Of a stretch of DNA of 64,000 bases, positions 1-64,000 are shown piece after piece. Under the pieces are notes generated by a model, which ran no database searches, was not told the DNA's origin, and saw only the letters and a list, made by a program, of their open reading frames with translations. A program made the translations under genes and the position numbers. Source of the stretch: Burkholderiales bacterium (lineage in GTDB: Bacteria; Pseudomonadota; Gammaproteobacteria; Burkholderiales; WYBJ01); NCBI GenBank assembly GCA_022841915.1, contig JALHQN010000018.1, positions 1 to 64,000 on the forward strand, written 5' to 3'. Positions within the stretch are counted from its first letter, which is position 1, and each line of letters starts with the position of its first letter.

Positions 1-117
1 GGTGTCGCTGCTCGATACCGTGCGCCGACTCCCAGGTGTCTCATGAACCGCCGGATGCGGAACCGCACGTCCGGTGGTGTGGGAGGACGGCGGGGGTGAC
101 CCCGCCTCCTACCCGAT
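1..117 (+). mobile_element. Group II intron, 3' end only (domains V and VI)
   Basis: Positions 44-80 fold as a domain V hairpin. The outer arm ACCGCCGGA pairs with TCCGGTGGT with one wobble, the inner arm TGCG pairs with CGCA, and there is a two-base CG bulge on the 3' side. Positions 81-114 form a second long GC stem (GGGAGG...CCTACCC) of the kind expected for domain VI. The sequence then ends in CCGAT at 113-117, a typical intron end (AY). The rest of the intron, including any reverse transcriptase, lies outside the window, so class and activity cannot be judged. The intron sits about 60 bases downstream of the 3' end of the next gene, which reads towards it. Confidence 0.75.
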
Positions 118-177
118 CAGCAGCCCGGTGAGGCCACTGCAGCTTTTTGATGACCCTCGCGGCGGTCGAATCGGCAT

Positions 178-3100
178 CTAGCGCAAGACCGGGTTAAGCA
201 CATCCCCGGTGACCGCGACGCTGCTTTGAGCGAGCACAGTGCCACGCGGCCCCACCCGCACGTTCATGCGTCCGGCAAGTTCGCCTTTCGGCAGGACTTC
301 GAAGGCGCCGGCGGCACTCATCGAGTCGGACGCGATGCGCATCTGCTGGAATGACGCGCGATTCCCAGCCACCCTCACGAGACCGCTCATGGTGTTGTAG
401 CGCGACCGTCCACCGCGTACGCCATCTGTCGTCGGCGCTTGGGCGGCTCGGGTGAAATCCACATTGTTGATGGTCCCACGCGTGCTGCTGAACGAAAACT
501 CGGCTCGATCCTGATCGAACAATTTGGGCAGGCTGGCGCCGCGAAGGCTGAAGGCGCCTTTTAGATCGGCCGAACCGGTAACCGATACGCCTTTGGCGAA
601 CAGCGCCAGGAGCGGTTCGATATTGAGACTGTCGATGCTGAACCGGCCTTCAACCGCAATGCCGTTGCTGTAGTCGGCCTGCCCGTTCGCCTTGAACTTG
701 CCGCCGAACATGCTGCCCTCGGCGTTGATGTCCTTGAGTTGGGTGCGGGTCACGGTGGCGGTCAACTCTAGACTGTCGAACACATAAGCCGGTCCCAGGG
801 GGGCGATAAACCGGTTTCCACGCGCCGTCAGCGCAACGCCGCCTTCCTTGGGCACGAGGTCGGCTGCAAGCGAGCCGTCGCTCAATTTCAGCGATGCCTT
901 TGCGACACTGCCATCTGCGGCGAACTGTGCGTCGACGCTGAGGGAGACCGGTTCCATGCCCTGCAAGGCGACACGCGCGCCAAGCACGGACAACTTTTCC
1001 ACCGTCGCGCGCTGCTCACCGACGACCGGCTTGGCCCAGGCCAGCACGCGGGCAAGCGCATCCTGATCCATGTTCAAGCCGCTCAGTTCGATCCGGTCGA
1101 TGCTCTTGCGCTCAGCGAACAGGTCGCCGAGGCCCATGCTTATTCTGGCGCCGAGGGCCTTGACGTCCTGTTGACGTCCGATGGTGATGTTCTCGAGCGT
1201 GAGCGCAGGACTCGGGAACAAAGAGTAGCGCATCGTGCCGATGGTCACAGGCTCGCCGAGGCGCTCGGCGGCGATTTTCTCGGCATTCGCTATCCAGGGG
1301 GTCAGCGGCATCACTTCCATCAGACCGGCGCCGGCGCCGAGGAGCACGAGCGTGCCCACGGCCAAGGGCAGCAGGACTTTGCGCTGCTTTCGGGGCATCA
1401 TCCGGGCTCGGGCGGCTTCTTCCTCGGCCAGCCGAGCACGTTGTTCGGCTGCGAGCGTCGCCCTTTCCTGGGCTTCGCGGCGTGCCTTGACGTCGGCGTC
1501 GAGTTCGGCTTGCTGGCGCGCCTTGAGTTCCCCTTCGACGCGCTCCTTGATCTGGGTTTCTGACTTTTCCTCGAATTCGCGCTGCTGCATGACTCGCGCG
1601 ACCGCCTCCATCTTGGCTCGATCCTCTGCCGCAGCGCGTGCTCGACGCTCGTCCTCCATGCGGGCGATCAGCTTCGAGCGCACGGTCGCTTCGCGAGCCA
1701 TGCGTGCTTCCATCTGCTCTCTTGCCTGTTTTTCGGCCTCGAGCCGCGCCTCTGCTTCCTCGCGGATCTGACGAGCTTGCTCGGCCCTGCGCTCGGCTTC
1801 TTCCAGGGCTTTGCGCGTGTTGTCGGTCTGATCGGATGCGAAATCGCGCGAGCGGCGCTCGGCCTCTTCGCGCGCCTTGCGCTCGACTTCGATCTGAGCT
1901 TCCATTTCGGCGCGCGCGCGCGCTTCGGCCTCTTCGCGCGCCGAGCGCTCGGCGGCGGCCGTGGCTTCCGCTTCGGCTCGAGCCTTGCGCTCTGCCTCGA
2001 TCTGCGCCTCGATCTGTCGGCGCTCCTGATCGATGCGCGCCTGCATGGCTTTGCGCTCGACATCATCGCGCGCCTTGCGCTCCGCCTCTTCGCGACCGAG
2101 GCGCTCGACTTCTTCGCGGGCACGGCGCTCGGCGTCCTCGCGCGCTTGGCGCTCCACATCGATACGAGCTTCTGCGTCGGTGCGGGCCCGGCGTTCGATC
2201 TCCGCGCGTTCCTCGGCTTGTTCGCGGGCAAGCCGAGCCGCTTCGAACTTGGCCTCGGCCTCTTCGCGGGCGACCCGCGCGGCCTGAGTCTGCGTCGAGG
2301 CCTCTTCAGCGGCAAGCCGTTGGGCTTCCTCGCGAGCGTGCCGCTCCGAGTCCGCCTTGGCCTCGGCTTCGGCCCGAGCGGCACGTTCGGTTTGCAGTCT
2401 GAGTTCGGCTTCATCGCGCGCACGGCGCTCCGCCTCCTCGCGCGCACGACGCTCCGCCGCGATCTTCGCTTCGGCCTCTTCGAGCACTTTCTGGCTGGCC
2501 GCGGCATGAGCTTCGGCTTCGCGTTCCGCACGCTTCTCAGCTTCTTCGCGGGCGCGGATTGCCGCATCGAGCTGTGCCAGTGCTTCCGCCGATCGCTCCT
2601 CGGCTGCATGTGCTCGCGCTTCGGCCTCGGCCTTGATCTGTGCTTCCACATCCTCGCGGGCGAGATTCTGAGCTGCTGCTCTCGCGTTGGCCTCCTTACG
2701 AGCCTCGGCTTGCGCAGCGGCCCGGGCATGCACCTCTGCCTCCAACTGGGCCAGCGCCTGTCGCGCGGTCTCTTCGGCGGCGCGGACTTTCGCTTCTGCC
2801 TCCTCGCGCGCTAGGCGAAAGCTCTCTTCGCGAGCTTTCGCCTCTTGCTCGACGCGCGCTCTGGTGAGTGCCTCTTCGGTCGCGCGTCGCTCGGCTTCTT
2901 CACGCGCCCGAACCTCGGCTTCTTCGCGTGCCCGAGCCTGTGCGACTTCCCGCATGCGCGCCTCGGCTTCTTCGCGCGCGCGCTGCTCGGCCTCTTCGCG
3001 AGCCTTGCGTTCGGTTTCCTCGCGTGCTCTGGACTCGGCTTCCGCACGCACGCGTGCCTCCGCTTCGTGCTGAGCACGCCGCTCGGCCTCTTCGCGCGCC

Positions 3101-5205
3101 TTGCGTTCGGCGTCCTCGCGTGCCTTGGCTTCTGCCTCCGCCTGCGCCCTGGACCGGGCTTCTTCCTGGGCTCGAAGCTCGGCCTCCTCGCGGGCACGCA
3201 ATGCCGCTTCTTCGCGTGCTTGCGCTTCGGCTTCAGCGCGTAGCCGCGCGGCGAGTTCCTGCTCGGCGCGCCGCTCGGCCTCTTCGCGCGCCTTGCGTTC
3301 GGCGTCCTCGCGCGCCTTGGCTTCTGCCTCCGCCTGCGCCCTGGACCGGGCTTCTTCCTGGGCTCGAAGCTCGGCCTCCTCGCGGGCGCGCATTGCCGCT
3401 TCTTCGCGTGCTTGCGCTTCGGCTTCAGCGCGTAGCCGCGCGGCGAGTTCCTGCTCGGCGCGCCGCTCGGCTTCTTCGCGCGCCTTGCGTTCGGCGTCCT
3501 CGCGCGCCTTGGCTTCTGCCTCCGCCTGGGCTCTGGATCGCGCCTCTTCCTGGGCTCGAAGCTCGGCTTCCTCACGGGCACGCAATGCCGCTTCTTCGCG
3601 CGCTTGGGCTTGAGCCTCGACGCGAAGTCGAGCCTCGGTTTCTTGCGCGGCGCGTCGTTCGGCTTCCTCGCGGCCACGACGTTCGGCCTCCTCGCGGGCC
3701 TTGGCCTCGGCCTCTGCGCGTGCGCGTGCTTGCGCCTCTTCTCGAGCCCTTGCTTCCGCTTCCTCGCGCGCACGTGCTTCGGCTTCCGCGCGTAGGCGCG
3801 CCTCGGACGCCTGTTCAGCACGACGTTCGGCTTCTTCGCGGCCCCTGCGTTCGGTTTCTTCGCGAGCGCGTGCCTCGAACTCGGCACGCATCCGCGCCTC
3901 GGTCTCCTGGGCGGCGCGCCGTTCCGCTTCCTCCCGGGCACGGCGCTCGGCCTCCTCGCGTGCACGGGCATCGGCTTCCGCCTGTGCCCTGGCTTCGGCT
4001 TCTTCGCGGGCGCGGCGCTCGGCTTCTTCACGCGCCTTGCGTTCGATTTCCGCCTGCGCGCGTGCCTCGGCTTCGACTCGTGCGCGCGCCTCGGCTTCGG
4101 CGCTGGCGCGCTGCTCCGCCTCTTCGCGGGCGCGCCGCTGTGCCTCTTCGCGTACCTTGGCTTCGGCCTCGGCTCTTTGGCGAGCTTCGATCTCTGCTTG
4201 GACGCGTGCTTCGGCTTGTTCTTGGGCGCGGAGGTTCTCTTCTTCGCGCGCCTTGGCTTCTGCTTCGATGCGGGCCCGAGCATCGGCTTCCGCCTTTGCG
4301 CGTGTCTGGGCTTCCGCGAGCATGCGGGCCATTGCCTGCAGTTTGGCCTCCAGCTCCGCGCGTGCGCGAGCTTCGGTCTCTGCGCGAGCAAGCGCCTCGC
4401 GTTCGGCTTGTGCGCTCGTTCGCGCACGCTCTTGGGCCTCGGCTTCCGCCTTCGCTCTCGCGTCGGCCTCGGTGCGAGCCAGGGCTTCCGCTTCGGCTCG
4501 AGCCTTGGCTTCAGCCTCGTAGCGCTGTTTCATCTGCAACGCCGCACGCATGCGAGCCTCGGCTTCTGCGCGTCCTTGGGCTTCCGTGGCCGCGCGTACC
4601 TCGGCTTCGGCTCGTTCTCTGGCTGCCGAGGCTGCGCGAACCTGGGCTTCTGCCTCGGCCCGCGCTCGGGCTTCGGTCTGTGCCTGCGCTTGCGCGACCA
4701 GCTTGGCTTTGGCCTCCATCGCTGCAACGGCTTCCGACTCATGGCGCATGCGTCCCTGAGCTTCAGCGCGAGCTTTCGCTTCGGCCTCGGCGCGGGCACG
4801 AGCCTCGGCGACCTGGTTGAGCTTGTTCAAGGATTCCGGCGAGGTGAAATCGAGATCCGCGAGGTCGGAGCGCCGCGCGCCCGAGGCGTCCGTCATGCGA
4901 ACCGTGGCGGGCCTGAGGCTTTGGGTGGCATTCGGATCGAATGGGGCGGCGATGCGGGCGCCGGAGCCAGCCGGCATCGCACCCGTCGAAAAGACCTTGA
5001 TGTAACCATCGCTGGCTAGTCGAGCGAGGGCGTTGGTGAGGTCGTCGTATTCCAGCCCCGAAGCCTTTGCCAGCATCTCGGCAACGGTCGACTTGCCATC
5101 GACCAAGGCGAACACCCGCTCGAGCTCTCTGGATAGCTTGATCGTGCGATTCCTTACTTCGAGCACGCCTTTGGCGGTTTTGGTATAGATGGTCTGCTCG
5201 CTCAT
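178..5205 (-). CDS. Giant coiled-coil/single-helix membrane protein with AsmA-like C-terminal domain
   Basis: This 1675-residue protein has four parts. Residues 1 to about 75 resemble a small winged-helix-like domain (TIYTKTAKGVLEVRNRT..., then a second helix pair). Residues about 128-1268 are almost entirely Ala, Glu, Arg and Lys in short EEAERRAR-type repeats, a pattern typical of long coiled coils or salt-bridged single alpha helices such as TolA domain II. One hydrophobic segment lies at about 1276-1297 (VLLPLAVGTLVLLGAGAGL). About 380 residues follow that look like the AsmA family (LGEPVTIG..., repeated beta-strand-rich segments, ending GDVLNPVLR). The expected topology is a cytoplasmic N-terminus and helix with a periplasmic AsmA domain. 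AsmA proteins act in envelope lipid and outer-membrane homeostasis; the helix's role is unknown. The start is ATG at 5205. A TACAAT at 5280-5285 (read on this strand) is a possible -10. Confidence 0.85.
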   Translation of the reverse strand: MSEQTIYTKTAKGVLEVRNRTIKLSRELERVFALVDGKSTVAEMLAKASGLEYDDLTNALARLASDGYIKVFSTGAMPAGSGARIAAPFDPNATQSLRPATVRMTDASGARRSDLADLDFTSPESLNKLNQVAEARARAEAEAKARAEAQGRMRHESEAVAAMEAKAKLVAQAQAQTEARARAEAEAQVRAASAARERAEAEVRAATEAQGRAEAEARMRAALQMKQRYEAEAKARAEAEALARTEADARAKAEAEAQERARTSAQAEREALARAETEARARAELEAKLQAMARMLAEAQTRAKAEADARARIEAEAKAREEENLRAQEQAEARVQAEIEARQRAEAEAKVREEAQRRAREEAEQRASAEAEARARVEAEARAQAEIERKAREEAERRAREEAEARAQAEADARAREEAERRAREEAERRAAQETEARMRAEFEARAREETERRGREEAERRAEQASEARLRAEAEARAREEAEARAREEAQARARAEAEAKAREEAERRGREEAERRAAQETEARLRVEAQAQAREEAALRAREEAELRAQEEARSRAQAEAEAKAREDAERKAREEAERRAEQELAARLRAEAEAQAREEAAMRAREEAELRAQEEARSRAQAEAEAKAREDAERKAREEAERRAEQELAARLRAEAEAQAREEAALRAREEAELRAQEEARSRAQAEAEAKAREDAERKAREEAERRAQHEAEARVRAEAESRAREETERKAREEAEQRAREEAEARMREVAQARAREEAEVRAREEAERRATEEALTRARVEQEAKAREESFRLAREEAEAKVRAAEETARQALAQLEAEVHARAAAQAEARKEANARAAAQNLAREDVEAQIKAEAEARAHAAEERSAEALAQLDAAIRAREEAEKRAEREAEAHAAASQKVLEEAEAKIAAERRAREEAERRARDEAELRLQTERAARAEAEAKADSERHAREEAQRLAAEEASTQTQAARVAREEAEAKFEAARLAREQAEERAEIERRARTDAEARIDVERQAREDAERRAREEVERLGREEAERKARDDVERKAMQARIDQERRQIEAQIEAERKARAEAEATAAAERSAREEAEARARAEMEAQIEVERKAREEAERRSRDFASDQTDNTRKALEEAERRAEQARQIREEAEARLEAEKQAREQMEARMAREATVRSKLIARMEDERRARAAAEDRAKMEAVARVMQQREFEEKSETQIKERVEGELKARQQAELDADVKARREAQERATLAAEQRARLAEEEAARARMMPRKQRKVLLPLAVGTLVLLGAGAGLMEVMPLTPWIANAEKIAAERLGEPVTIGTMRYSLFPSPALTLENITIGRQQDVKALGARISMGLGDLFAERKSIDRIELSGLNMDQDALARVLAWAKPVVGEQRATVEKLSVLGARVALQGMEPVSLSVDAQFAADGSVAKASLKLSDGSLAADLVPKEGGVALTARGNRFIAPLGPAYVFDSLELTATVTRTQLKDINAEGSMFGGKFKANGQADYSNGIAVEGRFSIDSLNIEPLLALFAKGVSVTGSADLKGAFSLRGASLPKLFDQDRAEFSFSSTRGTINNVDFTRAAQAPTTDGVRGGRSRYNTMSGLVRVAGNRASFQQMRIASDSMSAAGAFEVLPKGELAGRMNVRVGPRGTVLAQSSVAVTGDVLNPVLR
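3070..3625. repeat. 192-bp in-frame tandem repeat, nearly three copies, inside the giant gene
   Basis: The same sequence recurs at exactly 192-base steps: the string GGCTTCTGCCTCCGCCTG begins at 3127, 3319 and 3511. Flanking sequence is also shared, so two full units and most of a third can be followed from about 3070 to 3625. 192 bases is 64 codons, so the reading frame is kept and each unit adds a 64-residue helix block (AQEEARSRAQAEAEAKARED and onwards). Differences between copies are few, which suggests recent duplication or ongoing conversion. The outer limits are approximate. Confidence 0.85.
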
Positions 5206-5643
5206 GCGCAGTCAGCCTTCGGCAAGTTTTCGAGGGGCGGGCGCCCGTGTGTTTCGCGTTCCGGGCGTGGATTATTGCTATTGTAAAGCCCGCATCCGTA
5301 TAGTGTAATCCGCCCGACAATTCGAGCCGCAGCCCACCGGAACCGTTCGACATACAGCGCCACAATGACCGTTATAGCGTATGCCATGCTCGTGGGCGGT
5401 CGCTTTCCACAGGGTGCGGCGGGAAAACATCCGACCGCAAGCGATGAGCAAAGCTGCCTCGGATCGTGCCGGAGTGCCACGTTATATCGGCAGAAGCGGT
5501 GTACTCTTTGGTCGATATGATCGAGAAGAGGGCGCGGATGCCGATTGCAACGCGGACTGGCTTCCTTCGCGGGGCTCTGCGGGCTTCGATATCGGAGCAG
5601 AGGGTCGCGGTGCGGAATGCACGGGGAAAAAGGGCGAATCGGA
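5206..5643. other. Divergent intergenic region
   Basis: This 438-base gap separates the giant minus-strand gene from the HD-domain gene on the plus strand. It should hold both promoters. A TACAAT element read on the minus strand (5280-5285) could be a -10 for the giant gene, but no convincing -35 accompanies it. Open frames here lack coding character and recognisable similarity. The plus-strand frame of the HD gene stays open back to 5545, but the extra N-terminal residues look non-native. Confidence 0.5.
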
Positions 5644-6597
5644 ATGTCCGGACGGCGTAACGACTACGACGTCACGAATCGGGTCCGGACAACCGATCCT
5701 GGCGAAGTGGAAGCCGAGATCGGACGCATTTTTCATACGCTCTACCCGAGTGCGCCTGGACGGGCATTGACGCGGGCAATCGACGATGCGACTCGACTAT
5801 TCCGGGGCGAGTTTCCGGGATATGCGGCGTGCGACACGGCTTATCACGATCTGCAGCATACGCTGGATGTCTCGTTGGCGATGGCCAGGATCATGGCTGG
5901 TTACGTGCGTCAGGAAAGAGACGAACTGATCGATGCCGACATGTTCTGCTTCGGCCTCATGGCGGCGTTGTTTCACGACGCCGGCTATATTCGGCGTATC
6001 GGCGACCAGCGGCATCTCAACGGTGCTGAATACACGAAGACCCATGTGTCCCGCGGAGGCCAGTTTCTGCGGCATTACCTGCGCGAGATCGGTTTGGGCA
6101 AATTCTCAGATGCCGCTGCGCCAACCTTGCACTTCACGGGCTACGAACGGCCCGCCCAGCGCATACGCGTGCCCGATCCGGTATTTCGGCTGATCGGGAA
6201 CATGCTCGGGTCGGCGGACATCATCGCTCAGATGGCCGATCGCTGCTACCTTGAGAAATGCTACGAACGTCTATATCCGGAGTTCGTTCTCGGCGGCGTC
6301 GACCGCAGGATCGAGGGTGATGGCAGCGAGCGGTTGATCTTCGCCTCTGCAGAGGATCTCGTCTTGCGTACGCCGCAGTTCTATCGGTCGGCGATGAAGC
6401 GCTTGCACGAACAACTCGATGCGGTCATGCGGTTCGCCGCTGAGCGGGCGCAGCAACCCAATTTGTACGTCGAGGAGACCGAAAAGAACATTCGCTATGC
6501 CCAGCGACTCGCCGAGCACGGGGACCTGAGCGCACTGCGGCGTCAGCCGCCGCTGGCGCCGCAAACACCGCTCGGGCGCTCGCGGCGCGGACGCTGA
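5644..6597 (+). CDS. HD-domain metal-dependent phosphohydrolase-like protein
   Basis: The 317-residue protein carries an HD-superfamily signature: YHDLQH at about residues 67-72 and HDAGY with the HD pair at 111-112, followed by a helical region with further conserved His and Asp (SADIIAQMADR). HD proteins bind one or two metal ions and hydrolyse phosphoesters, often nucleotides or cyclic nucleotides; the substrate here is unknown. No second domain or membrane segment is seen. The frame is open from 5545, but ATG 5644 is chosen because the GGGGAAAAAGGG tract precedes it and similarity-like sequence begins soon after. It diverges from the giant gene; no operon partner follows. Confidence 0.75.
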   Translation: MSGRRNDYDVTNRVRTTDPGEVEAEIGRIFHTLYPSAPGRALTRAIDDATRLFRGEFPGYAACDTAYHDLQHTLDVSLAMARIMAGYVRQERDELIDADMFCFGLMAALFHDAGYIRRIGDQRHLNGAEYTKTHVSRGGQFLRHYLREIGLGKFSDAAAPTLHFTGYERPAQRIRVPDPVFRLIGNMLGSADIIAQMADRCYLEKCYERLYPEFVLGGVDRRIEGDGSERLIFASAEDLVLRTPQFYRSAMKRLHEQLDAVMRFAAERAQQPNLYVEETEKNIRYAQRLAEHGDLSALRRQPPLAPQTPLGRSRRGR

Positions 6598-6666
6598 CCG
6601 CGCAATTGCTGGATGGGGAGTTCCAATCGTCGGCCGGCGAACTGGCCGGACCGCCTTGGATGAAAA

Positions 6667-7215
6667 TCAGTGCAAGTGCTTGTGCCGAGCGTGGGGAAGA
6701 TGCTCGGATAGCTGCAGTTCGCCAAGTTTTTCGCGATCGGCCCAGTCCTGGTCGAAGAGTTCGTTCACCACGGACGTAACGCGCTCGATGGCCTCTTTGC
6801 CGAAGTGGCGCCCCAGCAGATACTGCACGTCCTCCACCATGCGCGTTCGCTGAGCCTCGTGAATCGCTTCGCGGGAAGGGCCGACGAAGATCAGTTGCGA
6901 TTCGTCCTGGCCATCATCGTGAAAGTAAGTGAGTTCGATGACCGTGGTGCCGTCGGTGAGCGGGCCAAGCGTCTGCATCGAGTCCTCGACACAGCGATGA
7001 AAATTGCGCCCGACTTCGCCCGTCCAGCAGATCGTCAACTCGCGAGCCGTGGTATCGAACGTGATGCCCGGCTCTTCCTGCTCAAGGCTGCGGGCTTCTT
7101 CGAAGGAATCAATATCGAGATAGGTCAGCCAGGGACGCAAGCCGGACTCGACCTGTGCGGCTGTGACGCCCTTGAGAAACCGCAAGTTGCCGTGCACATG
7201 GACTTCAGTACGCAT
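6667..7215 (-). CDS. Conserved hypothetical protein (DUF6806-like)
   Basis: The 182-residue soluble protein begins MRTEVHVHGNLRF and has no signal peptide or membrane segment. Its sequence (ARSLEQEEPGI, ICWTGEVGRNF, QLIFVGPSREAIHEAQRTR) resembles a betaproteobacterial family I recall as DUF6806; that name is from memory and uncertain. No catalytic motif is evident. The frame opens at a TTG at 7230, but ATG 7215 has a CCGGGGGC ribosome-binding sequence at good spacing and is preferred. It converges with the HD gene and diverges from the Bug gene. Confidence 0.7.
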   Translation of the reverse strand: MRTEVHVHGNLRFLKGVTAAQVESGLRPWLTYLDIDSFEEARSLEQEEPGITFDTTARELTICWTGEVGRNFHRCVEDSMQTLGPLTDGTTVIELTYFHDDGQDESQLIFVGPSREAIHEAQRTRMVEDVQYLLGRHFGKEAIERVTSVVNELFDQDWADREKLGELQLSEHLPHARHKHLH

Positions 7216-7348
7216 GATTGCCCCCGGCAAATAGGTCTATTTGAACAAAATCGGACCGGGGGCTCAACCAAAGTATTTTCCGCTGCGGTTGTGTGGATGA
7301 GGGGCAGCGGGTCGTGGCTATAATCCGGCGACCGTGGGGGAGGAAGCC

Positions 7349-8359
7349 GTGAGTGCTTGCAGTGTGCGCGCAACGATCTGGATTGGCATGGGCGCCTTGC
7401 TTTTCGCCGGGGCACCGTGTGTCGGCGCGAGGCCGATGACCGGCGGAGAGCTTGCCGCGCGCGCGTACCCTGTGAAGGCGGTGCGCCTGATCGTCGCAGC
7501 TTCACCAGGGGGCACTGCGGACTTTGCTGCGCGCGTGATCGGCTCACGTCTGAACGAAATCTGGCAGCAACCCGTGGTGATCGACAATCGACCGGGGGCC
7601 AACGGCATCATCGGCATCGAGATGGCGGCGCGGGCAGCTCCCGATGGATATACCTTGCTGATGGCCGGCGCCGGATTGGCCATCAGTCCCAGCCTTTACG
7701 CGCGCGTGCCCTACGATCCGGTTCGTGATTTCGTGCCGATCACGCAGGCGATCGCGGTAGCCAATTTGCTCGTGCTGCATCCTTCAGCGGGCTTTGCGAG
7801 TCTTGCCGACATGGTCGGCGCGGCACGCGCCAAACCCGGGGCCGTCACGTTCGGGTCGGCGGGTCACGGAACGCTGGGTCACCTCGGTTTGGAGTTGTTT
7901 CAACTAGCGTCGGGCGCGCGGTTCTCGCACGCGCCGCAGCGAGATGGGCGCTCGGCGTTGAACGAACTCCTTGGCGGACAGGCCCATGCACTGTTCAGCG
8001 TCGCCCCTTCGGCCTTGCCACACGTGCGGTCCGGTAGGCTGAAGGCGTTGGCAGTGGCAAGCGGCGCGCGGACTCGCGCCGCACCCGAAGTGCCGACCCT
8101 CGCCGAGTCCGGCTACCCGGGATTCGATGTAACGGGATGGTTCGGTATTCTGGTGCCTGCAGGAACACCGGAGCCCATCGTCGCCAAACTCAACGCGGAA
8201 CTCGTGCGCACATTGCGCCTGCCCGACATCGAGCAGCGCTTGCGCGCGCAAGAAGCCGATGCGATTGCGAACGACCCGCGAGCGTTCGCGCGCCATGTCG
8301 CAGCGGAAACGCAGCGATGGTCCAAGGTCATCAGGCATGCCGGCATCAAGCCGCACTGA
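7349..8359 (+). CDS. Bug-family (TctC) tripartite tricarboxylate transporter substrate-binding protein
   Basis: This is a periplasmic solute-binding protein of the Bug/TctC family, which captures carboxylates or other small organic acids. Family marks are YPVKAVRLIVAASPGGTAD near the mature N-terminus, PVVIDNRPGANGIIG, and the VPTLAESGYPGFDVTGWFG segment near the C-terminus. The N-terminus is a signal peptide (WIGMGALLFAGAPCVGA). Start: GTG 7349 follows GGGGGAGGAAGCC at ideal spacing; an in-frame GTG at 7334 overlaps that site. No TctA or TctB membrane partner is nearby, which is common for Bug proteins. The ligand cannot be predicted. A methyltransferase gene follows after 53 bases. Confidence 0.9.
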   Translation: MSACSVRATIWIGMGALLFAGAPCVGARPMTGGELAARAYPVKAVRLIVAASPGGTADFAARVIGSRLNEIWQQPVVIDNRPGANGIIGIEMAARAAPDGYTLLMAGAGLAISPSLYARVPYDPVRDFVPITQAIAVANLLVLHPSAGFASLADMVGAARAKPGAVTFGSAGHGTLGHLGLELFQLASGARFSHAPQRDGRSALNELLGGQAHALFSVAPSALPHVRSGRLKALAVASGARTRAAPEVPTLAESGYPGFDVTGWFGILVPAGTPEPIVAKLNAELVRTLRLPDIEQRLRAQEADAIANDPRAFARHVAAETQRWSKVIRHAGIKPH

Positions 8360-8412
8360 CGGCGCTGTGTGCCTCGGCTGATCGAGACAGAACCCTAAGG
8401 AGAAGACGCATC

Positions 8413-9420
8413 GTGAACGACACGCAGGCACAGGCAATTGAACGCAACGCAGCACGCCCGGGCAAAGTCCCGCTCGCCCGTGGTTGTTGGCAGTCGCTTG
8501 GGGCGCTCGTCAGGCGTGGGGCGAGGGCTCTGCGCTTCGTCTTGCCGCGCATGATTGTCGTGGGAGGGCTGGCGGGTTCCGTCGTTGCGGCGCAGACCCC
8601 TCCGACCGAGTACGCCTTCGAGCCGGTGATCGGCATGCCGGGCAAGGACGTGGTGTGGGTGCCGACGCCTCCGCCCGTGATCGATTTCATGCTCGACGTG
8701 GCCAAGGCGACGCCTAAGGATTACATCGTCGATCTAGGTTCCGGGGACGGACGAATCGTGCTCGGTGCGGCGAAGCGCGGCATACGCGCCCTCGGTGTCG
8801 AGCTCAATCCCGATCTGGTCCAATTGGCGAAGGAAGAGGCGGTGCGTCTGGGCGTCAGCGAGTATGCGCAGTTCGTGGTCCAGGACATGTTTCAGACCGA
8901 CTTGAGTCCCGTCACTGTATTGATGACCTACCTGCTGCCTCATTTGAATCAGCGCATCCGCCCGCAGCTGCTCGCACAAATGAAACCGGGTTCCCGAGTC
9001 GTGACCTACGCCTTTCACATGGGCGAGTGGCAGCCCGACACCGTGGCGCAGCTCAACGGCCTCACCGTGCATCTTTGGATCGTGCCGGCGGCGGCGATGG
9101 GCGAGTGGCGCTGGAGCCACGACGGCATCGGCTTCAGCCGCGACTACGCGATGAGCGTGCGGCAGAAGTTCCAGTTCATCGAGGGGCAGGCCAGCACCAA
9201 GACCAGTCCCGTCTACCTGCGGGACATGAAGCTCGAAGGCGACCGCATCAGCTTCACCCTGACCGAGGAGGCGGGCAGCTCATTGGCGCAGACGCGTTAC
9301 GAAGGCCGGATCGAAGGCGATGTGATCACCGGCTCGGCACGCACCAACGATCACAAGGCGTCTCGTCCCTGGCGCGCGACCCGCATCGCCGGACGTACCG
9401 ACATCGAACAGCGCAAGTAA
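8413..9420 (+). CDS. Class I SAM-dependent methyltransferase with N-terminal hydrophobic leader
   Basis: The 335-residue protein has motif I of Rossmann methyltransferases (YIVDLGSGDGRIVLGAAKRG) and a following acidic strand end (GVELNPDLV). Before it lies VWVPTPPPVIDFML, a lead-in seen in a bacterial subgroup. About 130 residues with beta character follow the catalytic domain. Residues about 40-60 (FVLPRMIVVGGLAGSVVAAQ) look like a signal peptide or anchor, which is odd for an enzyme needing cytoplasmic SAM. GTG 8413 is chosen because AAGGAGA lies nine bases upstream; ATG 8551, just before the hydrophobic stretch, is an alternative. The substrate is unknown. Confidence 0.8.
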   Translation: MNDTQAQAIERNAARPGKVPLARGCWQSLGALVRRGARALRFVLPRMIVVGGLAGSVVAAQTPPTEYAFEPVIGMPGKDVVWVPTPPPVIDFMLDVAKATPKDYIVDLGSGDGRIVLGAAKRGIRALGVELNPDLVQLAKEEAVRLGVSEYAQFVVQDMFQTDLSPVTVLMTYLLPHLNQRIRPQLLAQMKPGSRVVTYAFHMGEWQPDTVAQLNGLTVHLWIVPAAAMGEWRWSHDGIGFSRDYAMSVRQKFQFIEGQASTKTSPVYLRDMKLEGDRISFTLTEEAGSSLAQTRYEGRIEGDVITGSARTNDHKASRPWRATRIAGRTDIEQRK

Positions 9421-9424
9421 GCAT

Positions 9425-9454
9425 CGGCCGGCCGCGTCGGGACGCAGCCGGCCG
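9425..9454. terminator. Putative bidirectional terminator hairpin
   Basis: CGGCCGGC at 9425-9432 pairs with GCCGGCCG at 9447-9454, extended inwards by GCGTC/GACGC with one C-A mismatch. The result is a 13-bp GC-rich stem with a tight loop. It lies in the 55-base gap between convergent genes. There is no proper T-tract, so it may act as a barrier or RNA end-stabiliser more than a classical intrinsic terminator. Confidence 0.55.
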
Positions 9455-9475
9455 GCTTCGGTACGCCGCGGTCGC

Positions 9476-10573
9476 CTACCGGCCGCCGTATTTCTTCAAG
9501 ACCTTCTGGTCGAATTTCAAGCCGAAGCCCGGCTTCTGCGGCACGATCAGATCGCCGCTCGCCTTGTCCACCGTCGGCACTTCCTCGAACAGGGGCGCCG
9601 ACCAAGGCATGTATTCCACCGTGAGCCCGTTGGGGATGGCCGCGATCAGATGCACTTGGAATTCGGGTACCAAATGGCTCACCACGGGCAGATTGAATGC
9701 CTGCGCCATGCCGGCGATCTTGAGCAGGCCGGTCACACCGCCGGCCCGTATCAGGTCGATCATCACGATGTCGACCGAGCGGGCTTCGAGCATATGACGA
9801 AAGGGTACGCTGCCGTAGACGTACTCGCCGCCTGCGACAGGCGTCGACAGAGCGTCCGTGATGCGGGCGAGACCCGCGTAATCGTCGTGCGTGGTGACAT
9901 CCTCGAGCCAGAATAGGCGCATCGGTTCGATGCGGGTGCCGATGTCGATCGCCTGATGGACGCTCCACAGCTGGTTGATGTCGCACATCAGATCGGTATC
10001 GAAACCGACGGCTTCGCGCATGAGCTTGATGCGCTCGACTTCCTGCTCCGGGCGCGCGTTTCCGCCCCCGAGCTGCGTCTTCATTTGCCGGAAGCCTTGC
10101 GCCTTCAATTTCGGACCGGCCGCGACCAGGTGATCCAGCGAGAAGCCCCGCATCAGAGCGCCGCTGGCATAGGTGGGTACGCGCGGGCGGTAGCCGCCGG
10201 CAAGGGCCCACACGGGCAGGTCGAGCGCCTTGCCCTTGATGTCCCACAGGGCGATGTCGATCGCGGAGAGCGCAAGCTGCAGGATCCCGCCCGGACCGGA
10301 ATTGCCCGCGGCCGCGCGCAGCTTGCCCATGACGGCTTCGATATTGATCGGATCTTCGCCCTTGGCGAGCGCGGCCAGATCCTCGACGGCGGCGAGCAGG
10401 GCGCGGCTGATGGCCGCGCCGAAGAACGTGACGCCGACGCCTTCGATGCCCTGGTCGGTGCGCAGTTCGAGCGTGACGAGTTCGCGGACCGCGCCGGGGA
10501 TGGTCGGCCCGCCGGCGAGCGGCTCGTCGGCAGGCAGACGCACCAGGTGGCACTTGGCATCGGTAATCTTCAT
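9476..10573 (-). CDS. Mandelate racemase/muconate lactonizing enzyme family protein with altered KxK motif
   Basis: This 365-residue enolase-superfamily enzyme aligns with mandelate racemase (MR) at a constant offset of +3. Metal ligands D198, E224 and E250 match MR D195, E221 and E247; the D273-H300 dyad matches D270-H297; E320 matches E317. The Lys pair is K165-T-Q167, so MR's K166 base is replaced by glutamine while K164's counterpart remains. The fold and metal site should abstract a proton alpha to a carboxylate, but a one-base dehydratase or altered chemistry is more likely than 1,1-proton-transfer racemisation. The substrate is unknown; a sugar acid or other hydroxy acid would fit. It diverges from the aspartase gene across 136 bases. 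Confidence 0.85.
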   Translation of the reverse strand: MKITDAKCHLVRLPADEPLAGGPTIPGAVRELVTLELRTDQGIEGVGVTFFGAAISRALLAAVEDLAALAKGEDPINIEAVMGKLRAAAGNSGPGGILQLALSAIDIALWDIKGKALDLPVWALAGGYRPRVPTYASGALMRGFSLDHLVAAGPKLKAQGFRQMKTQLGGGNARPEQEVERIKLMREAVGFDTDLMCDINQLWSVHQAIDIGTRIEPMRLFWLEDVTTHDDYAGLARITDALSTPVAGGEYVYGSVPFRHMLEARSVDIVMIDLIRAGGVTGLLKIAGMAQAFNLPVVSHLVPEFQVHLIAAIPNGLTVEYMPWSAPLFEEVPTVDKASGDLIVPQKPGFGLKFDQKVLKKYGGR

Positions 10574-10709
10574 GGCTCCTCCTTGGGGGTGGATGCTGCT
10601 GTGCTTCGGATTCTACTCCCGCCGCTCAGGCATGCGGCACGCCGACGCATGCAGGTATGCTTGCGCCCGACCGCCTGATCGCACCAGGCAATGTGAGAGG
10701 GGACCGAAC

Positions 10710-12110
<1,401 letters not shown>

Positions 12111-12279
12111 GCCACCGGGGGCTGGCGCCGGGCAAGACGCGAGGCGCTTCGGGTTTTGACGGGCGATCCTTTAGAATTCCGGTCGTTTCCTCGATGCGGC
12201 CCCGGTGCCGCGCGCAATACGCGCCGCACGGTCGATCAAGCAGTGCACGCGCAAAATATCTTCCTCAGGAGCCATACCG

Positions 12280-13668
12280 ATGACGCATGACCTGGGCAAC
12301 GGCCCCACGATGCAACTGGCGCGCTGGATCTCGAATCTGAAATGGCGTGACCTGCCCGAGAGAACCAAGGAAGTTTCCCGGCTGGCCTTGTTCGATACGC
12401 TCGGGTGCGGCGTCTATGGCTACGAAACCCAGTGGACGCAAGCCCTGCTGGGCTGGACCCAGGCTGGCGGCGGCCGGGGTGCCTCGCGCGTATGGAACGC
12501 CGAGCAGCCCAAGCTGCGCGCGGCCGATGCGGCGTTGGTCAACGGCACGTCCTCGCACGCCTTCGAACTCGACGATTATCACAATGCCAAGCTGCACCCC
12601 GGCGCGGTGGTCGTGCCGGCGGCGCTGGCCATGGCGGAACAACTGGAATCGTCCGGCGAGCAACTGCTGACGGCGATTGCCGCCGGCTACGAGGTCATGA
12701 TTCGTTCCAGCCTGGCCCTTGAGCCTTCGGCTGCGCGGCTGCGCGGCTGGCACCTGACGGGGGCCTGTGGTCCTTTCGGTGCGGCCGCGGCGTGCGCCGT
12801 GTTGATGGGGCTGGATGCCGAACGTACGGCTTGGGCGCTGGGTCTGGCGGGCACGCAAGGTGCCGGGCTGTGGGCCTTCAATGCCGACGGCACCATGAGC
12901 AAACGCCTGCACGCGGGCAAGGCGGCTCATTCGGGTGTGATGGCCGCCGAACTGGCGGCAGCCGGTTTCAGCGGGCCCACTCAGATCTACGAGACCCAGG
13001 ACGGAGGCTTCCTCAAGGCGTTCTCGGACAAGTCCAATGTCGCACCGCTCACGCACGAACTGGGTTCGACATATCACCTCGACGGCGTTTCGATCAAGCC
13101 TTACTCCTGCTGTGGCAGCACGCACGCATACATCGATGCGGCGTTGGCGTTGCGGCAGCGACTGGGCAATGCCTGGGATCCGATGCGGCCAGTGCGGGTG
13201 GGGCTGAGCAAGGTGGTCGACGTGCAGTGCGGCTTCGACTATGCGCCCAGCTCAGCGCTCAATGCGCAGATGAGCCTGCGTTACTGCGTGGCTGTCGCGC
13301 TGATGGACGGCCAGGTGCTGCCTGCACAGTTCAGCGAGCAGAAGATGAACGATCCTGCGATCGGGGCGCTGGCTGCGCGGCTCGATTTGGTCGACGATCC
13401 GGCGCTCGACAAGCTCTATCCGGTGCACTTTGCCGGGTGGGTCGCAGCCAAGGCGAACGACGACTGGATGCAGGTCGACATTCTCGATCCCACCGGATCG
13501 ACGGCGAAACCCGTCGATGCCGCGGCAGCGCGGAGCAAGTTCGCAGCCAACAATCCGCGCTTGCCCGTCGAGGAGATCGCCCGAGTGGCCTCGAACATCG
13601 AGCGCCATAGCGCCCGCGACTTGATCGATCTGCTGGTACCTCTGAGTGGCAAGCGCGCCGCCGCCTAA
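12280..13668 (+). CDS. MmgE/PrpD family protein
   Basis: The 462-residue protein matches the MmgE/PrpD family: LALFDTLGCGVYGYE near the N-terminus, a central helical region (NGTSSHAFELDDYHNAKLHPGA), SVSIKPYSCCGSTHAYIDAAL-like segments and a C-terminal alpha/beta lid. Known members are 2-methylcitrate dehydratase, cis-aconitate decarboxylase and iminodisuccinate epimerase, all acting on di- or tricarboxylates. Which reaction applies here cannot be read from sequence. ATG 12280 is chosen because CAGGAGCC precedes it; the frame opens earlier at 12205. It follows the aspartase gene and converges with a Bug binding-protein gene. Confidence 0.85.
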   Translation: MTHDLGNGPTMQLARWISNLKWRDLPERTKEVSRLALFDTLGCGVYGYETQWTQALLGWTQAGGGRGASRVWNAEQPKLRAADAALVNGTSSHAFELDDYHNAKLHPGAVVVPAALAMAEQLESSGEQLLTAIAAGYEVMIRSSLALEPSAARLRGWHLTGACGPFGAAAACAVLMGLDAERTAWALGLAGTQGAGLWAFNADGTMSKRLHAGKAAHSGVMAAELAAAGFSGPTQIYETQDGGFLKAFSDKSNVAPLTHELGSTYHLDGVSIKPYSCCGSTHAYIDAALALRQRLGNAWDPMRPVRVGLSKVVDVQCGFDYAPSSALNAQMSLRYCVAVALMDGQVLPAQFSEQKMNDPAIGALAARLDLVDDPALDKLYPVHFAGWVAAKANDDWMQVDILDPTGSTAKPVDAAAARSKFAANNPRLPVEEIARVASNIERHSARDLIDLLVPLSGKRAAA

Positions 13669-13872
13669 TCCCCTGAGTTAGAGATTCGTTGGCGGATGGC
13701 CGAACGGTATCGATGATGCATTAGGCGCAAAAGGGTCGAAATCGGCGTCAGACGCGAAGGAAACCGCAGCCAGGTTAGACACCCGGCGAGGATTTCCGAC
13801 ACAGTGTGGCGTTGATTCTCGGCGCTTCAGTTCAGCGAATTTCTGCCTCGGGACGCCCAGGTCCGTGCGCGG

Positions 13873-14871
13873 TCAGTTGGCTTTCAGGCCCATCTGCTTG
13901 GCCACCGTGCGCCAGCTCGCGACTTCGGCAGCGATGTAGCGAGCGAACTCTTCGGGGGTGCTCGTCACGACGTCGAAGCCGATGGCGATCAGCCGGTCGC
14001 GTACGACCGGCGTATGCACGGCCTTGATGATCTCGCTGTTGAGCCGCGCGACGATGGGTTTGGGTGTGCGCGCCGGCGCCAGCGCGCCGAACCAGCCGAC
14101 TGCCTCGAAGCCGGGATAGCCCGATTCGGCGATCGTCGGTATGTCCGGCGCGATCGTCATGCGCTGTTTGCCGGTTACGGCGAGGAGCTTCAGCTTCCCG
14201 GCTTTGGCATGGCCAGCTACCGCCGACATGCCCCCCAGCATGATGCCGACGTGCCCGCCCAGCAAGTCGATCACAGCCTGCCCGCTGCCCTTGTAAACGA
14301 TATGGTTCAAGCGGATGCCGGCCGCGTGCTGAAGCAACTCGGCGCTCATGTGCCCGATGGTGCCGATCCCGCCGGAAGAGTAGTTCAGCTGGCCCGGCTT
14401 GGCCTTCGCCAGCGCGACCAGTTCCTTCACCGAACTCACGCCCACCGAAGGGTGGATGGCGAGCACGTTGGCGGACGCGGTGAGCTGGGTGATCGGCGCG
14501 AAGTCCTTCACGGGGTCGTAGCCGACATCTCCCGAGATGGCGGGATTCGTGGCCATGGTGGCGATGTAAGCGAGGCCGATCGTATGGCCGTCGGGCGCCG
14601 CCTTGGCGATGATCTGTGTACCCAATGCGCCGCTCGCGCCCGAGCGGTTGTCCAGCACAATCTGCTGGCCGAGTTGGTCAGCGAGCTGCGGACCCATCGC
14701 GCGCACGATGGTGTCCGAACTGCCTCCTGGGGCAAAGGGTATGACGAAACGAATTGGTCTGACCGGGTAGGCTGCGCCCGCCGCGTCTTTGCTTTGCGCG
14801 AGGGCGACTTCGAGTGGGAGCAGCGCGGTGATGAGCAACAACGGGGTGCTGAGACGGATGCTGGTTTTCAT
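13873..14871 (-). CDS. Bug-family (TctC) tripartite tricarboxylate transporter substrate-binding protein
   Basis: A 332-residue periplasmic binding protein with signal peptide MKTSIRLSTPLLLITALLPL and cleavage probable after VALA. Family marks are YPVRPIRFVIPFAPGGSSD, IVLDNRSGASGALG, INYSSGGIGTIGHMSAELL-type sequence and IPTIAESGYPGFEAVGWFG. It presumably binds an organic acid. It converges with the first MmgE/PrpD gene, so it might supply that pathway. The frame is open to 15399, but the signal peptide fixes ATG 14871; no strong ribosome-binding site is visible. No TctA/TctB genes are present. Confidence 0.9.
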   Translation of the reverse strand: MKTSIRLSTPLLLITALLPLEVALAQSKDAAGAAYPVRPIRFVIPFAPGGSSDTIVRAMGPQLADQLGQQIVLDNRSGASGALGTQIIAKAAPDGHTIGLAYIATMATNPAISGDVGYDPVKDFAPITQLTASANVLAIHPSVGVSSVKELVALAKAKPGQLNYSSGGIGTIGHMSAELLQHAAGIRLNHIVYKGSGQAVIDLLGGHVGIMLGGMSAVAGHAKAGKLKLLAVTGKQRMTIAPDIPTIAESGYPGFEAVGWFGALAPARTPKPIVARLNSEIIKAVHTPVVRDRLIAIGFDVVTSTPEEFARYIAAEVASWRTVAKQMGLKAN

Positions 14872-15341
14872 TTGAGATGCAGCAGGCCGCTCGGGTAGGC
14901 GAGGGCGCTTGCGCTGATGGCCGATGAGGAGATGGACGATGTTTTCGTCGATAATACCAGCAGGGACATTGATCCGATTGCCGAGGCCTGCCCGAGCGAC
15001 TACGATGAGGTGTTGTTTCGGCATCCCGTGATCCCTATGCTTGACGCCCTGGGTGGATCCACTGCCTTGCGTTTCGTTCATGGAACGAGCGCAGCCAGTC
15101 GCGACGCAGCGCAGGCACCCCGGCCGGCAAGTTTTTCGTTCCAATGCGCGGTCGGCGCCGTGCGTGCGGCGCGGGAGCGCGCAGATCCGCAACATGACCC
15201 GGAGCGCCGGATGTCGAGCATTAGGCCGGTCAACAGCATTTGTCGTGCCGGTGTCGCGCCCGAGGCATCTGAAGGCGGGCTGAAGTGCGATGTCGAGTAG
15301 ACGCCAAACGCAGTCAAACGAATCGAGGTCTGCCTGACATC
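14872..15341. other. Intergenic region with no recognised gene
   Basis: This 470-base stretch divides the Bug gene (minus) from the DUF423 gene (plus). Frames stay open in it on both strands, notably a plus frame at 14917-15300 and the upstream extension of the Bug frame. Neither shows recognisable domains, sensible composition or a ribosome-binding site, so I treat them as chance. It should carry two divergent promoters; no clear -35/-10 pair was found. Confidence 0.5.
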
Positions 15342-15728
15342 GTGAATCACGCGCATTGCTTCGATCGGCTGTTTCTCGCTCTGGGCAGCCTCTTCGCATT
15401 GTTGGCTGTAGCGCTCGGCGCTTTTGCGGCGCACGCGCTCAAGGCGCGTTTGGGCGCGGATCTGATCGGGACCTTCGAGGTCGGTGTGCGCTATCAGATG
15501 TACCACGCGATTGCACTGTTGGCGGTGGGCCTCGCTCACAAATCGTGGCCTAGTCCGCTGCTCGCCGCAAGCGGATGGTTGTTCGTCATCGGCATCGTGG
15601 TTTTTTCGGGCAGCTTGTACGTGCTCAGCTTGAGCGGAATCCGTTGGTTCGGCGCGATCACGCCTTTCGGCGGGATCGCATTTCTGGCAGGCTGGGTCTG
15701 CCTTGCCTGGAGTGTCTGGAAGCAATAA
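15342..15728 (+). CDS. DUF423 family small membrane protein
   Basis: A 128-residue integral membrane protein of the DUF423 family (YgdD-like). It shows the typical FLALGSLFALLAVALGAFAAHALK start, the GVRYQMYHAIALLAVGL middle and the GSLYVLSLSGIRWFGAITPFGG end, with four predicted membrane helices. The function of the family is not established. GTG 15342 is the likely start from family length; the nearest purine-rich site is rather far upstream. The carbonic anhydrase gene begins only five bases after its stop, so the two are probably cotranscribed. Confidence 0.85.
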   Translation: MNHAHCFDRLFLALGSLFALLAVALGAFAAHALKARLGADLIGTFEVGVRYQMYHAIALLAVGLAHKSWPSPLLAASGWLFVIGIVVFSGSLYVLSLSGIRWFGAITPFGGIAFLAGWVCLAWSVWKQ

Positions 15729-15733
15729 TCGCC

Positions 15734-16414
15734 ATGGATCGTCTGCCTCATTTGTTCGATCGCAATCGAGTGTGGGCTGCCAAGATGACGGGCTCGGATC
15801 CGCAGTTCTTTCAACGCCTCGCGGATCAGCAGGCACCCGAGCTGCTTTGGATCGGCTGCTCCGATAGCCGAGTGCCCGCCAATCAGATCACCGGGCTGCT
15901 GCCAGGAGAAGTGTTCGTGCAGCGCAACGTCGCCAATCTGGTGGTGCATACGGATTTGAATTGCCTGTCGTCCATTCAGTTTGCCGTGGACGTGCTGAAG
16001 GTGAAGCACATCGTGGTCTGCGGTCATTACGGGTGCGGCGGCGTGCTGGCGGCCCTGCGCAGCGAGCGTCTCGGATTGGTCGACAACTGGCTGCGGCACG
16101 TCCAGGATGTTCGCGGGCGTCATCAGGCTCAGCTCGATGCGCTCGCTGCCGAGGCGGAGCAGCACGACCGCCTGTGCGAGCTCAATGTGATCGAGCAGGT
16201 GGTCAACGTCGGGCAGACGACCGTGGTTCGGGATGCCTGGCGGCGCGGCGCGGATTTGGCTCTGCACGGCTGGATCTACGACGTGAGCGATGGGCTGTTG
16301 CGCGATCTTGGCATGTGCGCCTCGGGCGAGACCGTGCTGTTCGGCAAAGCTCGAGCAGCCCGTGAGCACGAGATGCCGAAACGCACCTCGCAGCGTCCGG
16401 GCGGCGAAGGTTAA
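15734..16414 (+). CDS. can: Beta-class carbonic anhydrase
   Basis: The 226-residue cytoplasmic enzyme interconverts CO2 and bicarbonate. The zinc site is explicit: CSDSR gives Cys42, Asp44 and Arg46, and CGHYGCGG gives His98 and Cys101. GEVFVQRNVANLV and the E(L)NVIEQV region are also typical of the Can group of proteobacteria. ATG 15734 sits five bases after the DUF423 stop. A second, gamma-type enzyme homologue is encoded at 28907-29431. Confidence 0.93.
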   Translation: MDRLPHLFDRNRVWAAKMTGSDPQFFQRLADQQAPELLWIGCSDSRVPANQITGLLPGEVFVQRNVANLVVHTDLNCLSSIQFAVDVLKVKHIVVCGHYGCGGVLAALRSERLGLVDNWLRHVQDVRGRHQAQLDALAAEAEQHDRLCELNVIEQVVNVGQTTVVRDAWRRGADLALHGWIYDVSDGLLRDLGMCASGETVLFGKARAAREHEMPKRTSQRPGGEG

Positions 16415-16537
16415 GTCGGCGCCCGGGATACGCCAGTTTCGCCCCCGGGGCGGTCGTCGCGCGAGGCGGAGGCATTCCATGCGCCTGCGACGGGTACAAT
16501 CGGCAGGTCCGTGGATCCGGGGCAGAGAGCGACCGTC

Positions 16538-17404
16538 GTGCATATCCTCGCGTTTCGCATCGTCAACGTTTTCGCCGAGAGCCCGTTGGGCGGCAATCCG
16601 CTGTGCGTGTTCGAAGACGCAAGCGGACTCGATACTGCGACCATGCAGGCCCTCGCGCTTCAGTTCAATCTTTCCGAGACGACGTTCATATTGCCCGCCG
16701 ACGATGTTCGCGCGCATCGCCGCGTGCGCATCTTCACGCCCATGTTCGAGATGCCGTTCGCGGGGCATCCCACGCTGGGCACCGCGCATGTGGTGCGCGC
16801 TCTCACCGGTTGCGGCGATCGCGTGGATCTACAGATGCAGGCCGGCATCGTCCCGGTGAGGGCGCAGGGAAGTCGTTGGACGCTCCAGGCGGGTCCGCCT
16901 CGATGGCATGCGGCCGAATGTGCCCGGGCGCAGATCGCGCAGATGCTGGGGATCGCGGCAGACGACGTGAGCGAGCCTCCGTTGTGGGTCGATACCGGCT
17001 CGGAGCAGTGGATCATCCCGCTGGCCTCGCCTGAAGCGGTCGAGCGCTGTCGCCCGAGCGCCGAGTTGCTGGCGCGTCATGCCGTCGGCGCGAAACGGCG
17101 CGGTCTCGCCTACGTCTGGGCTCGCGTCGACGCCAGGCGCATCCGGGCTCGGTTCTTCCTCGAGCGTCAAGGCGGGGTGATGGAAGATCCCGGCACAGGT
17201 TCGGCATGCGCGAATCTCGGCGGTTGGTTTATTGCAACCGGCACGCGTCTGCCCTTGGAGGCCGAAATTCTGCAGGGCGACAATCTCGGTCGCCCCTGCC
17301 GACTCGGCCTGAAGGTCGATGCCGCACAGACTATCTATGTCAGCGGCGGCGTGTTCGAAATCGGCTCAGGAACGGTATCGATTCCTAGAGCGTCGACCGC
17401 CTGA
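16538..17404 (+). CDS. PhzF family isomerase-like protein
   Basis: The 288-residue protein matches the PhzF family of diaminopimelate-epimerase fold. It shows FRIVNVFAESPLGGNPL at the start, the catalytic glutamate in NLSETTF (E47), the substrate-loop PFAGHPTLGTAH, and DPGTGSACANLGGW in the second half. PhzF itself isomerises trans-2,3-dihydro-3-hydroxyanthranilate, but most members are not phenazine enzymes and no phz genes are nearby. GTG 16538 aligns with the family start; an in-frame GTG at 16511 is an alternative. Confidence 0.85.
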   Translation: MHILAFRIVNVFAESPLGGNPLCVFEDASGLDTATMQALALQFNLSETTFILPADDVRAHRRVRIFTPMFEMPFAGHPTLGTAHVVRALTGCGDRVDLQMQAGIVPVRAQGSRWTLQAGPPRWHAAECARAQIAQMLGIAADDVSEPPLWVDTGSEQWIIPLASPEAVERCRPSAELLARHAVGAKRRGLAYVWARVDARRIRARFFLERQGGVMEDPGTGSACANLGGWFIATGTRLPLEAEILQGDNLGRPCRLGLKVDAAQTIYVSGGVFEIGSGTVSIPRASTA

Positions 17405-17460
17405 TCGGCGGTCCCCGCAGTTCTCGACAACGCAACCGTCATCGCACCAGGGAGAGCATC

Positions 17461-18417
17461 ATGTCATTGCCCAAGGTCATTGCCGACCAAGTCAGTCTGC
17501 CCGTTCTTGCAGCCCCGATGTTTCTTTGCTCAGGGCCCGAGCTCGTGATCGAGCAATGCAAGGCAGGCATCGTCGGTTCCTTCCCCGCGCTCAATGCGCG
17601 CCCGGAAGAGGAACTGGATCGCTGGCTCACCCGTATCGAGACGGAACTCGCCGCCTGCAAGCGTGAGCGTCCCGATGCCAAGGTCGGGCCGTTCGCCGTC
17701 AATCTGATCGTCAATGCCGCGAACACGAGGCTCGAGCACGACGTCGAGGTCTGCGTGCAGCACAAGGTGCCGATCATCATCACCTCGCTGAGCGCGCCGC
17801 GCGCCGTGGTCGACAAGATTCACTCTTATGGCGGCATCGTGTTGCACGATGCGATCAAGGTGCGACATGCGCAGAAGGCACTGGAGGGCGGGGTCGATGG
17901 ACTGATCCTGGTATGCGCGGGCGCAGGCGGGCATGCAGGAACCACCAGTCCGTTCGCCCTAGTCAACGAAGTGCGCCGTTTCCACCAAGGCCCCCTCGTG
18001 CTCTCGGGGGCCATCACCAATGGCAACGGCATTCTGGCGGCTCAGGCGATGGGTTGCGATCTCGCCTACATCGGCACGCGATTCATCGCGACCAAGGAGT
18101 CGATGGCTTCGGATGCCTACAAGCAGATGATTCTCGACTCCAAAGCTGCCGACATCGTCTACACCCCGTTGTTCTCCGGAGTGCACGGCAGCTATCTGGC
18201 GGGCAGCATCCGCGCCTCGGGGCTGGATCCCGACAACCTTCCGGTGCAGGAGGGCAAGGCGCAGTATCGGGGGCGTGCCGACCGTCCCAAGACCTGGAAA
18301 GAGATCTGGGGTGCCGGCCAAGGGGTCGGCGATATCGACGATGTGCCTTCGGTGGCCGAACTCGTCGGTCGGTTTCAGGCCGAGTACCAGACGGCGCGGC
18401 GCAGGCTCTGCGGCTAG
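17461..18417 (+). CDS. Nitronate monooxygenase-type flavin oxidoreductase
   Basis: This 318-residue TIM-barrel flavoprotein resembles nitronate monooxygenases and 2-nitropropane-dioxygenase-like enzymes. It shows LPVLAAPMFLCSGPELV at the N-terminus, FAVNLIV, the GVDGLILVCAGAGGHAGTTS loop for FMN phosphate and substrate, and LSGAITNGNGILAAQAMGCDLAYIGTRFIATKES. Such enzymes oxidise alkyl nitronates with O2, although some act as NAD(P)H:quinone reductases. The AGGGAGAGC site precedes ATG 17461. It follows PhzF by 56 bases in the same direction and may share its transcript. Confidence 0.85.
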   Translation: MSLPKVIADQVSLPVLAAPMFLCSGPELVIEQCKAGIVGSFPALNARPEEELDRWLTRIETELAACKRERPDAKVGPFAVNLIVNAANTRLEHDVEVCVQHKVPIIITSLSAPRAVVDKIHSYGGIVLHDAIKVRHAQKALEGGVDGLILVCAGAGGHAGTTSPFALVNEVRRFHQGPLVLSGAITNGNGILAAQAMGCDLAYIGTRFIATKESMASDAYKQMILDSKAADIVYTPLFSGVHGSYLAGSIRASGLDPDNLPVQEGKAQYRGRADRPKTWKEIWGAGQGVGDIDDVPSVAELVGRFQAEYQTARRRLCG

Positions 18418-18466
18418 CGGATGTCGAGGGTGGGGCGCGGCGTTGGGGCGTTGCTGGGCGTCTACG

Positions 18467-19474
18467 TCACGCACTGTTCAGAGCGAGTTCGCGCTGTTCG
18501 ATCTCTTCGAGTGCGCGCCGCAGCAACGCAGGGTCATTGCTTTTCAAGGCCGTGACATCGGAGAGCATCTGGCGCCAGCGGCGAGCGACCGGGCGGCCGC
18601 GATACAAGCCGTGCATGTGGCGCACGACATGTCGCAGTGGCGTGCCGCGACGCACTTCGATCTCTGCATAACGCGCCATGGCATCGACCACCGAACCACG
18701 GCTGACAGAGGGTGCGGTATCGCCGAACACGCGGCGATCCGCTTCCGAGAACAGCCAGGGATCGTTTTCCGCGGCCCGGCCGATCATCACGCCGTCCACC
18801 ACGGCCAGGTGATTTTCGATCTCCGGCCAGGTGCGGATGCCACCGTTGACGACGATCTCGAGTTCGGGAAACTCCTGCTTCAGTCGATAGACGAGTTCAT
18901 AGCGCAAAGGGGGGATCTCGCGGTTCTCCTTGGGCGTGAGCCCTTGGAGGATGGCGTTGCGCGCGTGGACGATGAAGCTCTTGCAGCCTTTGGCGGCGCT
19001 GGCGGTGACGAAGCGGCGCATGAAGTCGTAGTCCTCGGTGCGGTCGATGCCGATGCGATGCTTGACCGTAACGGGTATGCCGACGGACTGTTGCATCGCT
19101 TCGACGCATGAAGCCACCAGATCGGGCTCGGCCATCAGGCAAGCACCGAAGGCGCCGCGCTGAACGCGTTCGCTCGGGCAGCCGACGTTCAAGTTGATCT
19201 CGTCGTAGCCATAGCGCTCGCCCAGGCGGGCGCAGTGAGCAAGATCGGCCGGCTCGGAGCCGCCGAGTTGAAGCGCGAGCGGGCCCTCGTCGGGATGAAA
19301 GCTCAAATGGCGATCGACGTTGCCGTGCATCAGCGCGCCGGTGGTCACCATTTCGGTGTAGAGGAGCGTGCGACGCGTGATCTGCCGCAGGAAATAGCGG
19401 CAGTGTCGGTCGGTCACGTCCATCATGGGTGCGACCGAGAGGCGACGAGACAAGGGGGCGGGAGCGGCGAGCAT
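18467..19474 (-). CDS. dusA: tRNA-dihydrouridine(20/20a) synthase DusA
   Basis: A 335-residue flavoprotein that reduces uridine 20/20a in the D-loop of tRNA with NADPH. Hallmarks are LSVAPMMDVTDRHCRYFLR, INLNVGCPSERVQRGAFGACLM with the active cysteine at C99, VTVKHRIGIDRTEDYDF, and IVVNGGIRTWPE with GVMIGRAAENDPW for FMN phosphate. The DusA length and the DRTEDYDF sequence separate it from DusB/C. Its leader contains a perfect hairpin (19491-19505) shortly upstream of the start. It converges with the nitronate monooxygenase gene. Confidence 0.95.
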   Translation of the reverse strand: MLAAPAPLSRRLSVAPMMDVTDRHCRYFLRQITRRTLLYTEMVTTGALMHGNVDRHLSFHPDEGPLALQLGGSEPADLAHCARLGERYGYDEINLNVGCPSERVQRGAFGACLMAEPDLVASCVEAMQQSVGIPVTVKHRIGIDRTEDYDFMRRFVTASAAKGCKSFIVHARNAILQGLTPKENREIPPLRYELVYRLKQEFPELEIVVNGGIRTWPEIENHLAVVDGVMIGRAAENDPWLFSEADRRVFGDTAPSVSRGSVVDAMARYAEIEVRRGTPLRHVVRHMHGLYRGRPVARRWRQMLSDVTALKSNDPALLRRALEEIEQRELALNSA

Positions 19475-19490
19475 GGCGATGGAAATTTAT

Positions 19491-19505
19491 GCCCGCGAAG
19501 CGGGC
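19491..19505 (-). terminator. Hairpin in dusA leader / end of upstream gene
   Basis: GCCCGC and GCGGGC form a perfect 6-bp stem with a three-base loop. Read on the minus strand it is followed by ATAAATTT, so it could end transcription from the acyl-CoA dehydrogenase gene upstream. It lies just 17 bases before the dusA start, so it would also be in the dusA leader RNA. The T-tract is weak. Confidence 0.4.
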
Positions 19506-19632
19506 CCTGCTGTCCTGAGTCCGTGATGGGTCGCCCAGTCGATGCGGCCGATGAACGCCCTGCGCGGTTGTGCCGCTCGCCGGGGTGCAATCCGGCGGCG
19601 GCTCGCTTCGCGTGTGGCCTCGATGCCGAAAG

Positions 19633-19654
19633 CTCTGTCACCCATAGGACAGAG
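19633..19654. terminator. Putative hairpin downstream of acyl-CoA dehydrogenase gene
   Basis: CTCTGTC (19633-19639) and GACAGAG (19648-19654) are a perfect 7-bp inverted repeat with an eight-base loop. It lies 45 bases beyond the stop of the acyl-CoA dehydrogenase gene. No T-tract follows on the minus strand, so it could equally be a protein-binding dyad. Confidence 0.3.
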
Positions 19655-19698
19655 TGTCTGCGAACCGCACCCAGGCAACGAAACCCAGGCGCCGACGA

Positions 19699-20862
19699 CT
19701 AGAAGTTCAGGCTGGGTATGCCGGTGGCCAGATCCATGTGTTCGACCACTTTGCGACCCACCAGGTTGCGCAAGGTCTCGGTCGTGCCGCCACCCAGGCT
19801 GCCGAAGCGCGCGCCGCGGAAGAGGCGAGAAACGGGATACTCGTCGACGTACCCATAGCCGCCATGCACCTGCACGGCCTGACTGGTCACGCGGATGGCC
19901 ATTTCGTTGCAGTAGATCTTGGCCATGGCAGCCATGGTTGCGTCAGGGAAAGGATGGCCGCTTACCGCCGCGCGATAGAGCAGGCCTCGTCCGGCTTCGA
20001 TCTCGATCATCATGTCGGCGGCTTTCCAGCGCATGCCCTGGAAGTCGCCGATCGCCTTGCCGAACGCCTTGCGATCGCGCATGTACTTGACCGCTTCTTC
20101 CAGCGCGCCTTCCGCCATGCCGAGGCAGATCGAAGAGTTGAGGCAACGCTGCATGTTGAATGCCGACAGCAGCTTCTTCATGCCGTTGTCGCGCAGGATC
20201 ACGTTCTCTACGGGGACCTCGACGTTGTCGAAGACGGCTTCGCACAGGTGCTCACCGCCCATGGTGTGGTACTTGCCGGTGGCGGTGTAGCCCTTGGCAC
20301 CCTTCTCGACGATCACGCAGCCGATGCCTGCGGCCCCCGGGGCGCCGTTGACGCGCGTGAAGACGATCATCAGATCGGCGATGTCGGCGCGCGAGATCAG
20401 GGTCTTCTGGCCATTGACGATGGCCTTGCCGCCCTTGATCTCGGTATTGGTGCGGTAGTTCGGAACATCGGTGCCGGCATCCGGCTCCGTCAACATGATG
20501 GCGAGGATGTACTCGCCCGCGGCGATCTTGGGCAGCCACTTCTTCTTCAGCGGCTCGGGCGCATACTCACTGATGATCCGGCTCTGGACTCCGACTTCTC
20601 CGAGTGCGGCCAGCGCGGTGACATAGCAGCTTTTGCCGATCTCTTCCATGGCGAGCACGGCATCGAGCACGGAGGCGCTGGAGCCGCCGTATTCCTCGGG
20701 CACGGACATGCCGAGAATGCCCATGTCGGCGAGTTGCTTGAGGTTCTCGTAGGGGTAGTCGCCGTTCAGCCAGCGGATCGCTTTGGGCGCGAGTTCCTTC
20801 TGCCGGAACCTGCGCAGCGTGTCCACCATCTCGCGTTGTTGATCAGTCAGTTTGAAATCCAC
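19699..20862 (-). CDS. Acyl-CoA dehydrogenase
   Basis: A 387-residue FAD enzyme of the acyl-CoA dehydrogenase family, oxidising acyl-CoA thioesters at the alpha-beta bond and passing electrons to ETF. Seen are LTDQQREMVDTLRRF, ADMGILGMSVPEEYGG, the flavin/substrate segment IMLTEPDAGTDV, RKAFGKAIGDFQGMRWKAADM and QVHGGYGYVDEYPVSRLFRGAR. The usual catalytic glutamate position near the C-terminus (YEGT) reads GGGTTET here, as in several bacterial paralogues, so the base may come from elsewhere. The Bug gene at 20921 lies directly upstream on the same strand (58-base gap), so the two may be cotranscribed. The acyl substrate is unknown. Confidence 0.88.
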   Translation of the reverse strand: MDFKLTDQQREMVDTLRRFRQKELAPKAIRWLNGDYPYENLKQLADMGILGMSVPEEYGGSSASVLDAVLAMEEIGKSCYVTALAALGEVGVQSRIISEYAPEPLKKKWLPKIAAGEYILAIMLTEPDAGTDVPNYRTNTEIKGGKAIVNGQKTLISRADIADLMIVFTRVNGAPGAAGIGCVIVEKGAKGYTATGKYHTMGGEHLCEAVFDNVEVPVENVILRDNGMKKLLSAFNMQRCLNSSICLGMAEGALEEAVKYMRDRKAFGKAIGDFQGMRWKAADMMIEIEAGRGLLYRAAVSGHPFPDATMAAMAKIYCNEMAIRVTSQAVQVHGGYGYVDEYPVSRLFRGARFGSLGGGTTETLRNLVGRKVVEHMDLATGIPSLNF

Positions 20863-20920
20863 GTTCGAGCCTCCGTCTCACGCCTGGTCAGGCGCCTTGA
20901 AGAAAAAATTCGTTTGTCGC

Positions 20921-21910
20921 TCAGTGCGGCTGCATTTTGGCGTCGCGGGCGACCTTGATCCACTTGCCGATGTCAGTGCGTATCGTCTGGGCGAATTCGG
21001 CCGGGGAGGCAAAGGCGGGCTCGGCCGCTTCGTTGGCCAGGCGCTTTACGGTTTCCGGTTCCTGCAGAATCTTGGCGACGACGTCGTTCAGCCCGGCAAC
21101 GACCGCCGGCGGCATGCCGGCCGGGCCGAGGAAGCCCCACCAGATCGTGACTTCATAGCCCGGTACGCCGGACTCGATCACGGTCGGCACATTCGGCAAT
21201 GCGGGCGCGCGCTTGGCGCCGCCGGTTGCGATCACGCGCAACTTGCCGCTGCGCGAATGCGGCAGCACCTGGATCAGCGTGCTGAACAACACGGGGACGT
21301 GCCCTGCCATCAAATCGACCATGGCCGGGCCACCGCCCTTGTAGGGGATATGCGTCATCTGCACGCCGGCGGCAATCTGGAACAGTTCGCCGCCGAAATG
21401 GTTGAACCCGCCGATGCCCGACGATGCGTAGTTGACCTGGCCCGGCTTCGCCTTGGCTGCCGCGATCAGTTCCTTGACGCTGGTGATGGGCTGACTCGGG
21501 TTGGTGGTGATGGCGTTCGGGCCGGTGCCGATCAAGGCGATCGGGGCGAGGTCCTTCACCGGATCGAACAGCATTTTCTTGTGGATGGCCGGATTCATGG
21601 AATAGGAGGTCGACACGATCAGCAAGGTGTGGCCGTCCGGGACGGCGCGCGCCGCGATGTCCGAGCCGATCATGCCATCGGCGCCAGGTCGGTTGTCCAC
21701 GATGACCTGTTGTCCGAGGCGGTCGGTGAGTCGGGCTGCCATGAAGCGCCCGAGGATGTCGTTGCTTCCGCCGGGCGGGAAAGGCACGATCAGGCGAATC
21801 GGGCGGCCCGGATAGTCTTTGGGTAGATCGGCGGCTTGCGTCGGCGCGGCGCAGACGAGCGCCGTACCGAGCGTGGTGGCGACGAAAAGCGACTTGGCAT
21901 GGACAGTCAT
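20921..21910 (-). CDS. Bug-family (TctC) tripartite tricarboxylate transporter substrate-binding protein
   Basis: A 329-residue periplasmic binding protein with signal peptide MTVHAKSLFVATTLGTALVC and probable cleavage after TQA. Family motifs are YPGRPIRLIVPFPPGGSND, VIVDNRPGADGMIGSDIAA, VNYASSGIGGFNHFGGELF and VPTVIESGVPGYEVTIWWG. It should capture an organic acid in the periplasm. It diverges from the second MmgE/PrpD gene across 172 bases, hinting that it serves that pathway. The frame opens at 21964, but the signal peptide supports ATG 21910. Confidence 0.9.
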   Translation of the reverse strand: MTVHAKSLFVATTLGTALVCAAPTQAADLPKDYPGRPIRLIVPFPPGGSNDILGRFMAARLTDRLGQQVIVDNRPGADGMIGSDIAARAVPDGHTLLIVSTSYSMNPAIHKKMLFDPVKDLAPIALIGTGPNAITTNPSQPITSVKELIAAAKAKPGQVNYASSGIGGFNHFGGELFQIAAGVQMTHIPYKGGGPAMVDLMAGHVPVLFSTLIQVLPHSRSGKLRVIATGGAKRAPALPNVPTVIESGVPGYEVTIWWGFLGPAGMPPAVVAGLNDVVAKILQEPETVKRLANEAAEPAFASPAEFAQTIRTDIGKWIKVARDAKMQPH

Positions 21911-22006
21911 GGGGGTGGGCGTCCGTGGCGGGAATCGTAGGGAGTCGGAAATTCTAGCATGCACTCGACTCAGGATCGGGCGGCGGGTGATCCGATGCGG
22001 CGATGC

Positions 22007-22047
22007 TATACTGATCAGCCGTGATGCCCGGCAGCTGCCGGGGCATC
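22007..22047 (+). promoter_or_regulatory. -10-like element and adjoining inverted repeat before the MmgE/PrpD-ligase operon
   Basis: TATACT at 22007-22012 is a good -10 on the plus strand, although no clear -35 lies 16-18 bases upstream. Just downstream, 22023-22047 is a near-perfect dyad: GATGCCCGGCAG against CTGCCGGGGCATC, twelve paired positions with one bulged G. It covers the expected transcription start, so it could be an operator for a repressor or a leader hairpin. It sits in the divergent region shared with the Bug gene. Confidence 0.45.
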
Positions 22048-22082
22048 TTCATCCCCGCCCTGCAAGGTCCGAGATCGAACAA

Positions 22083-23507
22083 TTGGCTGCGCAACATTCA
22101 TCCGCCGTCGAGGATCCGGTCGCGGCTGCGTTCGCGGCGTGGTCGTGCGAGCTGCGATGGCATGCGCTTGATGCTTCGGTGCAGCGCGCCGCGTGCGACG
22201 AGCTGCTCGACTTCGTCGGCGACCTGATTGCCGGACGCGCCGCAGTCGGATTGCCCGCGTGGCTGGATATTCTGCTGGAGGAGGGCGCCCGGAAAGCGGT
22301 CACGGTCGCGGGCGGGCATGTGGCCGCACCCTGGACGGCCGCGATGGCCAACGGCTATTTCGGACACGTCCTCGAACTGGACGATACCCACGATATCGCC
22401 GTATTGCACGCCGGCGCGAGCGCGATACCGGCCGCGCTCGCTGCAGCCGAGTATCGCGGTGGCATAGACGGACCGACCTTGCTCGAAGCCATCGTCGTCG
22501 GCATCGAGATGAACTGTCGCCTCGGCGTGGCCACCGACATGAGCCTGGTCGAGGGCGGCTGGATCTACTCGGCGCTGCTGGGCCACTTCGGTGCGACACT
22601 CGCGGCCGCCCATGTGCTGGGTCTGACGCAGGCGCAGATCCGTCATGCATTGGGCATCGCTTACTGTTTCACCTGCGGTAATCATCAGTCCTCGCGCGAA
22701 GGGGCGCCGACCAAGCATCTGCAGCCCGGCATCGCAGCCGGCAATGGGGTGAAGGCCGCCCTGATGGCGCAGAACGGACTCAAGGGCGTGAGTGCGCCTT
22801 TCGTCGGCGAGGACGGATTCGCCCGCACCTATCTGCACGGGCGTTTCGATGCCGCACGTGCGATCCGCGATCTCGGTCGGGAGTTCGAAACGGCGCAGTT
22901 GTCGATCAAGCCCTACCCCTCGTGCCGGCTCACGCATCCGGCCATAAGCGCCGCGCTCGAGTTGCGGGCCAAATTGGGCGCTCGTCTGACGCAGGTCGAG
23001 CAAGTGAAGATCTCCATGGGACGCCAGGCCCACGATGTGGTGGGCCGCGCGGTGCCGTTTCGTCTGCAGCCGACGCGGTGGCTCGACGCGCAATTCAGCG
23101 TCTTCTGGACCGTCGCCGTTGCCATGTGCCACGGGGCGGTCACACCCAAGCACTTGCTCGATGAAGTGCCGCCGGGGAGCGAAGTGCAGGCATGGATCGC
23201 CCGCTTGCAGGCCGAGTCGATGGAGGGTGCGGCGCGCGACGTCGGCGCTTGCGTACTCGAAGCGATCGGTCCGTTCGGCACCGTCCGTGTCGAGGCCTCG
23301 GAGGCCAAGGGGCATCCCGACAATCCGTTGACAGCCGCTGAACTGCTACAGAAGTTCGCCGCCAATGTCGGGCTCGCGGGCATCGATTCGACTCGCGCAG
23401 CGGTTCTTGCGGGAGAACTGCTCGCACTGGGAAGTTCGACCGACGTGTCGTGCGTATCGAGCGCACTGGCGCGTCCGCAGGCACGTTCGCCGATCAAGGA
23501 GCATTGA
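22083..23507 (+). CDS. MmgE/PrpD family protein
   Basis: The second MmgE/PrpD protein of the window, about 474 residues. It shows the family's DELLDFVGDLIAG start, HVLELDDTHDIAVLHAGASAIPAALAAAE, AQLSIKPYPSCRLTHPAISAALEL and the C-terminal lid. It is clearly diverged from the copy at 12280. Members isomerise, dehydrate or decarboxylate di- and tricarboxylates; the reaction here is not predictable. TTG 22083 is the best start in frame after a stop-free region, with AAGG some distance upstream; no ATG or GTG fits. The CoA-ligase gene begins directly after its stop, so the three genes to 25540 form an operon. Confidence 0.82.
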   Translation: MAAQHSSAVEDPVAAAFAAWSCELRWHALDASVQRAACDELLDFVGDLIAGRAAVGLPAWLDILLEEGARKAVTVAGGHVAAPWTAAMANGYFGHVLELDDTHDIAVLHAGASAIPAALAAAEYRGGIDGPTLLEAIVVGIEMNCRLGVATDMSLVEGGWIYSALLGHFGATLAAAHVLGLTQAQIRHALGIAYCFTCGNHQSSREGAPTKHLQPGIAAGNGVKAALMAQNGLKGVSAPFVGEDGFARTYLHGRFDAARAIRDLGREFETAQLSIKPYPSCRLTHPAISAALELRAKLGARLTQVEQVKISMGRQAHDVVGRAVPFRLQPTRWLDAQFSVFWTVAVAMCHGAVTPKHLLDEVPPGSEVQAWIARLQAESMEGAARDVGACVLEAIGPFGTVRVEASEAKGHPDNPLTAAELLQKFAANVGLAGIDSTRAAVLAGELLALGSSTDVSCVSSALARPQARSPIKEH

Positions 23508-24665
23508 ATGTATTTGTTGGAGCATGACGCCAAGACGCTGCTCGGGGCGGCCGGTGTGCCGGTGCCCGAAGGTTGCCTGATCGAGTCTGTCGAGGCACTG
23601 GAGCGCGTTCAGTTGCCGCCCGGTCCCTGGATGGTCAAGGCACAGGTGCCTGTAGGCGGGCGTGGCAAGGCCGGGTTGGTCCGCATGACCGAGTCTCGCA
23701 CCGATCTGGCCGCTCTGGTGAGCGGCATGCTGGGTCAGACGCACCGGGGTCACGTCGTCGGCTCGTGCCGCATCGAGAGCTGCCGCTCTGCGCCCAGCGA
23801 GGTGTATATCGGTTTCATGCTCGCCCCCGAAACCGGAGAGGTGCGCGTGCTGGCAACGGCCAGCGGCGGCGTGGATGTCGAATCGTCCGGCGCCGTGCAG
23901 TCGCGTGTCGTTGCGCCGGAACCCGCAGCGCTGGCACAGGCGGTGGTCGAACTGTCTGCGTCGGCGCCCGAGCCGATTCGCCACGCGATGATCGAGGCGG
24001 GGCGGGTGCTGGGCGAGATCTTCTTGCGGCGGGATGCGGTCCTGCTCGAGATCAATCCCTTGTTCGTCGCCGCGGACGGCAACTGGCTGGCGGGCGATGC
24101 GAAGATGGTGATCGACGACAACGCGCTCGGGCGCCAGCCGGAGGTGAGCGCGCTGCTCGAAGCCCGCGCGAGCGCCTATGTCGAAACGCATCTCAAGTGG
24201 ACGCATGGCTTCGATTACGTCGTGGTCGACCGCGCAGGCGAACTAGGCCTGCTGACCACCGGCGCCGGGTTGTCGATGATGCTGATCGATGAACTGCGTG
24301 CGAACGGTATCCGACCGTACAACTTTCTCGATGTCCGCACGGGCGGATTGCGCGGTGACGCGAGCCGTCTGGTGAAGGTGCTCAACTGGATCGCCGAAGG
24401 CCCCAATGTGAAGTGCGTGCTGGTGAACGTTTTTGCCGGCATCACTCACTTGGGCGAATTCTCCCGCCTGTTGGTTCAGGCTCTGCGCGAGGCGCCCGTG
24501 TTGAAGGTCCCCGTGGTGACGCGTCTGGTGGGCAACGGCCTCGACGAGGCGCGCACCGTGCTGGGCGAGGCGGGTATTGCGGTCGAACCCGATCTGGACG
24601 AAGCGCTGAAGCTGGTGCGCAAGGCGTTGTCCTCGCAGTCCGCCGGCATGGGAGGACAGGCATGA
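23508..24665 (+). CDS. Succinyl-CoA ligase beta-subunit-like protein (ATP-grasp acyl-CoA ligase)
   Basis: A 385-residue homologue of SucC and malate-CoA ligase beta subunits. The N-terminal ATP-grasp half shows WMVKAQVPVGGRGKAGLV, EVYIGFMLAPETGEV and LLEINPLFVAADGNWLAGDAKMVIDDNA for metal and nucleotide binding. The C-terminal half shows NFLDVRTGG and CVLVNVFAGITHLGEFSRLL. It pairs with the alpha-like protein at 24662 to make an acyl-CoA from a dicarboxylate, CoA and ATP or GTP. ATG immediately follows the stop of the MmgE/PrpD gene, with AAGGAGCA ahead. Being encoded with MmgE/PrpD and away from TCA genes, it probably has a catabolic substrate other than succinate. Confidence 0.85.
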   Translation: MYLLEHDAKTLLGAAGVPVPEGCLIESVEALERVQLPPGPWMVKAQVPVGGRGKAGLVRMTESRTDLAALVSGMLGQTHRGHVVGSCRIESCRSAPSEVYIGFMLAPETGEVRVLATASGGVDVESSGAVQSRVVAPEPAALAQAVVELSASAPEPIRHAMIEAGRVLGEIFLRRDAVLLEINPLFVAADGNWLAGDAKMVIDDNALGRQPEVSALLEARASAYVETHLKWTHGFDYVVVDRAGELGLLTTGAGLSMMLIDELRANGIRPYNFLDVRTGGLRGDASRLVKVLNWIAEGPNVKCVLVNVFAGITHLGEFSRLLVQALREAPVLKVPVVTRLVGNGLDEARTVLGEAGIAVEPDLDEALKLVRKALSSQSAGMGGQA

Positions 24666-25540
24666 TCAATCCACGCATCACACGCACCACCCCCGTGATC
24701 ATGCAAGGCATCACGGGCCGCGCAGGGCAAAGCCATTTCAGGCTGATGCGCGCCTACGGAACGAACATCGTGGCCGGCGTTTCCCCTCGTGCGGCAGGGG
24801 GCGACCTCGACGGTGTGCCCCTCTATGCGAGCTGCGCCGAAGCGGTGAACAAGACCGACGCACGGACGAGCATCATGTTCGTCGGCGCCGAGCAATTGCT
24901 TGCTGCCATCGAGGAGGCCGTGGCTGCCGGCGTGAAACTGATCGTGACGCCGACCGAAGGCATGCCCATCCACGATGCGCTCAAGGCCAAGCGGCTCACG
25001 CTGTCGGCGGGCGTGACATGGATCGGGCCGTCTACCCCGGGCATGGTCGTTCCGGGCGAGGCCAAGCTCGGATTCCTGCCCGATACCACGCTGGCGCCGG
25101 GGCCCCTGGGGATCATGTCGAAGAGCGGCACGCTGTCCTACGAGTCGGGCTACCGCCTGGTGCAGAAGGGGATCGGCCAATCGGTCTGGGTGGGCGTCGG
25201 AGGCGATCCGGTCAAGGGCGTGCGCTTCGCTGACCTCGTGCCGTTCTACGCCGCCGATGCGCAGACCGAAGCCGTTCTGATCATCGGCGAGATCGGCGGT
25301 GCCGAAGAGGAGGAGTTCGCTCGTGCGGTGACCGCCAACGGATTCAAGAAGCCTGCGTTCGCACTGATCGCCGGGTGCAGTGCGCCCGAGGGCGTGAACA
25401 TGGGCCACGCGGGCGCGCTCGTGCACGGCGCGCACGGCACCTATCTGGCGAAGAAGTCGGCGCTCGAGGCGGCCGGCGTTCGTGTGTTCGGTTCGCTCGA
25501 TGAGATGACCCGCGGCGTGGTCGCGGCGTTGCGCCGCTGA
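24662..25540 (+). CDS. Succinyl-CoA ligase alpha-subunit-like protein
   Basis: A 292-residue homologue of SucD. It has the CoA-binding Rossmann segment VIMQGITGRAGQSHF, ITPTEGMPIHDAL-like sequence, GPSTPGMVVPGEAKLGF, MSKSGTLSYESGY (152-164) and the phosphohistidine region MGHAGALV with His249. The conserved active-site histidine means the complex is probably catalytically competent. The start codon overlaps the beta-subunit stop (ATGA), so translation is coupled. Typical substrates in the family include succinate, malate, citramalate and itaconate; the choice here cannot be made from sequence. Confidence 0.87.
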   Translation: MINPRITRTTPVIMQGITGRAGQSHFRLMRAYGTNIVAGVSPRAAGGDLDGVPLYASCAEAVNKTDARTSIMFVGAEQLLAAIEEAVAAGVKLIVTPTEGMPIHDALKAKRLTLSAGVTWIGPSTPGMVVPGEAKLGFLPDTTLAPGPLGIMSKSGTLSYESGYRLVQKGIGQSVWVGVGGDPVKGVRFADLVPFYAADAQTEAVLIIGEIGGAEEEEFARAVTANGFKKPAFALIAGCSAPEGVNMGHAGALVHGAHGTYLAKKSALEAAGVRVFGSLDEMTRGVVAALRR

Positions 25541-25545
25541 GCACC

Positions 25546-25570
25546 CAGCCTCGCCGGGAGGCGAGGGCTG
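25546..25570 (+). terminator. Putative terminator hairpin after the CoA-ligase operon
   Basis: CAGCCTCGCC pairs with GGCGAGGGCTG around a GGGA loop, with one bulged G. It starts five bases after the alpha-like subunit stop. The stem is strong and correctly placed, but no T-run follows. Confidence 0.5.
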
Positions 25571-25790
25571 CTGGCAGTCGATCGGCAGATGTGCGGAGCT
25601 TCCGTCGCGGGCCCGCAGATGCGATGGCCAGCTGCGAGCCCGTGCGGGGCCTCAAGCGATAGGATGAACTCGCGACGTGGGTCGGTGACGGTCGGTGACG
25701 TCGATTGCGAGGATGGGCGTGCGGCTTCGAGCTTCGTTCCGGCAGGCGCTGTTCAAGCCGTCCGGTCGGCCTGCTCATGAGTCGACTTCT

Positions 25791-26042
25791 ATGGCACGGA
25801 GGTTGCTCGAAGGCGCCTATCTTGCGTCCTTGGAGCGAACGGTGAAGAAGTTCACGCGGCTGAAGTTTGCCGAGCTTGCACGAACCTACGGATGGTCGAT
25901 TACGTATGCTGACGGATTCGCGGATGGCGAGGCTTATCGAGCCCGCCGACAACAACCGCCTGCATATTTGCTATGGGGCTTCGACGAATACTCGCAAGGG
26001 TTTCAGGCCGGTTTCCACAGCGAAGGCGTTCTCGCCGGTTGA
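25791..26042 (+). CDS. Small conserved-looking hypothetical protein
   Basis: An 83-residue protein (from ATG 25791) with sequence FTRLKFAELARTYGW, FADGEAYRARRQQPPAYL and DEYSQGFQAGFHS. The FADGEAYRAR and YSQGFQAGF pieces look like a small betaproteobacterial family I cannot name. No membrane segment, signal or metal motif is seen. A shorter start at GTG 25842 has GGAG at good spacing and would give 66 residues; the conserved-looking part lies within both. It stands alone between the CoA-ligase operon and a TSUP permease gene. Confidence 0.5.
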   Translation: MARRLLEGAYLASLERTVKKFTRLKFAELARTYGWSITYADGFADGEAYRARRQQPPAYLLWGFDEYSQGFQAGFHSEGVLAG

Positions 26043-26213
26043 TTGCGGCCTGCGTGCAAGGGACATCGTTCCCGGCGCGGGCTCTCTCCCAGGACGAAGA
26101 ACGAAATACGACCGATCCTTGGCGTATGGCCCGGGCGCGATGCAACTCGGCTGTGGCAGGCCGAGCGATCGGCAGATCCTGACGACGAGCGATCCACACG
26201 ATCTGCGGTGGTC

Positions 26214-26957
26214 ATGATCGACCTGGCCTGGGTCACGGTGGTGCTCGCGGGTGTCGTCGTGTTCGCCGCCTACGTCGTGCGCGGCATGTCCGGATTCGGC
26301 ACCTCGCTGGTCGCCATTCCGCTGCTCGTCTTTCTCATGCCGATTCATGCTGCTGTCCCCATGATGACGCTGCTCGGCTTGTGCGTGACGCTCATGCTCG
26401 GCATCCGCGACCGCAGTCACGTCAGGTGGGACGAGTTATGGCGCCTGCTGCCACCGACGCTAGTGGGGGTGTTCGCCGGTATTTCGCTTTTCAGCGTGCT
26501 CGATCCGCGATTCATGCACAAGCTGCTTGGGGGATTCATCGCAGCCTATGCCATTTACATGATCGTGGCGCAGTTCGTGCGCACGCAGCTGTCGAAGTGC
26601 TCCACCTTCTGGGCCTATCCGACGAGCTTCGCCAGCAGCTTCGTCGACTCGATGTTCGGCGGCGGCGGCGGGCCTCTGGTGGTGATCTACATGGTTCGCC
26701 GCGGCTACGATCCCGTGGTGTTCCGTGCGACGCTGGCGGTGTTGTGGCTGGTGGAGCTCGTGGTGCGCGTAGGGGGCTACGCGATCGGCGGCTACTACAA
26801 CCGCACGGTGCTGGTGATGTCGCTGGTGTTCTTGCCGGTGATGTTTCTCGGCTATCGGGTCGGCGAGATGATCAGTCGTCGAATGAGCCAACAGAGCTTT
26901 ACTCGACTGATCGCCGTAGTGTTGTTGGCGAGCGGGATCAGTCTGCTGTTGAAGTGA
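26214..26957 (+). CDS. TSUP (TauE/SafE) family membrane permease
   Basis: A 247-residue polytopic membrane protein with about seven or eight hydrophobic segments. The first repeat has VVRGMSGFGTSLVAIPLLVFLMP and the second has SSFVDSMFGGGGGPLVVIYM, the paired glycine-rich signature of the sulfite exporter TauE/SafE family. Members export or import sulfite, sulfoacetate or other small organic anions. ATG 26214 lies just before the first membrane segment. It stands downstream of the MmgE/PrpD and CoA-ligase operon and could transport an acid of that pathway, but is 670 bases away. Confidence 0.8.
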   Translation: MIDLAWVTVVLAGVVVFAAYVVRGMSGFGTSLVAIPLLVFLMPIHAAVPMMTLLGLCVTLMLGIRDRSHVRWDELWRLLPPTLVGVFAGISLFSVLDPRFMHKLLGGFIAAYAIYMIVAQFVRTQLSKCSTFWAYPTSFASSFVDSMFGGGGGPLVVIYMVRRGYDPVVFRATLAVLWLVELVVRVGGYAIGGYYNRTVLVMSLVFLPVMFLGYRVGEMISRRMSQQSFTRLIAVVLLASGISLLLK

Positions 26958-27012
26958 GGCAGCAAGGCCGGAAACGAAGGGCAGGATTGTTGGCGCCGAT
27001 CGTCGGGCGGCG

Positions 27013-27150
27013 TCAGAGGTAGAGAACTGCCGGAAATACGGTCACGGCCAGGACGAGCACGAGCCACTCGAGATTGTGATAGCGCAACCAACCGGTGAAA
27101 TGCAGCACCAGAACCGTAATGGCTATCACATAGTAGACCAACAACAGCAT
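27013..27150 (-). CDS. Small two-helix membrane protein (45 residues)
   Basis: The peptide starts MLLLVYYVIAITVLVLHFTG, then WLRYHNLEW and a second hydrophobic helix VLVLAVTVFPAVLYL. The hairpin design with a short charged turn is typical of real small inner-membrane proteins. CCGGAAGCAAGC precedes ATG 27150. The frame is open upstream but that part has no such character. It converges with the TSUP gene and diverges from glpK. Function unknown. Confidence 0.5.
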   Translation of the reverse strand: MLLLVYYVIAITVLVLHFTGWLRYHNLEWLVLVLAVTVFPAVLYL

Positions 27151-27218
27151 GCTTGCTTCCGGAGGAGAGGCTAGGGCTTCGACAGGAGGCATTTTACCGT
27201 CTAAATTTCGGCTGTGCG

Positions 27219-27250
27219 CACAATGCAGCGGCACATTGTGAGACATTGTT
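27219..27250. promoter_or_regulatory. Operator-like inverted repeat upstream of glpK
   Basis: CACAATG (27219-27225) and CATTGTG (27234-27240) are perfect inverted half-sites eight bases apart. A third half-site CATTGTT begins at 27244, exactly ten bases after the second, on the same DNA face. The array lies 48 bases before the glpK start in the divergent region shared with the small membrane protein. It does not match the known E. coli GlpR operator. The binding protein is unknown. Confidence 0.45.
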
Positions 27251-27297
27251 AACGCCGCTAGTCAGTAGGGCTGGCATACGCGGGAGGGGTGGGACGG

Positions 27298-28788
27298 ATG
27301 GGGTACATTCTGGCGCTCGATCAAGGCACGACCAGTTCCCGGGCGATCGTCTTCGATCATGCAGGCGCGATGGTTTCCATGGCGCAACAGGAGTTCCGGC
27401 AGATCTTTCCTCAACCGGGCTGGGTCGAGCACGATCCGAACGAGTTATGGGAATCGCAGCTGACGGTCGCCAGGCAGGCAATGGCGGCAGCGCGCGTGCA
27501 GCCTCGAGACGTAGTTGCCCTGGGCATAACCAATCAGCGCGAAACCACGGTCGTTTGGGATAAGCGCACCGGTGAGCCCGTGGCCAACGCGATCGTTTGG
27601 CAAGATCGACGCACTGCCCAACAATGCGAGCGCTTGCGCAATGAAGGGCTGGAGCCCCTGTTTACTGCCCGGACCGGGCTGGTGTTGGACCCCTATTTCT
27701 CTGCGACCAAACTGTGCTGGCTGCTCGACCAGGATTCCGGTCTGCGACAGCAGGCCGAGGAAGGGCACATCGCTTTCGGCACGGTCGACAGCTGGCTGGT
27801 GTGGAAGCTGACTGGAGGGCGCGCCCATGTCACTGATGTTACGAACGCCTCGCGCACGCTGCTCTTCAACATCGATCGTCAAGATTGGGACGCCGATCTG
27901 CTGGCTTTGCTGAACATCCCTCACGGGCTGCTGCCGCAGATTGGGCCATGTTCCGGGGTGGTGGCTGAAACCGATCCGTCGCTGTTGGGAGCTGCGATAC
28001 CGATCGCCGGGATCGCGGGTGATCAGCACGCAGCGTTGTTCGGTCAACGCTGCGTGGCCCCAGGCATGGTGAAGAATACCTACGGCACAGGCTGTTTCAT
28101 GCTCATGAATACCGGGGGCCACCGAGTCGTTTCGACGCGCAAGCTGCTGACCACCGTAGCCTGGCGCATCGCAGCCAACACGGACTACGCTCTTGAGGGG
28201 GGAGTGTTCATCGCCGGCGCGATCGTGCAATGGCTGCGCGACGGCCTGGGCATCATCGAATCGTCGGATGAAGTCGAAGCGTTGGCCGCGTCGGTGCCTG
28301 ACAATGGAGGGGTCTATCTGGTGCCGGCCCTGGCTGGATTAGGCGCGCCGCATTGGGATCCGCAGGCGCGGGGCGCGATCTTCGGGCTGACCCGAGGTGC
28401 GACCCGCGCACATCTTGCGCGTGCTGCGTTGGAGGCCATCGCCTTCCAAAGCGCGGATCTCATCACGGCCATGCGGCACGATTCTGACATCGAGGTGACC
28501 GAACTGCGAGTCGACGGCGGTGCAGCCCGCAACGATCTGCTGATGCAGTTCCAGGCCGATATGCTTGGGGTGCCCGTCGTTCGGCCTCGTATCACCGAGA
28601 CCACTGCGCTTGGTGCGGCCTATCTGGCCGGACTCGGCGTCGGCTTCTGGAAGGACTCGGCGGCGCTGGACGCGCAGTGGCAACTCGATCGAACGTTCGA
28701 ACCGCTGCGGGGAGCGGACGAGGTTGCCGCGCTGCGAGGCGATTGGCAGCGGGCAGTCGAGCGCAGCAAGGCGTGGGCGGTCGCTTGA
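27298..28788 (+). CDS. glpK: Glycerol kinase
   Basis: A 496-residue FGGY-family kinase forming sn-glycerol 3-phosphate from glycerol and ATP. It shows the nucleotide-binding start [60 protein letters not shown], the [15 protein letters not shown] phosphate loop and the C-terminal [22 protein letters not shown]. All regions agree with genuine GlpK. ATG 27298 is preferred to GTG 27289, which overlaps the GGGAGGGG site. No glpF, glpD or glpR is adjacent. Confidence 0.95.
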
Positions 28789-28906
28789 GCGGACTCGACT
28801 GAGCGGGTATCCGCGCGAAGCCGAGGGCAAGGTGGCCCGCGAAGGACCTAGTGCCTGTCGAACGGCGGCGGGGCCTTCGACGGCAATGCGGGACAGCGCA
28901 CGAGCC

Positions 28907-29431
28907 TCACTCGCCGTCGGGGCGAAATCCCGTCTTGTAGCGGCGCGCGCGCTCCTGGTAATGACGAGACGTCGCGTGAATGCGGTCGATTTCCTCCGCA
29001 GTCAAAGGGCGCACGACCCGGCCCGGGGATCCCAGAACGAGGACGCCATCGGGGATGACCTTGTTCTCGGGAATGAGGGTGTTGGCGCCGATCAGGCAGT
29101 TCTTGCCGATGCGTGCCCAGTTTAGAATGACGCTCTTCATGCCGATCAGGGAGCCTTCGCCGATCGTGCAGCCGTGGAGCATGGCCATATGCCCGACCGA
29201 AACGTTGCGTTCCAGCAGGATAGGCGCGCCGGGATCGGCGTGAAGCACGCAGCCGTCTTGAATTTGCGAACCTTCCCCGATGGTGATGGTATCGTTGTCG
29301 GCACGCAGCACGCAGTTGAACCAGATGCTGGTATTGTGCTCGAGTATCACTGAACCGATCACCGTGGAGTTCGGCGCGATGTAATAGTCACCCTTGCAGA
29401 CGACGCGCCTGTCCTCGAAAGCATACTTCAT
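28907..29431 (-). CDS. Gamma-carbonic anhydrase family protein (left-handed beta-helix)
   Basis: The 174-residue protein is built of hexapeptide repeats ([IVL]GxxxxI) forming a left-handed beta-helix trimer. His64, His81 and His86 occupy the positions of the three zinc ligands in gamma-carbonic anhydrases, so a metal site is likely. Many such YrdA/PaaY-type proteins show little or no CO2 hydration activity, and some are thioesterases. It diverges from the aldolase gene. Confidence 0.87.
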   Translation of the reverse strand: MKYAFEDRRVVCKGDYYIAPNSTVIGSVILEHNTSIWFNCVLRADNDTITIGEGSQIQDGCVLHADPGAPILLERNVSVGHMAMLHGCTIGEGSLIGMKSVILNWARIGKNCLIGANTLIPENKVIPDGVLVLGSPGRVVRPLTAEEIDRIHATSRHYQERARRYKTGFRPDGE

Positions 29432-29601
29432 CGGTGGGAGTTCCTTCTTGCGGGTGGAGAGCGGAATGGGCGCTGCATTCTATTACATCCGCGGCCCCTG
29501 GTTTACCCGGCCGAACCAAGGTCGGATAATGATCGGCTAAGGCTCAAGCGTACGTTTACCGTTATTGCGTGCGACCCTAGCAGGTCCATTGCCTGGAGAC
29601 C

Positions 29602-30672
<1,071 letters not shown>

Positions 30673-30686
30673 CGAGGTGCGAATAG

Positions 30687-30725
30687 AAAAAGACAACGGC
30701 GGGCAATGCCCGCCGTTGTCTTTTT
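30687..30725. terminator. Bidirectional intrinsic terminator between fbaB and hppA
   Basis: An 18-bp perfect inverted repeat: AAAAAGACAACGGCGGGC (30687-30704), loop AAT, and its complement to 30725 ending in five Ts. The A-tract on one side and T-tract on the other make it work in both directions, which suits its place 14 bases after the aldolase stop and 78 bases from the hppA stop. It is the strongest terminator in the window. Confidence 0.93.
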
Positions 30726-30802
30726 CGCGTCTGCCGCCGAGGTGCCGGGAAGAGGCAGTATCGTGAGCCTTTCCCGGACCGTCAGATATCGGCGTTGCGT
30801 GA

Positions 30803-32842
30803 CTACACCATCAAGGGGACGATCATCAGCGCGACGATGTTGATGATCTTGATGAGCGGGTTGACGGCCGGACCTGCGGTGTCCTTGTAGGGATCGCCTA
30901 CGGTATCTCCCGTCACCGCAGCCTTGTGCGCATCCGAACCCTTGCCGCCATGGTTGCCTTCTTCGATGTATTTCTTGGCGTTATCCCAGGCGCCGCCCCC
31001 GGTGGTCATCGAGATCGCGACGAACAGGCCGGTGACGATGGTGCCCATGAGCACACCGCCCAGCGCGCGCGGACCAAGGATCAGGCCGACCAGAACCGGT
31101 ACCAGGACAGGCAGCAGCGACGGCACGATCATTTCCTTGATCGCCGCCTTGGTCAGCATGTCGACCGCGCGGGAGTAGTCGGGCTTGGCCGTGCCTTCCA
31201 TGATGCCTTTGATCTCTTTGAACTGGCGGCGCACTTCGCCGACGACCGCGCTTGCCGAACGACCGACCGCTTCCATCGCCATGGCGCCGAAGAGGTAGGG
31301 CACCATGCCGCCGATGAACAGGCCGATGATCACCATGTGATCCGACAGATCGAAGGTGAACGCTTTTCCGGTGGCCAATTCCAGGGCGTGGGTGTAATCG
31401 GCGAAGAGCACCAGTGCGGCCAATCCCGCCGAGCCGATGGCATAGCCCTTGGTCACCGCCTTGGTGGTATTGCCGACTGCGTCGAGCGGATCGGTGACGT
31501 TGCGCACTTCCTTCGGCAATTCGGCCATCTCGGCGATGCCGCCGGCGTTATCCGTGATGGGGCCGTAGGCGTCGAGGGCGACGATGATGCCGGCCATCGA
31601 AAGCATCGACGTCGCCGCGATGGCGATGCCGTACAAGCCGGCGAGCGCGTAGCTCACGCCGATCGCAAGGCAAACCGCCAGCACCGGTAGCGCCGTGGAC
31701 TTCATCGAGACGCCGAGACCGGCAATGATGTTGGTGGCATGGCCGAACTGGGAAGCGCTGGCCACGTGCTTGACCGGCGAGAACTGGGTGCCGGTGTAAT
31801 ACTCGGTGATCCATACCAGTGCCGCGGTCAGTACCAGGCCGACGATGGCCGAGCCGAAGATCTTCATCTGACTGCCCTCGACGCCCAGCGCATCGTCGGG
31901 GATGAGCCAAGTGGTGACCGGGTAGTACGCGATCAAGGCCAGCACACCGGCAACGATCAAGCCTTTGTAGAGGGCGCCCATGATGGAGCCGCCTTCCGAA
32001 GTCTTGACGAAGAAGCAGCCGATGATCGAAGCGATGATCGACACGCCGCCGAGGGCGAGGGGATAGATGACGGCGTTTTCGCCTGCATCGCCCTTGATCA
32101 GCAGCGCGCCCAGCAGCATCGTTGCGATGACAGTGACGGCGTAGGTTTCGAACAGGTCCGCTGCCATGCCCGCGCAGTCGCCGACGTTGTCGCCGACGTT
32201 ATCGGCGATCACCGCCGGGTTGCGAGGATCGTCTTCAGGAATCCCCGCTTCGACCTTGCCCACCAGGTCGGCGCCCACGTCGGCGCCTTTGGTGAAGATG
32301 CCGCCGCCGAGTCGCGCGAAGATGGAGATCAGGGAGCCGCCGAAGGCGAGGCCGACCAGCGGCTGCAGGGTGTGGTGGATGTCCGTGCTGCCGAGGCTCT
32401 TGAGGAAGGCGTAGTAGCCTGCGACTCCGAGCAAGCCCAGGCCGACGACGAGCATTCCGGTGATGGCGCCACCGCGGAACGCGACGCTGAGCGCCGGAGC
32501 GAGGCCGCCACGCGCGGCTTCAGCCGTGCGAACGTTGGCACGGACCGATACGTGCATCCCGATGTAGCCAGTCGCACCGGAGAGCACTGCGCCGATCAGG
32601 AAGCCAAGGGCGCTCAGCCAAGAGAGCGCAAAACCGATCAGTACGAACAAGATGATGCCGACGATGCCGATGGTCGCGTATTGCCGGTTCAGATAGGCGG
32701 ATGCGCCTTCCTGGATGGCCTTTGCGATCTCTTGCATCCGAGCGTTGCCGGCAGGCAGCGCCAGGATCGAACGGCTGGTGATCACGCCATAGAGTATGGC
32801 GATCACTGCGCAGACTAGCGCGAGGACGAGTCCCCCAGACAT
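30803..32842 (-). CDS. hppA: Membrane proton-translocating pyrophosphatase, K+-independent type
   Basis: A 679-residue, roughly 16-helix membrane enzyme that couples pyrophosphate hydrolysis to H+ pumping (or makes PPi from a proton gradient). The catalytic sequence [13 protein letters not shown] (186-198) and the acidic pair region [26 protein letters not shown] (201-226) are intact, as is [16 protein letters not shown] (424-439). The sequence [10 protein letters not shown] (457-466) has Lys461 and Thr464, the known mark of K+-independent enzymes, where K+-dependent ones have Ala and Gly. It lies downstream of pfp on the same strand, 261 bases away. Confidence 0.96.
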
Positions 32843-33103
32843 GGACCTTCTCCCTTATTTTGCGTTAACGACGATGCCGCCGGGCGGGCACCCGGCCGCT
32901 TGAAAAAACGCGCAATTCTAACCTGATTTGCTGCGCGAACGCGGTCGTCGGTCCATATCGCGAGACTTGGTCGTATGGATGGGGAGGGTAAATCGCCTCT
33001 GCGCGAGTTGCTGTCGCAGCCGTCCGCGTGAGGCGAGCTTGCATCCGCCGAGCCTTTGTCTCCGGGCACCACATGTCTTGCACGCAGCGCCGAGACAGCT
33101 TGC

Positions 33104-34366
33104 TCAGAGCTGGAATTCGGTATTGAGTTTTTTCGGCACCGGACGGTTTTTCAAGCGCACGTACTGCGGCAATCCGTTCTTGTAAGGCGGGTAGGCTTCA
33201 CCGACGATGAGCGGCGCCAGGTAGGCACGGCATGGGTCCGTGATGTGGAAGCCATCCGCAGTAATGAAATCCTTTGGCATGAATTTCTCGCGGTTTGCGA
33301 TCTCTTCCAGGTTTGCCTTGCCGATGACCCAGCGGTAGGGACGGCTCGACTTGCGCACGACCACCGGCATGGTGCCGTTGTATCCCTTGACCGCGAATTC
33401 CACCGCGGCTTTGCCAACCGCATAGGACTGATCCAGATCGGTCTTGGAGGCGATATGCCGTGCCGCGCGCTGCAGATAGTCCGCGACCGCCCAATGGTAC
33501 TTGAGCCCGAGCTTGTCTTTGACCAGTTGCGCAATGACGGGCGCAACGCCACCGAGCTGAGCATGGCCGAACGCATCGTGCAACCCGGTCTCCGAGACGA
33601 ACTTGCCGTCGGGTCGGCGCAGGCCTTCGGAAACCGCGACGGTGCAGTAACCGTGGGTTCGCACGCATTCGTCGACCTTGGCGAGGAAGCGCTCCTGATC
33701 GAAGGGGACCTCCGGGAACAGCAGGATGTGTGGCGCATCGCCTTCGCGCTCCGCGGCCAGTCCGCAGGCCGCTGTGATCCATCCTGCATGCCGACCCATC
33801 ACCTCCAGGACGAATACTCGCGTGGATGTGCGCGCCATCGAGGCCACGTCGAAGCCCGCTTCGCGGATGCTCACGGCGACGTACTTGGCCACCGAGCCGA
33901 AGCCCGGGCAACAGTCGGTGCCGGCAAGATCGTTGTCGACCGTCTTCGGCACGCCGATGCACACTAGGGGATACCCGAGTTTCTCGGCAATGCGCGAGAT
34001 CTTGAGCGACGTGTCGGCGGAATCGTTGCCTCCGTTGTAGAGGAAGTAGCCGATGTTGTGAGCACGGAAAACCTCGATCAGGCGCTCGTATTGCGACGGG
34101 TCTTTGTCGATGTCGCGCAGCTTGTAGCGACAGGAACCGAATGCGCCCGAGGGCGTGTGCTTGAGTGCCTTGATGGAGGCCGCCGATTCCTTGGAAGTAT
34201 CGATCAGATCTTCGGCTAGCGCGCCGATGATTCCGTCACGGCCGGCATAGACCTTGCCGATCTGACTCTTGTATTTGCGCGAGGTTTCGATGACGGCGGC
34301 AGCCGTCGCATTGATCACCGCAGTCACACCGCCCGACTGCGCGTACAACAGATTTCTCTTGGCCAT
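33104..34366 (-). CDS. pfp: Pyrophosphate-dependent 6-phosphofructokinase
   Basis: The 420-residue enzyme interconverts fructose 6-phosphate and fructose 1,6-bisphosphate with PPi in place of ATP. The phosphoryl-donor determinants are clear: YNGGNDSADT (110-119) has Asp115 where ATP enzymes have Gly, and PKTVDND (140-146) has Lys141 where ATP enzymes have Gly. GFDVASMARTSTRVFVLEVMGRHAGWI follows. ATG 34366 has GGGAGAC upstream; the frame extends to 34438. It lies between adk and hppA. This gene pair is reported in methanotrophs and some other bacteria, and the reversible reaction suits glycolysis and gluconeogenesis. Confidence 0.95.
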   Translation of the reverse strand: MAKRNLLYAQSGGVTAVINATAAAVIETSRKYKSQIGKVYAGRDGIIGALAEDLIDTSKESAASIKALKHTPSGAFGSCRYKLRDIDKDPSQYERLIEVFRAHNIGYFLYNGGNDSADTSLKISRIAEKLGYPLVCIGVPKTVDNDLAGTDCCPGFGSVAKYVAVSIREAGFDVASMARTSTRVFVLEVMGRHAGWITAACGLAAEREGDAPHILLFPEVPFDQERFLAKVDECVRTHGYCTVAVSEGLRRPDGKFVSETGLHDAFGHAQLGGVAPVIAQLVKDKLGLKYHWAVADYLQRAARHIASKTDLDQSYAVGKAAVEFAVKGYNGTMPVVVRKSSRPYRWVIGKANLEEIANREKFMPKDFITADGFHITDPCRAYLAPLIVGEAYPPYKNGLPQYVRLKNRPVPKKLNTEFQL

Positions 34367-34497
34367 GGTTGCAGTCTCCCGGTAAGCCTTCACGAACCAT
34401 TCTACTCGGTGAAGGGGGATTCTGCTGCACTTGCACAATTCGGTGCTTCGCGCCTCAGGACGGCGGATCGATGCTCACTCGCTGCGTCCCGCCCGGC

Positions 34498-35157
34498 TCA
34501 CTGGGCGTCGATGGACGCGAATATCCGATCGCGGATGTTTTCAATCGAGCCCTGGCCCTGGACCTTCAGATACCGGGGGGCGCCCGTCTGCCCGGACTGG
34601 GCCCAAGTGAGGTAGTAGTTCACCAGCGGCTTGGTGACGGCGTGATAGGTCTCGATGCGTTTGCGCACGGTGTCTTCTTCGTCGTCCGGTCGCTGCACCA
34701 AGGCTTCTCCGGTGACATCGTCTTTTCCAGGCGTCTTGGGCGGATTGAACTCGATGTGATACGTCCGCCCGGAACTCGGATGGACGCGGCGTCCGCTCAT
34801 GCGGCGCAGAATCTCTGCGTCGGGCACTTCGATTTCGATCACGAGATCGATGCCGATGCCTTGTCTGCGCATGGCATCGGCCTGTGCGATCGTGCGCGGG
34901 AAACCATCGAACAAATAGCCCTGTGCACAGTCGGCCCGGTTGACGCGATTCTTCACCAGCGCGATGACCAGATCGTCGGGTACCAGTTCGCCGCGGTCCA
35001 TGAAGGCCTTTGCCTCCAGACCTAGCGCTGACTGCGCGCGGATCTCTTCGCGCAGCATGTCCCCTGTCGAAATCTGCGGGATGCCATAGCGCGCCACGAG
35101 ATGCTGCGCTTGGGTTCCCTTGCCGGCTCCGGGTAGTCCAAGAAGGATGAGTCTCAT
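34498..35157 (-). CDS. adk: Adenylate kinase
   Basis: The 219-residue enzyme balances AMP + ATP with 2 ADP. It shows P-loop [12 protein letters not shown] (7-18), the AMP-site segment [30 protein letters not shown] and a long lid [20 protein letters not shown] without zinc cysteines, as usual in Gram-negatives. It is the last gene of the conserved lpxK-trm112-kdsB-adk order. By removing AMP it also supports reactions that release pyrophosphate, beside pfp and hppA. Confidence 0.97.
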
Positions 35158-35250
35158 GATTTTTTCCAGAAGCCTGCGGGAATAGCAGTGGTGGGACAGG
35201 CATCGAACATTGAGTGGGGCAAGATAATACCTCGCGCCGGCGGTCTGCGG

Positions 35251-36039
35251 CTAATCGGAATCGGCAGCCTGGAGCCTGCGTACATGCTCACGCACCCGAG
35301 CCAGGTCGGCAGCCGTATCCACGCCGGCGACCGGGGACCGAGTGCTGACGGCGACGGCGATGCGGTAGCCATGCCAGAGCGCACGCAGCTGCTCGAGTGC
35401 CTCGTGGCGTTCGATGGGTGCGGGTTCCAGCGCACTGTATGCGTGCAGGAAACGACAGCGGAAAGCGTAGAGTCCGATGTGCCGATAGGCGGGCAACTCT
35501 GCGGGCAAAATGGGTGTCGCCTGACTCATCGCGTCGCGTGGGAACGGGATGCTCGCTCGGCTGAAGTAGAGCGCGTAGCCGCGCTTGTCCAGGACCACCT
35601 TGACCACGTTGGGATTGATGAACTCGGCCATGTCCGCGAGTGGACAGCATACGGTGGCGATGGCGGCCTCGGGGTCTTCGGCCAGCGTGCCGGCCAGCCG
35701 GGCGATCAGTTCCGGTTCGATCAGAGGCTCGTCGCCTTGCACATTGACTACGATCTCATCATCGGACCATCCCCGCACGCGGGCGATTTCGGCGATACGG
35801 TCCGTGCCGCTGGGGTGATCGGCCGCGGTCAGTTCGGCTGCGAAGCCGTGCTTCTTGGCGGCGGCGATGATCTCGATATGGTCGGTGGCCACGATGACCT
35901 CGGATGCACCGGAGGCCCGGGCTTGCTGCGCCACGCGCACCACCATGGGCAGCCCCTCGATATCCAATAGCGGCTTGCCTGGCAGCCGCGTCGAGGCGTA
36001 GCGGGCCGGTACGACAACCTTGAACTGCTGGCCGGTCAT
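35251..36039 (-). CDS. kdsB: 3-deoxy-manno-octulosonate cytidylyltransferase
   Basis: The 262-residue cytoplasmic enzyme activates Kdo as CMP-Kdo for lipopolysaccharide core synthesis, releasing PPi. It carries [61 protein letters not shown] and HIGLYAFR, all typical of KdsB. Its ATG shares one base with the TGA of the Trm112 gene (TGATG), so the two are translationally coupled. Confidence 0.96.
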
Positions 36040-36218
36040 CAGGTTTCCTCATCCGCTCCGAGCTTGCGCGCTTCCTCCTCCAGCATGACCGGGATGCCGT
36101 CCTTGATGGGATAGGCGAGGCGGTCGGCCTTGCACACGAGTTCCTGGCGTTCGCGCAGAAACACGAGGGCGCCCTTGCATATCGGGCAGACCAGGATGTC
36201 GAGCAACTTCGCGTCCAT
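36039..36218 (-). CDS. Trm112-family small zinc protein (YcaR-like)
   Basis: A 59-residue protein, [16 protein letters not shown] at the start and [19 protein letters not shown] at the end, the signature of the YcaR/Trm112 family. Cys11 and Cys14 form the first zinc pair, with Cys29 in ELVCKADRL. Trm112 proteins activate methyltransferases in eukaryotes and archaea; the bacterial role is unclear. It is too short for a usual ORF cutoff but is fixed by the conserved lpxK-trm112-kdsB order. It starts 16 bases after the lpxK stop and overlaps kdsB by one base. Confidence 0.92.
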
Positions 36219-36234
36219 CGTTCGTGCCTTTCAC

Positions 36235-37257
36235 TCAGATTGGCCGGCAAACCGGCTCGCGACATGACGCGATACGAGCGAGGATCACTCCCAGCAGTGC
36301 GGGGTCGATCTCGGCGCTGACCGGTAGCGTCCACATCCGAGGGTCCGGAAAGCGGGCGCATTTTATCGCATCCTTTTCGGTCATCAGCACGTAATCGGCC
36401 TCCAGCGAGGCGATCTCGGCCTCGATGTAGCGATGATGATCGGGGAAGGCGTGGGGCGCAACGTCGATCCCTTGCTTGCGCAGGTGTTCGAAGAAGCGGG
36501 CGGGATGCCCGATGCCGGCGATCGCCGCGACGCGGCGGCCGATGAAGCGGGTTGCGTCGGCCGTCTGCTGCGCATTGGTCACGCTGCGCCAGCGCTCGCC
36601 GTGCAGGCGCATGCGAAACGTCGGTACGCTCGCCGGTGTATCCACCTTGTCGCCGCCGTTGAGCACGATCGCATCGACGCTGCGCAATCGGGCGCGTGCT
36701 TCGCGCAGCGGGCCCGAGGGCAGCATCAGGCCGTTGCCGAAGCCGCGTTTGGCATCGACGACAACGATTTCGACGTCACGTGCGAGCGCGTAATGCTGCA
36801 GGCCGTCGTCGCAAAGGAGGATGTTCACCTCGGGATGTGCCGCGTGCAGCGCGAGCGCAGTTCGAACCCGATCGGGACCGCTCCACACGGGGCAAGTCAG
36901 GCGCGAAGCGAGCAGCACCGCCTCGTCGCCTCGCACATCGGGGGCATCCGATGCGGTCACTTGGCTCGGCGAATCGGCTTGCGCCGCGTAGGACTTGCAT
37001 ACGACACCGGGCTTGTGGCCGGCCGCGGCCAGCCGCTCGGCCAGCCAGAGGGCAAGGGGCGTCTTTCCGGTGCCACCGACGGCAATGTTGCCGATGACGA
37101 CTACCGGCAGCGGCAGGCGGGTGCTGCGAAACACGCCCAGTCCATAGAGCGTGCGCCGAAGACCGACGAGCATGCGATACACGAGGGTCACAGGCGCAAG
37201 CGCGTAGGGCCACCGCGAAGCGCCGTACCAGGCCTCGACAAGCCTATCGGCGTTCAT
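36235..37257 (-). CDS. lpxK: Tetraacyldisaccharide 4'-kinase
   Basis: The 340-residue inner-membrane-associated kinase phosphorylates the 4' position of the lipid A precursor. It has the N-terminal anchor region (WPYALAPVTLVYRMLVGLRRTLY), P-loop GNIAVGGTGKTP (56-67), LLCDDGLQHYALARDVEIVVVD and the LPSGPLREARARLRSVDAIVLNG segment. VLMTEKDAIKCARF near the end is characteristic. The usual LSRGYG segment reads CKSYAAQ here, a small departure. It follows a WaaA-like gene by 31 bases. Confidence 0.94.
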   Translation of the reverse strand: MNADRLVEAWYGASRWPYALAPVTLVYRMLVGLRRTLYGLGVFRSTRLPLPVVVIGNIAVGGTGKTPLALWLAERLAAAGHKPGVVCKSYAAQADSPSQVTASDAPDVRGDEAVLLASRLTCPVWSGPDRVRTALALHAAHPEVNILLCDDGLQHYALARDVEIVVVDAKRGFGNGLMLPSGPLREARARLRSVDAIVLNGGDKVDTPASVPTFRMRLHGERWRSVTNAQQTADATRFIGRRVAAIAGIGHPARFFEHLRKQGIDVAPHAFPDHHRYIEAEIASLEADYVLMTEKDAIKCARFPDPRMWTLPVSAEIDPALLGVILARIASCREPVCRPI

Positions 37258-37288
37258 GACGGCATGCTCGATGCAGCATGCGAGCGGT

Positions 37289-38452
37289 TCAATGCCAGGC
37301 GCACATTCGGTCCAGCATGTCGGTCATCGTTGCGTGGGCCAGCTTATGCTCGGTCGCAAACGCGCGACGCGATGATTCGGCTACGCCGTCACGCGCGGAT
37401 CGATCGTGTTCAAGTGCGGACCAGGCCGCGATCAGCGCGTTGTCTTCGTCGATCGCGCCGATGGCAGACCGCGCGCTCGGAGCCTGGATCGACCATGCCG
37501 GCGTCGCGGTGACCCAAGCGCCGGCGGCAAGTGCCTGCCATAACGCGTCGCTGTCGGGTTCGTCGAAGTGTGCGCCCCATACCCCGGGCATGATCGCCGG
37601 CAACAGCGCGGGATCGTCGATCAGCACGAGCTTCTCGGGAGCAATGGGCAGTCCTGTCCAGGTACTCAGCTTCACGGTCTCCGACGAGTACCGGGCGAGC
37701 ACTCGGCTTGCCGGGCCACTGAGCAGCAGCAGGCAATCGGGAAGGTGGCCGCGGAACAGCGCGAAAATCCGCTTCGCCTTCTGCGGATCGGCACCGTGCA
37801 GCAGAAAAGCGCCACGACCGGCGGTGAGATCGGTTGCGCGCGCATGCTCGGCGGCAGAGGATGCAAGCAGGAGAACATCGAAGTCTGCCGGGGCGGCGCT
37901 GCGTTTGTCGTCGAACACGACCCCGTGGCGGGGATAGATGCGCTCGTAGCGGCCCGGCGCGAATGCGGGCGGCGCGACGAGCATCGAGTGCCGACATGCT
38001 TCGCTCAGACGCGTCAAGTTCGGTCGAGGCGCCACGCCGGCCAGTACGATGCCGAACGGCAGCAGGCGGCGCCAGACGGCTTGCATGGAGAAGGCGTAGT
38101 CGGCCGGAGCGTAACCCCAAGCGAGCCGCCGCGACGAGCCCAGTGCATGCAGCAGATCGGCATGCGCAGTTTCGAAAGTGAGCGTGATGCTCAGATCCAG
38201 GCGGCGAGCCATGATTGCGCGCACGATTTCCACCGCAAGGCGAACACTGCTGCGGCTGGATCCGGCGACCACCCACACGAGCTTTCCCGGGGCATCCGGT
38301 CGTTCGAGGGCGCCCCAGCGCGCCTTGGCCCGCTGACCTTCGCCGCGCAGTCGATCGCGCAGATCGTGATAGACGAGCGCCGGCAAGAACCTGCCGCAGG
38401 GATCGATCAAGCCCTGAATGCGCGCGGTGCCGGGCATGGGGGCGGGATGCAT
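37289..38452 (-). CDS. Degenerate WaaA-like (Kdo transferase-like) GT-B protein
   Basis: The 387-residue protein appears to be a two-domain GT-B protein related to Kdo transferase WaaA. VWVVAGSSRSSVRLAVEIVRAI and SITLTFETAHADLL occupy the places of the first WaaA strands, and VLIDDPALLPAIMPGVWGAHFD parallels the late acceptor/donor region. The hallmark motifs are missing: SVGE with its catalytic glutamate reads SSRS, and the ETELWPN and GGSLVERGGHNPLE segments are not seen. It lacks the N-terminal membrane anchor. It may have lost catalysis or changed substrate. It stands between exbD and lpxK, where this order usually has no gene. The relationship is inferred by eye. Confidence 0.5.
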   Translation of the reverse strand: MHPAPMPGTARIQGLIDPCGRFLPALVYHDLRDRLRGEGQRAKARWGALERPDAPGKLVWVVAGSSRSSVRLAVEIVRAIMARRLDLSITLTFETAHADLLHALGSSRRLAWGYAPADYAFSMQAVWRRLLPFGIVLAGVAPRPNLTRLSEACRHSMLVAPPAFAPGRYERIYPRHGVVFDDKRSAAPADFDVLLLASSAAEHARATDLTAGRGAFLLHGADPQKAKRIFALFRGHLPDCLLLLSGPASRVLARYSSETVKLSTWTGLPIAPEKLVLIDDPALLPAIMPGVWGAHFDEPDSDALWQALAAGAWVTATPAWSIQAPSARSAIGAIDEDNALIAAWSALEHDRSARDGVAESSRRAFATEHKLAHATMTDMLDRMCAWH

Positions 38453-38487
38453 GGGGTGCCCCAGGAATCGATTGACCTTCGCGCCGA

Positions 38488-38907
38488 TCAGTTCGTCGGC
38501 CCTTGGGTGGCGAAAGTGATGCGGCTCAGATCCGCGAGACGGGCAGCCTCCATGACGTTGATCACGGACTGATGCGACGCATTGGCATCCGCATTGATGA
38601 CCACGACAGGTTCGTTGAGGCCGGCACTCGCGCGCCGAAGCTCCTGCGCGAAGTTCGCAACCGATCCGTATGCGACAGGCGTGCTGTTGATGACGTATTT
38701 GCCTTGCGCGTCGATGCCGATCTGTACTTCGTTGGCGCGCTCCTGGGGCTTGTTCGCTTCCGCCGTGGGGAGGTTGATCTTCATTTCGGAGAAACGCGTG
38801 AACGTGGTGGTCACCATCAGGAAGATGAGGATCACGAGCAACACGTCGATCATCGCGATCAGGTTGATCTCCGGCTCGTCCCTTTCCACGCCGCGTCGGA
38901 ATTCCAT
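38488..38907 (-). CDS. exbD: ExbD/TolR family biopolymer transport protein
   Basis: The 139-residue inner-membrane protein has a short cytoplasmic start, one membrane helix (EINLIAMIDVLLVILIFLMVTT, residues about 13-34) with the essential Asp in MIDVLLV, and a periplasmic domain. With the ExbB-like partner encoded 24 bases upstream it forms a proton-driven motor energising TonB or Tol. The placement before lpxK is common in betaproteobacteria. No tonB or tol genes are adjacent. Confidence 0.92.
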   Translation of the reverse strand: MEFRRGVERDEPEINLIAMIDVLLVILIFLMVTTTFTRFSEMKINLPTAEANKPQERANEVQIGIDAQGKYVINSTPVAYGSVANFAQELRRASAGLNEPVVVINADANASHQSVINVMEAARLADLSRITFATQGPTN

Positions 38908-38931
38908 GTCAGCCTCGCTTCGGCTCCCGGC

Positions 38932-39540
38932 TCAACTGGCGCGTGCGCCGTGCACGATATCCACCAGGCGGACCGCTTGTTGCTCCATGCTGATGACGAG
39001 CGCGTTCACTTTGGCTCGATAGTGGCGGTAGAAAATCATGCTTGGGATCGCAACCACCAGCCCGAAGGCGGTGTTGTACAGGGCGACCGAGATGCCGTAC
39101 GAGAGCTGAACCGGGTTGAATCCCGCCGGGGTGTGAGCGCTGAACATCTCGATCATGCCCACCGTGGTTCCGAACAGGCCGAGCAGCGGACTCATCGATG
39201 CAATCGTGCCGAGTGTGGTCAGAAATCGATCCAGGTCGTGCGCGATGCCTCGCCCTGTTTCCTCGATGGACTCCTTCATCACCTCGCGCGACGAGCGGGC
39301 ATTGCGCAAACCGGAGGCGAGGATCCGTGCCAGGGGCGACCCCTGGTTCAGGCGCGTGATGAGTTGCGCACTGGCGCCGGACTGCTGCATCTCCTGCACC
39401 ACTTGCGCCAACAGGTTGGGCGGAGCAACGACGCTATCGCGCAGAGACCAGGCCCGTTCGCCGATGATCGCCAGCGCGATGACCGAAGCGAAGATAAGCG
39501 GCCAAATGGGCCAACCTGCCGCCTGGATGATCTCCCACAC
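38932..39540 (-). CDS. exbB: MotA/TolQ/ExbB family proton channel protein
   Basis: The 202-residue protein has three membrane helices: WPIWPLIFASVIALAIIGERAW near the start, TLGTIASMSPLLGLFGTTVGMIEMF, and a third at LYNTAFGLVVAIPSMIFY. These are the TolQ/ExbB signatures. The frame runs open to 39765, but GTG 39540 aligns with the family N-terminus (VWEIIQAAGWPIWPL) and has GGGGACGG six bases upstream; the extra upstream codons cover DnaA-box-like repeats and are not protein-like. It heads the long minus-strand cluster to hppA. Confidence 0.92.
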   Translation of the reverse strand: MWEIIQAAGWPIWPLIFASVIALAIIGERAWSLRDSVVAPPNLLAQVVQEMQQSGASAQLITRLNQGSPLARILASGLRNARSSREVMKESIEETGRGIAHDLDRFLTTLGTIASMSPLLGLFGTTVGMIEMFSAHTPAGFNPVQLSYGISVALYNTAFGLVVAIPSMIFYRHYRAKVNALVISMEQQAVRLVDIVHGARAS

Positions 39541-39981
39541 GTCGCCGTCCCCATCAAAGGGGCGAACTTTAGCCTGCGCACCGAGGTTCGGCAACCTCTG
39601 GCGTTGCGGCTGGGTGTTTGCTGGACTGCACCCACGTTGTGCGCGCGGAGTCAACCGAGAATAGAGGGGTGTTTCATCCACAGTCTTTGTGGATAACTTT
39701 GTGGATAATTTGTAAAAAGAATAGCTAAGTGGAGTGCTACACAGCGTTTTTGGTGTGCGGGTCAAAATTTAATCGGAAAATATCTCTTGTAAAATCAATA
39801 TTTTGAAAAATCTCTCCTACGAGAGGCGATATCACTCGGCACGCTCGTTGCAATTTCTTGACAGGTGTGGATGAACCTGCTCCGCCGCATTCTGCGCAGC
39901 TTGGCGGGCCGTTCCCGGGGAACTTTTTCACGTGGCTGCGTACTCGTCGCCCTTTACGACCGGCCTCGCTACAATCGCTGG
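39541..39981. other. AT-rich divergent region between exbB and xseA with DnaA-box-like sites
   Basis: The 441-base gap includes about 120 bases (39709-39830) strikingly richer in A and T than the rest of the window. DnaA-box-like sequences lie on both sides of it (see the next entry). It also contains a CTCTC/GAGAG hairpin at 39812-39825 and TACAAT at 39970-39975, six bases before the xseA start codon. Both the exbB and xseA promoters must lie here. No gene is seen. Confidence 0.6.
39674..39874. promoter_or_regulatory. Cluster of DnaA-box-like sites
   Basis: Two perfect copies of TGTGGATAA (the complement of the TTATCCACA DnaA box) lie at 39688-39696 and 39700-39708, twelve bases apart. One-mismatch copies lie at 39674-39682 (TCATCCACA) and 39866-39874 (TGTGGATGA). 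The last is across the AT-rich segment from the others. Such an arrangement could bind DnaA for gene regulation, titration or, less likely, initiation. Confidence 0.5.
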
Positions 39982-41379
39982 GTGCCTACCGCAGATCTCC
40001 ACCCAGGCGCGGCTGTCCTCGGGGTCGCCGCGCTCAACAGACTGGCCCGCGACGTCTTGGAGCGGGCATTGCCGCTCATGTGGATTCGGGGCGAGGTTTC
40101 TAACTTCACCTGCGCCGCATCGGGACATTGCTACTTCACGCTCAAGGACGCGGGTGCGCAGGTGCGCTGTGCGATGTTCCGCAACCGTGCGAGGCTGCTC
40201 ACGTGGCAACTGACCAATGGCATGCAAGTGGAGGTGCGTGCGCTGGTCACGCTGTTCGAGGCGCGAGGCGAGTTCCAACTGAACGTGGAGGCAGTCCGGC
40301 GCGCGGGCGTGGGTGCGCTCTACGAAGCCTTCGAGCGTCTCAAGGTACGGCTCGCCGCGGAAGGATTGTTCGATAGCGAGCGCAAGCGCGGTTTGCCACG
40401 CCTTCCTCGCGCGATCGGCGTGGTCACCTCCCCGAAGGCGGCGGCGCTGCGAGATGTGCTGAGTGTCCTGGCTCGGCGCATGCCGAGCATCCCGGTCATC
40501 GTTTATCCCACCCCGGTCCAGGGGGAGGGGGCCGGTCTAAGCATCGCCCAAGCCATCGAGGCCGCATCGCGGCGCAAAGAGTGCGATGTGCTGATCCTTT
40601 GCCGAGGCGGCGGCAGTATCGAGGATCTATGGGCGTTCAACGAAGAGGGGGTCGCGCGAGCGATCCACGAGTGTGCCGTGCCCGTGGTGAGCGGCGTGGG
40701 CCACGAGACGGACTTCACGATCGCGGACTTCGTCGCCGATCTGCGAGCGCCGACGCCTTCCGCAGCGGCGGAGGCCGTGAGTCCGGATGGGCTTGCGCTG
40801 CGTGCGAGCGTCGGACAAATCGGCCAACGGCTGCGAAGGGCCTTGCTGCGGAACCTGGAGCGCCGGGGGCAGGCGCTCGATTACCTCGCGCGCCGCCTGG
40901 TCGATCCCCGCGAACGCATGCGAGCCGAGGGCCGGCATCTGCGTCAGATCGCCGTTCGTCTGGTCGCCTGCGGGAGCAAGGGGATCGAATCGAGACGCTG
41001 GGCCGTGTCCGATCTGGCCCGCAGGTTGAGCGCCGCGCGGCCCGATGCTGCTGGGCGGTTGGCGCATCTGCAGCAGATCGCTTGGCGACTGCAGACGGCG
41101 AGACGGGAGGATCTGCAGACGCGTGCAGTCCGGCTGACAGCGGCCGCGGCGCGCCTGGAGGCGTTGAATCCCCATGCGGTCCTCGAGCGCGGCTATGCCA
41201 TCGCTACCGATGGGGCAGGCCGCATCGTTCGTAATGCCGCCGGTCTTGCCGTCGGGGATCTTCTGCGTGTGCGTTTCGCGAGCGGCCAGGCCGAAACTCG
41301 GGTGCAGCGCCTGGACTCCGCGGGCAGCGAGAGCCCACTCGGGCCGCCTGCTACGGGCGCTCGATCCGAGCCTGGATGA
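39982..41379 (+). CDS. xseA: Exodeoxyribonuclease VII large subunit
   Basis: The 465-residue nuclease subunit degrades single-stranded DNA with XseB. It shows the N-terminal OB-fold ([27 protein letters not shown]), the catalytic core [67 protein letters not shown], a long coiled-coil middle and the C-terminal [20 protein letters not shown] 39982 gives the family length; TACAAT directly upstream would make a leaderless transcript. xseB is not in the window. Its end overlaps miaA by 29 bases in convergent direction. Confidence 0.95.
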
Positions 41380-42331
41380 ACCGGCTCGCCTCTTCGGCGA
41401 GGTCCTCTCGGGTGCAGTCGAACCAGGTGACGTTGCGCGTGGACCGCAGCCACGTCATCTGTCGCTTGGCCAGCTGACGAGTCGCGGCGACGCCTTTCTC
41501 CCGGAGCATGCCGAGCGCGTACTCTCCGTCGAGGTAACGCCATGTCTGGCGGTAACCGACGCAGCGCATCGAAGGCATGTCCGGATCGAGCGCATAGCTG
41601 CGGCGCAGCTTGCGCAGCTCGGAGATCAGGCCGAGCTCCAGCATGATTTCGAAGCGCTCGGCAATGCGTGCATGCAGCCATTGACGATTATCCGTGGCGA
41701 GCGCGATCGAACAGATGCGATAGGGCAGGTAGACGTACTTCGGCTTGCTCAGCAAGGCCGACATGCTCTTGCCCGTGATGTAATAGATCTCCAGCGCGCG
41801 TTGTATGCGTTGTGCATCATTGGGCTTGATGCGCGCGGCGGCCTCGTGATCTATCCTGGCAAGCTCGGCATGCAGTCCGGCCCAGCTTTTCTCCTCGGCC
41901 ATGGTGTCGATCACCAGGCGGATGGTCGGATCGGCCTCGGGCAGGTCGTTCAGCCCTTCGGTGAGCGCCTTGAAGTAGAGCATGGTGCCGCCCACGAGCA
42001 GCGGGATCTTGCCGCGCTCGGTGATCTCGCGCATCAGTGCCAGCGCGTCGTCCCGGAAGCGGGCGGCGGAGTACGATTCATGCGGCTCGACGATGTCGAT
42101 CAAATGGTGCGCAATGCGTTGGCGCTCTTCGGCGCTCGGCTTGGCTGTGCCGACGTCCATGTGTCGATAGATCTGGGCCGAATCCACGCTGACGATTTCG
42201 CAGTCGAACCGCTCGGCCAGTTCCAGAGCGAGGGCGCTCTTGCCGCTCGCGGTCGGCCCCATGAGCAGAATGGCCGGGGGAAGCTGGTCGGCATTGCGGC
42301 TGCGCAACGCGATGTTTTCCGGGGTGGACAA
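41351..42331 (-). CDS. miaA: tRNA dimethylallyltransferase
   Basis: The 326-residue enzyme adds a dimethylallyl group to A37 of tRNAs reading UNN codons. It has P-loop [15 protein letters not shown] (25-39), [55 protein letters not shown] and [16 protein letters not shown] near the C-terminus. Its gene follows mutL by 45 bases on the same strand, the usual proteobacterial pair (mutL-miaA). Its 3' end overlaps the 3' end of xseA. Confidence 0.96.
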
Positions 42332-42376
42332 TACGCACGCGCTAGGGTTGTTGAGAAAGGGGCACGGGCGCTGCGG

Positions 42377-44188
42377 TCAGCGCCCGCGCATGAAACGGGC
42401 ATCGAGCTCGCCCAGCGATACCGCGAACCACGTCGGACGCCCGTGATTGCACTGATCCGAGCGCTCCGTCGCTTCCATTTCGCGCAGCAAGGCGTTCATC
42501 TCGGCGATGGTCAGGGCGCGATTGGCGCGAACGGCAGCATGACAGGCGAGTGTCGCGAGCAGTTCGTTGCGGCGTTCGGCGAGTATTCGCTCCGCGCCGT
42601 ACTCCCTCATTTCCCGCAGGACGTCCAGACCGAGGCGCTTGGCATCGGCATCGCGCAGCAGGGCCGGCACGGCCCGGACGGCGAGAGCGGCTGGCCCGAC
42701 GACGGCAATTTCGAATCCGACTCTACGCAGCGCCTCGGCATGTTCTTCGGCCGCCGCGACGTCGAGTGCATCGGCTGCGAAGGCTACCGGAACGAGCAGT
42801 TGTTGCACGGCAATCGCCCCTTCGTCCAGGGTCTTCTTCAGGCGTTCGTAGACGATGCGCTCGTGCGCGGCATGCATATCGACCACGACTAGACCCGAGC
42901 GATTTTGCGCGAGGATGTAGACGCCGGCCAGTTGTGCGAGTGCGAAGCCGAGGGGAGGGATCTCCGGGTCGAAGGCCGTTGTCTGTGTGCGGGGAGGCTC
43001 GGCGAGTGCACCGAGCATGGTCGCGTAGGCTTCGGCGGGCTGCGCCACGCCCAGGGACAGCGCGCCTTGATGCGCAGGCCTGTGGCCCCGCCCAATCTCG
43101 CCGTTCGAGGAGACGCCGTAAGGCCGCAGCGGCGTTGTCGGCACAGTGAACGCCGGGCGCGGGTCGGCGGCCGCAGCGTCCGTCGCGACGCCGGTTTGGG
43201 CCGTGGGTGCGGACAGGGCTCGCTGGATCGCGTGCAGCACGAACTGGTGGATGGCGCGGCCGTCTCGGAATCTCACCTCGACCTTGCTCGGGTGCACATT
43301 CACGTCCACGGCCGCCGGGGGCAGATCCAGGGCGACGACGTAAGCCGGTTGGCGGTCGTGGTGCAAGACGTCCTGATACGCTTGGCGCAGCGCGTGAGAA
43401 AGCAGCCGGTCGCGCACGAAGCGTCCGTTGACGTAGAAGTACTGAACGTCTCGAGTTGACCGAGAATACGTCGGTTGGGCGATCACGCCGTACAGGCGCA
43501 AACCCGCTGCGGATTCATCGAGCGCGAGCGTGGCCTGGTAGAAATCTTCGCCGAGAAGCGCACGTACGCGATCGACGTAGCCGTGCGGCTTGACGTGCCA
43601 GCGGATGCGACCGTTATGGGTGAGCGTGAAGGCCACGTCGGGGCGGGCTAGCGTGATTCGGCGGAAAGCTTCCTCGCAGTGACCGTATTCGGTGGCTTCC
43701 GACTTCAGAAACTTCCGCCGCGCAGGCGTGTTGAAGTAAAGATCCGCCACCTCGATGGTCGTGCCGGCTGCCTGCGACGAGGGCGCCGGTTCGCCTAGCA
43801 AGCCGCCTTCGCATTCGATCCGCCACCCATGCGGCTGATCGGTTCGTCTCGAGGACAGAGACACGCGCGCGACGGCACCGATACTGGCCAGGGCTTCGCC
43901 GCGAAACCCCAGACTCGCCACCTGTTCGAGATCGTCGAGCGATGCGATCTTGCTCGTTGCGTGTCGCGCAAGCGCCAGGGAAAGTTCGGCGCGCTCTATC
44001 CCAGCGCCGTCGTCGGACACCCGGATGAGTTGCATGCCGCCGCTGACGAGTTCCACGCGTATGTCGCGCGCGCCCGCATCGAGACTGTTCTCGAGCAGTT
44101 CCTTCAGGGCGGACGCAGGTCGATCGACCACCTCACCGGCAGCGATCTGGTTGACGAGATTATCCGGCAGGACGCGGATAGCAGACAT
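42377..44188 (-). CDS. mutL: DNA mismatch repair protein MutL, endonuclease type
   Basis: The 603-residue protein has the GHKL ATPase motifs ELLENSLDAGA, VSDDGAGI and SLGFRGEALASIGAVARVSL, then the linker and a C-terminal dimerisation domain. DMHAAHERIVYE at 437-448 fits the DQHA(X)2E(X)4E endonuclease motif with Gln replaced by Met. ACHAAVRANRALT and CNHGRPTWF are the other metal-site motifs. MutL therefore probably nicks DNA itself, as in bacteria without MutH. ATG 44188 is preferred to TTG 44194. TATAAT at 44196-44201 (minus strand) stands only seven bases before the ATG. Confidence 0.95.
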   Translation of the reverse strand: MSAIRVLPDNLVNQIAAGEVVDRPASALKELLENSLDAGARDIRVELVSGGMQLIRVSDDGAGIERAELSLALARHATSKIASLDDLEQVASLGFRGEALASIGAVARVSLSSRRTDQPHGWRIECEGGLLGEPAPSSQAAGTTIEVADLYFNTPARRKFLKSEATEYGHCEEAFRRITLARPDVAFTLTHNGRIRWHVKPHGYVDRVRALLGEDFYQATLALDESAAGLRLYGVIAQPTYSRSTRDVQYFYVNGRFVRDRLLSHALRQAYQDVLHHDRQPAYVVALDLPPAAVDVNVHPSKVEVRFRDGRAIHQFVLHAIQRALSAPTAQTGVATDAAAADPRPAFTVPTTPLRPYGVSSNGEIGRGHRPAHQGALSLGVAQPAEAYATMLGALAEPPRTQTTAFDPEIPPLGFALAQLAGVYILAQNRSGLVVVDMHAAHERIVYERLKKTLDEGAIAVQQLLVPVAFAADALDVAAAEEHAEALRRVGFEIAVVGPAALAVRAVPALLRDADAKRLGLDVLREMREYGAERILAERRNELLATLACHAAVRANRALTIAEMNALLREMEATERSDQCNHGRPTWFAVSLGELDARFMRGR

Positions 44189-44254
44189 CGACAAAATTAT
44201 AGCCTCGATTCTTGTGAGCGGCGCTTGCGCGCTGCCGCATGCTCAATGTGTATT

Positions 44255-44279
44255 CGACGTTAACGTCGGGGCAATTGCC
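44255..44279. promoter_or_regulatory. Two adjacent perfect palindromes
   Basis: CGACGTTAACGTCG (44255-44268, 14 bases) and GGCAATTGCC (44270-44279, 10 bases) are both perfect palindromes and stand one base apart. They are 67-91 bases from the mutL start and upstream of the pntA promoter, a place suited to an operator or activator site. The binding factors are unknown. Confidence 0.45.
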
Positions 44280-44314
44280 GTCGCCGGAGTGAGAGCGTCC
44301 GTATTCCGACGAAC

Positions 44315-44343
44315 TTGGATGCCTCATTTGCAGGGGGTACAAT
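44315..44343 (+). promoter_or_regulatory. Putative sigma-70 promoter of pntAB
   Basis: TTGGAT at 44315-44320 and TACAAT at 44338-44343 are separated by 17 bases, an ideal spacing, with four and five matches to the consensus hexamers. Transcription would begin near 44350, leaving a leader of about 215 bases before pntA. Confidence 0.5.
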
Positions 44344-44566
44344 CAATGCAGATCGTCGCTACCAAGGGATTTCGCACACTTTGATCGAAGTCAACGTCCA
44401 GCGTTCGCACAGCGGATAACTTGCACGTCACGCGCGACATGCTCGATCGCTCTGGCTTCAGATCGGCACTCATATCATACCGTTTGCTTCCGCGCTGCCT
44501 GGATCGACAGGCGGCGGCGCTGCGACTCGGCTCACGACAACCACGAACCATCCAAAGGTAGGAGTC

Positions 44567-46156
44567 ATGCCCCAGGTTATTGGCGTACCAAGAGAGACAG
44601 CGGCTGGCGAGAAGCGTGTGGCCACCGTGCCGGAAGTCGTGGAAAAACTGATCAAGCTCGGCTTTCATGTGCGGGTGGAAGCGGGCGCCGGTGCCGAGGC
44701 GAATTTCAGCGACGAAGCGTACCAGGCGGCGGGTGCGCGGATCGTGGCTGGCGCAGCCGAACTGTGGGCGGGCTCGGATATCGTATTCAAGGTGCGCGGG
44801 CCGACCGCCGACGAGATTGCACTCATGCACGAGGGCGCGACGCTGGTCAGTTTCATCTGGCCTGCGCAGAACGCCGAACTGCTCGAGGCGCTGGCCGCGA
44901 AGAAGGTCACCGTGCTCGCGATGGACAGCGTGCCGCGCATATCGCGCGCGCAGAAGCTCGACGCATTGTCCTCGATGGCCAATATCGCCGGGTATCGGGC
45001 GGTGATCGAAGCCGCGCATCAGTTCGGACGTTTCTTCACCGGCCAGATCACCGCTGCCGGCAAGGTGCCTCCAGCCAAGGTGTTCGTGGTCGGCGCGGGC
45101 GTGGCGGGTCTCGCGGCCATTGGCACCGCCTCCGGGCTGGGTGCGATCGTCCGCGCGAACGACACCCGTCCCGAAGTGGCCGATCAGGTCAAGTCGATGG
45201 GCGCGGAGTTCATCGGGGTCGACTACCAGGAGGAAGGCGCCGGCGTGGGGGGCTATGCCCGAGTGATGAGCGAGGGTTTTCTCAAAGCTCAGGCCGAGGT
45301 CTACGCCAAGCAGGCGCGCGAGGTCGACATCATCATCACCACGGCGCTCATTCCCGGGCGCCCGGCGCCGCGGCTCATCACCGCCGATATGGTGCGCTCC
45401 ATGAAGCCCGGAAGCGTCGTCGTCGACATGGCTGCCGAGCAGGGGGGCAACTGCGAATTCACCGTGCCTAACGAAGTGACGGTCAAGCATGGCGTCACCA
45501 TCATCGGCTACACGGATCTGCCGAGCCGGCTGGCGAAGCAATCGAGCACCTTGTATGCGAACAACCTGTTTCGCTTGACCGAGGAGCTGTGCAAGACCAA
45601 GGACGGCGTCATCGACGTCAACATGGACGACGAGGTGATCCGGGGCACGACGGTGGTCAAGGCGGGCGAAATCACCTGGCCGCCCCCCGCGCCCAAACTC
45701 TCGGCAGCGCCGCCGGCGGCTGCCAAATCCGCGCCGACGCCCAACAAGCAGTCATCCGGGCACGGCCATGGCGGGCGGGCGGAGCAGTCGTCGAGCGTGG
45801 CGACCGTCATCTTGTTCGCTGTTGCCGCGATTGCGTTCTGGTTCATCGGCGCCTACGCGCCGGCTGCGTTTCTCGGCCACTTCACGGTGTTCGTGCTGGC
45901 ATGCTTCGTCGGCTACATGGTGGTGTGGAACGTGACCCCCGCCTTGCACACGCCCTTGATGAGCGTCACCAATGCGATCAGCAGCATCATCGCCATCGGT
46001 GCGCTGGTGCAGATTGCCCCACCCGTGGATCCTGGCGTCGCCCGGCCCGAGGAGTGGATACGCTGGCTCGCGGTTGCGGGCGTCGCGCTGACCACCGTCA
46101 ACATGTTCGGCGGCTTTGCCGTGACGCAGCGCATGCTCGCGATGTTCCGAAAATAG
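44567..46156 (+). CDS. pntA: NAD(P) transhydrogenase subunit alpha
   Basis: The 529-residue subunit holds the NAD(H)-binding domain I and the first part of the membrane domain in one chain. It shows [18 protein letters not shown], the Rossmann segment [44 protein letters not shown], a Pro/Ala-rich linker with a His/Gly stretch (about 385-405), and four membrane helices at the C-terminus. With PntB it uses the proton gradient to drive NADPH formation from NADH. The single-chain alpha is the E. coli-like arrangement. AAAGGTAGGAGT precedes the ATG. Confidence 0.96.
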
Positions 46157-46167
46157 GGTAGAACAAT

Positions 46168-47583
46168 ATGTCCGAGGGTCTGGCAACTGTCTCCTACATC
46201 GGAGCGATGATTCTTTTCATCCTGAGTCTCGGGGGGCTGTCTCACCCCGAGACGGCGCGTCGCGGCAATCTTTACGGCATGATAGGCATGGCGATTGCCG
46301 TGCTTGCGACTGTGTTCGGTCCGCGCGTATCCACAGCCGGCATTCCATGGATCATCGCTGCCATGGTCGTGGGCGGCAGCATCGGCATCTATGCATCTCG
46401 GGTCGTCAAGATGACCCAGATGCCGGAACTCGTCGCGCTGATGCACAGCCTGGTGGGTCTTGCCGCCATGCTGGTCGGTTTCGCCACTTACATCGATCCG
46501 GCAGCGTCTTCGCATATGACGGGGGCTGAGAAGGTCATCCACGAAGTCGAGATTTACGTCGGCATCCTGATCGGAGCGGTGACGTTTTCCGGTTCGGTCA
46601 TCGCCTTCTGCAAGTTGTCGGGCAAGATCGGAGGCAGTCCTCTGCTGCTGCCGGCTCGGCATTGGCTCAATCTGGCCGGGCTGCTGGTGGTGCTCTGGTT
46701 CGGACGCGAGTTCCTGATCGCCGATTCGGTCGACGCCGGCATGACCGCCCTCATCGTCATGACGATCATCGCCCTCCTGTTCGGCATTCACATGGTGATG
46801 GCGATCGGCGGGGCCGACATGCCCGTGGTCGTCTCGATGTTGAACAGCTACTCGGGTTGGGCGGCCGCGGCGACCGGCTTCATGCTCTCTAACGACCTTT
46901 TGATCGTAACCGGCGCGCTAGTCGGGTCGAGCGGCGCCATTCTCTCCTACATCATGTGCCGCGCGATGAATCGACACTTCATCAGCGTCATCGCGGGCGG
47001 ATTCGGCACCGGCGGCGCTCCCGCGCCGGCAGCCGGCGCAGCACAGCCTGCAGGAGAAGTGCTGCCGATCCTGCCGGCCGAGACGGCCGAATTGCTGCGT
47101 GACGCGAAGCACGTGATCATCGTTCCGGGTTACGGCATGGCGGTCGCGCAGGCACAGCACACGGTGTTCGAGATCACGCGCTTGCTGCGTGAGGCGGGCG
47201 TCGACGTCCGTTTCGGGATCCACCCTGTGGCAGGGCGCATGCCCGGGCACATGAACGTACTCCTGGCCGAGGCCAAGGTGCCCTACGACATCGTGCTCGA
47301 GATGGACGAACTCAACGAGGACTTTCCCGATACGGACGTCGCCATGGTCATCGGCGCCAATGACATCGTCAATCCGGCGGCCCAGGACGACCCGAGCAGT
47401 CCCATTGCCGGCATGCCCGTGCTGGAGGTTTGGAAGGCGAAGACGTCCATCGTGATGAAGCGCAGCATGGCATCGGGCTACGCGGGTGTGGACAATCCGC
47501 TTTTCTACAAGGACAACAATCGGATGTTGTTCGGCGATGCGAAGAAGATGCTCGACGAGGTCTTGGTGGCGCTCAAGGCCTGA
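46168..47583 (+). CDS. pntB: NAD(P) transhydrogenase subunit beta
   Basis: The 471-residue subunit has the remaining membrane helices ([31 protein letters not shown] at the start) and the NADP(H)-binding domain [85 protein letters not shown] and [24 protein letters not shown]. It begins 11 bases after pntA and completes the functional pair. Confidence 0.97.
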
Positions 47584-47640
47584 GCGCCACGCTGCGACCC
47601 GGGAGGCTAGGGGCGACCACCTGAGCAGGTGTACTAGGCG

Positions 47641-48441
47641 TTAGCGAGCGCCGGGTTCGGGCGGCGCAGGAGCGAGCGAGATGCGCTGGTGTTCGGCGAC
47701 GGTCATGAAGGCGATATCGCCGTAATAGGCTTCGGCCGTGGCGCCGGTGTTGTCTGTGTCCGTCATGATCGATATGGCCTTGATGCGTCCGGGCGAGCCG
47801 CCGAAGGCGCGCTTGTAGTCCTCGTACACGTTGCGCGCTTCCAGCTTCCAGGCCCCGGTTCGCGCCGATCCGCTTTCCGCCACGATCATCTGGATCCGCT
47901 CGGTGTGCGGATTGGGGATCACAGTGCCCTGAGGGGCTTGGTTCTCCCAGATGTACATGAGCGTGGCGTAGGGTAGTTGATGGCCGGTGATGGCCCGGAC
48001 GCGATCGAAGAACAGCCGGTCCTCCAGCGGCAAGGCGCTGATGTCGCCTTCGAAAGAGACGACGAGTCGCACGGGAGCATCTTCGGCGTTGCGTCGTGCG
48101 TTGTTCGCGCCCTCGATCAATCGGGGCACTTTCCAGCGCCATTGCAGGATCGGTGTTTGGCGCGGATCGAGGTCCAGCGGATGCGCCAGTCCCGAGGCCG
48201 ATGCTGCCGACATGGCCTTGATCACGACGACGCCGTTGTAGTCGACCAGTTCGTACGAGGTTGGTCGCTTCAGCTTGGACAAGCGCCACGGCTTCCACCC
48301 GCCGGGCAGGTCGCCGTTCGGCTGCGCCAGGGAGAAGGCTGCCACCGTTCGTGCCGTGGGTCGTTCGGCTTCCGGCAGGCTTGCGCATCCTCCGAGCAGC
48401 AGTGCGCCGAGCAGGCCGAAAAGTCCCGCACTCCATTTCAT
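47641..48441 (-). CDS. DUF3047 family predicted lipoprotein
   Basis: The 266-residue protein begins MKWSAGLFGLLGALLLGGCAS, a lipoprotein signal with lipobox LGGC. The body matches the DUF3047 family as I know it: WKPWRLSKLKRPTSYELV, SASGLAHPLDLDPRQTPILQWRWKV, NNARRNAEDAPVRLVVSFEGD, YATLMYIWENQAP, MTDTDNTGATAEAYYGDI. The function is unknown; the fold is probably a beta-sandwich acting in the envelope. It converges with pntB. Confidence 0.85.
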   Translation of the reverse strand: MKWSAGLFGLLGALLLGGCASLPEAERPTARTVAAFSLAQPNGDLPGGWKPWRLSKLKRPTSYELVDYNGVVVIKAMSAASASGLAHPLDLDPRQTPILQWRWKVPRLIEGANNARRNAEDAPVRLVVSFEGDISALPLEDRLFFDRVRAITGHQLPYATLMYIWENQAPQGTVIPNPHTERIQMIVAESGSARTGAWKLEARNVYEDYKRAFGGSPGRIKAISIMTDTDNTGATAEAYYGDIAFMTVAEHQRISLAPAPPEPGAR

Positions 48442-48539
48442 GACAGATGCCCAAAGTCGGAATGAATGGGCAGAAAACTATCAGAAAGGAAACAGGTTGC
48501 AAATATCCGTTTCCCGATCCGTAGGGGTGGATCGAGCGA

Positions 48540-49937
48540 CTAGCGGACGGTGGACGCGGATCCGCTTTGGGCGACCCGGGGACCGCGTGCGAGCGGCGGG
48601 CTGGCGGCGAAATAGCGCTTCATGCCTCGCAAAATCGCAGCGGCGAGACTGGTCTGGTAGCTATCGTCGCGCAGCCGCTTTTCCTCGTCGGGATTCGAGA
48701 TGAACGCGGTTTCGACCAGGATGGACGGAACATCCGGGGCCTTGAGCACGGCGAATCCTGCCTGCTCGACGCTGTTCTTGTGCAGTCGATTGATGCCGCC
48801 GATTTCGCTCAGCACGGCGCGTCCGAGCTTCAGGCTGTCGTTGATCGCTGCTGTCTGCGACAAGTCCAGCAGCGTCCTCTTCAAATAGGGATCCTGCACA
48901 TCGAGATTGACTCCGCCGATCAAGTCGGCGTTGTTCTCGCGCCTGGCGATCCATTGCGCTGCCGCCGACGTCGCCCCGCGCTCGGACAAGGCAAAGACGG
49001 AAGATCCGCGTGCATGCGGCTTGATGAAGGCGTCAGCGTGTATCGAGACGAAGAGATCCGCCTGCACTCGTCGGGCTTTATGTACCCGGGCATGCAACGG
49101 AACGAAATAATCGTCGTCACGAGTCATCACCGCCCGCATGCCGGGTTCTGCGTTCACCATGTCGCGCAGTTTGCGCGATATGGCGAGAACGATGTCCTTC
49201 TCGTGTGTTCCCATGGGGCCGATCGCGCCGGGATCCTCGCCGCCGTGCCCAGGATCGATCACCACGATGATGGGGCGGGAACCGCCGGGTTGAGCGGGGC
49301 GGCTCGCTGTCGGTGGCGGTGAGGGATCCACGGAAGTCGGAATGACGCGCGCCGTTCCTTCCGTAGGCAACGCTTCGCTCGGCGCGGCGGCTCGTGCAGC
49401 AGGCTCGGGCGGCTGCTCGGATTGCTCTACCAGGGCCATCAGTGGATCGATGGGTTTGAGCGGATGGATGTCGAGCACGAGCCGATGCCCGTAACTGCCG
49501 ACAGGCGCCAGCGCGAACGCGTCGGCGCGCGCCTCTTCCTTGAGATCGAACACCACGCGCAATACCGTGGGCTTGAAGCGCCCGACACGTATCGATTTCA
49601 CATAAGGGTCGTTGGGCGACACTCGGTTCGCGAGCGAATCCAGATGGGGGCTGGGTTCGACGCCTTCCAGGTCCAGGACGATGCGCTGCGGTCCGGTGAC
49701 GGAGAAGACCGTGTATTGGATGCGGGAAGCGGACTCGATGGTTATGCGGGTGTACGCCTTGGCCGGCCACAAGCGCGTCGATGCAATCTGCGTATTCGAC
49801 CACGCGAAGGACGGGTACAGCGCCGCCAGCAAGATCACGACGAGCAGCGCAAACGAGACCCAGGGTGCCGCGCCCGGGGGCGATGCTCTGGGCGGACGAG
49901 CCGATTCCAGATCTAGATTTCGAGCGCGCTCAGGCAT
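48540..49937 (-). CDS. amiC: N-acetylmuramoyl-L-alanine amidase (AmiC type) with AMIN domain
   Basis: The 465-residue periplasmic zinc amidase cuts the stem peptide from murein to separate daughter cells. After a cytoplasmic start and membrane/signal segment (VSFALLVVILLAALYPSFAW) comes an AMIN domain (about 50-160; YTRITIESASRIQYTVFSV, RIVLDLEGV) that targets the septum, a Pro/Ala linker, then Amidase_3. Zinc ligands are seen in VVIDPGHGGEDPGAIG, HEKD, SIHADAF and the catalytic VETAFISNPDEE. The start overlaps the end of tsaE by 25 bases, the usual tsaE-amiC coupling. Confidence 0.95.
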   Translation of the reverse strand: MPERARNLDLESARPPRASPPGAAPWVSFALLVVILLAALYPSFAWSNTQIASTRLWPAKAYTRITIESASRIQYTVFSVTGPQRIVLDLEGVEPSPHLDSLANRVSPNDPYVKSIRVGRFKPTVLRVVFDLKEEARADAFALAPVGSYGHRLVLDIHPLKPIDPLMALVEQSEQPPEPAARAAAPSEALPTEGTARVIPTSVDPSPPPTASRPAQPGGSRPIIVVIDPGHGGEDPGAIGPMGTHEKDIVLAISRKLRDMVNAEPGMRAVMTRDDDYFVPLHARVHKARRVQADLFVSIHADAFIKPHARGSSVFALSERGATSAAAQWIARRENNADLIGGVNLDVQDPYLKRTLLDLSQTAAINDSLKLGRAVLSEIGGINRLHKNSVEQAGFAVLKAPDVPSILVETAFISNPDEEKRLRDDSYQTSLAAAILRGMKRYFAASPPLARGPRVAQSGSASTVR

Positions 49938-50404
49938 CGCTGTCCTGCTGCGCTGCGCGCGACGACCTGAACTGTGCGCCCATGGGCGGGGATTTCGATT
50001 CGCACATCGATATCTGGTTCGGGCAAGGTATCGCCTGCCTTTTCAGGCCATTCGACGAGACAGAGCGCTTGCTCGTTGAAGTATTCGCGAAAGCCGGCAT
50101 CGATCCATCCATGAGGATCTTCGAGGCGATAAAAATCAAAGTGATACAAGTATAACCTCGAAAGATCGTAAAGTTCAACCAGAGTATAGGTCGGACTCTT
50201 GACTTTTCCCAAGTACCCGAGGCCGCGCAAGATGCCGCGTGCCAGACTCGTCTTGCCGGCACCCAATTCGCCCTGCAGATAGACGACCATGCCGGGTTCC
50301 AAACCGGCAGCGAGCGACCGGCCCAGGGCCAGGGTGTCTGCATCGTTGTCGAGATGGCGTGTTAGGCTCGAAACGACGGAGCACGGATCGTGAGAAGCTT
50401 GCAA
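49913..50404 (-). CDS. tsaE: tRNA threonylcarbamoyladenosine biosynthesis ATPase TsaE
   Basis: A P-loop ATPase of about 163 residues that works with TsaB and TsaD to place t6A on tRNAs reading ANN codons. It shows ADTLALGRSLAAGL, the Walker A YLQGELGAGKTSLARGILR, VKSPTYTLVELY and LYHFDFYRLEDP. The only near start in frame is TTG 50404; no ATG or GTG exists between it and the conserved region. That codon is immediately beside the queG start on the other strand. The frame continues to 50587 inside queG. Confidence 0.9.
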   Translation of the reverse strand: MQASHDPCSVVSSLTRHLDNDADTLALGRSLAAGLEPGMVVYLQGELGAGKTSLARGILRGLGYLGKVKSPTYTLVELYDLSRLYLYHFDFYRLEDPHGWIDAGFREYFNEQALCLVEWPEKAGDTLPEPDIDVRIEIPAHGRTVQVVARSAAGQRCLSALEI

Positions 50405-51484
50405 ATGGACACCTCGTGTAGCGGCCTGGATGCGCACGCCCTGGTCGCAAAGATCCGGCGCTGGGGTCTGGAACTGGGCTTTCAGGCCGTGGGCGTCGCC
50501 GGCATCGATCTCGGCGACGCAGAGCCTCGATTGCTGGAATGGCTGGCGAAGGGCTACCAGGGCGAAATGCATTATATGGCACGCCATGGCAGCAAACGCG
50601 CACGGCCCGCCGAACTCGTGCCCGGAACCCTAAGCGTCATCTGCGCCCGCATGAACTATCTGAGCGAGCACGCACGCAGCAGCCAGCAGGTGCTCGAGGA
50701 CACCGATCGAGCCTTCGTGGCTCGCTATGCTTTGGGCCGCGACTACCACAAGGTGCTGCGAGCCCGACTCGAACAGCTCGCGCGGCGAGTGGCCGAGGCG
50801 TTGGCGCCCCATCGCTACCGTGTGTTCACGGATAGTGCGCCGGTCATGGAGGTTGCGCTCGCGCGCGCTGCGGGCATGGGATGGCGCGGGAAGCACACGC
50901 TGCTGCTGTCTAGGGAGGCGGGCTCCTACTATTTCCTCGGCGAGATCTTCACCGATCTGCCCTTGCCGGCCGACGAGCCGGTGCGGGAACACTGCGGCTC
51001 GTGCACGCGTTGCATCGACGTTTGTCCCACTCGGGCCATCGTCGCCCCCTACGTGGTGGATGCCAGGCGCTGCATCTCCTACCTCACGATCGAGCACCCC
51101 GGCTCGATTCCCGAGGTCTTCCGGCCCTTGATCGGCAACCGGGTGTACGGTTGCGACGATTGTCAGATGGTCTGCCCCTGGAACCGATTCGCGCCGCCTG
51201 CGACCGAGCCTGACTTCAACGTGCGGCAAGGCTTGGACGACGCTTCCCTCGTCGACCTCTTCGCGTGGTCGCGGTCGGATTTCGAGGACCGCATGGCCGG
51301 AAGTGCCATCCGGCGCATCGGCCACGAGCGTTGGCTGCGCAATCTCGCTGTCGGGCTCGGCAACGCCGCCACTCGGTCGACGGCGATCGCGGCGCTGCAA
51401 ACGCGAGCGGACGATCCGTCGGAACTCGTCCGGGAGCATGTGGCTTGGGCGCTCGAGCATCAGCGCCAGCGAGCCACACGGTAA
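50405..51484 (+). CDS. queG: Epoxyqueuosine reductase QueG
   Basis: The 359-residue cobalamin- and iron-sulfur-dependent enzyme makes queuosine from epoxyqueuosine in tRNA. Seen are the conserved Asp143 in FTDSAPVMEVALARAAGMGWRGKHT, the first cluster CGSCTRCIDVCPT (C197, C200, C203, C207) and the second CDDCQMVCPWN (C250, C253, C257) with C223. HEAT-like repeats follow at the C-terminus. ATG 50405 is chosen with GAGAAG upstream; GTG 50390, with GGAG ahead, would add five residues. The gene diverges from tsaE with no spacer and ends seven bases from the convergent DUF4124 gene. Confidence 0.95.
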   Translation: MDTSCSGLDAHALVAKIRRWGLELGFQAVGVAGIDLGDAEPRLLEWLAKGYQGEMHYMARHGSKRARPAELVPGTLSVICARMNYLSEHARSSQQVLEDTDRAFVARYALGRDYHKVLRARLEQLARRVAEALAPHRYRVFTDSAPVMEVALARAAGMGWRGKHTLLLSREAGSYYFLGEIFTDLPLPADEPVREHCGSCTRCIDVCPTRAIVAPYVVDARRCISYLTIEHPGSIPEVFRPLIGNRVYGCDDCQMVCPWNRFAPPATEPDFNVRQGLDDASLVDLFAWSRSDFEDRMAGSAIRRIGHERWLRNLAVGLGNAATRSTAIAALQTRADDPSELVREHVAWALEHQRQRATR

Positions 51485-51491
51485 CGCACGG

Positions 51492-51926
51492 CTAACGCGG
51501 GACGCGCGGCCTGTATTGAGATGGCCCGCGCTCGGCCTGCATGCGAGCGATGGTGGCGGGATCGTCGCAATCGGTTCCCCGGTTGCGCACGCACTCGGCC
51601 CGAAGGCTCTCGTAGCGTTGTTTGCGAGCTTCCTCCAGCGCGGCTTGGCGCTCCCTGGCGTGGCGCTCGTAGTCTTCTTGCCTTTGGAGATGCGCGTCCT
51701 GCCGGGCCTGCCGCCGCATCTGGCGCAGTTCCTCGTTCGAGGCGTGCGGCACGGCAGGCCGAGGGGGCGGCAATCGAATGGCTTGAGCGTCCTTGGCCGG
51801 TGGCGTCTGCGAGTAGGTGACGTTGCCTTGTTCGTCCACATGCTTGTAGGCCTGACGGGCCGGCTGGGCATGGGCGAGGCCCAAGCCAAGCACGAGGGTT
51901 GCCAAGAAAGGCAGCGCTTTCATCAT
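51492..51926 (-). CDS. DUF4124 domain protein, periplasmic
   Basis: A 144-residue protein with signal peptide MMKALPFLATLVLGLGLAHA. The mature start AYKHVDEQGNVTYSQTPP is the DUF4124 signature, a short beta domain common in betaproteobacterial envelope proteins. A long Arg/Gln/Glu helix follows (ELRQMRRQARQDAHLQRQED...) and a Cys-containing tail (ECVRNRGTDCDDPAT). Function unknown. ATG 51926 follows CAGGATG; a second ATG stands at 51923. Confidence 0.82.
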   Translation of the reverse strand: MMKALPFLATLVLGLGLAHAQPARQAYKHVDEQGNVTYSQTPPAKDAQAIRLPPPRPAVPHASNEELRQMRRQARQDAHLQRQEDYERHARERQAALEEARKQRYESLRAECVRNRGTDCDDPATIARMQAERGPSQYRPRVPR

Positions 51927-52103
51927 CGACGAGCATCCTGAGCGAGTGGCGGGTTGTCGATTCGTCGTCCGGAGCCGGCGGGCGCCTGTGCGCTGCAATC
52001 GACATTGGAAAGGAGGTCGACCGCAGAAGGGTCAGGCGTACGGCCAGGTTTCGATGCCACTGGGAGGCCCACTTGCGCCTTCTTCAGATTTTCTGATGCG
52101 CGT

Positions 52104-52847
52104 TCAGCAAGATATCGCCTTGCCGTAGCGTTGGCGCTCGATCCGGCACAGCTCTTCCTTCTCTCTCGCGGCCCGACGTCGGGCTTCTGCAATGTTCGCG
52201 GCTTCGGCGCGCTGGCGCTCGAATTCGCGGCGCTGCGCCTCGGTGGTTTGCTGACGCGCCTGTCGCTCGTGGGCGGATCTTTCGGCATATTCCTGACGCT
52301 GGCGTTCGCGCTCGAAATCTCGCCGCGTGCGCTCGAATTCGCTGCGGGTGCGCATATCCTGGAGGGCGCGCTTGCGTTCGAGTTCTCGTTCCTGCTGCAG
52401 GGCCAGGCGCTCTTTCTCTGCGGCTACGGCCTCCGCCAATACTCTCGCCTCGGCTTCCTGGGCGCGCGCTTTCGCAATCGCGCTTTCCGTTTCGAGGCGT
52501 AGTTCTTCGCGTTTGCCTTGGATGTACCAGCCGCCTGCGATCAGGACGACCAAGGCAACGATGACGACCCTAGGCAAGGTCCAGATCGGTTCGCTGGCCG
52601 CGACGACCGGGGCGTGCGGCGGGTCGGCCGGCGTCAGGCTGCGATCGTACCGGGCCCGCTTCTCGGGGCTGCCGAGGGTGAAGAAAGCCTCTTTCACCGC
52701 CTCGTATCGCATGCGGATGTCGGCGTTGCCCCGGTGCTCCTCCCGGTCGGGATCGTACTTCTGGGACAATCGCTCGTAGGCCGATCGAATGGCCTCGGGG
52801 CTGGCCGACGTACTGACTTCCAGAATGTCATACAAGGTCTTGGCCAT
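52104..52847 (-). CDS. J-domain-like membrane protein with DPD in place of HPD
   Basis: The 247-residue protein starts with a J-domain fold, LYDILEVSTSASPEAIRSAYERLSQKYDPD and YEAVKEAFFTLGSPEKRARYDRSL. The HPD tripeptide that J-domains need to stimulate Hsp70 ATPase reads DPD (32-34). A membrane helix (93-110) and a 130-residue Glu/Arg/Ala helix follow, ending in a cysteine-flanked LCRIERQRYGKAISC. The helix recalls the giant protein at 178. The domain order suggests a cytoplasmic J-like domain and a periplasmic helix. It is probably not a normal co-chaperone. The DUF4124 gene lies 177 bases downstream on the same strand. Confidence 0.85.
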   Translation of the reverse strand: MAKTLYDILEVSTSASPEAIRSAYERLSQKYDPDREEHRGNADIRMRYEAVKEAFFTLGSPEKRARYDRSLTPADPPHAPVVAASEPIWTLPRVVIVALVVLIAGGWYIQGKREELRLETESAIAKARAQEAEARVLAEAVAAEKERLALQQERELERKRALQDMRTRSEFERTRRDFERERQRQEYAERSAHERQARQQTTEAQRREFERQRAEAANIAEARRRAAREKEELCRIERQRYGKAISC

Positions 52848-53026
52848 CGCGATCGAGTCTGGGTAGTTGGACGCAGTAGCAGGTTGTCGGCACGTACGTA
52901 CCCATCTTTAATATTTCTCGTCTGCACGTGAGGCTGCCATGGCGCGGCCAGCCGAAGGAGCACCTTCGGTCCGTAGCATGCAGGCGCGAGGGACGATCGA
53001 CACATGCGAATGGCAAGAGGAATGGC

Positions 53027-53671
53027 ATGACGGCCGACACCATGCGCGAATACTATGCACGTCGCGCCGAGGAGTACGAGCGGATCTATGCTCGTCCCGA
53101 GCGGCAGGCGGATCTGGCGCTGATCAAGAGGGCCATCGAAGAGGCGTTCGCGGGCCGCCACGTTCTCGATATCGCTTGCGGCACGGGGTACTTCAGTCGG
53201 TGCGCCGCGCATCGCGCCTTGTCCGTGTCGGGCATCGACGCGAACGAGGAAACGCTCGCCATTGCGCGCGCCAAGCAGATCCCCAACGCCGTTTTCGACA
53301 TCGGCGATGCCTATGCACTGCGTCGGCCGGAACGCCGCTATGGAGGCTGCTTGATCACATTCTGGTGGTCGCATGTGCCCAGGCAACGTCTCGCCGAGTT
53401 CCTCGCTGGCGTACAAAATGCCCTTGCGCCCGGAGCGCAGGTTCTGGTCATCGACAATCTGTATGTGCCGGGAAACAGCACTCCCGTGTCGCGCGCCGAT
53501 CAGGAGGGGAACACGTATCAGGAGCGGCGCCTGGGCAATACAGAGCGTTACGAAGTGATGAAGAACTTTCCGACGCCGTCCGAGTTGGAGGCCTGGGGCA
53601 CGCGTTTCGGCACCGAGGTCGCCGTGACGTCGCTGACCTATTTCTGGATGTTTCAATTCCGATCGCGTTGA
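53027..53671 (+). CDS. Class I SAM-dependent methyltransferase
   Basis: The 214-residue protein is a soluble Rossmann methyltransferase. MREYYARRAEEYERIYARPER at the start is the usual first helix, VLDIACGTGYFSRC is motif I, SGIDANEETLAIARAK ends strand beta-2, and APGAQVLVIDNLY is the later motif. The substrate is not apparent. ATG 53027 has AGAGGAA at proper spacing. It precedes the sarcosine oxidase operon by 243 bases and need not be part of it. Confidence 0.83.
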   Translation: MTADTMREYYARRAEEYERIYARPERQADLALIKRAIEEAFAGRHVLDIACGTGYFSRCAAHRALSVSGIDANEETLAIARAKQIPNAVFDIGDAYALRRPERRYGGCLITFWWSHVPRQRLAEFLAGVQNALAPGAQVLVIDNLYVPGNSTPVSRADQEGNTYQERRLGNTERYEVMKNFPTPSELEAWGTRFGTEVAVTSLTYFWMFQFRSR

Positions 53672-53914
53672 GCGCGCGCAGCCCGAGGGCTTCTGCGCGC
53701 GCGCTCGCTGCACAAGCGGGCCCGAGGATGGAGGCTCGATCGGGCGTGGATGCTCGAAAGGCGTGCAAAGGCGCGGGGCCTCGTGGCGCATCCATTCTCG
53801 GTGGAGACGTCTTTTTCATGTCTGGAGCGCCCGAGACGGACAGTCAGCAGCGAATCTGCCACGCTGCACACGACATAGTCGCGCTATAGTAGACATCCTT
53901 ACGCCGAATCCGCG

Positions 53915-55168
53915 ATGTTCGACCGCTATTCGATCTTCTCGCTCGCCCGCAACGCGCTCTCCAGCCACCAAAACTGGCCGCGCGCATGGCGCAACCCGGC
54001 ACCGCGGCGTCGCTACGCAGCGATCATCGTGGGCGGCGGCGGCCATGGCCTGGCGACCGCGTACTACCTTGCGAGGGAGTACGGCATTCGAGATGTGGCG
54101 GTGCTGGAACGGGGTCTGATCGGTTTGGGCAATAGCGGGCGCAATACGACCATCGTGCGCTCGAACTATCTTTGGGACGCCAGCGCGCAGCTCTACGAGC
54201 ATTCGCTCAAGATCTGGGAGCGGCTGTCTCGGGAGATCAACTACAACGTCATGTTCAGCCAGCGCGGCGTACTCAATCTCGCTCATGACGCGCACGGGCT
54301 GCGGGAGTTGCGCCGGCGGGTAGAGGCCAATCGCCTCAATGGCATCGACTCCGAGATACTCTCCACGGCTCAAGTGCAAAGACAGGTGCCGGCACTGAAC
54401 TGCGCCCCCGATGCCCGCTATCCCATATTGGGCGCTTCGTTTCAGCGCAGAGGGGGCGTTGCCCGCCACGACGCCCTGGTCTGGGGATTGGCTCGAGCCG
54501 TCGATGCTCTGGGCATCGACATCATCCAGCACTGCGAGGTCACGGCCATCCGCCAGGCGGGCGGTCGCATCATCGGGGTCGACACCAGTCGCGGTCCCAT
54601 CGATGCTCGAACCGTGGGGGTCGCCGTGGCAGGTCATTCCAGCGTGCTCGCACACATGGCAGGTTTTCGTCTGCCGCTGCAAAGCCACCCATTGCAGGCG
54701 TTCGTGTCCGAGCCGATCAAGCCGGTGCTCGACACGGTGGTCATGTCCAACACTGTGCACGTGTATGTCAGTCAGTCCGACAAGGGCGAACTGGTCGTCG
54801 GCGCGGGCATGGATGGTTACAAGTCCTACTCGCAGCGCGGCAGTTTCCCGATTGTCGAGGCCACCGTGAACGCGCTGGTGGAGTTGTTTCCCTCGTTTCG
54901 CCGTCTCAAGATGCTGCGCCAGTGGGCGGGCATCGTCGATGTTGCGCCGGACGCAAGTCCGATCATTTCCAGAACGCCGGTGGGCGGCCTGTACTTCAAC
55001 TGTGGTTGGGGAACAGGCGGATTCAAGGCCACGCCGGGCTCGGGTCATGTGTTCGCGCATCTGCTGGCTACGGGCGAGCCGCATCCGCTGGGCGAGCCGT
55101 TCACGCTGGATCGATTCGTCACCGGCGCGCTGGTCGACGAGCATGGCGCGGCCGCGGTCGCTCACTGA
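53915..55168 (+). CDS. soxB: Sarcosine oxidase beta subunit
   Basis: The 417-residue subunit of heterotetrameric sarcosine oxidase oxidises sarcosine at FAD and carries the covalent FMN. YAAIIVGGGGHGLATAYYLARE is the dinucleotide-binding fold with the SoxB-type GGGGHGLA, LERGLIGLGNSGRNTTIVRSNYLW follows, and YFNCGWGTGGFKATPGSGHVFAHLL is the family's C-terminal signature. It is the first gene of soxBDAG; the others follow without real gaps. The products are glycine, hydrogen peroxide and formaldehyde or 5,10-methylene-tetrahydrofolate. Confidence 0.95.
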   Translation: MFDRYSIFSLARNALSSHQNWPRAWRNPAPRRRYAAIIVGGGGHGLATAYYLAREYGIRDVAVLERGLIGLGNSGRNTTIVRSNYLWDASAQLYEHSLKIWERLSREINYNVMFSQRGVLNLAHDAHGLRELRRRVEANRLNGIDSEILSTAQVQRQVPALNCAPDARYPILGASFQRRGGVARHDALVWGLARAVDALGIDIIQHCEVTAIRQAGGRIIGVDTSRGPIDARTVGVAVAGHSSVLAHMAGFRLPLQSHPLQAFVSEPIKPVLDTVVMSNTVHVYVSQSDKGELVVGAGMDGYKSYSQRGSFPIVEATVNALVELFPSFRRLKMLRQWAGIVDVAPDASPIISRTPVGGLYFNCGWGTGGFKATPGSGHVFAHLLATGEPHPLGEPFTLDRFVTGALVDEHGAAAVAH

Positions 55169-55170
55169 CC

Positions 55171-55455
55171 ATGCTGCTTATCCCCTGCCCGTGGTGCGGC
55201 CCTCGCGACGAGACCGAGTTCACGTGCGGCGGCGAGGCCCATATCGTTACCCCGCGTGCGCCGGAGGATCTGGACGATGAGGCGTGGGGCGAGTTTCTCT
55301 ATCTGCGCACGAATCCGAAGGGCCGCTGTGCTGAGCGATGGGTGCACACGCATGGCTGCCGGCGCTGGTTCAATGTGTTACGCGATACGGTCACGGAGCG
55401 CATACTGACCGTATACGAGGTCGGTGCGCGCCCCCCGCAGGCAGGCGATGACTGA
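55171..55455 (+). CDS. soxD: Sarcosine oxidase delta subunit
   Basis: The 94-residue zinc-binding subunit has the CPWCGPRDETEFTCGG start, WGEFLYLRTNPKGRCAERWVHTHGCRRWFNVLRDT and a variable tail, exactly as in SoxD. The zinc ligands are Cys6 and Cys9 with the HTHGC His and Cys. It begins two bases after soxB ends and overlaps soxA by eight bases. Confidence 0.95.
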   Translation: MLLIPCPWCGPRDETEFTCGGEAHIVTPRAPEDLDDEAWGEFLYLRTNPKGRCAERWVHTHGCRRWFNVLRDTVTERILTVYEVGARPPQAGDD

Positions 55456-58429
55456 GCGTAATCGCCTCGAAGCCGGCGGACGAATCGATCGCTCGCATCC
55501 GCTCGAGTTCCGCTTCGACGGACGCAGTTTGACCGGTTACCGAGGCGACACCCTGGCCTCGGCGCTGCTGGCCAACGGTGTTCACTTGGTGGGTCGCAGT
55601 TTCAAGTATCACCGTCCACGCGGTGTGCTGGGAATCGGCGCCGAAGAGCCCAACGCCCTGGTGCAGGTGGCGCGCGGCGCGCAGACCGAACCCAACGTTC
55701 GAGCGACGCAGTTGATGCTCTACGAAGGGTTGGAGGCGAGCAGTCAGAATCGATGGCCGTCGCTCGCCGTCGATCTGGGTGGGCTCGCCGACCTTGCCTC
55801 TTCCTGGATGCCGGCGGGCTTCTACTACAAGACGTTCATGTGGCCGGCGCGCCTGTGGCCGTTCTACGAACGGGCGATTCGGCGCATGGCCGGGCTCGGT
55901 CGTGCACCCGCTGCAGCCGATCCCGACGACTATGATCATATGCACGCGCATTGCGACGTGCTGGTGGTCGGGGCCGGAGCGGCCGGTCTGGCGGCAGCGC
56001 TGGCTGCCGCTCGGTGCGGCGCACGCGTAATCCTCGCCGACGACCAGTCGGAGGCGGGCGGACAACTGCTGGGCGAGCGCTACGAGATCGGCGGCCGATC
56101 GGCGCTCGCATGGGTGAGCGGTGCGATGGCCGAACTGCGCGCCATGAGCGAGGTGCGTGTGCTACAGCGCACGACAATCACTGGCCACTACGATCATGGC
56201 TACCTGATCGGTTGCCAGGTGTTCAGGGAGCCTGGTCAGCCAGACCCGGTGGGCGTGCCGAGGCAACGCCTGTGGAAGATCCGCGCGCGTCGAACGGTGA
56301 TTGCCGCGGGCAGCATCGAGCGTCCCTTGGTCTTTCCCGACAACGATCGCCCCGGGATCATGTTGGCGTTCGCTGCCCGCGCGTACTGCAATCGCTATGG
56401 GGTGAGATCCGGCTCGCGCGTTGTGGTCGTCACCGCGTGCGACGATGCTTACCGGACGGCCCTGGATCTGGCGGCCGCCGGCGTCGGCATCGCCGCCGTC
56501 GTCGATCTGCGTCCGTCGGGAAGCGGCCACCTGCCGCGGCAGGTCCGAGCCCGAGGCATCGAAGTCCTGATCGGCCAGCGTATAGTGGGCGTTCGTGGGC
56601 GGGCGCGCGTTGAGGCCTTGCGCACGCAGTCGAGTGCAGGCGGGGCGATACGCGAAATCGCGTGCGATCTGGTCGCGATGAGCGCAGGCTGGATTCCGAG
56701 CGTTCACCTGTTCTCTCAGGCAAGAGGCGAACTGCAGTTCGATGAGCGTCTGGGCGTGTTCGTCCCCCTGGGTAGGCTGGAGAACGTCGTCTGCGTCGGT
56801 GCGGCGCGAGGGACGGCGAGTTTGCGCGGCGCCCTGCAGGACGGATTCTTCGCAGGGCAGGTGGCCGCGCAGGCGTGCGGGCTCGCCGGACGCGAGGAGG
56901 CGCAAGACATCGCCACGGTGGAGCCCGAAGAGGCGCCGCTCGATTGGCGTGGCATATTCGGCGCGGCATCGCTCGGTGGCCGGCAATTCGTCGATTTTCA
57001 GAACGATGTCACCGTCGACGATGTGCGCTTGGCGGTGCGCGAAGGTTATGACGCGCCCGAGCATCTGAAGCGGTACACGACGGCGGGCATGGGTGTCGAC
57101 CAAGGCAGAACGGGCAACATCAATGTGCTTGCGCTACTGGCCGAAGCGCGCGCCGAAGCCATGACGACGATCGCGCCGACCACCTTCCGTCCGCCGTACC
57201 AGGCACTGTCCTTCGGTGCGATCGCGGGTGCACTGGTTGGTCCGCTTCATGCGCCGACGCGCAAGACGCCCATGCACGACTGGCATGCGGGCCGCGGCGC
57301 AGTGTTCGAGAACGTGGGACAGTGGAAGCGCCCGCGCCACTACCCCAGCGCGGGCGAGACGCTTCAGGCGGCGGTGGATCGAGAGTGTCTGGCGGTGCGT
57401 CGGGGTGTGGCGATCGCCGATGTCAGTACGCTGGGCAACATCGATGTCCAGGGTCCGGATGCCGAGGCCTTCATCGATCGTATCTATTGCACGCGCATGA
57501 GTGCGCTGGGGATCGGACGCTGCCGCTACGGGCTGATGCTGCGCCAGGACGGGATGATATTCGATGACGGTATCGCAGCGCGGCTGGGGGAGCAGCATTA
57601 CCTCGTGTCGACGACGACCGCCGGCGCCGCGAGTGTATTCGCATGGATGGAGGAGTGGCTGCAGACCGAATGGCCCGACTTGCGCGTCTACTGCACCTCG
57701 GTCACCGAGCACTATGCACAGATCGCGCTTTCCGGACCGCGCAGCCTCGAGTTGCTCGGGCCGCTGGTCGATATCGAGCTCGACGCGATGCCTTTCATGT
57801 CGATGCGAGAGGCCCGCGTGGCGGGTGTGCCGGCACGCGTCTTTCGTCTGAGTTACACGGGCGGCCCGGGTTTCGAGATCGCCGTGCCGGCGGGGCGTGC
57901 CTACGAGTTGTGGACGACCCTCTTCGGGGCGGGCGAGCGCTTCGGCATCATCGCCTACGGCACCGAAGCCATGCATGTGCTGCGGGCCGAGCGCGGCTTC
58001 ATCATGGTCGGGCACGAGACCGACGGCAGTGTGACGCCGGGCGACCTGGGATTCGAAGGACGACTCGCGATGGACAAGCCATTCATCGGCAAGCGCTCGT
58101 TGCGCCGAGCAGATTTGCTGCGGCTCGATCGCAAGCGGTTGGTGGGCCTGCTGACCCAGGCGCCGGACTGCGTCTTGCCCGAGGGCGCGCAGCTCCTGGA
58201 TGAGCCGATCGATTCGCCACAGTCCGCTGCGCCAGTCGCGATGATCGGCCACGTGACGTCGAGCTATTTCAGCGCGCATTGCGCACGCTCCATTGCGTTG
58301 GGTCTCGTTCGAGGCGGGCAGGCGCGGCTGGGCGATACCTTGTATGCCTGGGTGGACGGGCGGGCGATCGAGGTCACGGTGACGGCACCCCGTTTTCTCG
58401 ACGCTGCGGGCAAGTATGCCTATGGATGA
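55448..58429 (+). CDS. soxA: Sarcosine oxidase alpha subunit
   Basis: The 993-residue subunit binds NAD+ and folate and channels the methyl group. Residues about 15-110 are the ferredoxin-like 2Fe-2S fold remnant (YRGDTLASALLANGVHLVGRSFKYHRPRG). CDVLVVGAGAAGLAAALAAARCGARV is the NAD-binding Rossmann domain. The last 400 residues are the aminomethyltransferase-like folate domain (RGVAIADVSTLGNIDVQGPDA, FRLSYTGGPGFEIAVP, EAMHVLRAERGFIMVGHETDG). ATG 55448 lies inside the soxD end, so translation is coupled. Length and order are normal for SoxA. Confidence 0.96.
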   Translation: MTERNRLEAGGRIDRSHPLEFRFDGRSLTGYRGDTLASALLANGVHLVGRSFKYHRPRGVLGIGAEEPNALVQVARGAQTEPNVRATQLMLYEGLEASSQNRWPSLAVDLGGLADLASSWMPAGFYYKTFMWPARLWPFYERAIRRMAGLGRAPAAADPDDYDHMHAHCDVLVVGAGAAGLAAALAAARCGARVILADDQSEAGGQLLGERYEIGGRSALAWVSGAMAELRAMSEVRVLQRTTITGHYDHGYLIGCQVFREPGQPDPVGVPRQRLWKIRARRTVIAAGSIERPLVFPDNDRPGIMLAFAARAYCNRYGVRSGSRVVVVTACDDAYRTALDLAAAGVGIAAVVDLRPSGSGHLPRQVRARGIEVLIGQRIVGVRGRARVEALRTQSSAGGAIREIACDLVAMSAGWIPSVHLFSQARGELQFDERLGVFVPLGRLENVVCVGAARGTASLRGALQDGFFAGQVAAQACGLAGREEAQDIATVEPEEAPLDWRGIFGAASLGGRQFVDFQNDVTVDDVRLAVREGYDAPEHLKRYTTAGMGVDQGRTGNINVLALLAEARAEAMTTIAPTTFRPPYQALSFGAIAGALVGPLHAPTRKTPMHDWHAGRGAVFENVGQWKRPRHYPSAGETLQAAVDRECLAVRRGVAIADVSTLGNIDVQGPDAEAFIDRIYCTRMSALGIGRCRYGLMLRQDGMIFDDGIAARLGEQHYLVSTTTAGAASVFAWMEEWLQTEWPDLRVYCTSVTEHYAQIALSGPRSLELLGPLVDIELDAMPFMSMREARVAGVPARVFRLSYTGGPGFEIAVPAGRAYELWTTLFGAGERFGIIAYGTEAMHVLRAERGFIMVGHETDGSVTPGDLGFEGRLAMDKPFIGKRSLRRADLLRLDRKRLVGLLTQAPDCVLPEGAQLLDEPIDSPQSAAPVAMIGHVTSSYFSAHCARSIALGLVRGGQARLGDTLYAWVDGRAIEVTVTAPRFLDAAGKYAYG

Positions 58430-58997
58430 GAAGGCGCCGGATAGCGCGATGAGCGGCGAGCGTACCGCCATCGTCGAGAGGGGATCGCGCACCAGCATCG
58501 TCGTGCGCGGCGATGCGCGGGATGTGCGATTCGTGCGGGCAATGGCCGCTGCGACCGGTCTCGAACCGCCCGTTGCGCCCGGTACGACCGCCCATCATCT
58601 GCTCGACGCCGTTCTATGGCTCGGTCCGGACGAATGGCTGGTCGTCAGCGAGACACAGCCAGGGCATGCGCTGGCTTCCCGCATGCAGCAAGCACTCCAG
58701 GGGCTGCATGCGGCCGTCATCGATGTGAGCGATGCGCGGGTGGTATACGCCGTCACGGGGGCGCATGCGCGCGACGTGTTGGCCAAGGGCTGCGCGCTCG
58801 ACTTGCATCCGCGTGCGTTCTCTCTGGGGCAATGCGCGAGCAGCCTCCTGGCCGAGGTGCCGGTATTGATCCATCAGCGCTCCGCCGAGCCGTGCTTTGA
58901 ACTGTATGTTGCACGCAGTGTCGGAGAGTATGTCCGGGCATGGCTGCGTGCCGCTGTCCGAGAACATCTCCACGCATCCGGAGGATCATCCCCATGA
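58416..58997 (+). CDS. soxG: Sarcosine oxidase gamma subunit
   Basis: The 193-residue subunit resembles a small aminomethyltransferase-fold chain, with LWLGPDEWLVVSE and VIDVSDARVVYAVTGAHARDVLAKGCALDLHP, the typical SoxG segments. It caps the sarcosine oxidase complex. The start overlaps the soxA end by 14 bases (ATG 58416, with GCGGG ahead); ATG 58422 is possible. The end overlaps the next gene by four bases. Confidence 0.93.
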   Translation: MPMDEKAPDSAMSGERTAIVERGSRTSIVVRGDARDVRFVRAMAAATGLEPPVAPGTTAHHLLDAVLWLGPDEWLVVSETQPGHALASRMQQALQGLHAAVIDVSDARVVYAVTGAHARDVLAKGCALDLHPRAFSLGQCASSLLAEVPVLIHQRSAEPCFELYVARSVGEYVRAWLRAAVREHLHASGGSSP

Positions 58998-59770
58998 CGC
59001 AGCCACGATCAAGAAGAAGTCTTTGGAGACGAACAGCAGGCTGGTCCGTGCTGCTGTGCCTGGTCTTGCCGATTCTCGCCTCGAGCGGCTGCACGATGCT
59101 CGGTGGCTCGGGCAGCGACTGGCGCAATGCACGCAGAGATTCCTCCCAGCAGGCGCCCGATCCGAGCACGACGCCGGAAGCCGTCGTGCAGGTCTACGCC
59201 GCTCGTACCGTCGGTTGGCGAGGCTCGCTCGGCGTGCACACCTGGATCGTCGTCAAGCCATCGGGGGCACGCGAATACACTCGCTACGAGGTCGTCGGCT
59301 GGGGCGTCATGCGCGGGTATCCCGCAATCCGGGTCAACCGCGGTGGCCCAGACAACTACTGGTTCGGTGCGCGACCCGAGAAACTCGTCGATCGTCGAGG
59401 TCCCGAGGTCGATGACTGGATCCGGCGCATCGAGACAGCGGTCGACACCTATCCCTACAAAGACAGCTACCGCACCTGGCCTGGCCCCAACAGCAACACC
59501 TTCGTTGCTCACGTCGCTCGCGTCGTGCCGGAGCTGCGCGTCGATCTGCCGCCCACGGCCATCGGCAAGGATTTTCTGCCCAATGGCTCGGTGCTTGCCG
59601 CGGCGCCGAGCGGCACGGGGGTTCAGTTCTCGCTATTTGGACTTCTGGGCCTCATGGGGGCCCTCGAAGAGGGCGTGGAACTCAACGTGCTGGGGCTTTC
59701 CTTCGGGCTCGACCTCAATACACCCGCTGTGAAACTGCCTGGGCTCGGTCGGTTGGGCTTGCCACAGTAG
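58994..59770 (+). CDS. DUF3750 family predicted lipoprotein
   Basis: The 258-residue protein has an arginine-rich start, a hydrophobic segment and a lipobox-like ILASSGC. The rest matches the DUF3750 family: VQVYAARTVGWRGSLGVHTWIVVKPSGAREYTRYEVVGWGV, NYWFGARPEKLVDRRGPEVD, TWPGPNSNTFVAHVARVVPELRVDLPPTAIGKDFLP. The conserved H, N and T residues recall NlpC/P60-like or DUF3750 folds, but no activity is known. ATG 58994 overlaps the soxG end (ATGA) with GGAGG ahead, which links it to the sox transcript although no functional tie is known. Confidence 0.83.
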   Translation: MTQPRSRRSLWRRTAGWSVLLCLVLPILASSGCTMLGGSGSDWRNARRDSSQQAPDPSTTPEAVVQVYAARTVGWRGSLGVHTWIVVKPSGAREYTRYEVVGWGVMRGYPAIRVNRGGPDNYWFGARPEKLVDRRGPEVDDWIRRIETAVDTYPYKDSYRTWPGPNSNTFVAHVARVVPELRVDLPPTAIGKDFLPNGSVLAAAPSGTGVQFSLFGLLGLMGALEEGVELNVLGLSFGLDLNTPAVKLPGLGRLGLPQ

Positions 59771-59985
59771 TCACTCGCTCGCTTCGCCGCGTTGCAGCGC
59801 GGGTGCTTTCCGATGCGGTACGACGCAGGGCGCGCTAGTGATAAGATCGAACAAAGTTGTGGCCCTGCTTGTCGACAAAGCAGCCACCGATGACCCGTGC
59901 ATCGACACGACACCTCAGTGCCGGTTGCTGTACGCGTCAATCCGTTTCGTCATTGCGCAATGACATCGCCAAAGGAGCTGCGCGC

Positions 59986-61215
59986 ATGGATTTTGCAATT
60001 GAAGATTCACCTGAGCAGGAAGCGTTTCGCAAGGAAGTGAAGGACTGGCTGCAGGAGAACATTCCCCCGGGCATCGAGCACTCGGTCGACCCCAAGGACA
60101 TGACTTACGAGCAGTATCAGATTCGCCGCGAACTCGGTCGTCGTCTGGGCAAGAAGGGCTGGCTGTACCCGACTATGCCAACGCAATACGGCGGCGCCGA
60201 TCTTCCCGCCGAAAAAACCATCATCCTCTACGATGAGATCGCCAAGACGGGGCTGGCGCTGCCGCCTTACTATGACGCCGGCGGGCGCATGGCTGCGCCG
60301 ACCATCCTCGTCTGGGGCACCGAAGAGCACAAGAACCGCTTTCTGCCGCCGATCTGCCGGGGTGAAGTGCGCACCTGGCAGTTGCTTACGGAGCCGGGCG
60401 CCGGTTCGGATCTCGCCGGCATCAAGACCACCGCCGTGCGCGACGGCGATGCCTATGTGGTGAACGGCCAGAAGGTCTATGTGGGCAGCTCGCATGGCGC
60501 CGACTATTCCTGGGCCATCGTGGTCACCGATCCCAAAGGCCAACGGCACAAGAATTTGTCCTGGCTGATGATCCCGATGAATCTGCCGGGGATCACCGTC
60601 GTGCCTATGGATCTGCTTGCCACCGGCGGCGAAGGCGGCAGTGGCTCCGGCGTGAAGAACTCGGTGTTCTTCGACAACGTCCGGGTGCCGGTCGAGTATC
60701 TGGTCGGTGGCGAGAACAACGGCTGGAAAGTGGCCACGACGCACCTGGAAGCCGAGCACGGCGGCATGGGACGGCTGGCCGATCGCCGCGTCATCTATGA
60801 GTTCATCGACTACTGCAAGGAGCGTCGCGATGGTGCAGCCATCATCGACGATCCTGCGGCCCGCGCTGAACTGGTCGATCTCTACATCGAATCGGAAATC
60901 ACGCGCTTGTTCGCCTTGCGCAACCACTGGCTCTCGCATACCGGCCAACCGCGTTCTTACGAAGGCTCGCAGTACAGCCTGCGCCGGAAGCTCTCCGGTC
61001 TGGACATCTCAGAGAAGATGCTGCGCATTGCCGGTCCTCAAGTGCTCACCAAGGACGAGCGCTGCGGCCCGCTCAAGGGCATGGTCGAATACTTCGTGCG
61101 CGATGCGATCACTTCACTGCATCCGGGAGCGACCACCGACATTCAACGAGTCATCATTGCGCGGCGCATGGGTGTGGGACGCGCCGAGCGCGAGCAAGCC
61201 GGCGCCTTGCGCTAG
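59986..61215 (+). CDS. Acyl-CoA dehydrogenase (larger subunit-like)
   Basis: A 409-residue FAD enzyme with EDSPEQEAFRKEVKDWLQENIP, PTQYGGADLPAEKTIILYDEIAKTG, WQLLTEPGAGSDLAGIKTTAV, NGQKVYVGSSHGADYSW and FFDNVRVPVEYLVGGENNGW. The C-terminal GATTDIQRVIIARRMG is the usual end, but the catalytic glutamate position reads HPGA. It is followed after only 15 bases by a second, different acyl-CoA dehydrogenase, so the two probably form a heteromeric enzyme of the kind found in steroid or branched-acid degradation. AAAGGAGC precedes the ATG. Confidence 0.85.
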   Translation: MDFAIEDSPEQEAFRKEVKDWLQENIPPGIEHSVDPKDMTYEQYQIRRELGRRLGKKGWLYPTMPTQYGGADLPAEKTIILYDEIAKTGLALPPYYDAGGRMAAPTILVWGTEEHKNRFLPPICRGEVRTWQLLTEPGAGSDLAGIKTTAVRDGDAYVVNGQKVYVGSSHGADYSWAIVVTDPKGQRHKNLSWLMIPMNLPGITVVPMDLLATGGEGGSGSGVKNSVFFDNVRVPVEYLVGGENNGWKVATTHLEAEHGGMGRLADRRVIYEFIDYCKERRDGAAIIDDPAARAELVDLYIESEITRLFALRNHWLSHTGQPRSYEGSQYSLRRKLSGLDISEKMLRIAGPQVLTKDERCGPLKGMVEYFVRDAITSLHPGATTDIQRVIIARRMGVGRAEREQAGALR

Positions 61216-61230
61216 CCCGGAGCAGACAAC

Positions 61231-62349
61231 ATGGATCTCTCTCTCGACCAAACACAGCAGCTTATCCAGGAATCCACGCGCGACTTCGTGCGTGGCGCAT
61301 GCAGCCGCGATGCACTCGTCAAGCTCGACAAGGACCCTGCCGGCATTTCCGCCAGTTTGTGGCCGAAGATCGCCGAACTGGGCTGGATGGGCATGGCGAT
61401 CCCCGAGGAATACGGCGGTACGGGCAACGCCCTGACCGATGTCGCAGTGCTCTACGAAGAACTCGGCGTCGGACCGGTGCCGGGGCCGCATTTTTCCTCC
61501 GGCGTCTTGTGCGCGCGTCTGCTTCTGGAGGCGGCCAGCGAGGCGCAGAAGAAGAAGCTCCTGCCCGAACTCGCATCCGGCGAGCGAGTGTTCGCGCTGG
61601 CGGCGACCGAGTCGCATTACGGCTGGATGCCTGAGCATGTTCGTATGACCGCGAGCAAGGACGGCTCCGGTTACAAGTTGACGGGCCGCAAAGTCTTCGT
61701 GCACGACGCGATGTACGCCACTGACTTGCTGGTGCTGGTGCGCACCGACGAGGGCATCACACTGGTACGTGTCGACGCCCGTGCAGCAGGCGTGACGACG
61801 CGCGCGCTCGACGGTTTCCTCACCAGTCTGGCCGAGGTCAGTTTCGACAAAGTCGGCGTGAGTGCCGCTGATGTGATCGGCAAGCCTGGTGGCGCCTGGG
61901 ATGCATTGCAGCTGGCGATGCTGGCCTCGGCGCCGGTGTTGTGCGCCTACAAGGTCGGCGGCTGCAAGGCCGTGTTCGAGATGTCGCTGCAATATTCGAA
62001 AGATCGCCTGCAGTTCGGGCAGCCGATCGGGCGTTTCCAGCGAGTCCAGGATCACATCATTCATATCGTGAACTATCTGGATGCCGCCCGCTGGACGACC
62101 TACGAAGCCCTTTGGAAGCTCGATACCAAGCAGGATGCGGCGAGCAGCGTGCATATGGCGAAATCGGTGTCTTCGGAGGGATATCTGCGCGCTTGCGACT
62201 TCGGGCACGAGGTGCATGCGGGGATCGGTGTCTCGCGCGAGTACGGACTGACCTTGCACACGAAGATGTCCCGTTCGCTCTATCATTGCCTGGGCGCGCC
62301 GAAAGAGCATCGCAAGCTGATGGAGAAGGTGCTGGGGCTGCTGCCTTAG
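61231..62349 (+). CDS. Acyl-CoA dehydrogenase (smaller subunit-like)
   Basis: The 372-residue partner shows LDQTQQLIQESTRDFVR, LGWMGMAIPEEYGGTGNALTDVAVLYEELG, FALAATESHYGWMPEHVRMTASKDG and SLQYSKDRLQFGQPIGRFQRVQDHIIHIV. Near the end, HAGIGVSREYGLTLHTKMSR stands where heteromeric subunits have a GGIGFTWEH-type sequence, so the glutamate may be the catalytic base supplied to the pair. The flavin-binding TEPGAGSD segment is much altered (TESHYGW), as expected for a subunit sharing its active site with a neighbour. Confidence 0.85.
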   Translation: MDLSLDQTQQLIQESTRDFVRGACSRDALVKLDKDPAGISASLWPKIAELGWMGMAIPEEYGGTGNALTDVAVLYEELGVGPVPGPHFSSGVLCARLLLEAASEAQKKKLLPELASGERVFALAATESHYGWMPEHVRMTASKDGSGYKLTGRKVFVHDAMYATDLLVLVRTDEGITLVRVDARAAGVTTRALDGFLTSLAEVSFDKVGVSAADVIGKPGGAWDALQLAMLASAPVLCAYKVGGCKAVFEMSLQYSKDRLQFGQPIGRFQRVQDHIIHIVNYLDAARWTTYEALWKLDTKQDAASSVHMAKSVSSEGYLRACDFGHEVHAGIGVSREYGLTLHTKMSRSLYHCLGAPKEHRKLMEKVLGLLP

Positions 62350-62373
62350 GTCTTTGCGCAGGCCGATTCAGCT

Positions 62374-62402
62374 CGGGCGTCCATGCCAGGCATGGACGCC
62401 CG
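62374..62402 (+). terminator. Terminator-like perfect inverted repeat after the acyl-CoA dehydrogenases
   Basis: CGGGCGTCCATGCC and GGCATGGACGCCCG are perfect 14-bp arms around a single A, 24 bases after the stop. TTGCGTTT follows. The stem is very stable; the T-tract is imperfect. Confidence 0.65.
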
Positions 62403-62792
62403 TTGCGTTTACGGAGGCCTGTCGTTTACGGGTGGCTGTCTGTGCCCAGCGTGTGCCCGACGGCGTGCGAGCTGCTCTCGCGAGAGATTCTCCTGCGCTC
62501 TGGCCAGAGAGAGCGGCTGACGGTGCTTGCCCGGCTTGGTCCGCACCTCGTCGCCGGCAGATCGAGAACATCATGCAGCGGCATCGATCGATGAGCCGCA
62601 TCCGCCAGTGGGCGCCGCGGCTTCAATCTGTGCCGTGATCGTGGCCTGCGCGACCCCGAAAACCAAGCGTCGACGCGATGGCGACGTTCGTTCGAGATTC
62701 GCGCTGCATGGCGCACCGCTGAGCGAAAGGAGGTTATTGCTTAGACCGCGGACGACATCGAGCGACAGCCTCGCGCCCGCGGTGGGATGTCA
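62403..62792. other. Intergenic stretch with no recognised gene
   Basis: These 390 bases lie between the acyl-CoA dehydrogenase terminator and the end of the convergent MlrC-like gene. Short frames on both strands are rich in Arg and Pro and show no domain or ribosome-binding site. Nothing convincing was found. Confidence 0.5.
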
Positions 62793-64000
62793 TCAGCTCG
62801 GACTGGCCTCGAATGCCGGACCCAGGGGCTCCAACCGGACCCCCTCGCGCAGGCGCTTGTAGGCGTATTCACGCGCATCCACCAGATGGGCCCCGGGCGC
62901 CACGGCGACCAGCACGCGTTCGGCGATGGGCTCGAAGTCCGCGCGGAAATGGCAGGTGCTCTTGACGACGAGAATCTTCTGTTCCGTCGGCTCGACACCG
63001 ATATGGCGGAAGATCTCCAGGTCGTAGGCCTGCATGCGCTTGCTGGCCACGACGATACTCACGCCGTCGATGGTCAATAGCGCAGTCGGCCCCAGGCTCG
63101 CCTCGCGCCCGCCGACGCAGGGACCTTTACAGAGGAACTTGCCGTTCGATAAACGAGCCACCCGAAACGTGCCATGAAACGGCGCGATACCGGGGAGCGG
63201 CGTGCATCCGCCGAGATCAATGGTGATCTGTGCGCCTTCGCCGGCTGCATGCGCGGCTGCCGCGGCCTTCGGATCCGTCAACACGCACAGTGCTGCCTTC
63301 TGCGCCTTGTTGCGCACCAGGGCTTCGAGCATGCCGGTGGTATCGCCGGTGCCGCCGCAGCCCGGGTTGTCCTGGGTATCGGCAATGACGACCGGCTTGG
63401 AGCTCTTGGCCGCGATCTCCATCGCTTGCAGGACGGCCTGATCGGGATCGAGCAAGGGCTGGGCGAATGCCGGCTCCAGGTCGCGCACATAGTTGAACAG
63501 GTAGTCTGCCGACTGTTCGACTTCCTCTTGCGAGTAGCCGTGCGCCACGACCGCCGGGCCGCATTCGGCGAGATCCGAGGGCGGGAAGCCCGCGCCGTAG
63601 CAAAGGTTGAGCACGTCGCCGCCTTCGCCCTCCGCTGACTTGCGCACGATGCCGCTGGACGGTTCCACCATGGTGCACTGAAAGTTGAGCGGCAACAGGA
63701 AGGGCAGTTTGCGATAGATGCGCACAGTGGGTTTGCCGCGCTCGAGCACCGTGGTCAGGATGCGTGCGGCGCGTCGACCCGTTTCGTCGCGGTCGATGTG
63801 AGGATAGGTGTAGTAGACCGCGATGCCGTCCGTCAATTCGGCCATGGCGGGGGTCAGGTTCGTGTGGTAGTCGAGGCTGATCACGACAGGGATGTCGGGC
63901 CCCACGACGGCTCGCACCCGGCGCAGCAGTTCCCCTTCGCCGTCCTCGAAATCCTCGGAAACCATGGCGCCGTGCAAGTCGAGATAAACGGCATCGACGG
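62793..64000 (-). CDS. M81 family metallopeptidase (MlrC-like), 5' part beyond the window
   Basis: The 402 visible residues run open to the window edge with VDAVYLDLHGAMVSEDFEDGEGELL at the visible start, so the true N-terminus lies outside. ISLDYHTNLTPAM holds the Asp-x-His metal site, and DTQDNPGCGGTGDTTGMLEALV and GPTALLTIDGVSIVVASKRMQ are typical of the MlrC/M81 family. MlrC (microcystinase C) hydrolyses linearised microcystin, but most members are unstudied, probably hydrolysing small amides or peptides. It converges with the acyl-CoA dehydrogenase pair. Confidence 0.88.
   Translation of the reverse strand, partial: VDAVYLDLHGAMVSEDFEDGEGELLRRVRAVVGPDIPVVISLDYHTNLTPAMAELTDGIAVYYTYPHIDRDETGRRAARILTTVLERGKPTVRIYRKLPFLLPLNFQCTMVEPSSGIVRKSAEGEGGDVLNLCYGAGFPPSDLAECGPAVVAHGYSQEEVEQSADYLFNYVRDLEPAFAQPLLDPDQAVLQAMEIAAKSSKPVVIADTQDNPGCGGTGDTTGMLEALVRNKAQKAALCVLTDPKAAAAAHAAGEGAQITIDLGGCTPLPGIAPFHGTFRVARLSNGKFLCKGPCVGGREASLGPTALLTIDGVSIVVASKRMQAYDLEIFRHIGVEPTEQKILVVKSTCHFRADFEPIAERVLVAVAPGAHLVDAREYAYKRLREGVRLEPLGPAFEASPS

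Follow-up and report, generated by a model that had tools for sequence, protein, structure and literature searches.

How might a short membrane protein of the AsmA family make use of a charged helix of more than a thousand residues, and of the small domain carried at its far end? The question is raised by a gene at the very edge of the window, the stretch of 64,000 nucleotides of Burkholderiales DNA that was analysed, whose base 1 is also base 1 of the contig. In one uninterrupted reading frame, the gene (5205..178, minus strand) encodes 1675 residues from an ATG start, and just 177 bp lie downstream of it. Its product comprises an N-terminal winged-helix domain (the tip domain, or NTD), a flexible linker, a charged arm, one transmembrane (TM) helix and an AsmA-like periplasmic domain. 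The first-pass annotation had read this order between positions 178 and 5205; the coordinates are correct, and the order is borne out by AF2, hydropathy and Pfam and is conserved in other genomes. Sequence analysis and modelling together establish the anatomy of the protein, that is, its domain order, helix type, variable length and mobile tip.

The membrane anchor (residues 1277-1298; 1312..1377, minus strand) is a hydropathy peak, modelled by AF2 as a helix, and the sole hydrophobic segment of the protein. It is preceded by RKQRK (N-in). The Arg/Lys-rich side N-terminal to the TM helix and the AsmA domain on the periplasmic side support a predicted cytoplasmic location for the arm. The AsmA-like (chorein / β-groove) domain, recognised by Pfam, AF2 and Foldseek, follows directly (residues 1299-1675 and stop codon; 178..1311, minus strand). 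Scanned alone, the C-terminal 408 aa match Pfam AsmA (PF05170) with 35.8 bits against a cut-off of 29.8, which settles the earlier proviso that AsmA similarity might be missing; when the whole protein is scanned, the match scores 25.9 bits, under the cut-off, and would go unnoticed. Among 20 homologues, Pfam finds AsmA in 18 (E ≤ 0.01), YhdP in nine and DUF748 in five, and the family profile matches TamB among PDB sequences (E 7e-5). For the last part of the protein, AF2 (pLDDT 83.6) predicts the TM helix (11-30 of the model), a second helix and then mostly long strands. The top Foldseek match of this model is a chorein-bearing Vps13 N-terminal fragment (E 2.2e-4, with a low TM-score), and in VIA-align LPD-3, Vps13 and Atg2 appear among β-barrel proteins of similar Z (6.8-9.3). 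Used alone, the fold would leave the assignment ambiguous. The layout, an N-terminal TM helix running directly into a chorein-like periplasmic β domain, is that of the AsmA family, and chorein-N domains have been placed in TamB and AsmA (PMC6791001). Judged by profile and predicted fold together, the protein is an AsmA-family member. At ~380 aa, its periplasmic domain falls well short of TamB or YhdP in length and seems insufficient to bridge the periplasm. AsmA-type β-grooves have been linked to the movement of phospholipid, and in E. coli three members of the family are concentrated at the cell poles (PMC12977461); by analogy with the known family, the domain described here may handle lipids.

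At the opposite end, the first 75 residues (MSEQTIYTKTAKG...LVDGKST...GYIKVF; 4981..5205, minus strand) are modelled by AF2 as a winged helix (pLDDT 87.5). The fold matches in the PDB are many, unrelated and generic (Z up to 9.8), and sequence similarity to the HTH_47/MarR/TrmB and PqqD-like profiles is weak. An RRE/PqqD-like identity was considered and is at most a candidate: PqqD and the RRE-bearing proteins MccB, TruD and TbiB1 match weakly in sequence and fold, and no better than unrelated winged helices do. A flexible linker, delimited from sequence (residues 76-127; 4825..4980, minus strand), joins the tip to the arm; its C-terminal end is the conserved motif DLDFTSPESLNKLNQ, and a DLDFT-like motif is found again in homologues.

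The tip had been called DNA-binding-like, and as regards fold this was right: it has the architecture of the MarR/TrmB type of DNA-binding winged helix. The basic recognition helix of that type, however, is not found; the presumed recognition helix is acidic, with a mean net charge of -1.8 over 32 members and of -3 in the window protein, and this argues against DNA binding by the tip. A nucleoid tether, in which the winged helix binds DNA and so links envelope and chromosome, draws on the fold and the weak profile similarity but is unlikely, because the recognition helix is acidic and because the partner domains of the tip in other proteins are signalling domains. The tip is attached to receiver domains in four loci, L042 (seen by Pfam), L083, L087 and L096 (by eye), with the NTD-receiver genes read at L042:4617-5399 (-) and L083:3859-4653 (-). 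It is combined with a coiled region and a C-terminal cNMP-binding domain in L097:2977-4158 (-), and in L054:8343-10538 (+) most of the arm between tip and TM-AsmA has given way to a class III adenylate/guanylate cyclase domain. Armless NTD-TM-AsmA proteins also occur (L089, L090, L091, L094, L095). The tip domain is a mobile module of signalling type. That it turns up in proteins with receiver, cNMP-binding or cyclase domains hints at a common role as adaptor; its partner domains favour protein docking or adaptor function. Relatives of L054 from the same family show similar frame lengths (720-747 codons). Small tip-domain proteins of ~160-250 aa with a short C-terminal part (L080, L081, L084-L086, L088, L092, L093, L098, L099) are found order-wide, and a Pfam scan of L080 gave no match.

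The arm (residues 128-1262, ~1135 in all; 1420..4824, minus strand) consists of 30% A, 24.5% E, 19% R, 6% Q and 3.6% K. Together the first three of these and K reach 77%, so that its original description as an Ala-Glu-Arg-Lys helix was accurate, and LIVMFYW account for just 9%. It contains 384 opposite-charge and 22 like-charge pairs at i,i+4, compared with 137 ± 10 and 139 in composition-preserving shuffles; the opposite-charge excess is absent at i,i+3 and i,i+7. Together with the Arg/Lys-rich side of the TM helix, this pairing agrees with the continuous cytoplasmic helix first proposed. Fourier analysis gives a period of 4.0 residues for Ala and 8.0 for charge; neither 3.5 nor 3.67 stands out as a dominant peak. 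An 8-state cyclic model (octad HMM) trained on the arm, approximately E-x-R-A-R-E-E-A, gains 489 in lnL over composition, and its register holds unbroken between about residues 290 and 809. With i,i+4 opposite-charge pairs and no heptad hydrophobic seam, the arm is classed from these statistics as an ER/K-type single α-helix (SAH) and not as a left-handed heptad coiled coil; a monomeric state is predicted. The choice between coiled coil and single helix, left to further analysis at the outset, falls to the latter. A Cornifin match of Pfam on the arm is a low-complexity artefact.

The membrane-proximal 462 residues retain the i,i+4 bias and add a weak 3.6-residue hydrophobic period, so this part of the arm may be partly amphipathic and not purely solvent-exposed. 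Such a period and the Ala-rich helix are what could be expected if the arms oligomerised as coiled coils and bundled into a cytoplasmic fibre. A scaffold of this kind is nevertheless improbable, given that the arm as a whole has no 3.5 or 3.67 periodicity, has only 9% large hydrophobics and places its charges as suits intra-helical i,i+4 pairing. Fully helical, the single arm would reach a contour of ~170 nm. The persistence length of an ER/K helix is roughly 15 nm. A typical end-to-end distance would then be nearer 70 nm, and the arm would behave as a leash rather than a rod.

The architecture is not a one-off fusion but recurs widely across the order. Of 60 sampled relatives, 30 carry homologues of the C-terminal part; full-length fusions were read in many families, and 45 long members with the same domain order are placed on the tree. 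A DNA pattern scan of named genomes adds further fusions among the matches listed, for example in Methylotenera and Sideroxyarcus MAGs. The tip-domain profile was found in 141 of 300 genomes of the order, and among the matches listed 71 tip-domain places lie in frames of at least 700 codons, single-contig genomes included, the AsmA part not being confirmed individually. Apart from the window, all tip-domain hits in the class sample lie in frames of at most 337 codons, which points to an origin of the long form within this betaproteobacterial order. Of 20 arms tested individually, 19 score strongly on the SAH statistic (z 5-24), the exception being the cyclase form L054 (z 3).

Arm length is far less constant than arm type. 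In 43 long homologues, between 277 and 1205 residues (median 618) separate the tip domain from the AsmA match, the window protein being the maximum. Well-supported sister pairs differ widely in the start of the AsmA match: 901 in L104 vs 449 in L151, and 737 in L124 vs 433 in L179, the latter gap being explained in part by an over-long N-terminal start of L124 and L179 being a short MAG contig that could be affected by repeat collapse. L135 (728) is the sister of the nearly armless L094 (159), whose genome is one contig, so that its armlessness does not stem from repeat collapse. Congener arms differ by 150-170 residues, through indels of 64, 24, 32 and 32 residues (all of them) between the window and L038, and of 64, 24, 36, 32, 10 and 4 between the window and L039. 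These genus-level indels all fall within residues 346-800 (2806..4170, minus strand), the octad-repeat, length-variable middle of the arm, and are mostly multiples of 8. In this middle part a 192-bp unit is repeated in tandem (3.3 copies, 91% match), and repeats of 24, 96 and 192 bp are present. A different expansion unit, of 6 and not 8 residues, is seen in L043:6571-10803 (+), whose arm has ~30 near-identical tandem LAEEAR hexapeptides.

These tandem repeats, and the occurrence of armless NTD-AsmA forms, would be compatible with a spacer indifferent to length and sequence, expanded by repeat slippage and without a specific job. That account is quite doubtful, for the arm is widely conserved, its octad register is preserved, its indels are mostly whole octads, and its dN is low. 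Between congeners, the first 218 arm residues are 83-85% identical (dN 0.10-0.13), compared with 61-69% (dN 0.22-0.31) for the AsmA domain. Most arm segments have a dN below that of the AsmA domain, with synonymous sites near saturation, which indicates that the arm is not junk sequence. Because arm length varies while octad pattern and low dN are kept, selection acts on the helix pattern and not on the length.

The first-pass annotation had proposed "a tether or ruler", and its two halves fare differently. The idea of a tether is supported. A molecular ruler, by which the arm would fix the distance from the envelope to a cytoplasmic structure, could appeal to a continuous helix with a contour of up to 170 nm and to the absence of gaps from the opening 218 and closing 462 residues of the arm in two congeners; it is very unlikely because arm length is so variable, spanning ~4-fold (~280-1200 residues) among the 43 long homologues and differing several-fold between sisters, one of them without an arm, and by 150-170 residues between congeners. 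Least credible of all is the split into two products foreseen at the start, by which an internal start at residues 1269-1270, marked by an ATG pair with a GAAGAAG stretch (from Glu codons) upstream and recalling the short stand-alone AsmA paralogues that occur, would yield a separate 407-aa AsmA protein: the Met is missing there in congeners L039 and L040, and all long members read keep arm and AsmA part in one frame.

The reading preferred here, held with about even confidence, is that of a leash docked by its tip, in which the single-helix arm would let the tip bind a cytosolic partner. The short AsmA-family protein would sit in the inner membrane, where a single TM helix bears its periplasmic lipid-groove domain. 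The monomeric ER/K helix on its cytoplasmic N-terminus would act as a semi-flexible leash, a role that a variable arm length suits, with the winged-helix docking domain at the far end. We infer both docking and the putative partner, which is most plausibly another protein bearing a tip domain; soluble receiver and cNMP-binding proteins of this kind are encoded in related genomes. On a signal, docking would serve to capture the AsmA protein in the membrane, to position it there or to gate it, and may be controlled by two-component or cyclic-nucleotide signals. A second copy of the tip domain was sought in the genome of the window and none was found; with this single copy, the partner there would be something other than a detectable NTD homologue, or else the tip may self-associate.

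A comparison of gene neighbourhoods showed no conserved operon. Neighbours vary by family, and near the genus of the window only an HD-domain protein and HtpX recur. The former is the divergent neighbour in the window (5545-6597, plus strand, likely true start ATG at 5641; weak Pfam HD-CE match) and is kept in L038, L041 and L042; in L040 and L042 the long gene is followed downstream by that for the HtpX protease. In G048 and G202 (one genus) the long gene has an NTD-receiver gene, the one read in L042 and L083, on its own strand and 5.6-5.9 kb downstream, and tip-domain genes occur at equal spacing from the long gene in G232 and G091 of the same genus. A broader proposal, clearly more tentative than the docked leash, is a lineage-wide 'fishing-rod' in Betaproteobacteria: a tip adaptor on a long helix, to which receiver and cNMP-binding adaptor proteins dock, would let signals act on envelope lipid handling.

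Several known systems share parts of this design. With the AsmA family (PF05170; AsmA, YhdP, TamB and YdbH of E. coli; bridge-like lipid transfer proteins) the window protein has in common an N-in single TM helix, a periplasmic chorein-like β-groove and a profile score above the cut-off; it differs in adding a 75-aa winged helix and a cytoplasmic helix (280-1200 residues across members), and its periplasmic part has just ~380 aa. The short periplasmic part resembles that of PA2708 of P. aeruginosa, which is AsmA-like and judged too short to span the periplasm (PMC10900882), a likeness by description only and not by sequence; unlike in the window protein, a cytoplasmic arm is not mentioned in the passages on PA2708 (PMC10900882). 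ER/K single α-helices, as in myosin VI/X and INCENP, are built on i,i+4 salt bridges, have no hydrophobic seam and have been proposed to serve as leash or spring (PMC4183817, PMC4571873). The window arm is likewise a charged helix with i,i+4 pairing and no hydrophobic seam, but the longest reported myosin SAHs have ~200 residues (PMC5378345), in contrast to ~1135 in this bacterial, membrane-anchored arm. TolA domain II is also a long charged helix joined to one TM helix; it is, however, periplasmic, C-terminal to the TM helix and accompanied by a TolA/TonB C-terminal domain (PMC12204202), whereas the window arm is cytoplasmic and N-terminal, and a Pfam scan of the whole protein gave no TolA family match. 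No description of the architecture was found among open-licence papers, and an AsmA protein with winged helix and long arm seems undescribed.

AsmA-family proteins are the leading candidates for phospholipid transport to the outer membrane. A version of these proteins that comes with its own cytoplasmic arm and a tip of signalling type, and is carried by a whole order, opens cytosolic control of the family to direct testing. The arm, itself a natural ER/K helix, exceeds the myosin examples found reported several-fold in length, and the series of arm lengths, with armless sisters, provides a natural experiment on linker function. If the lineage-wide proposal is true, two-component or cyclic-nucleotide signals would act on envelope lipid handling.
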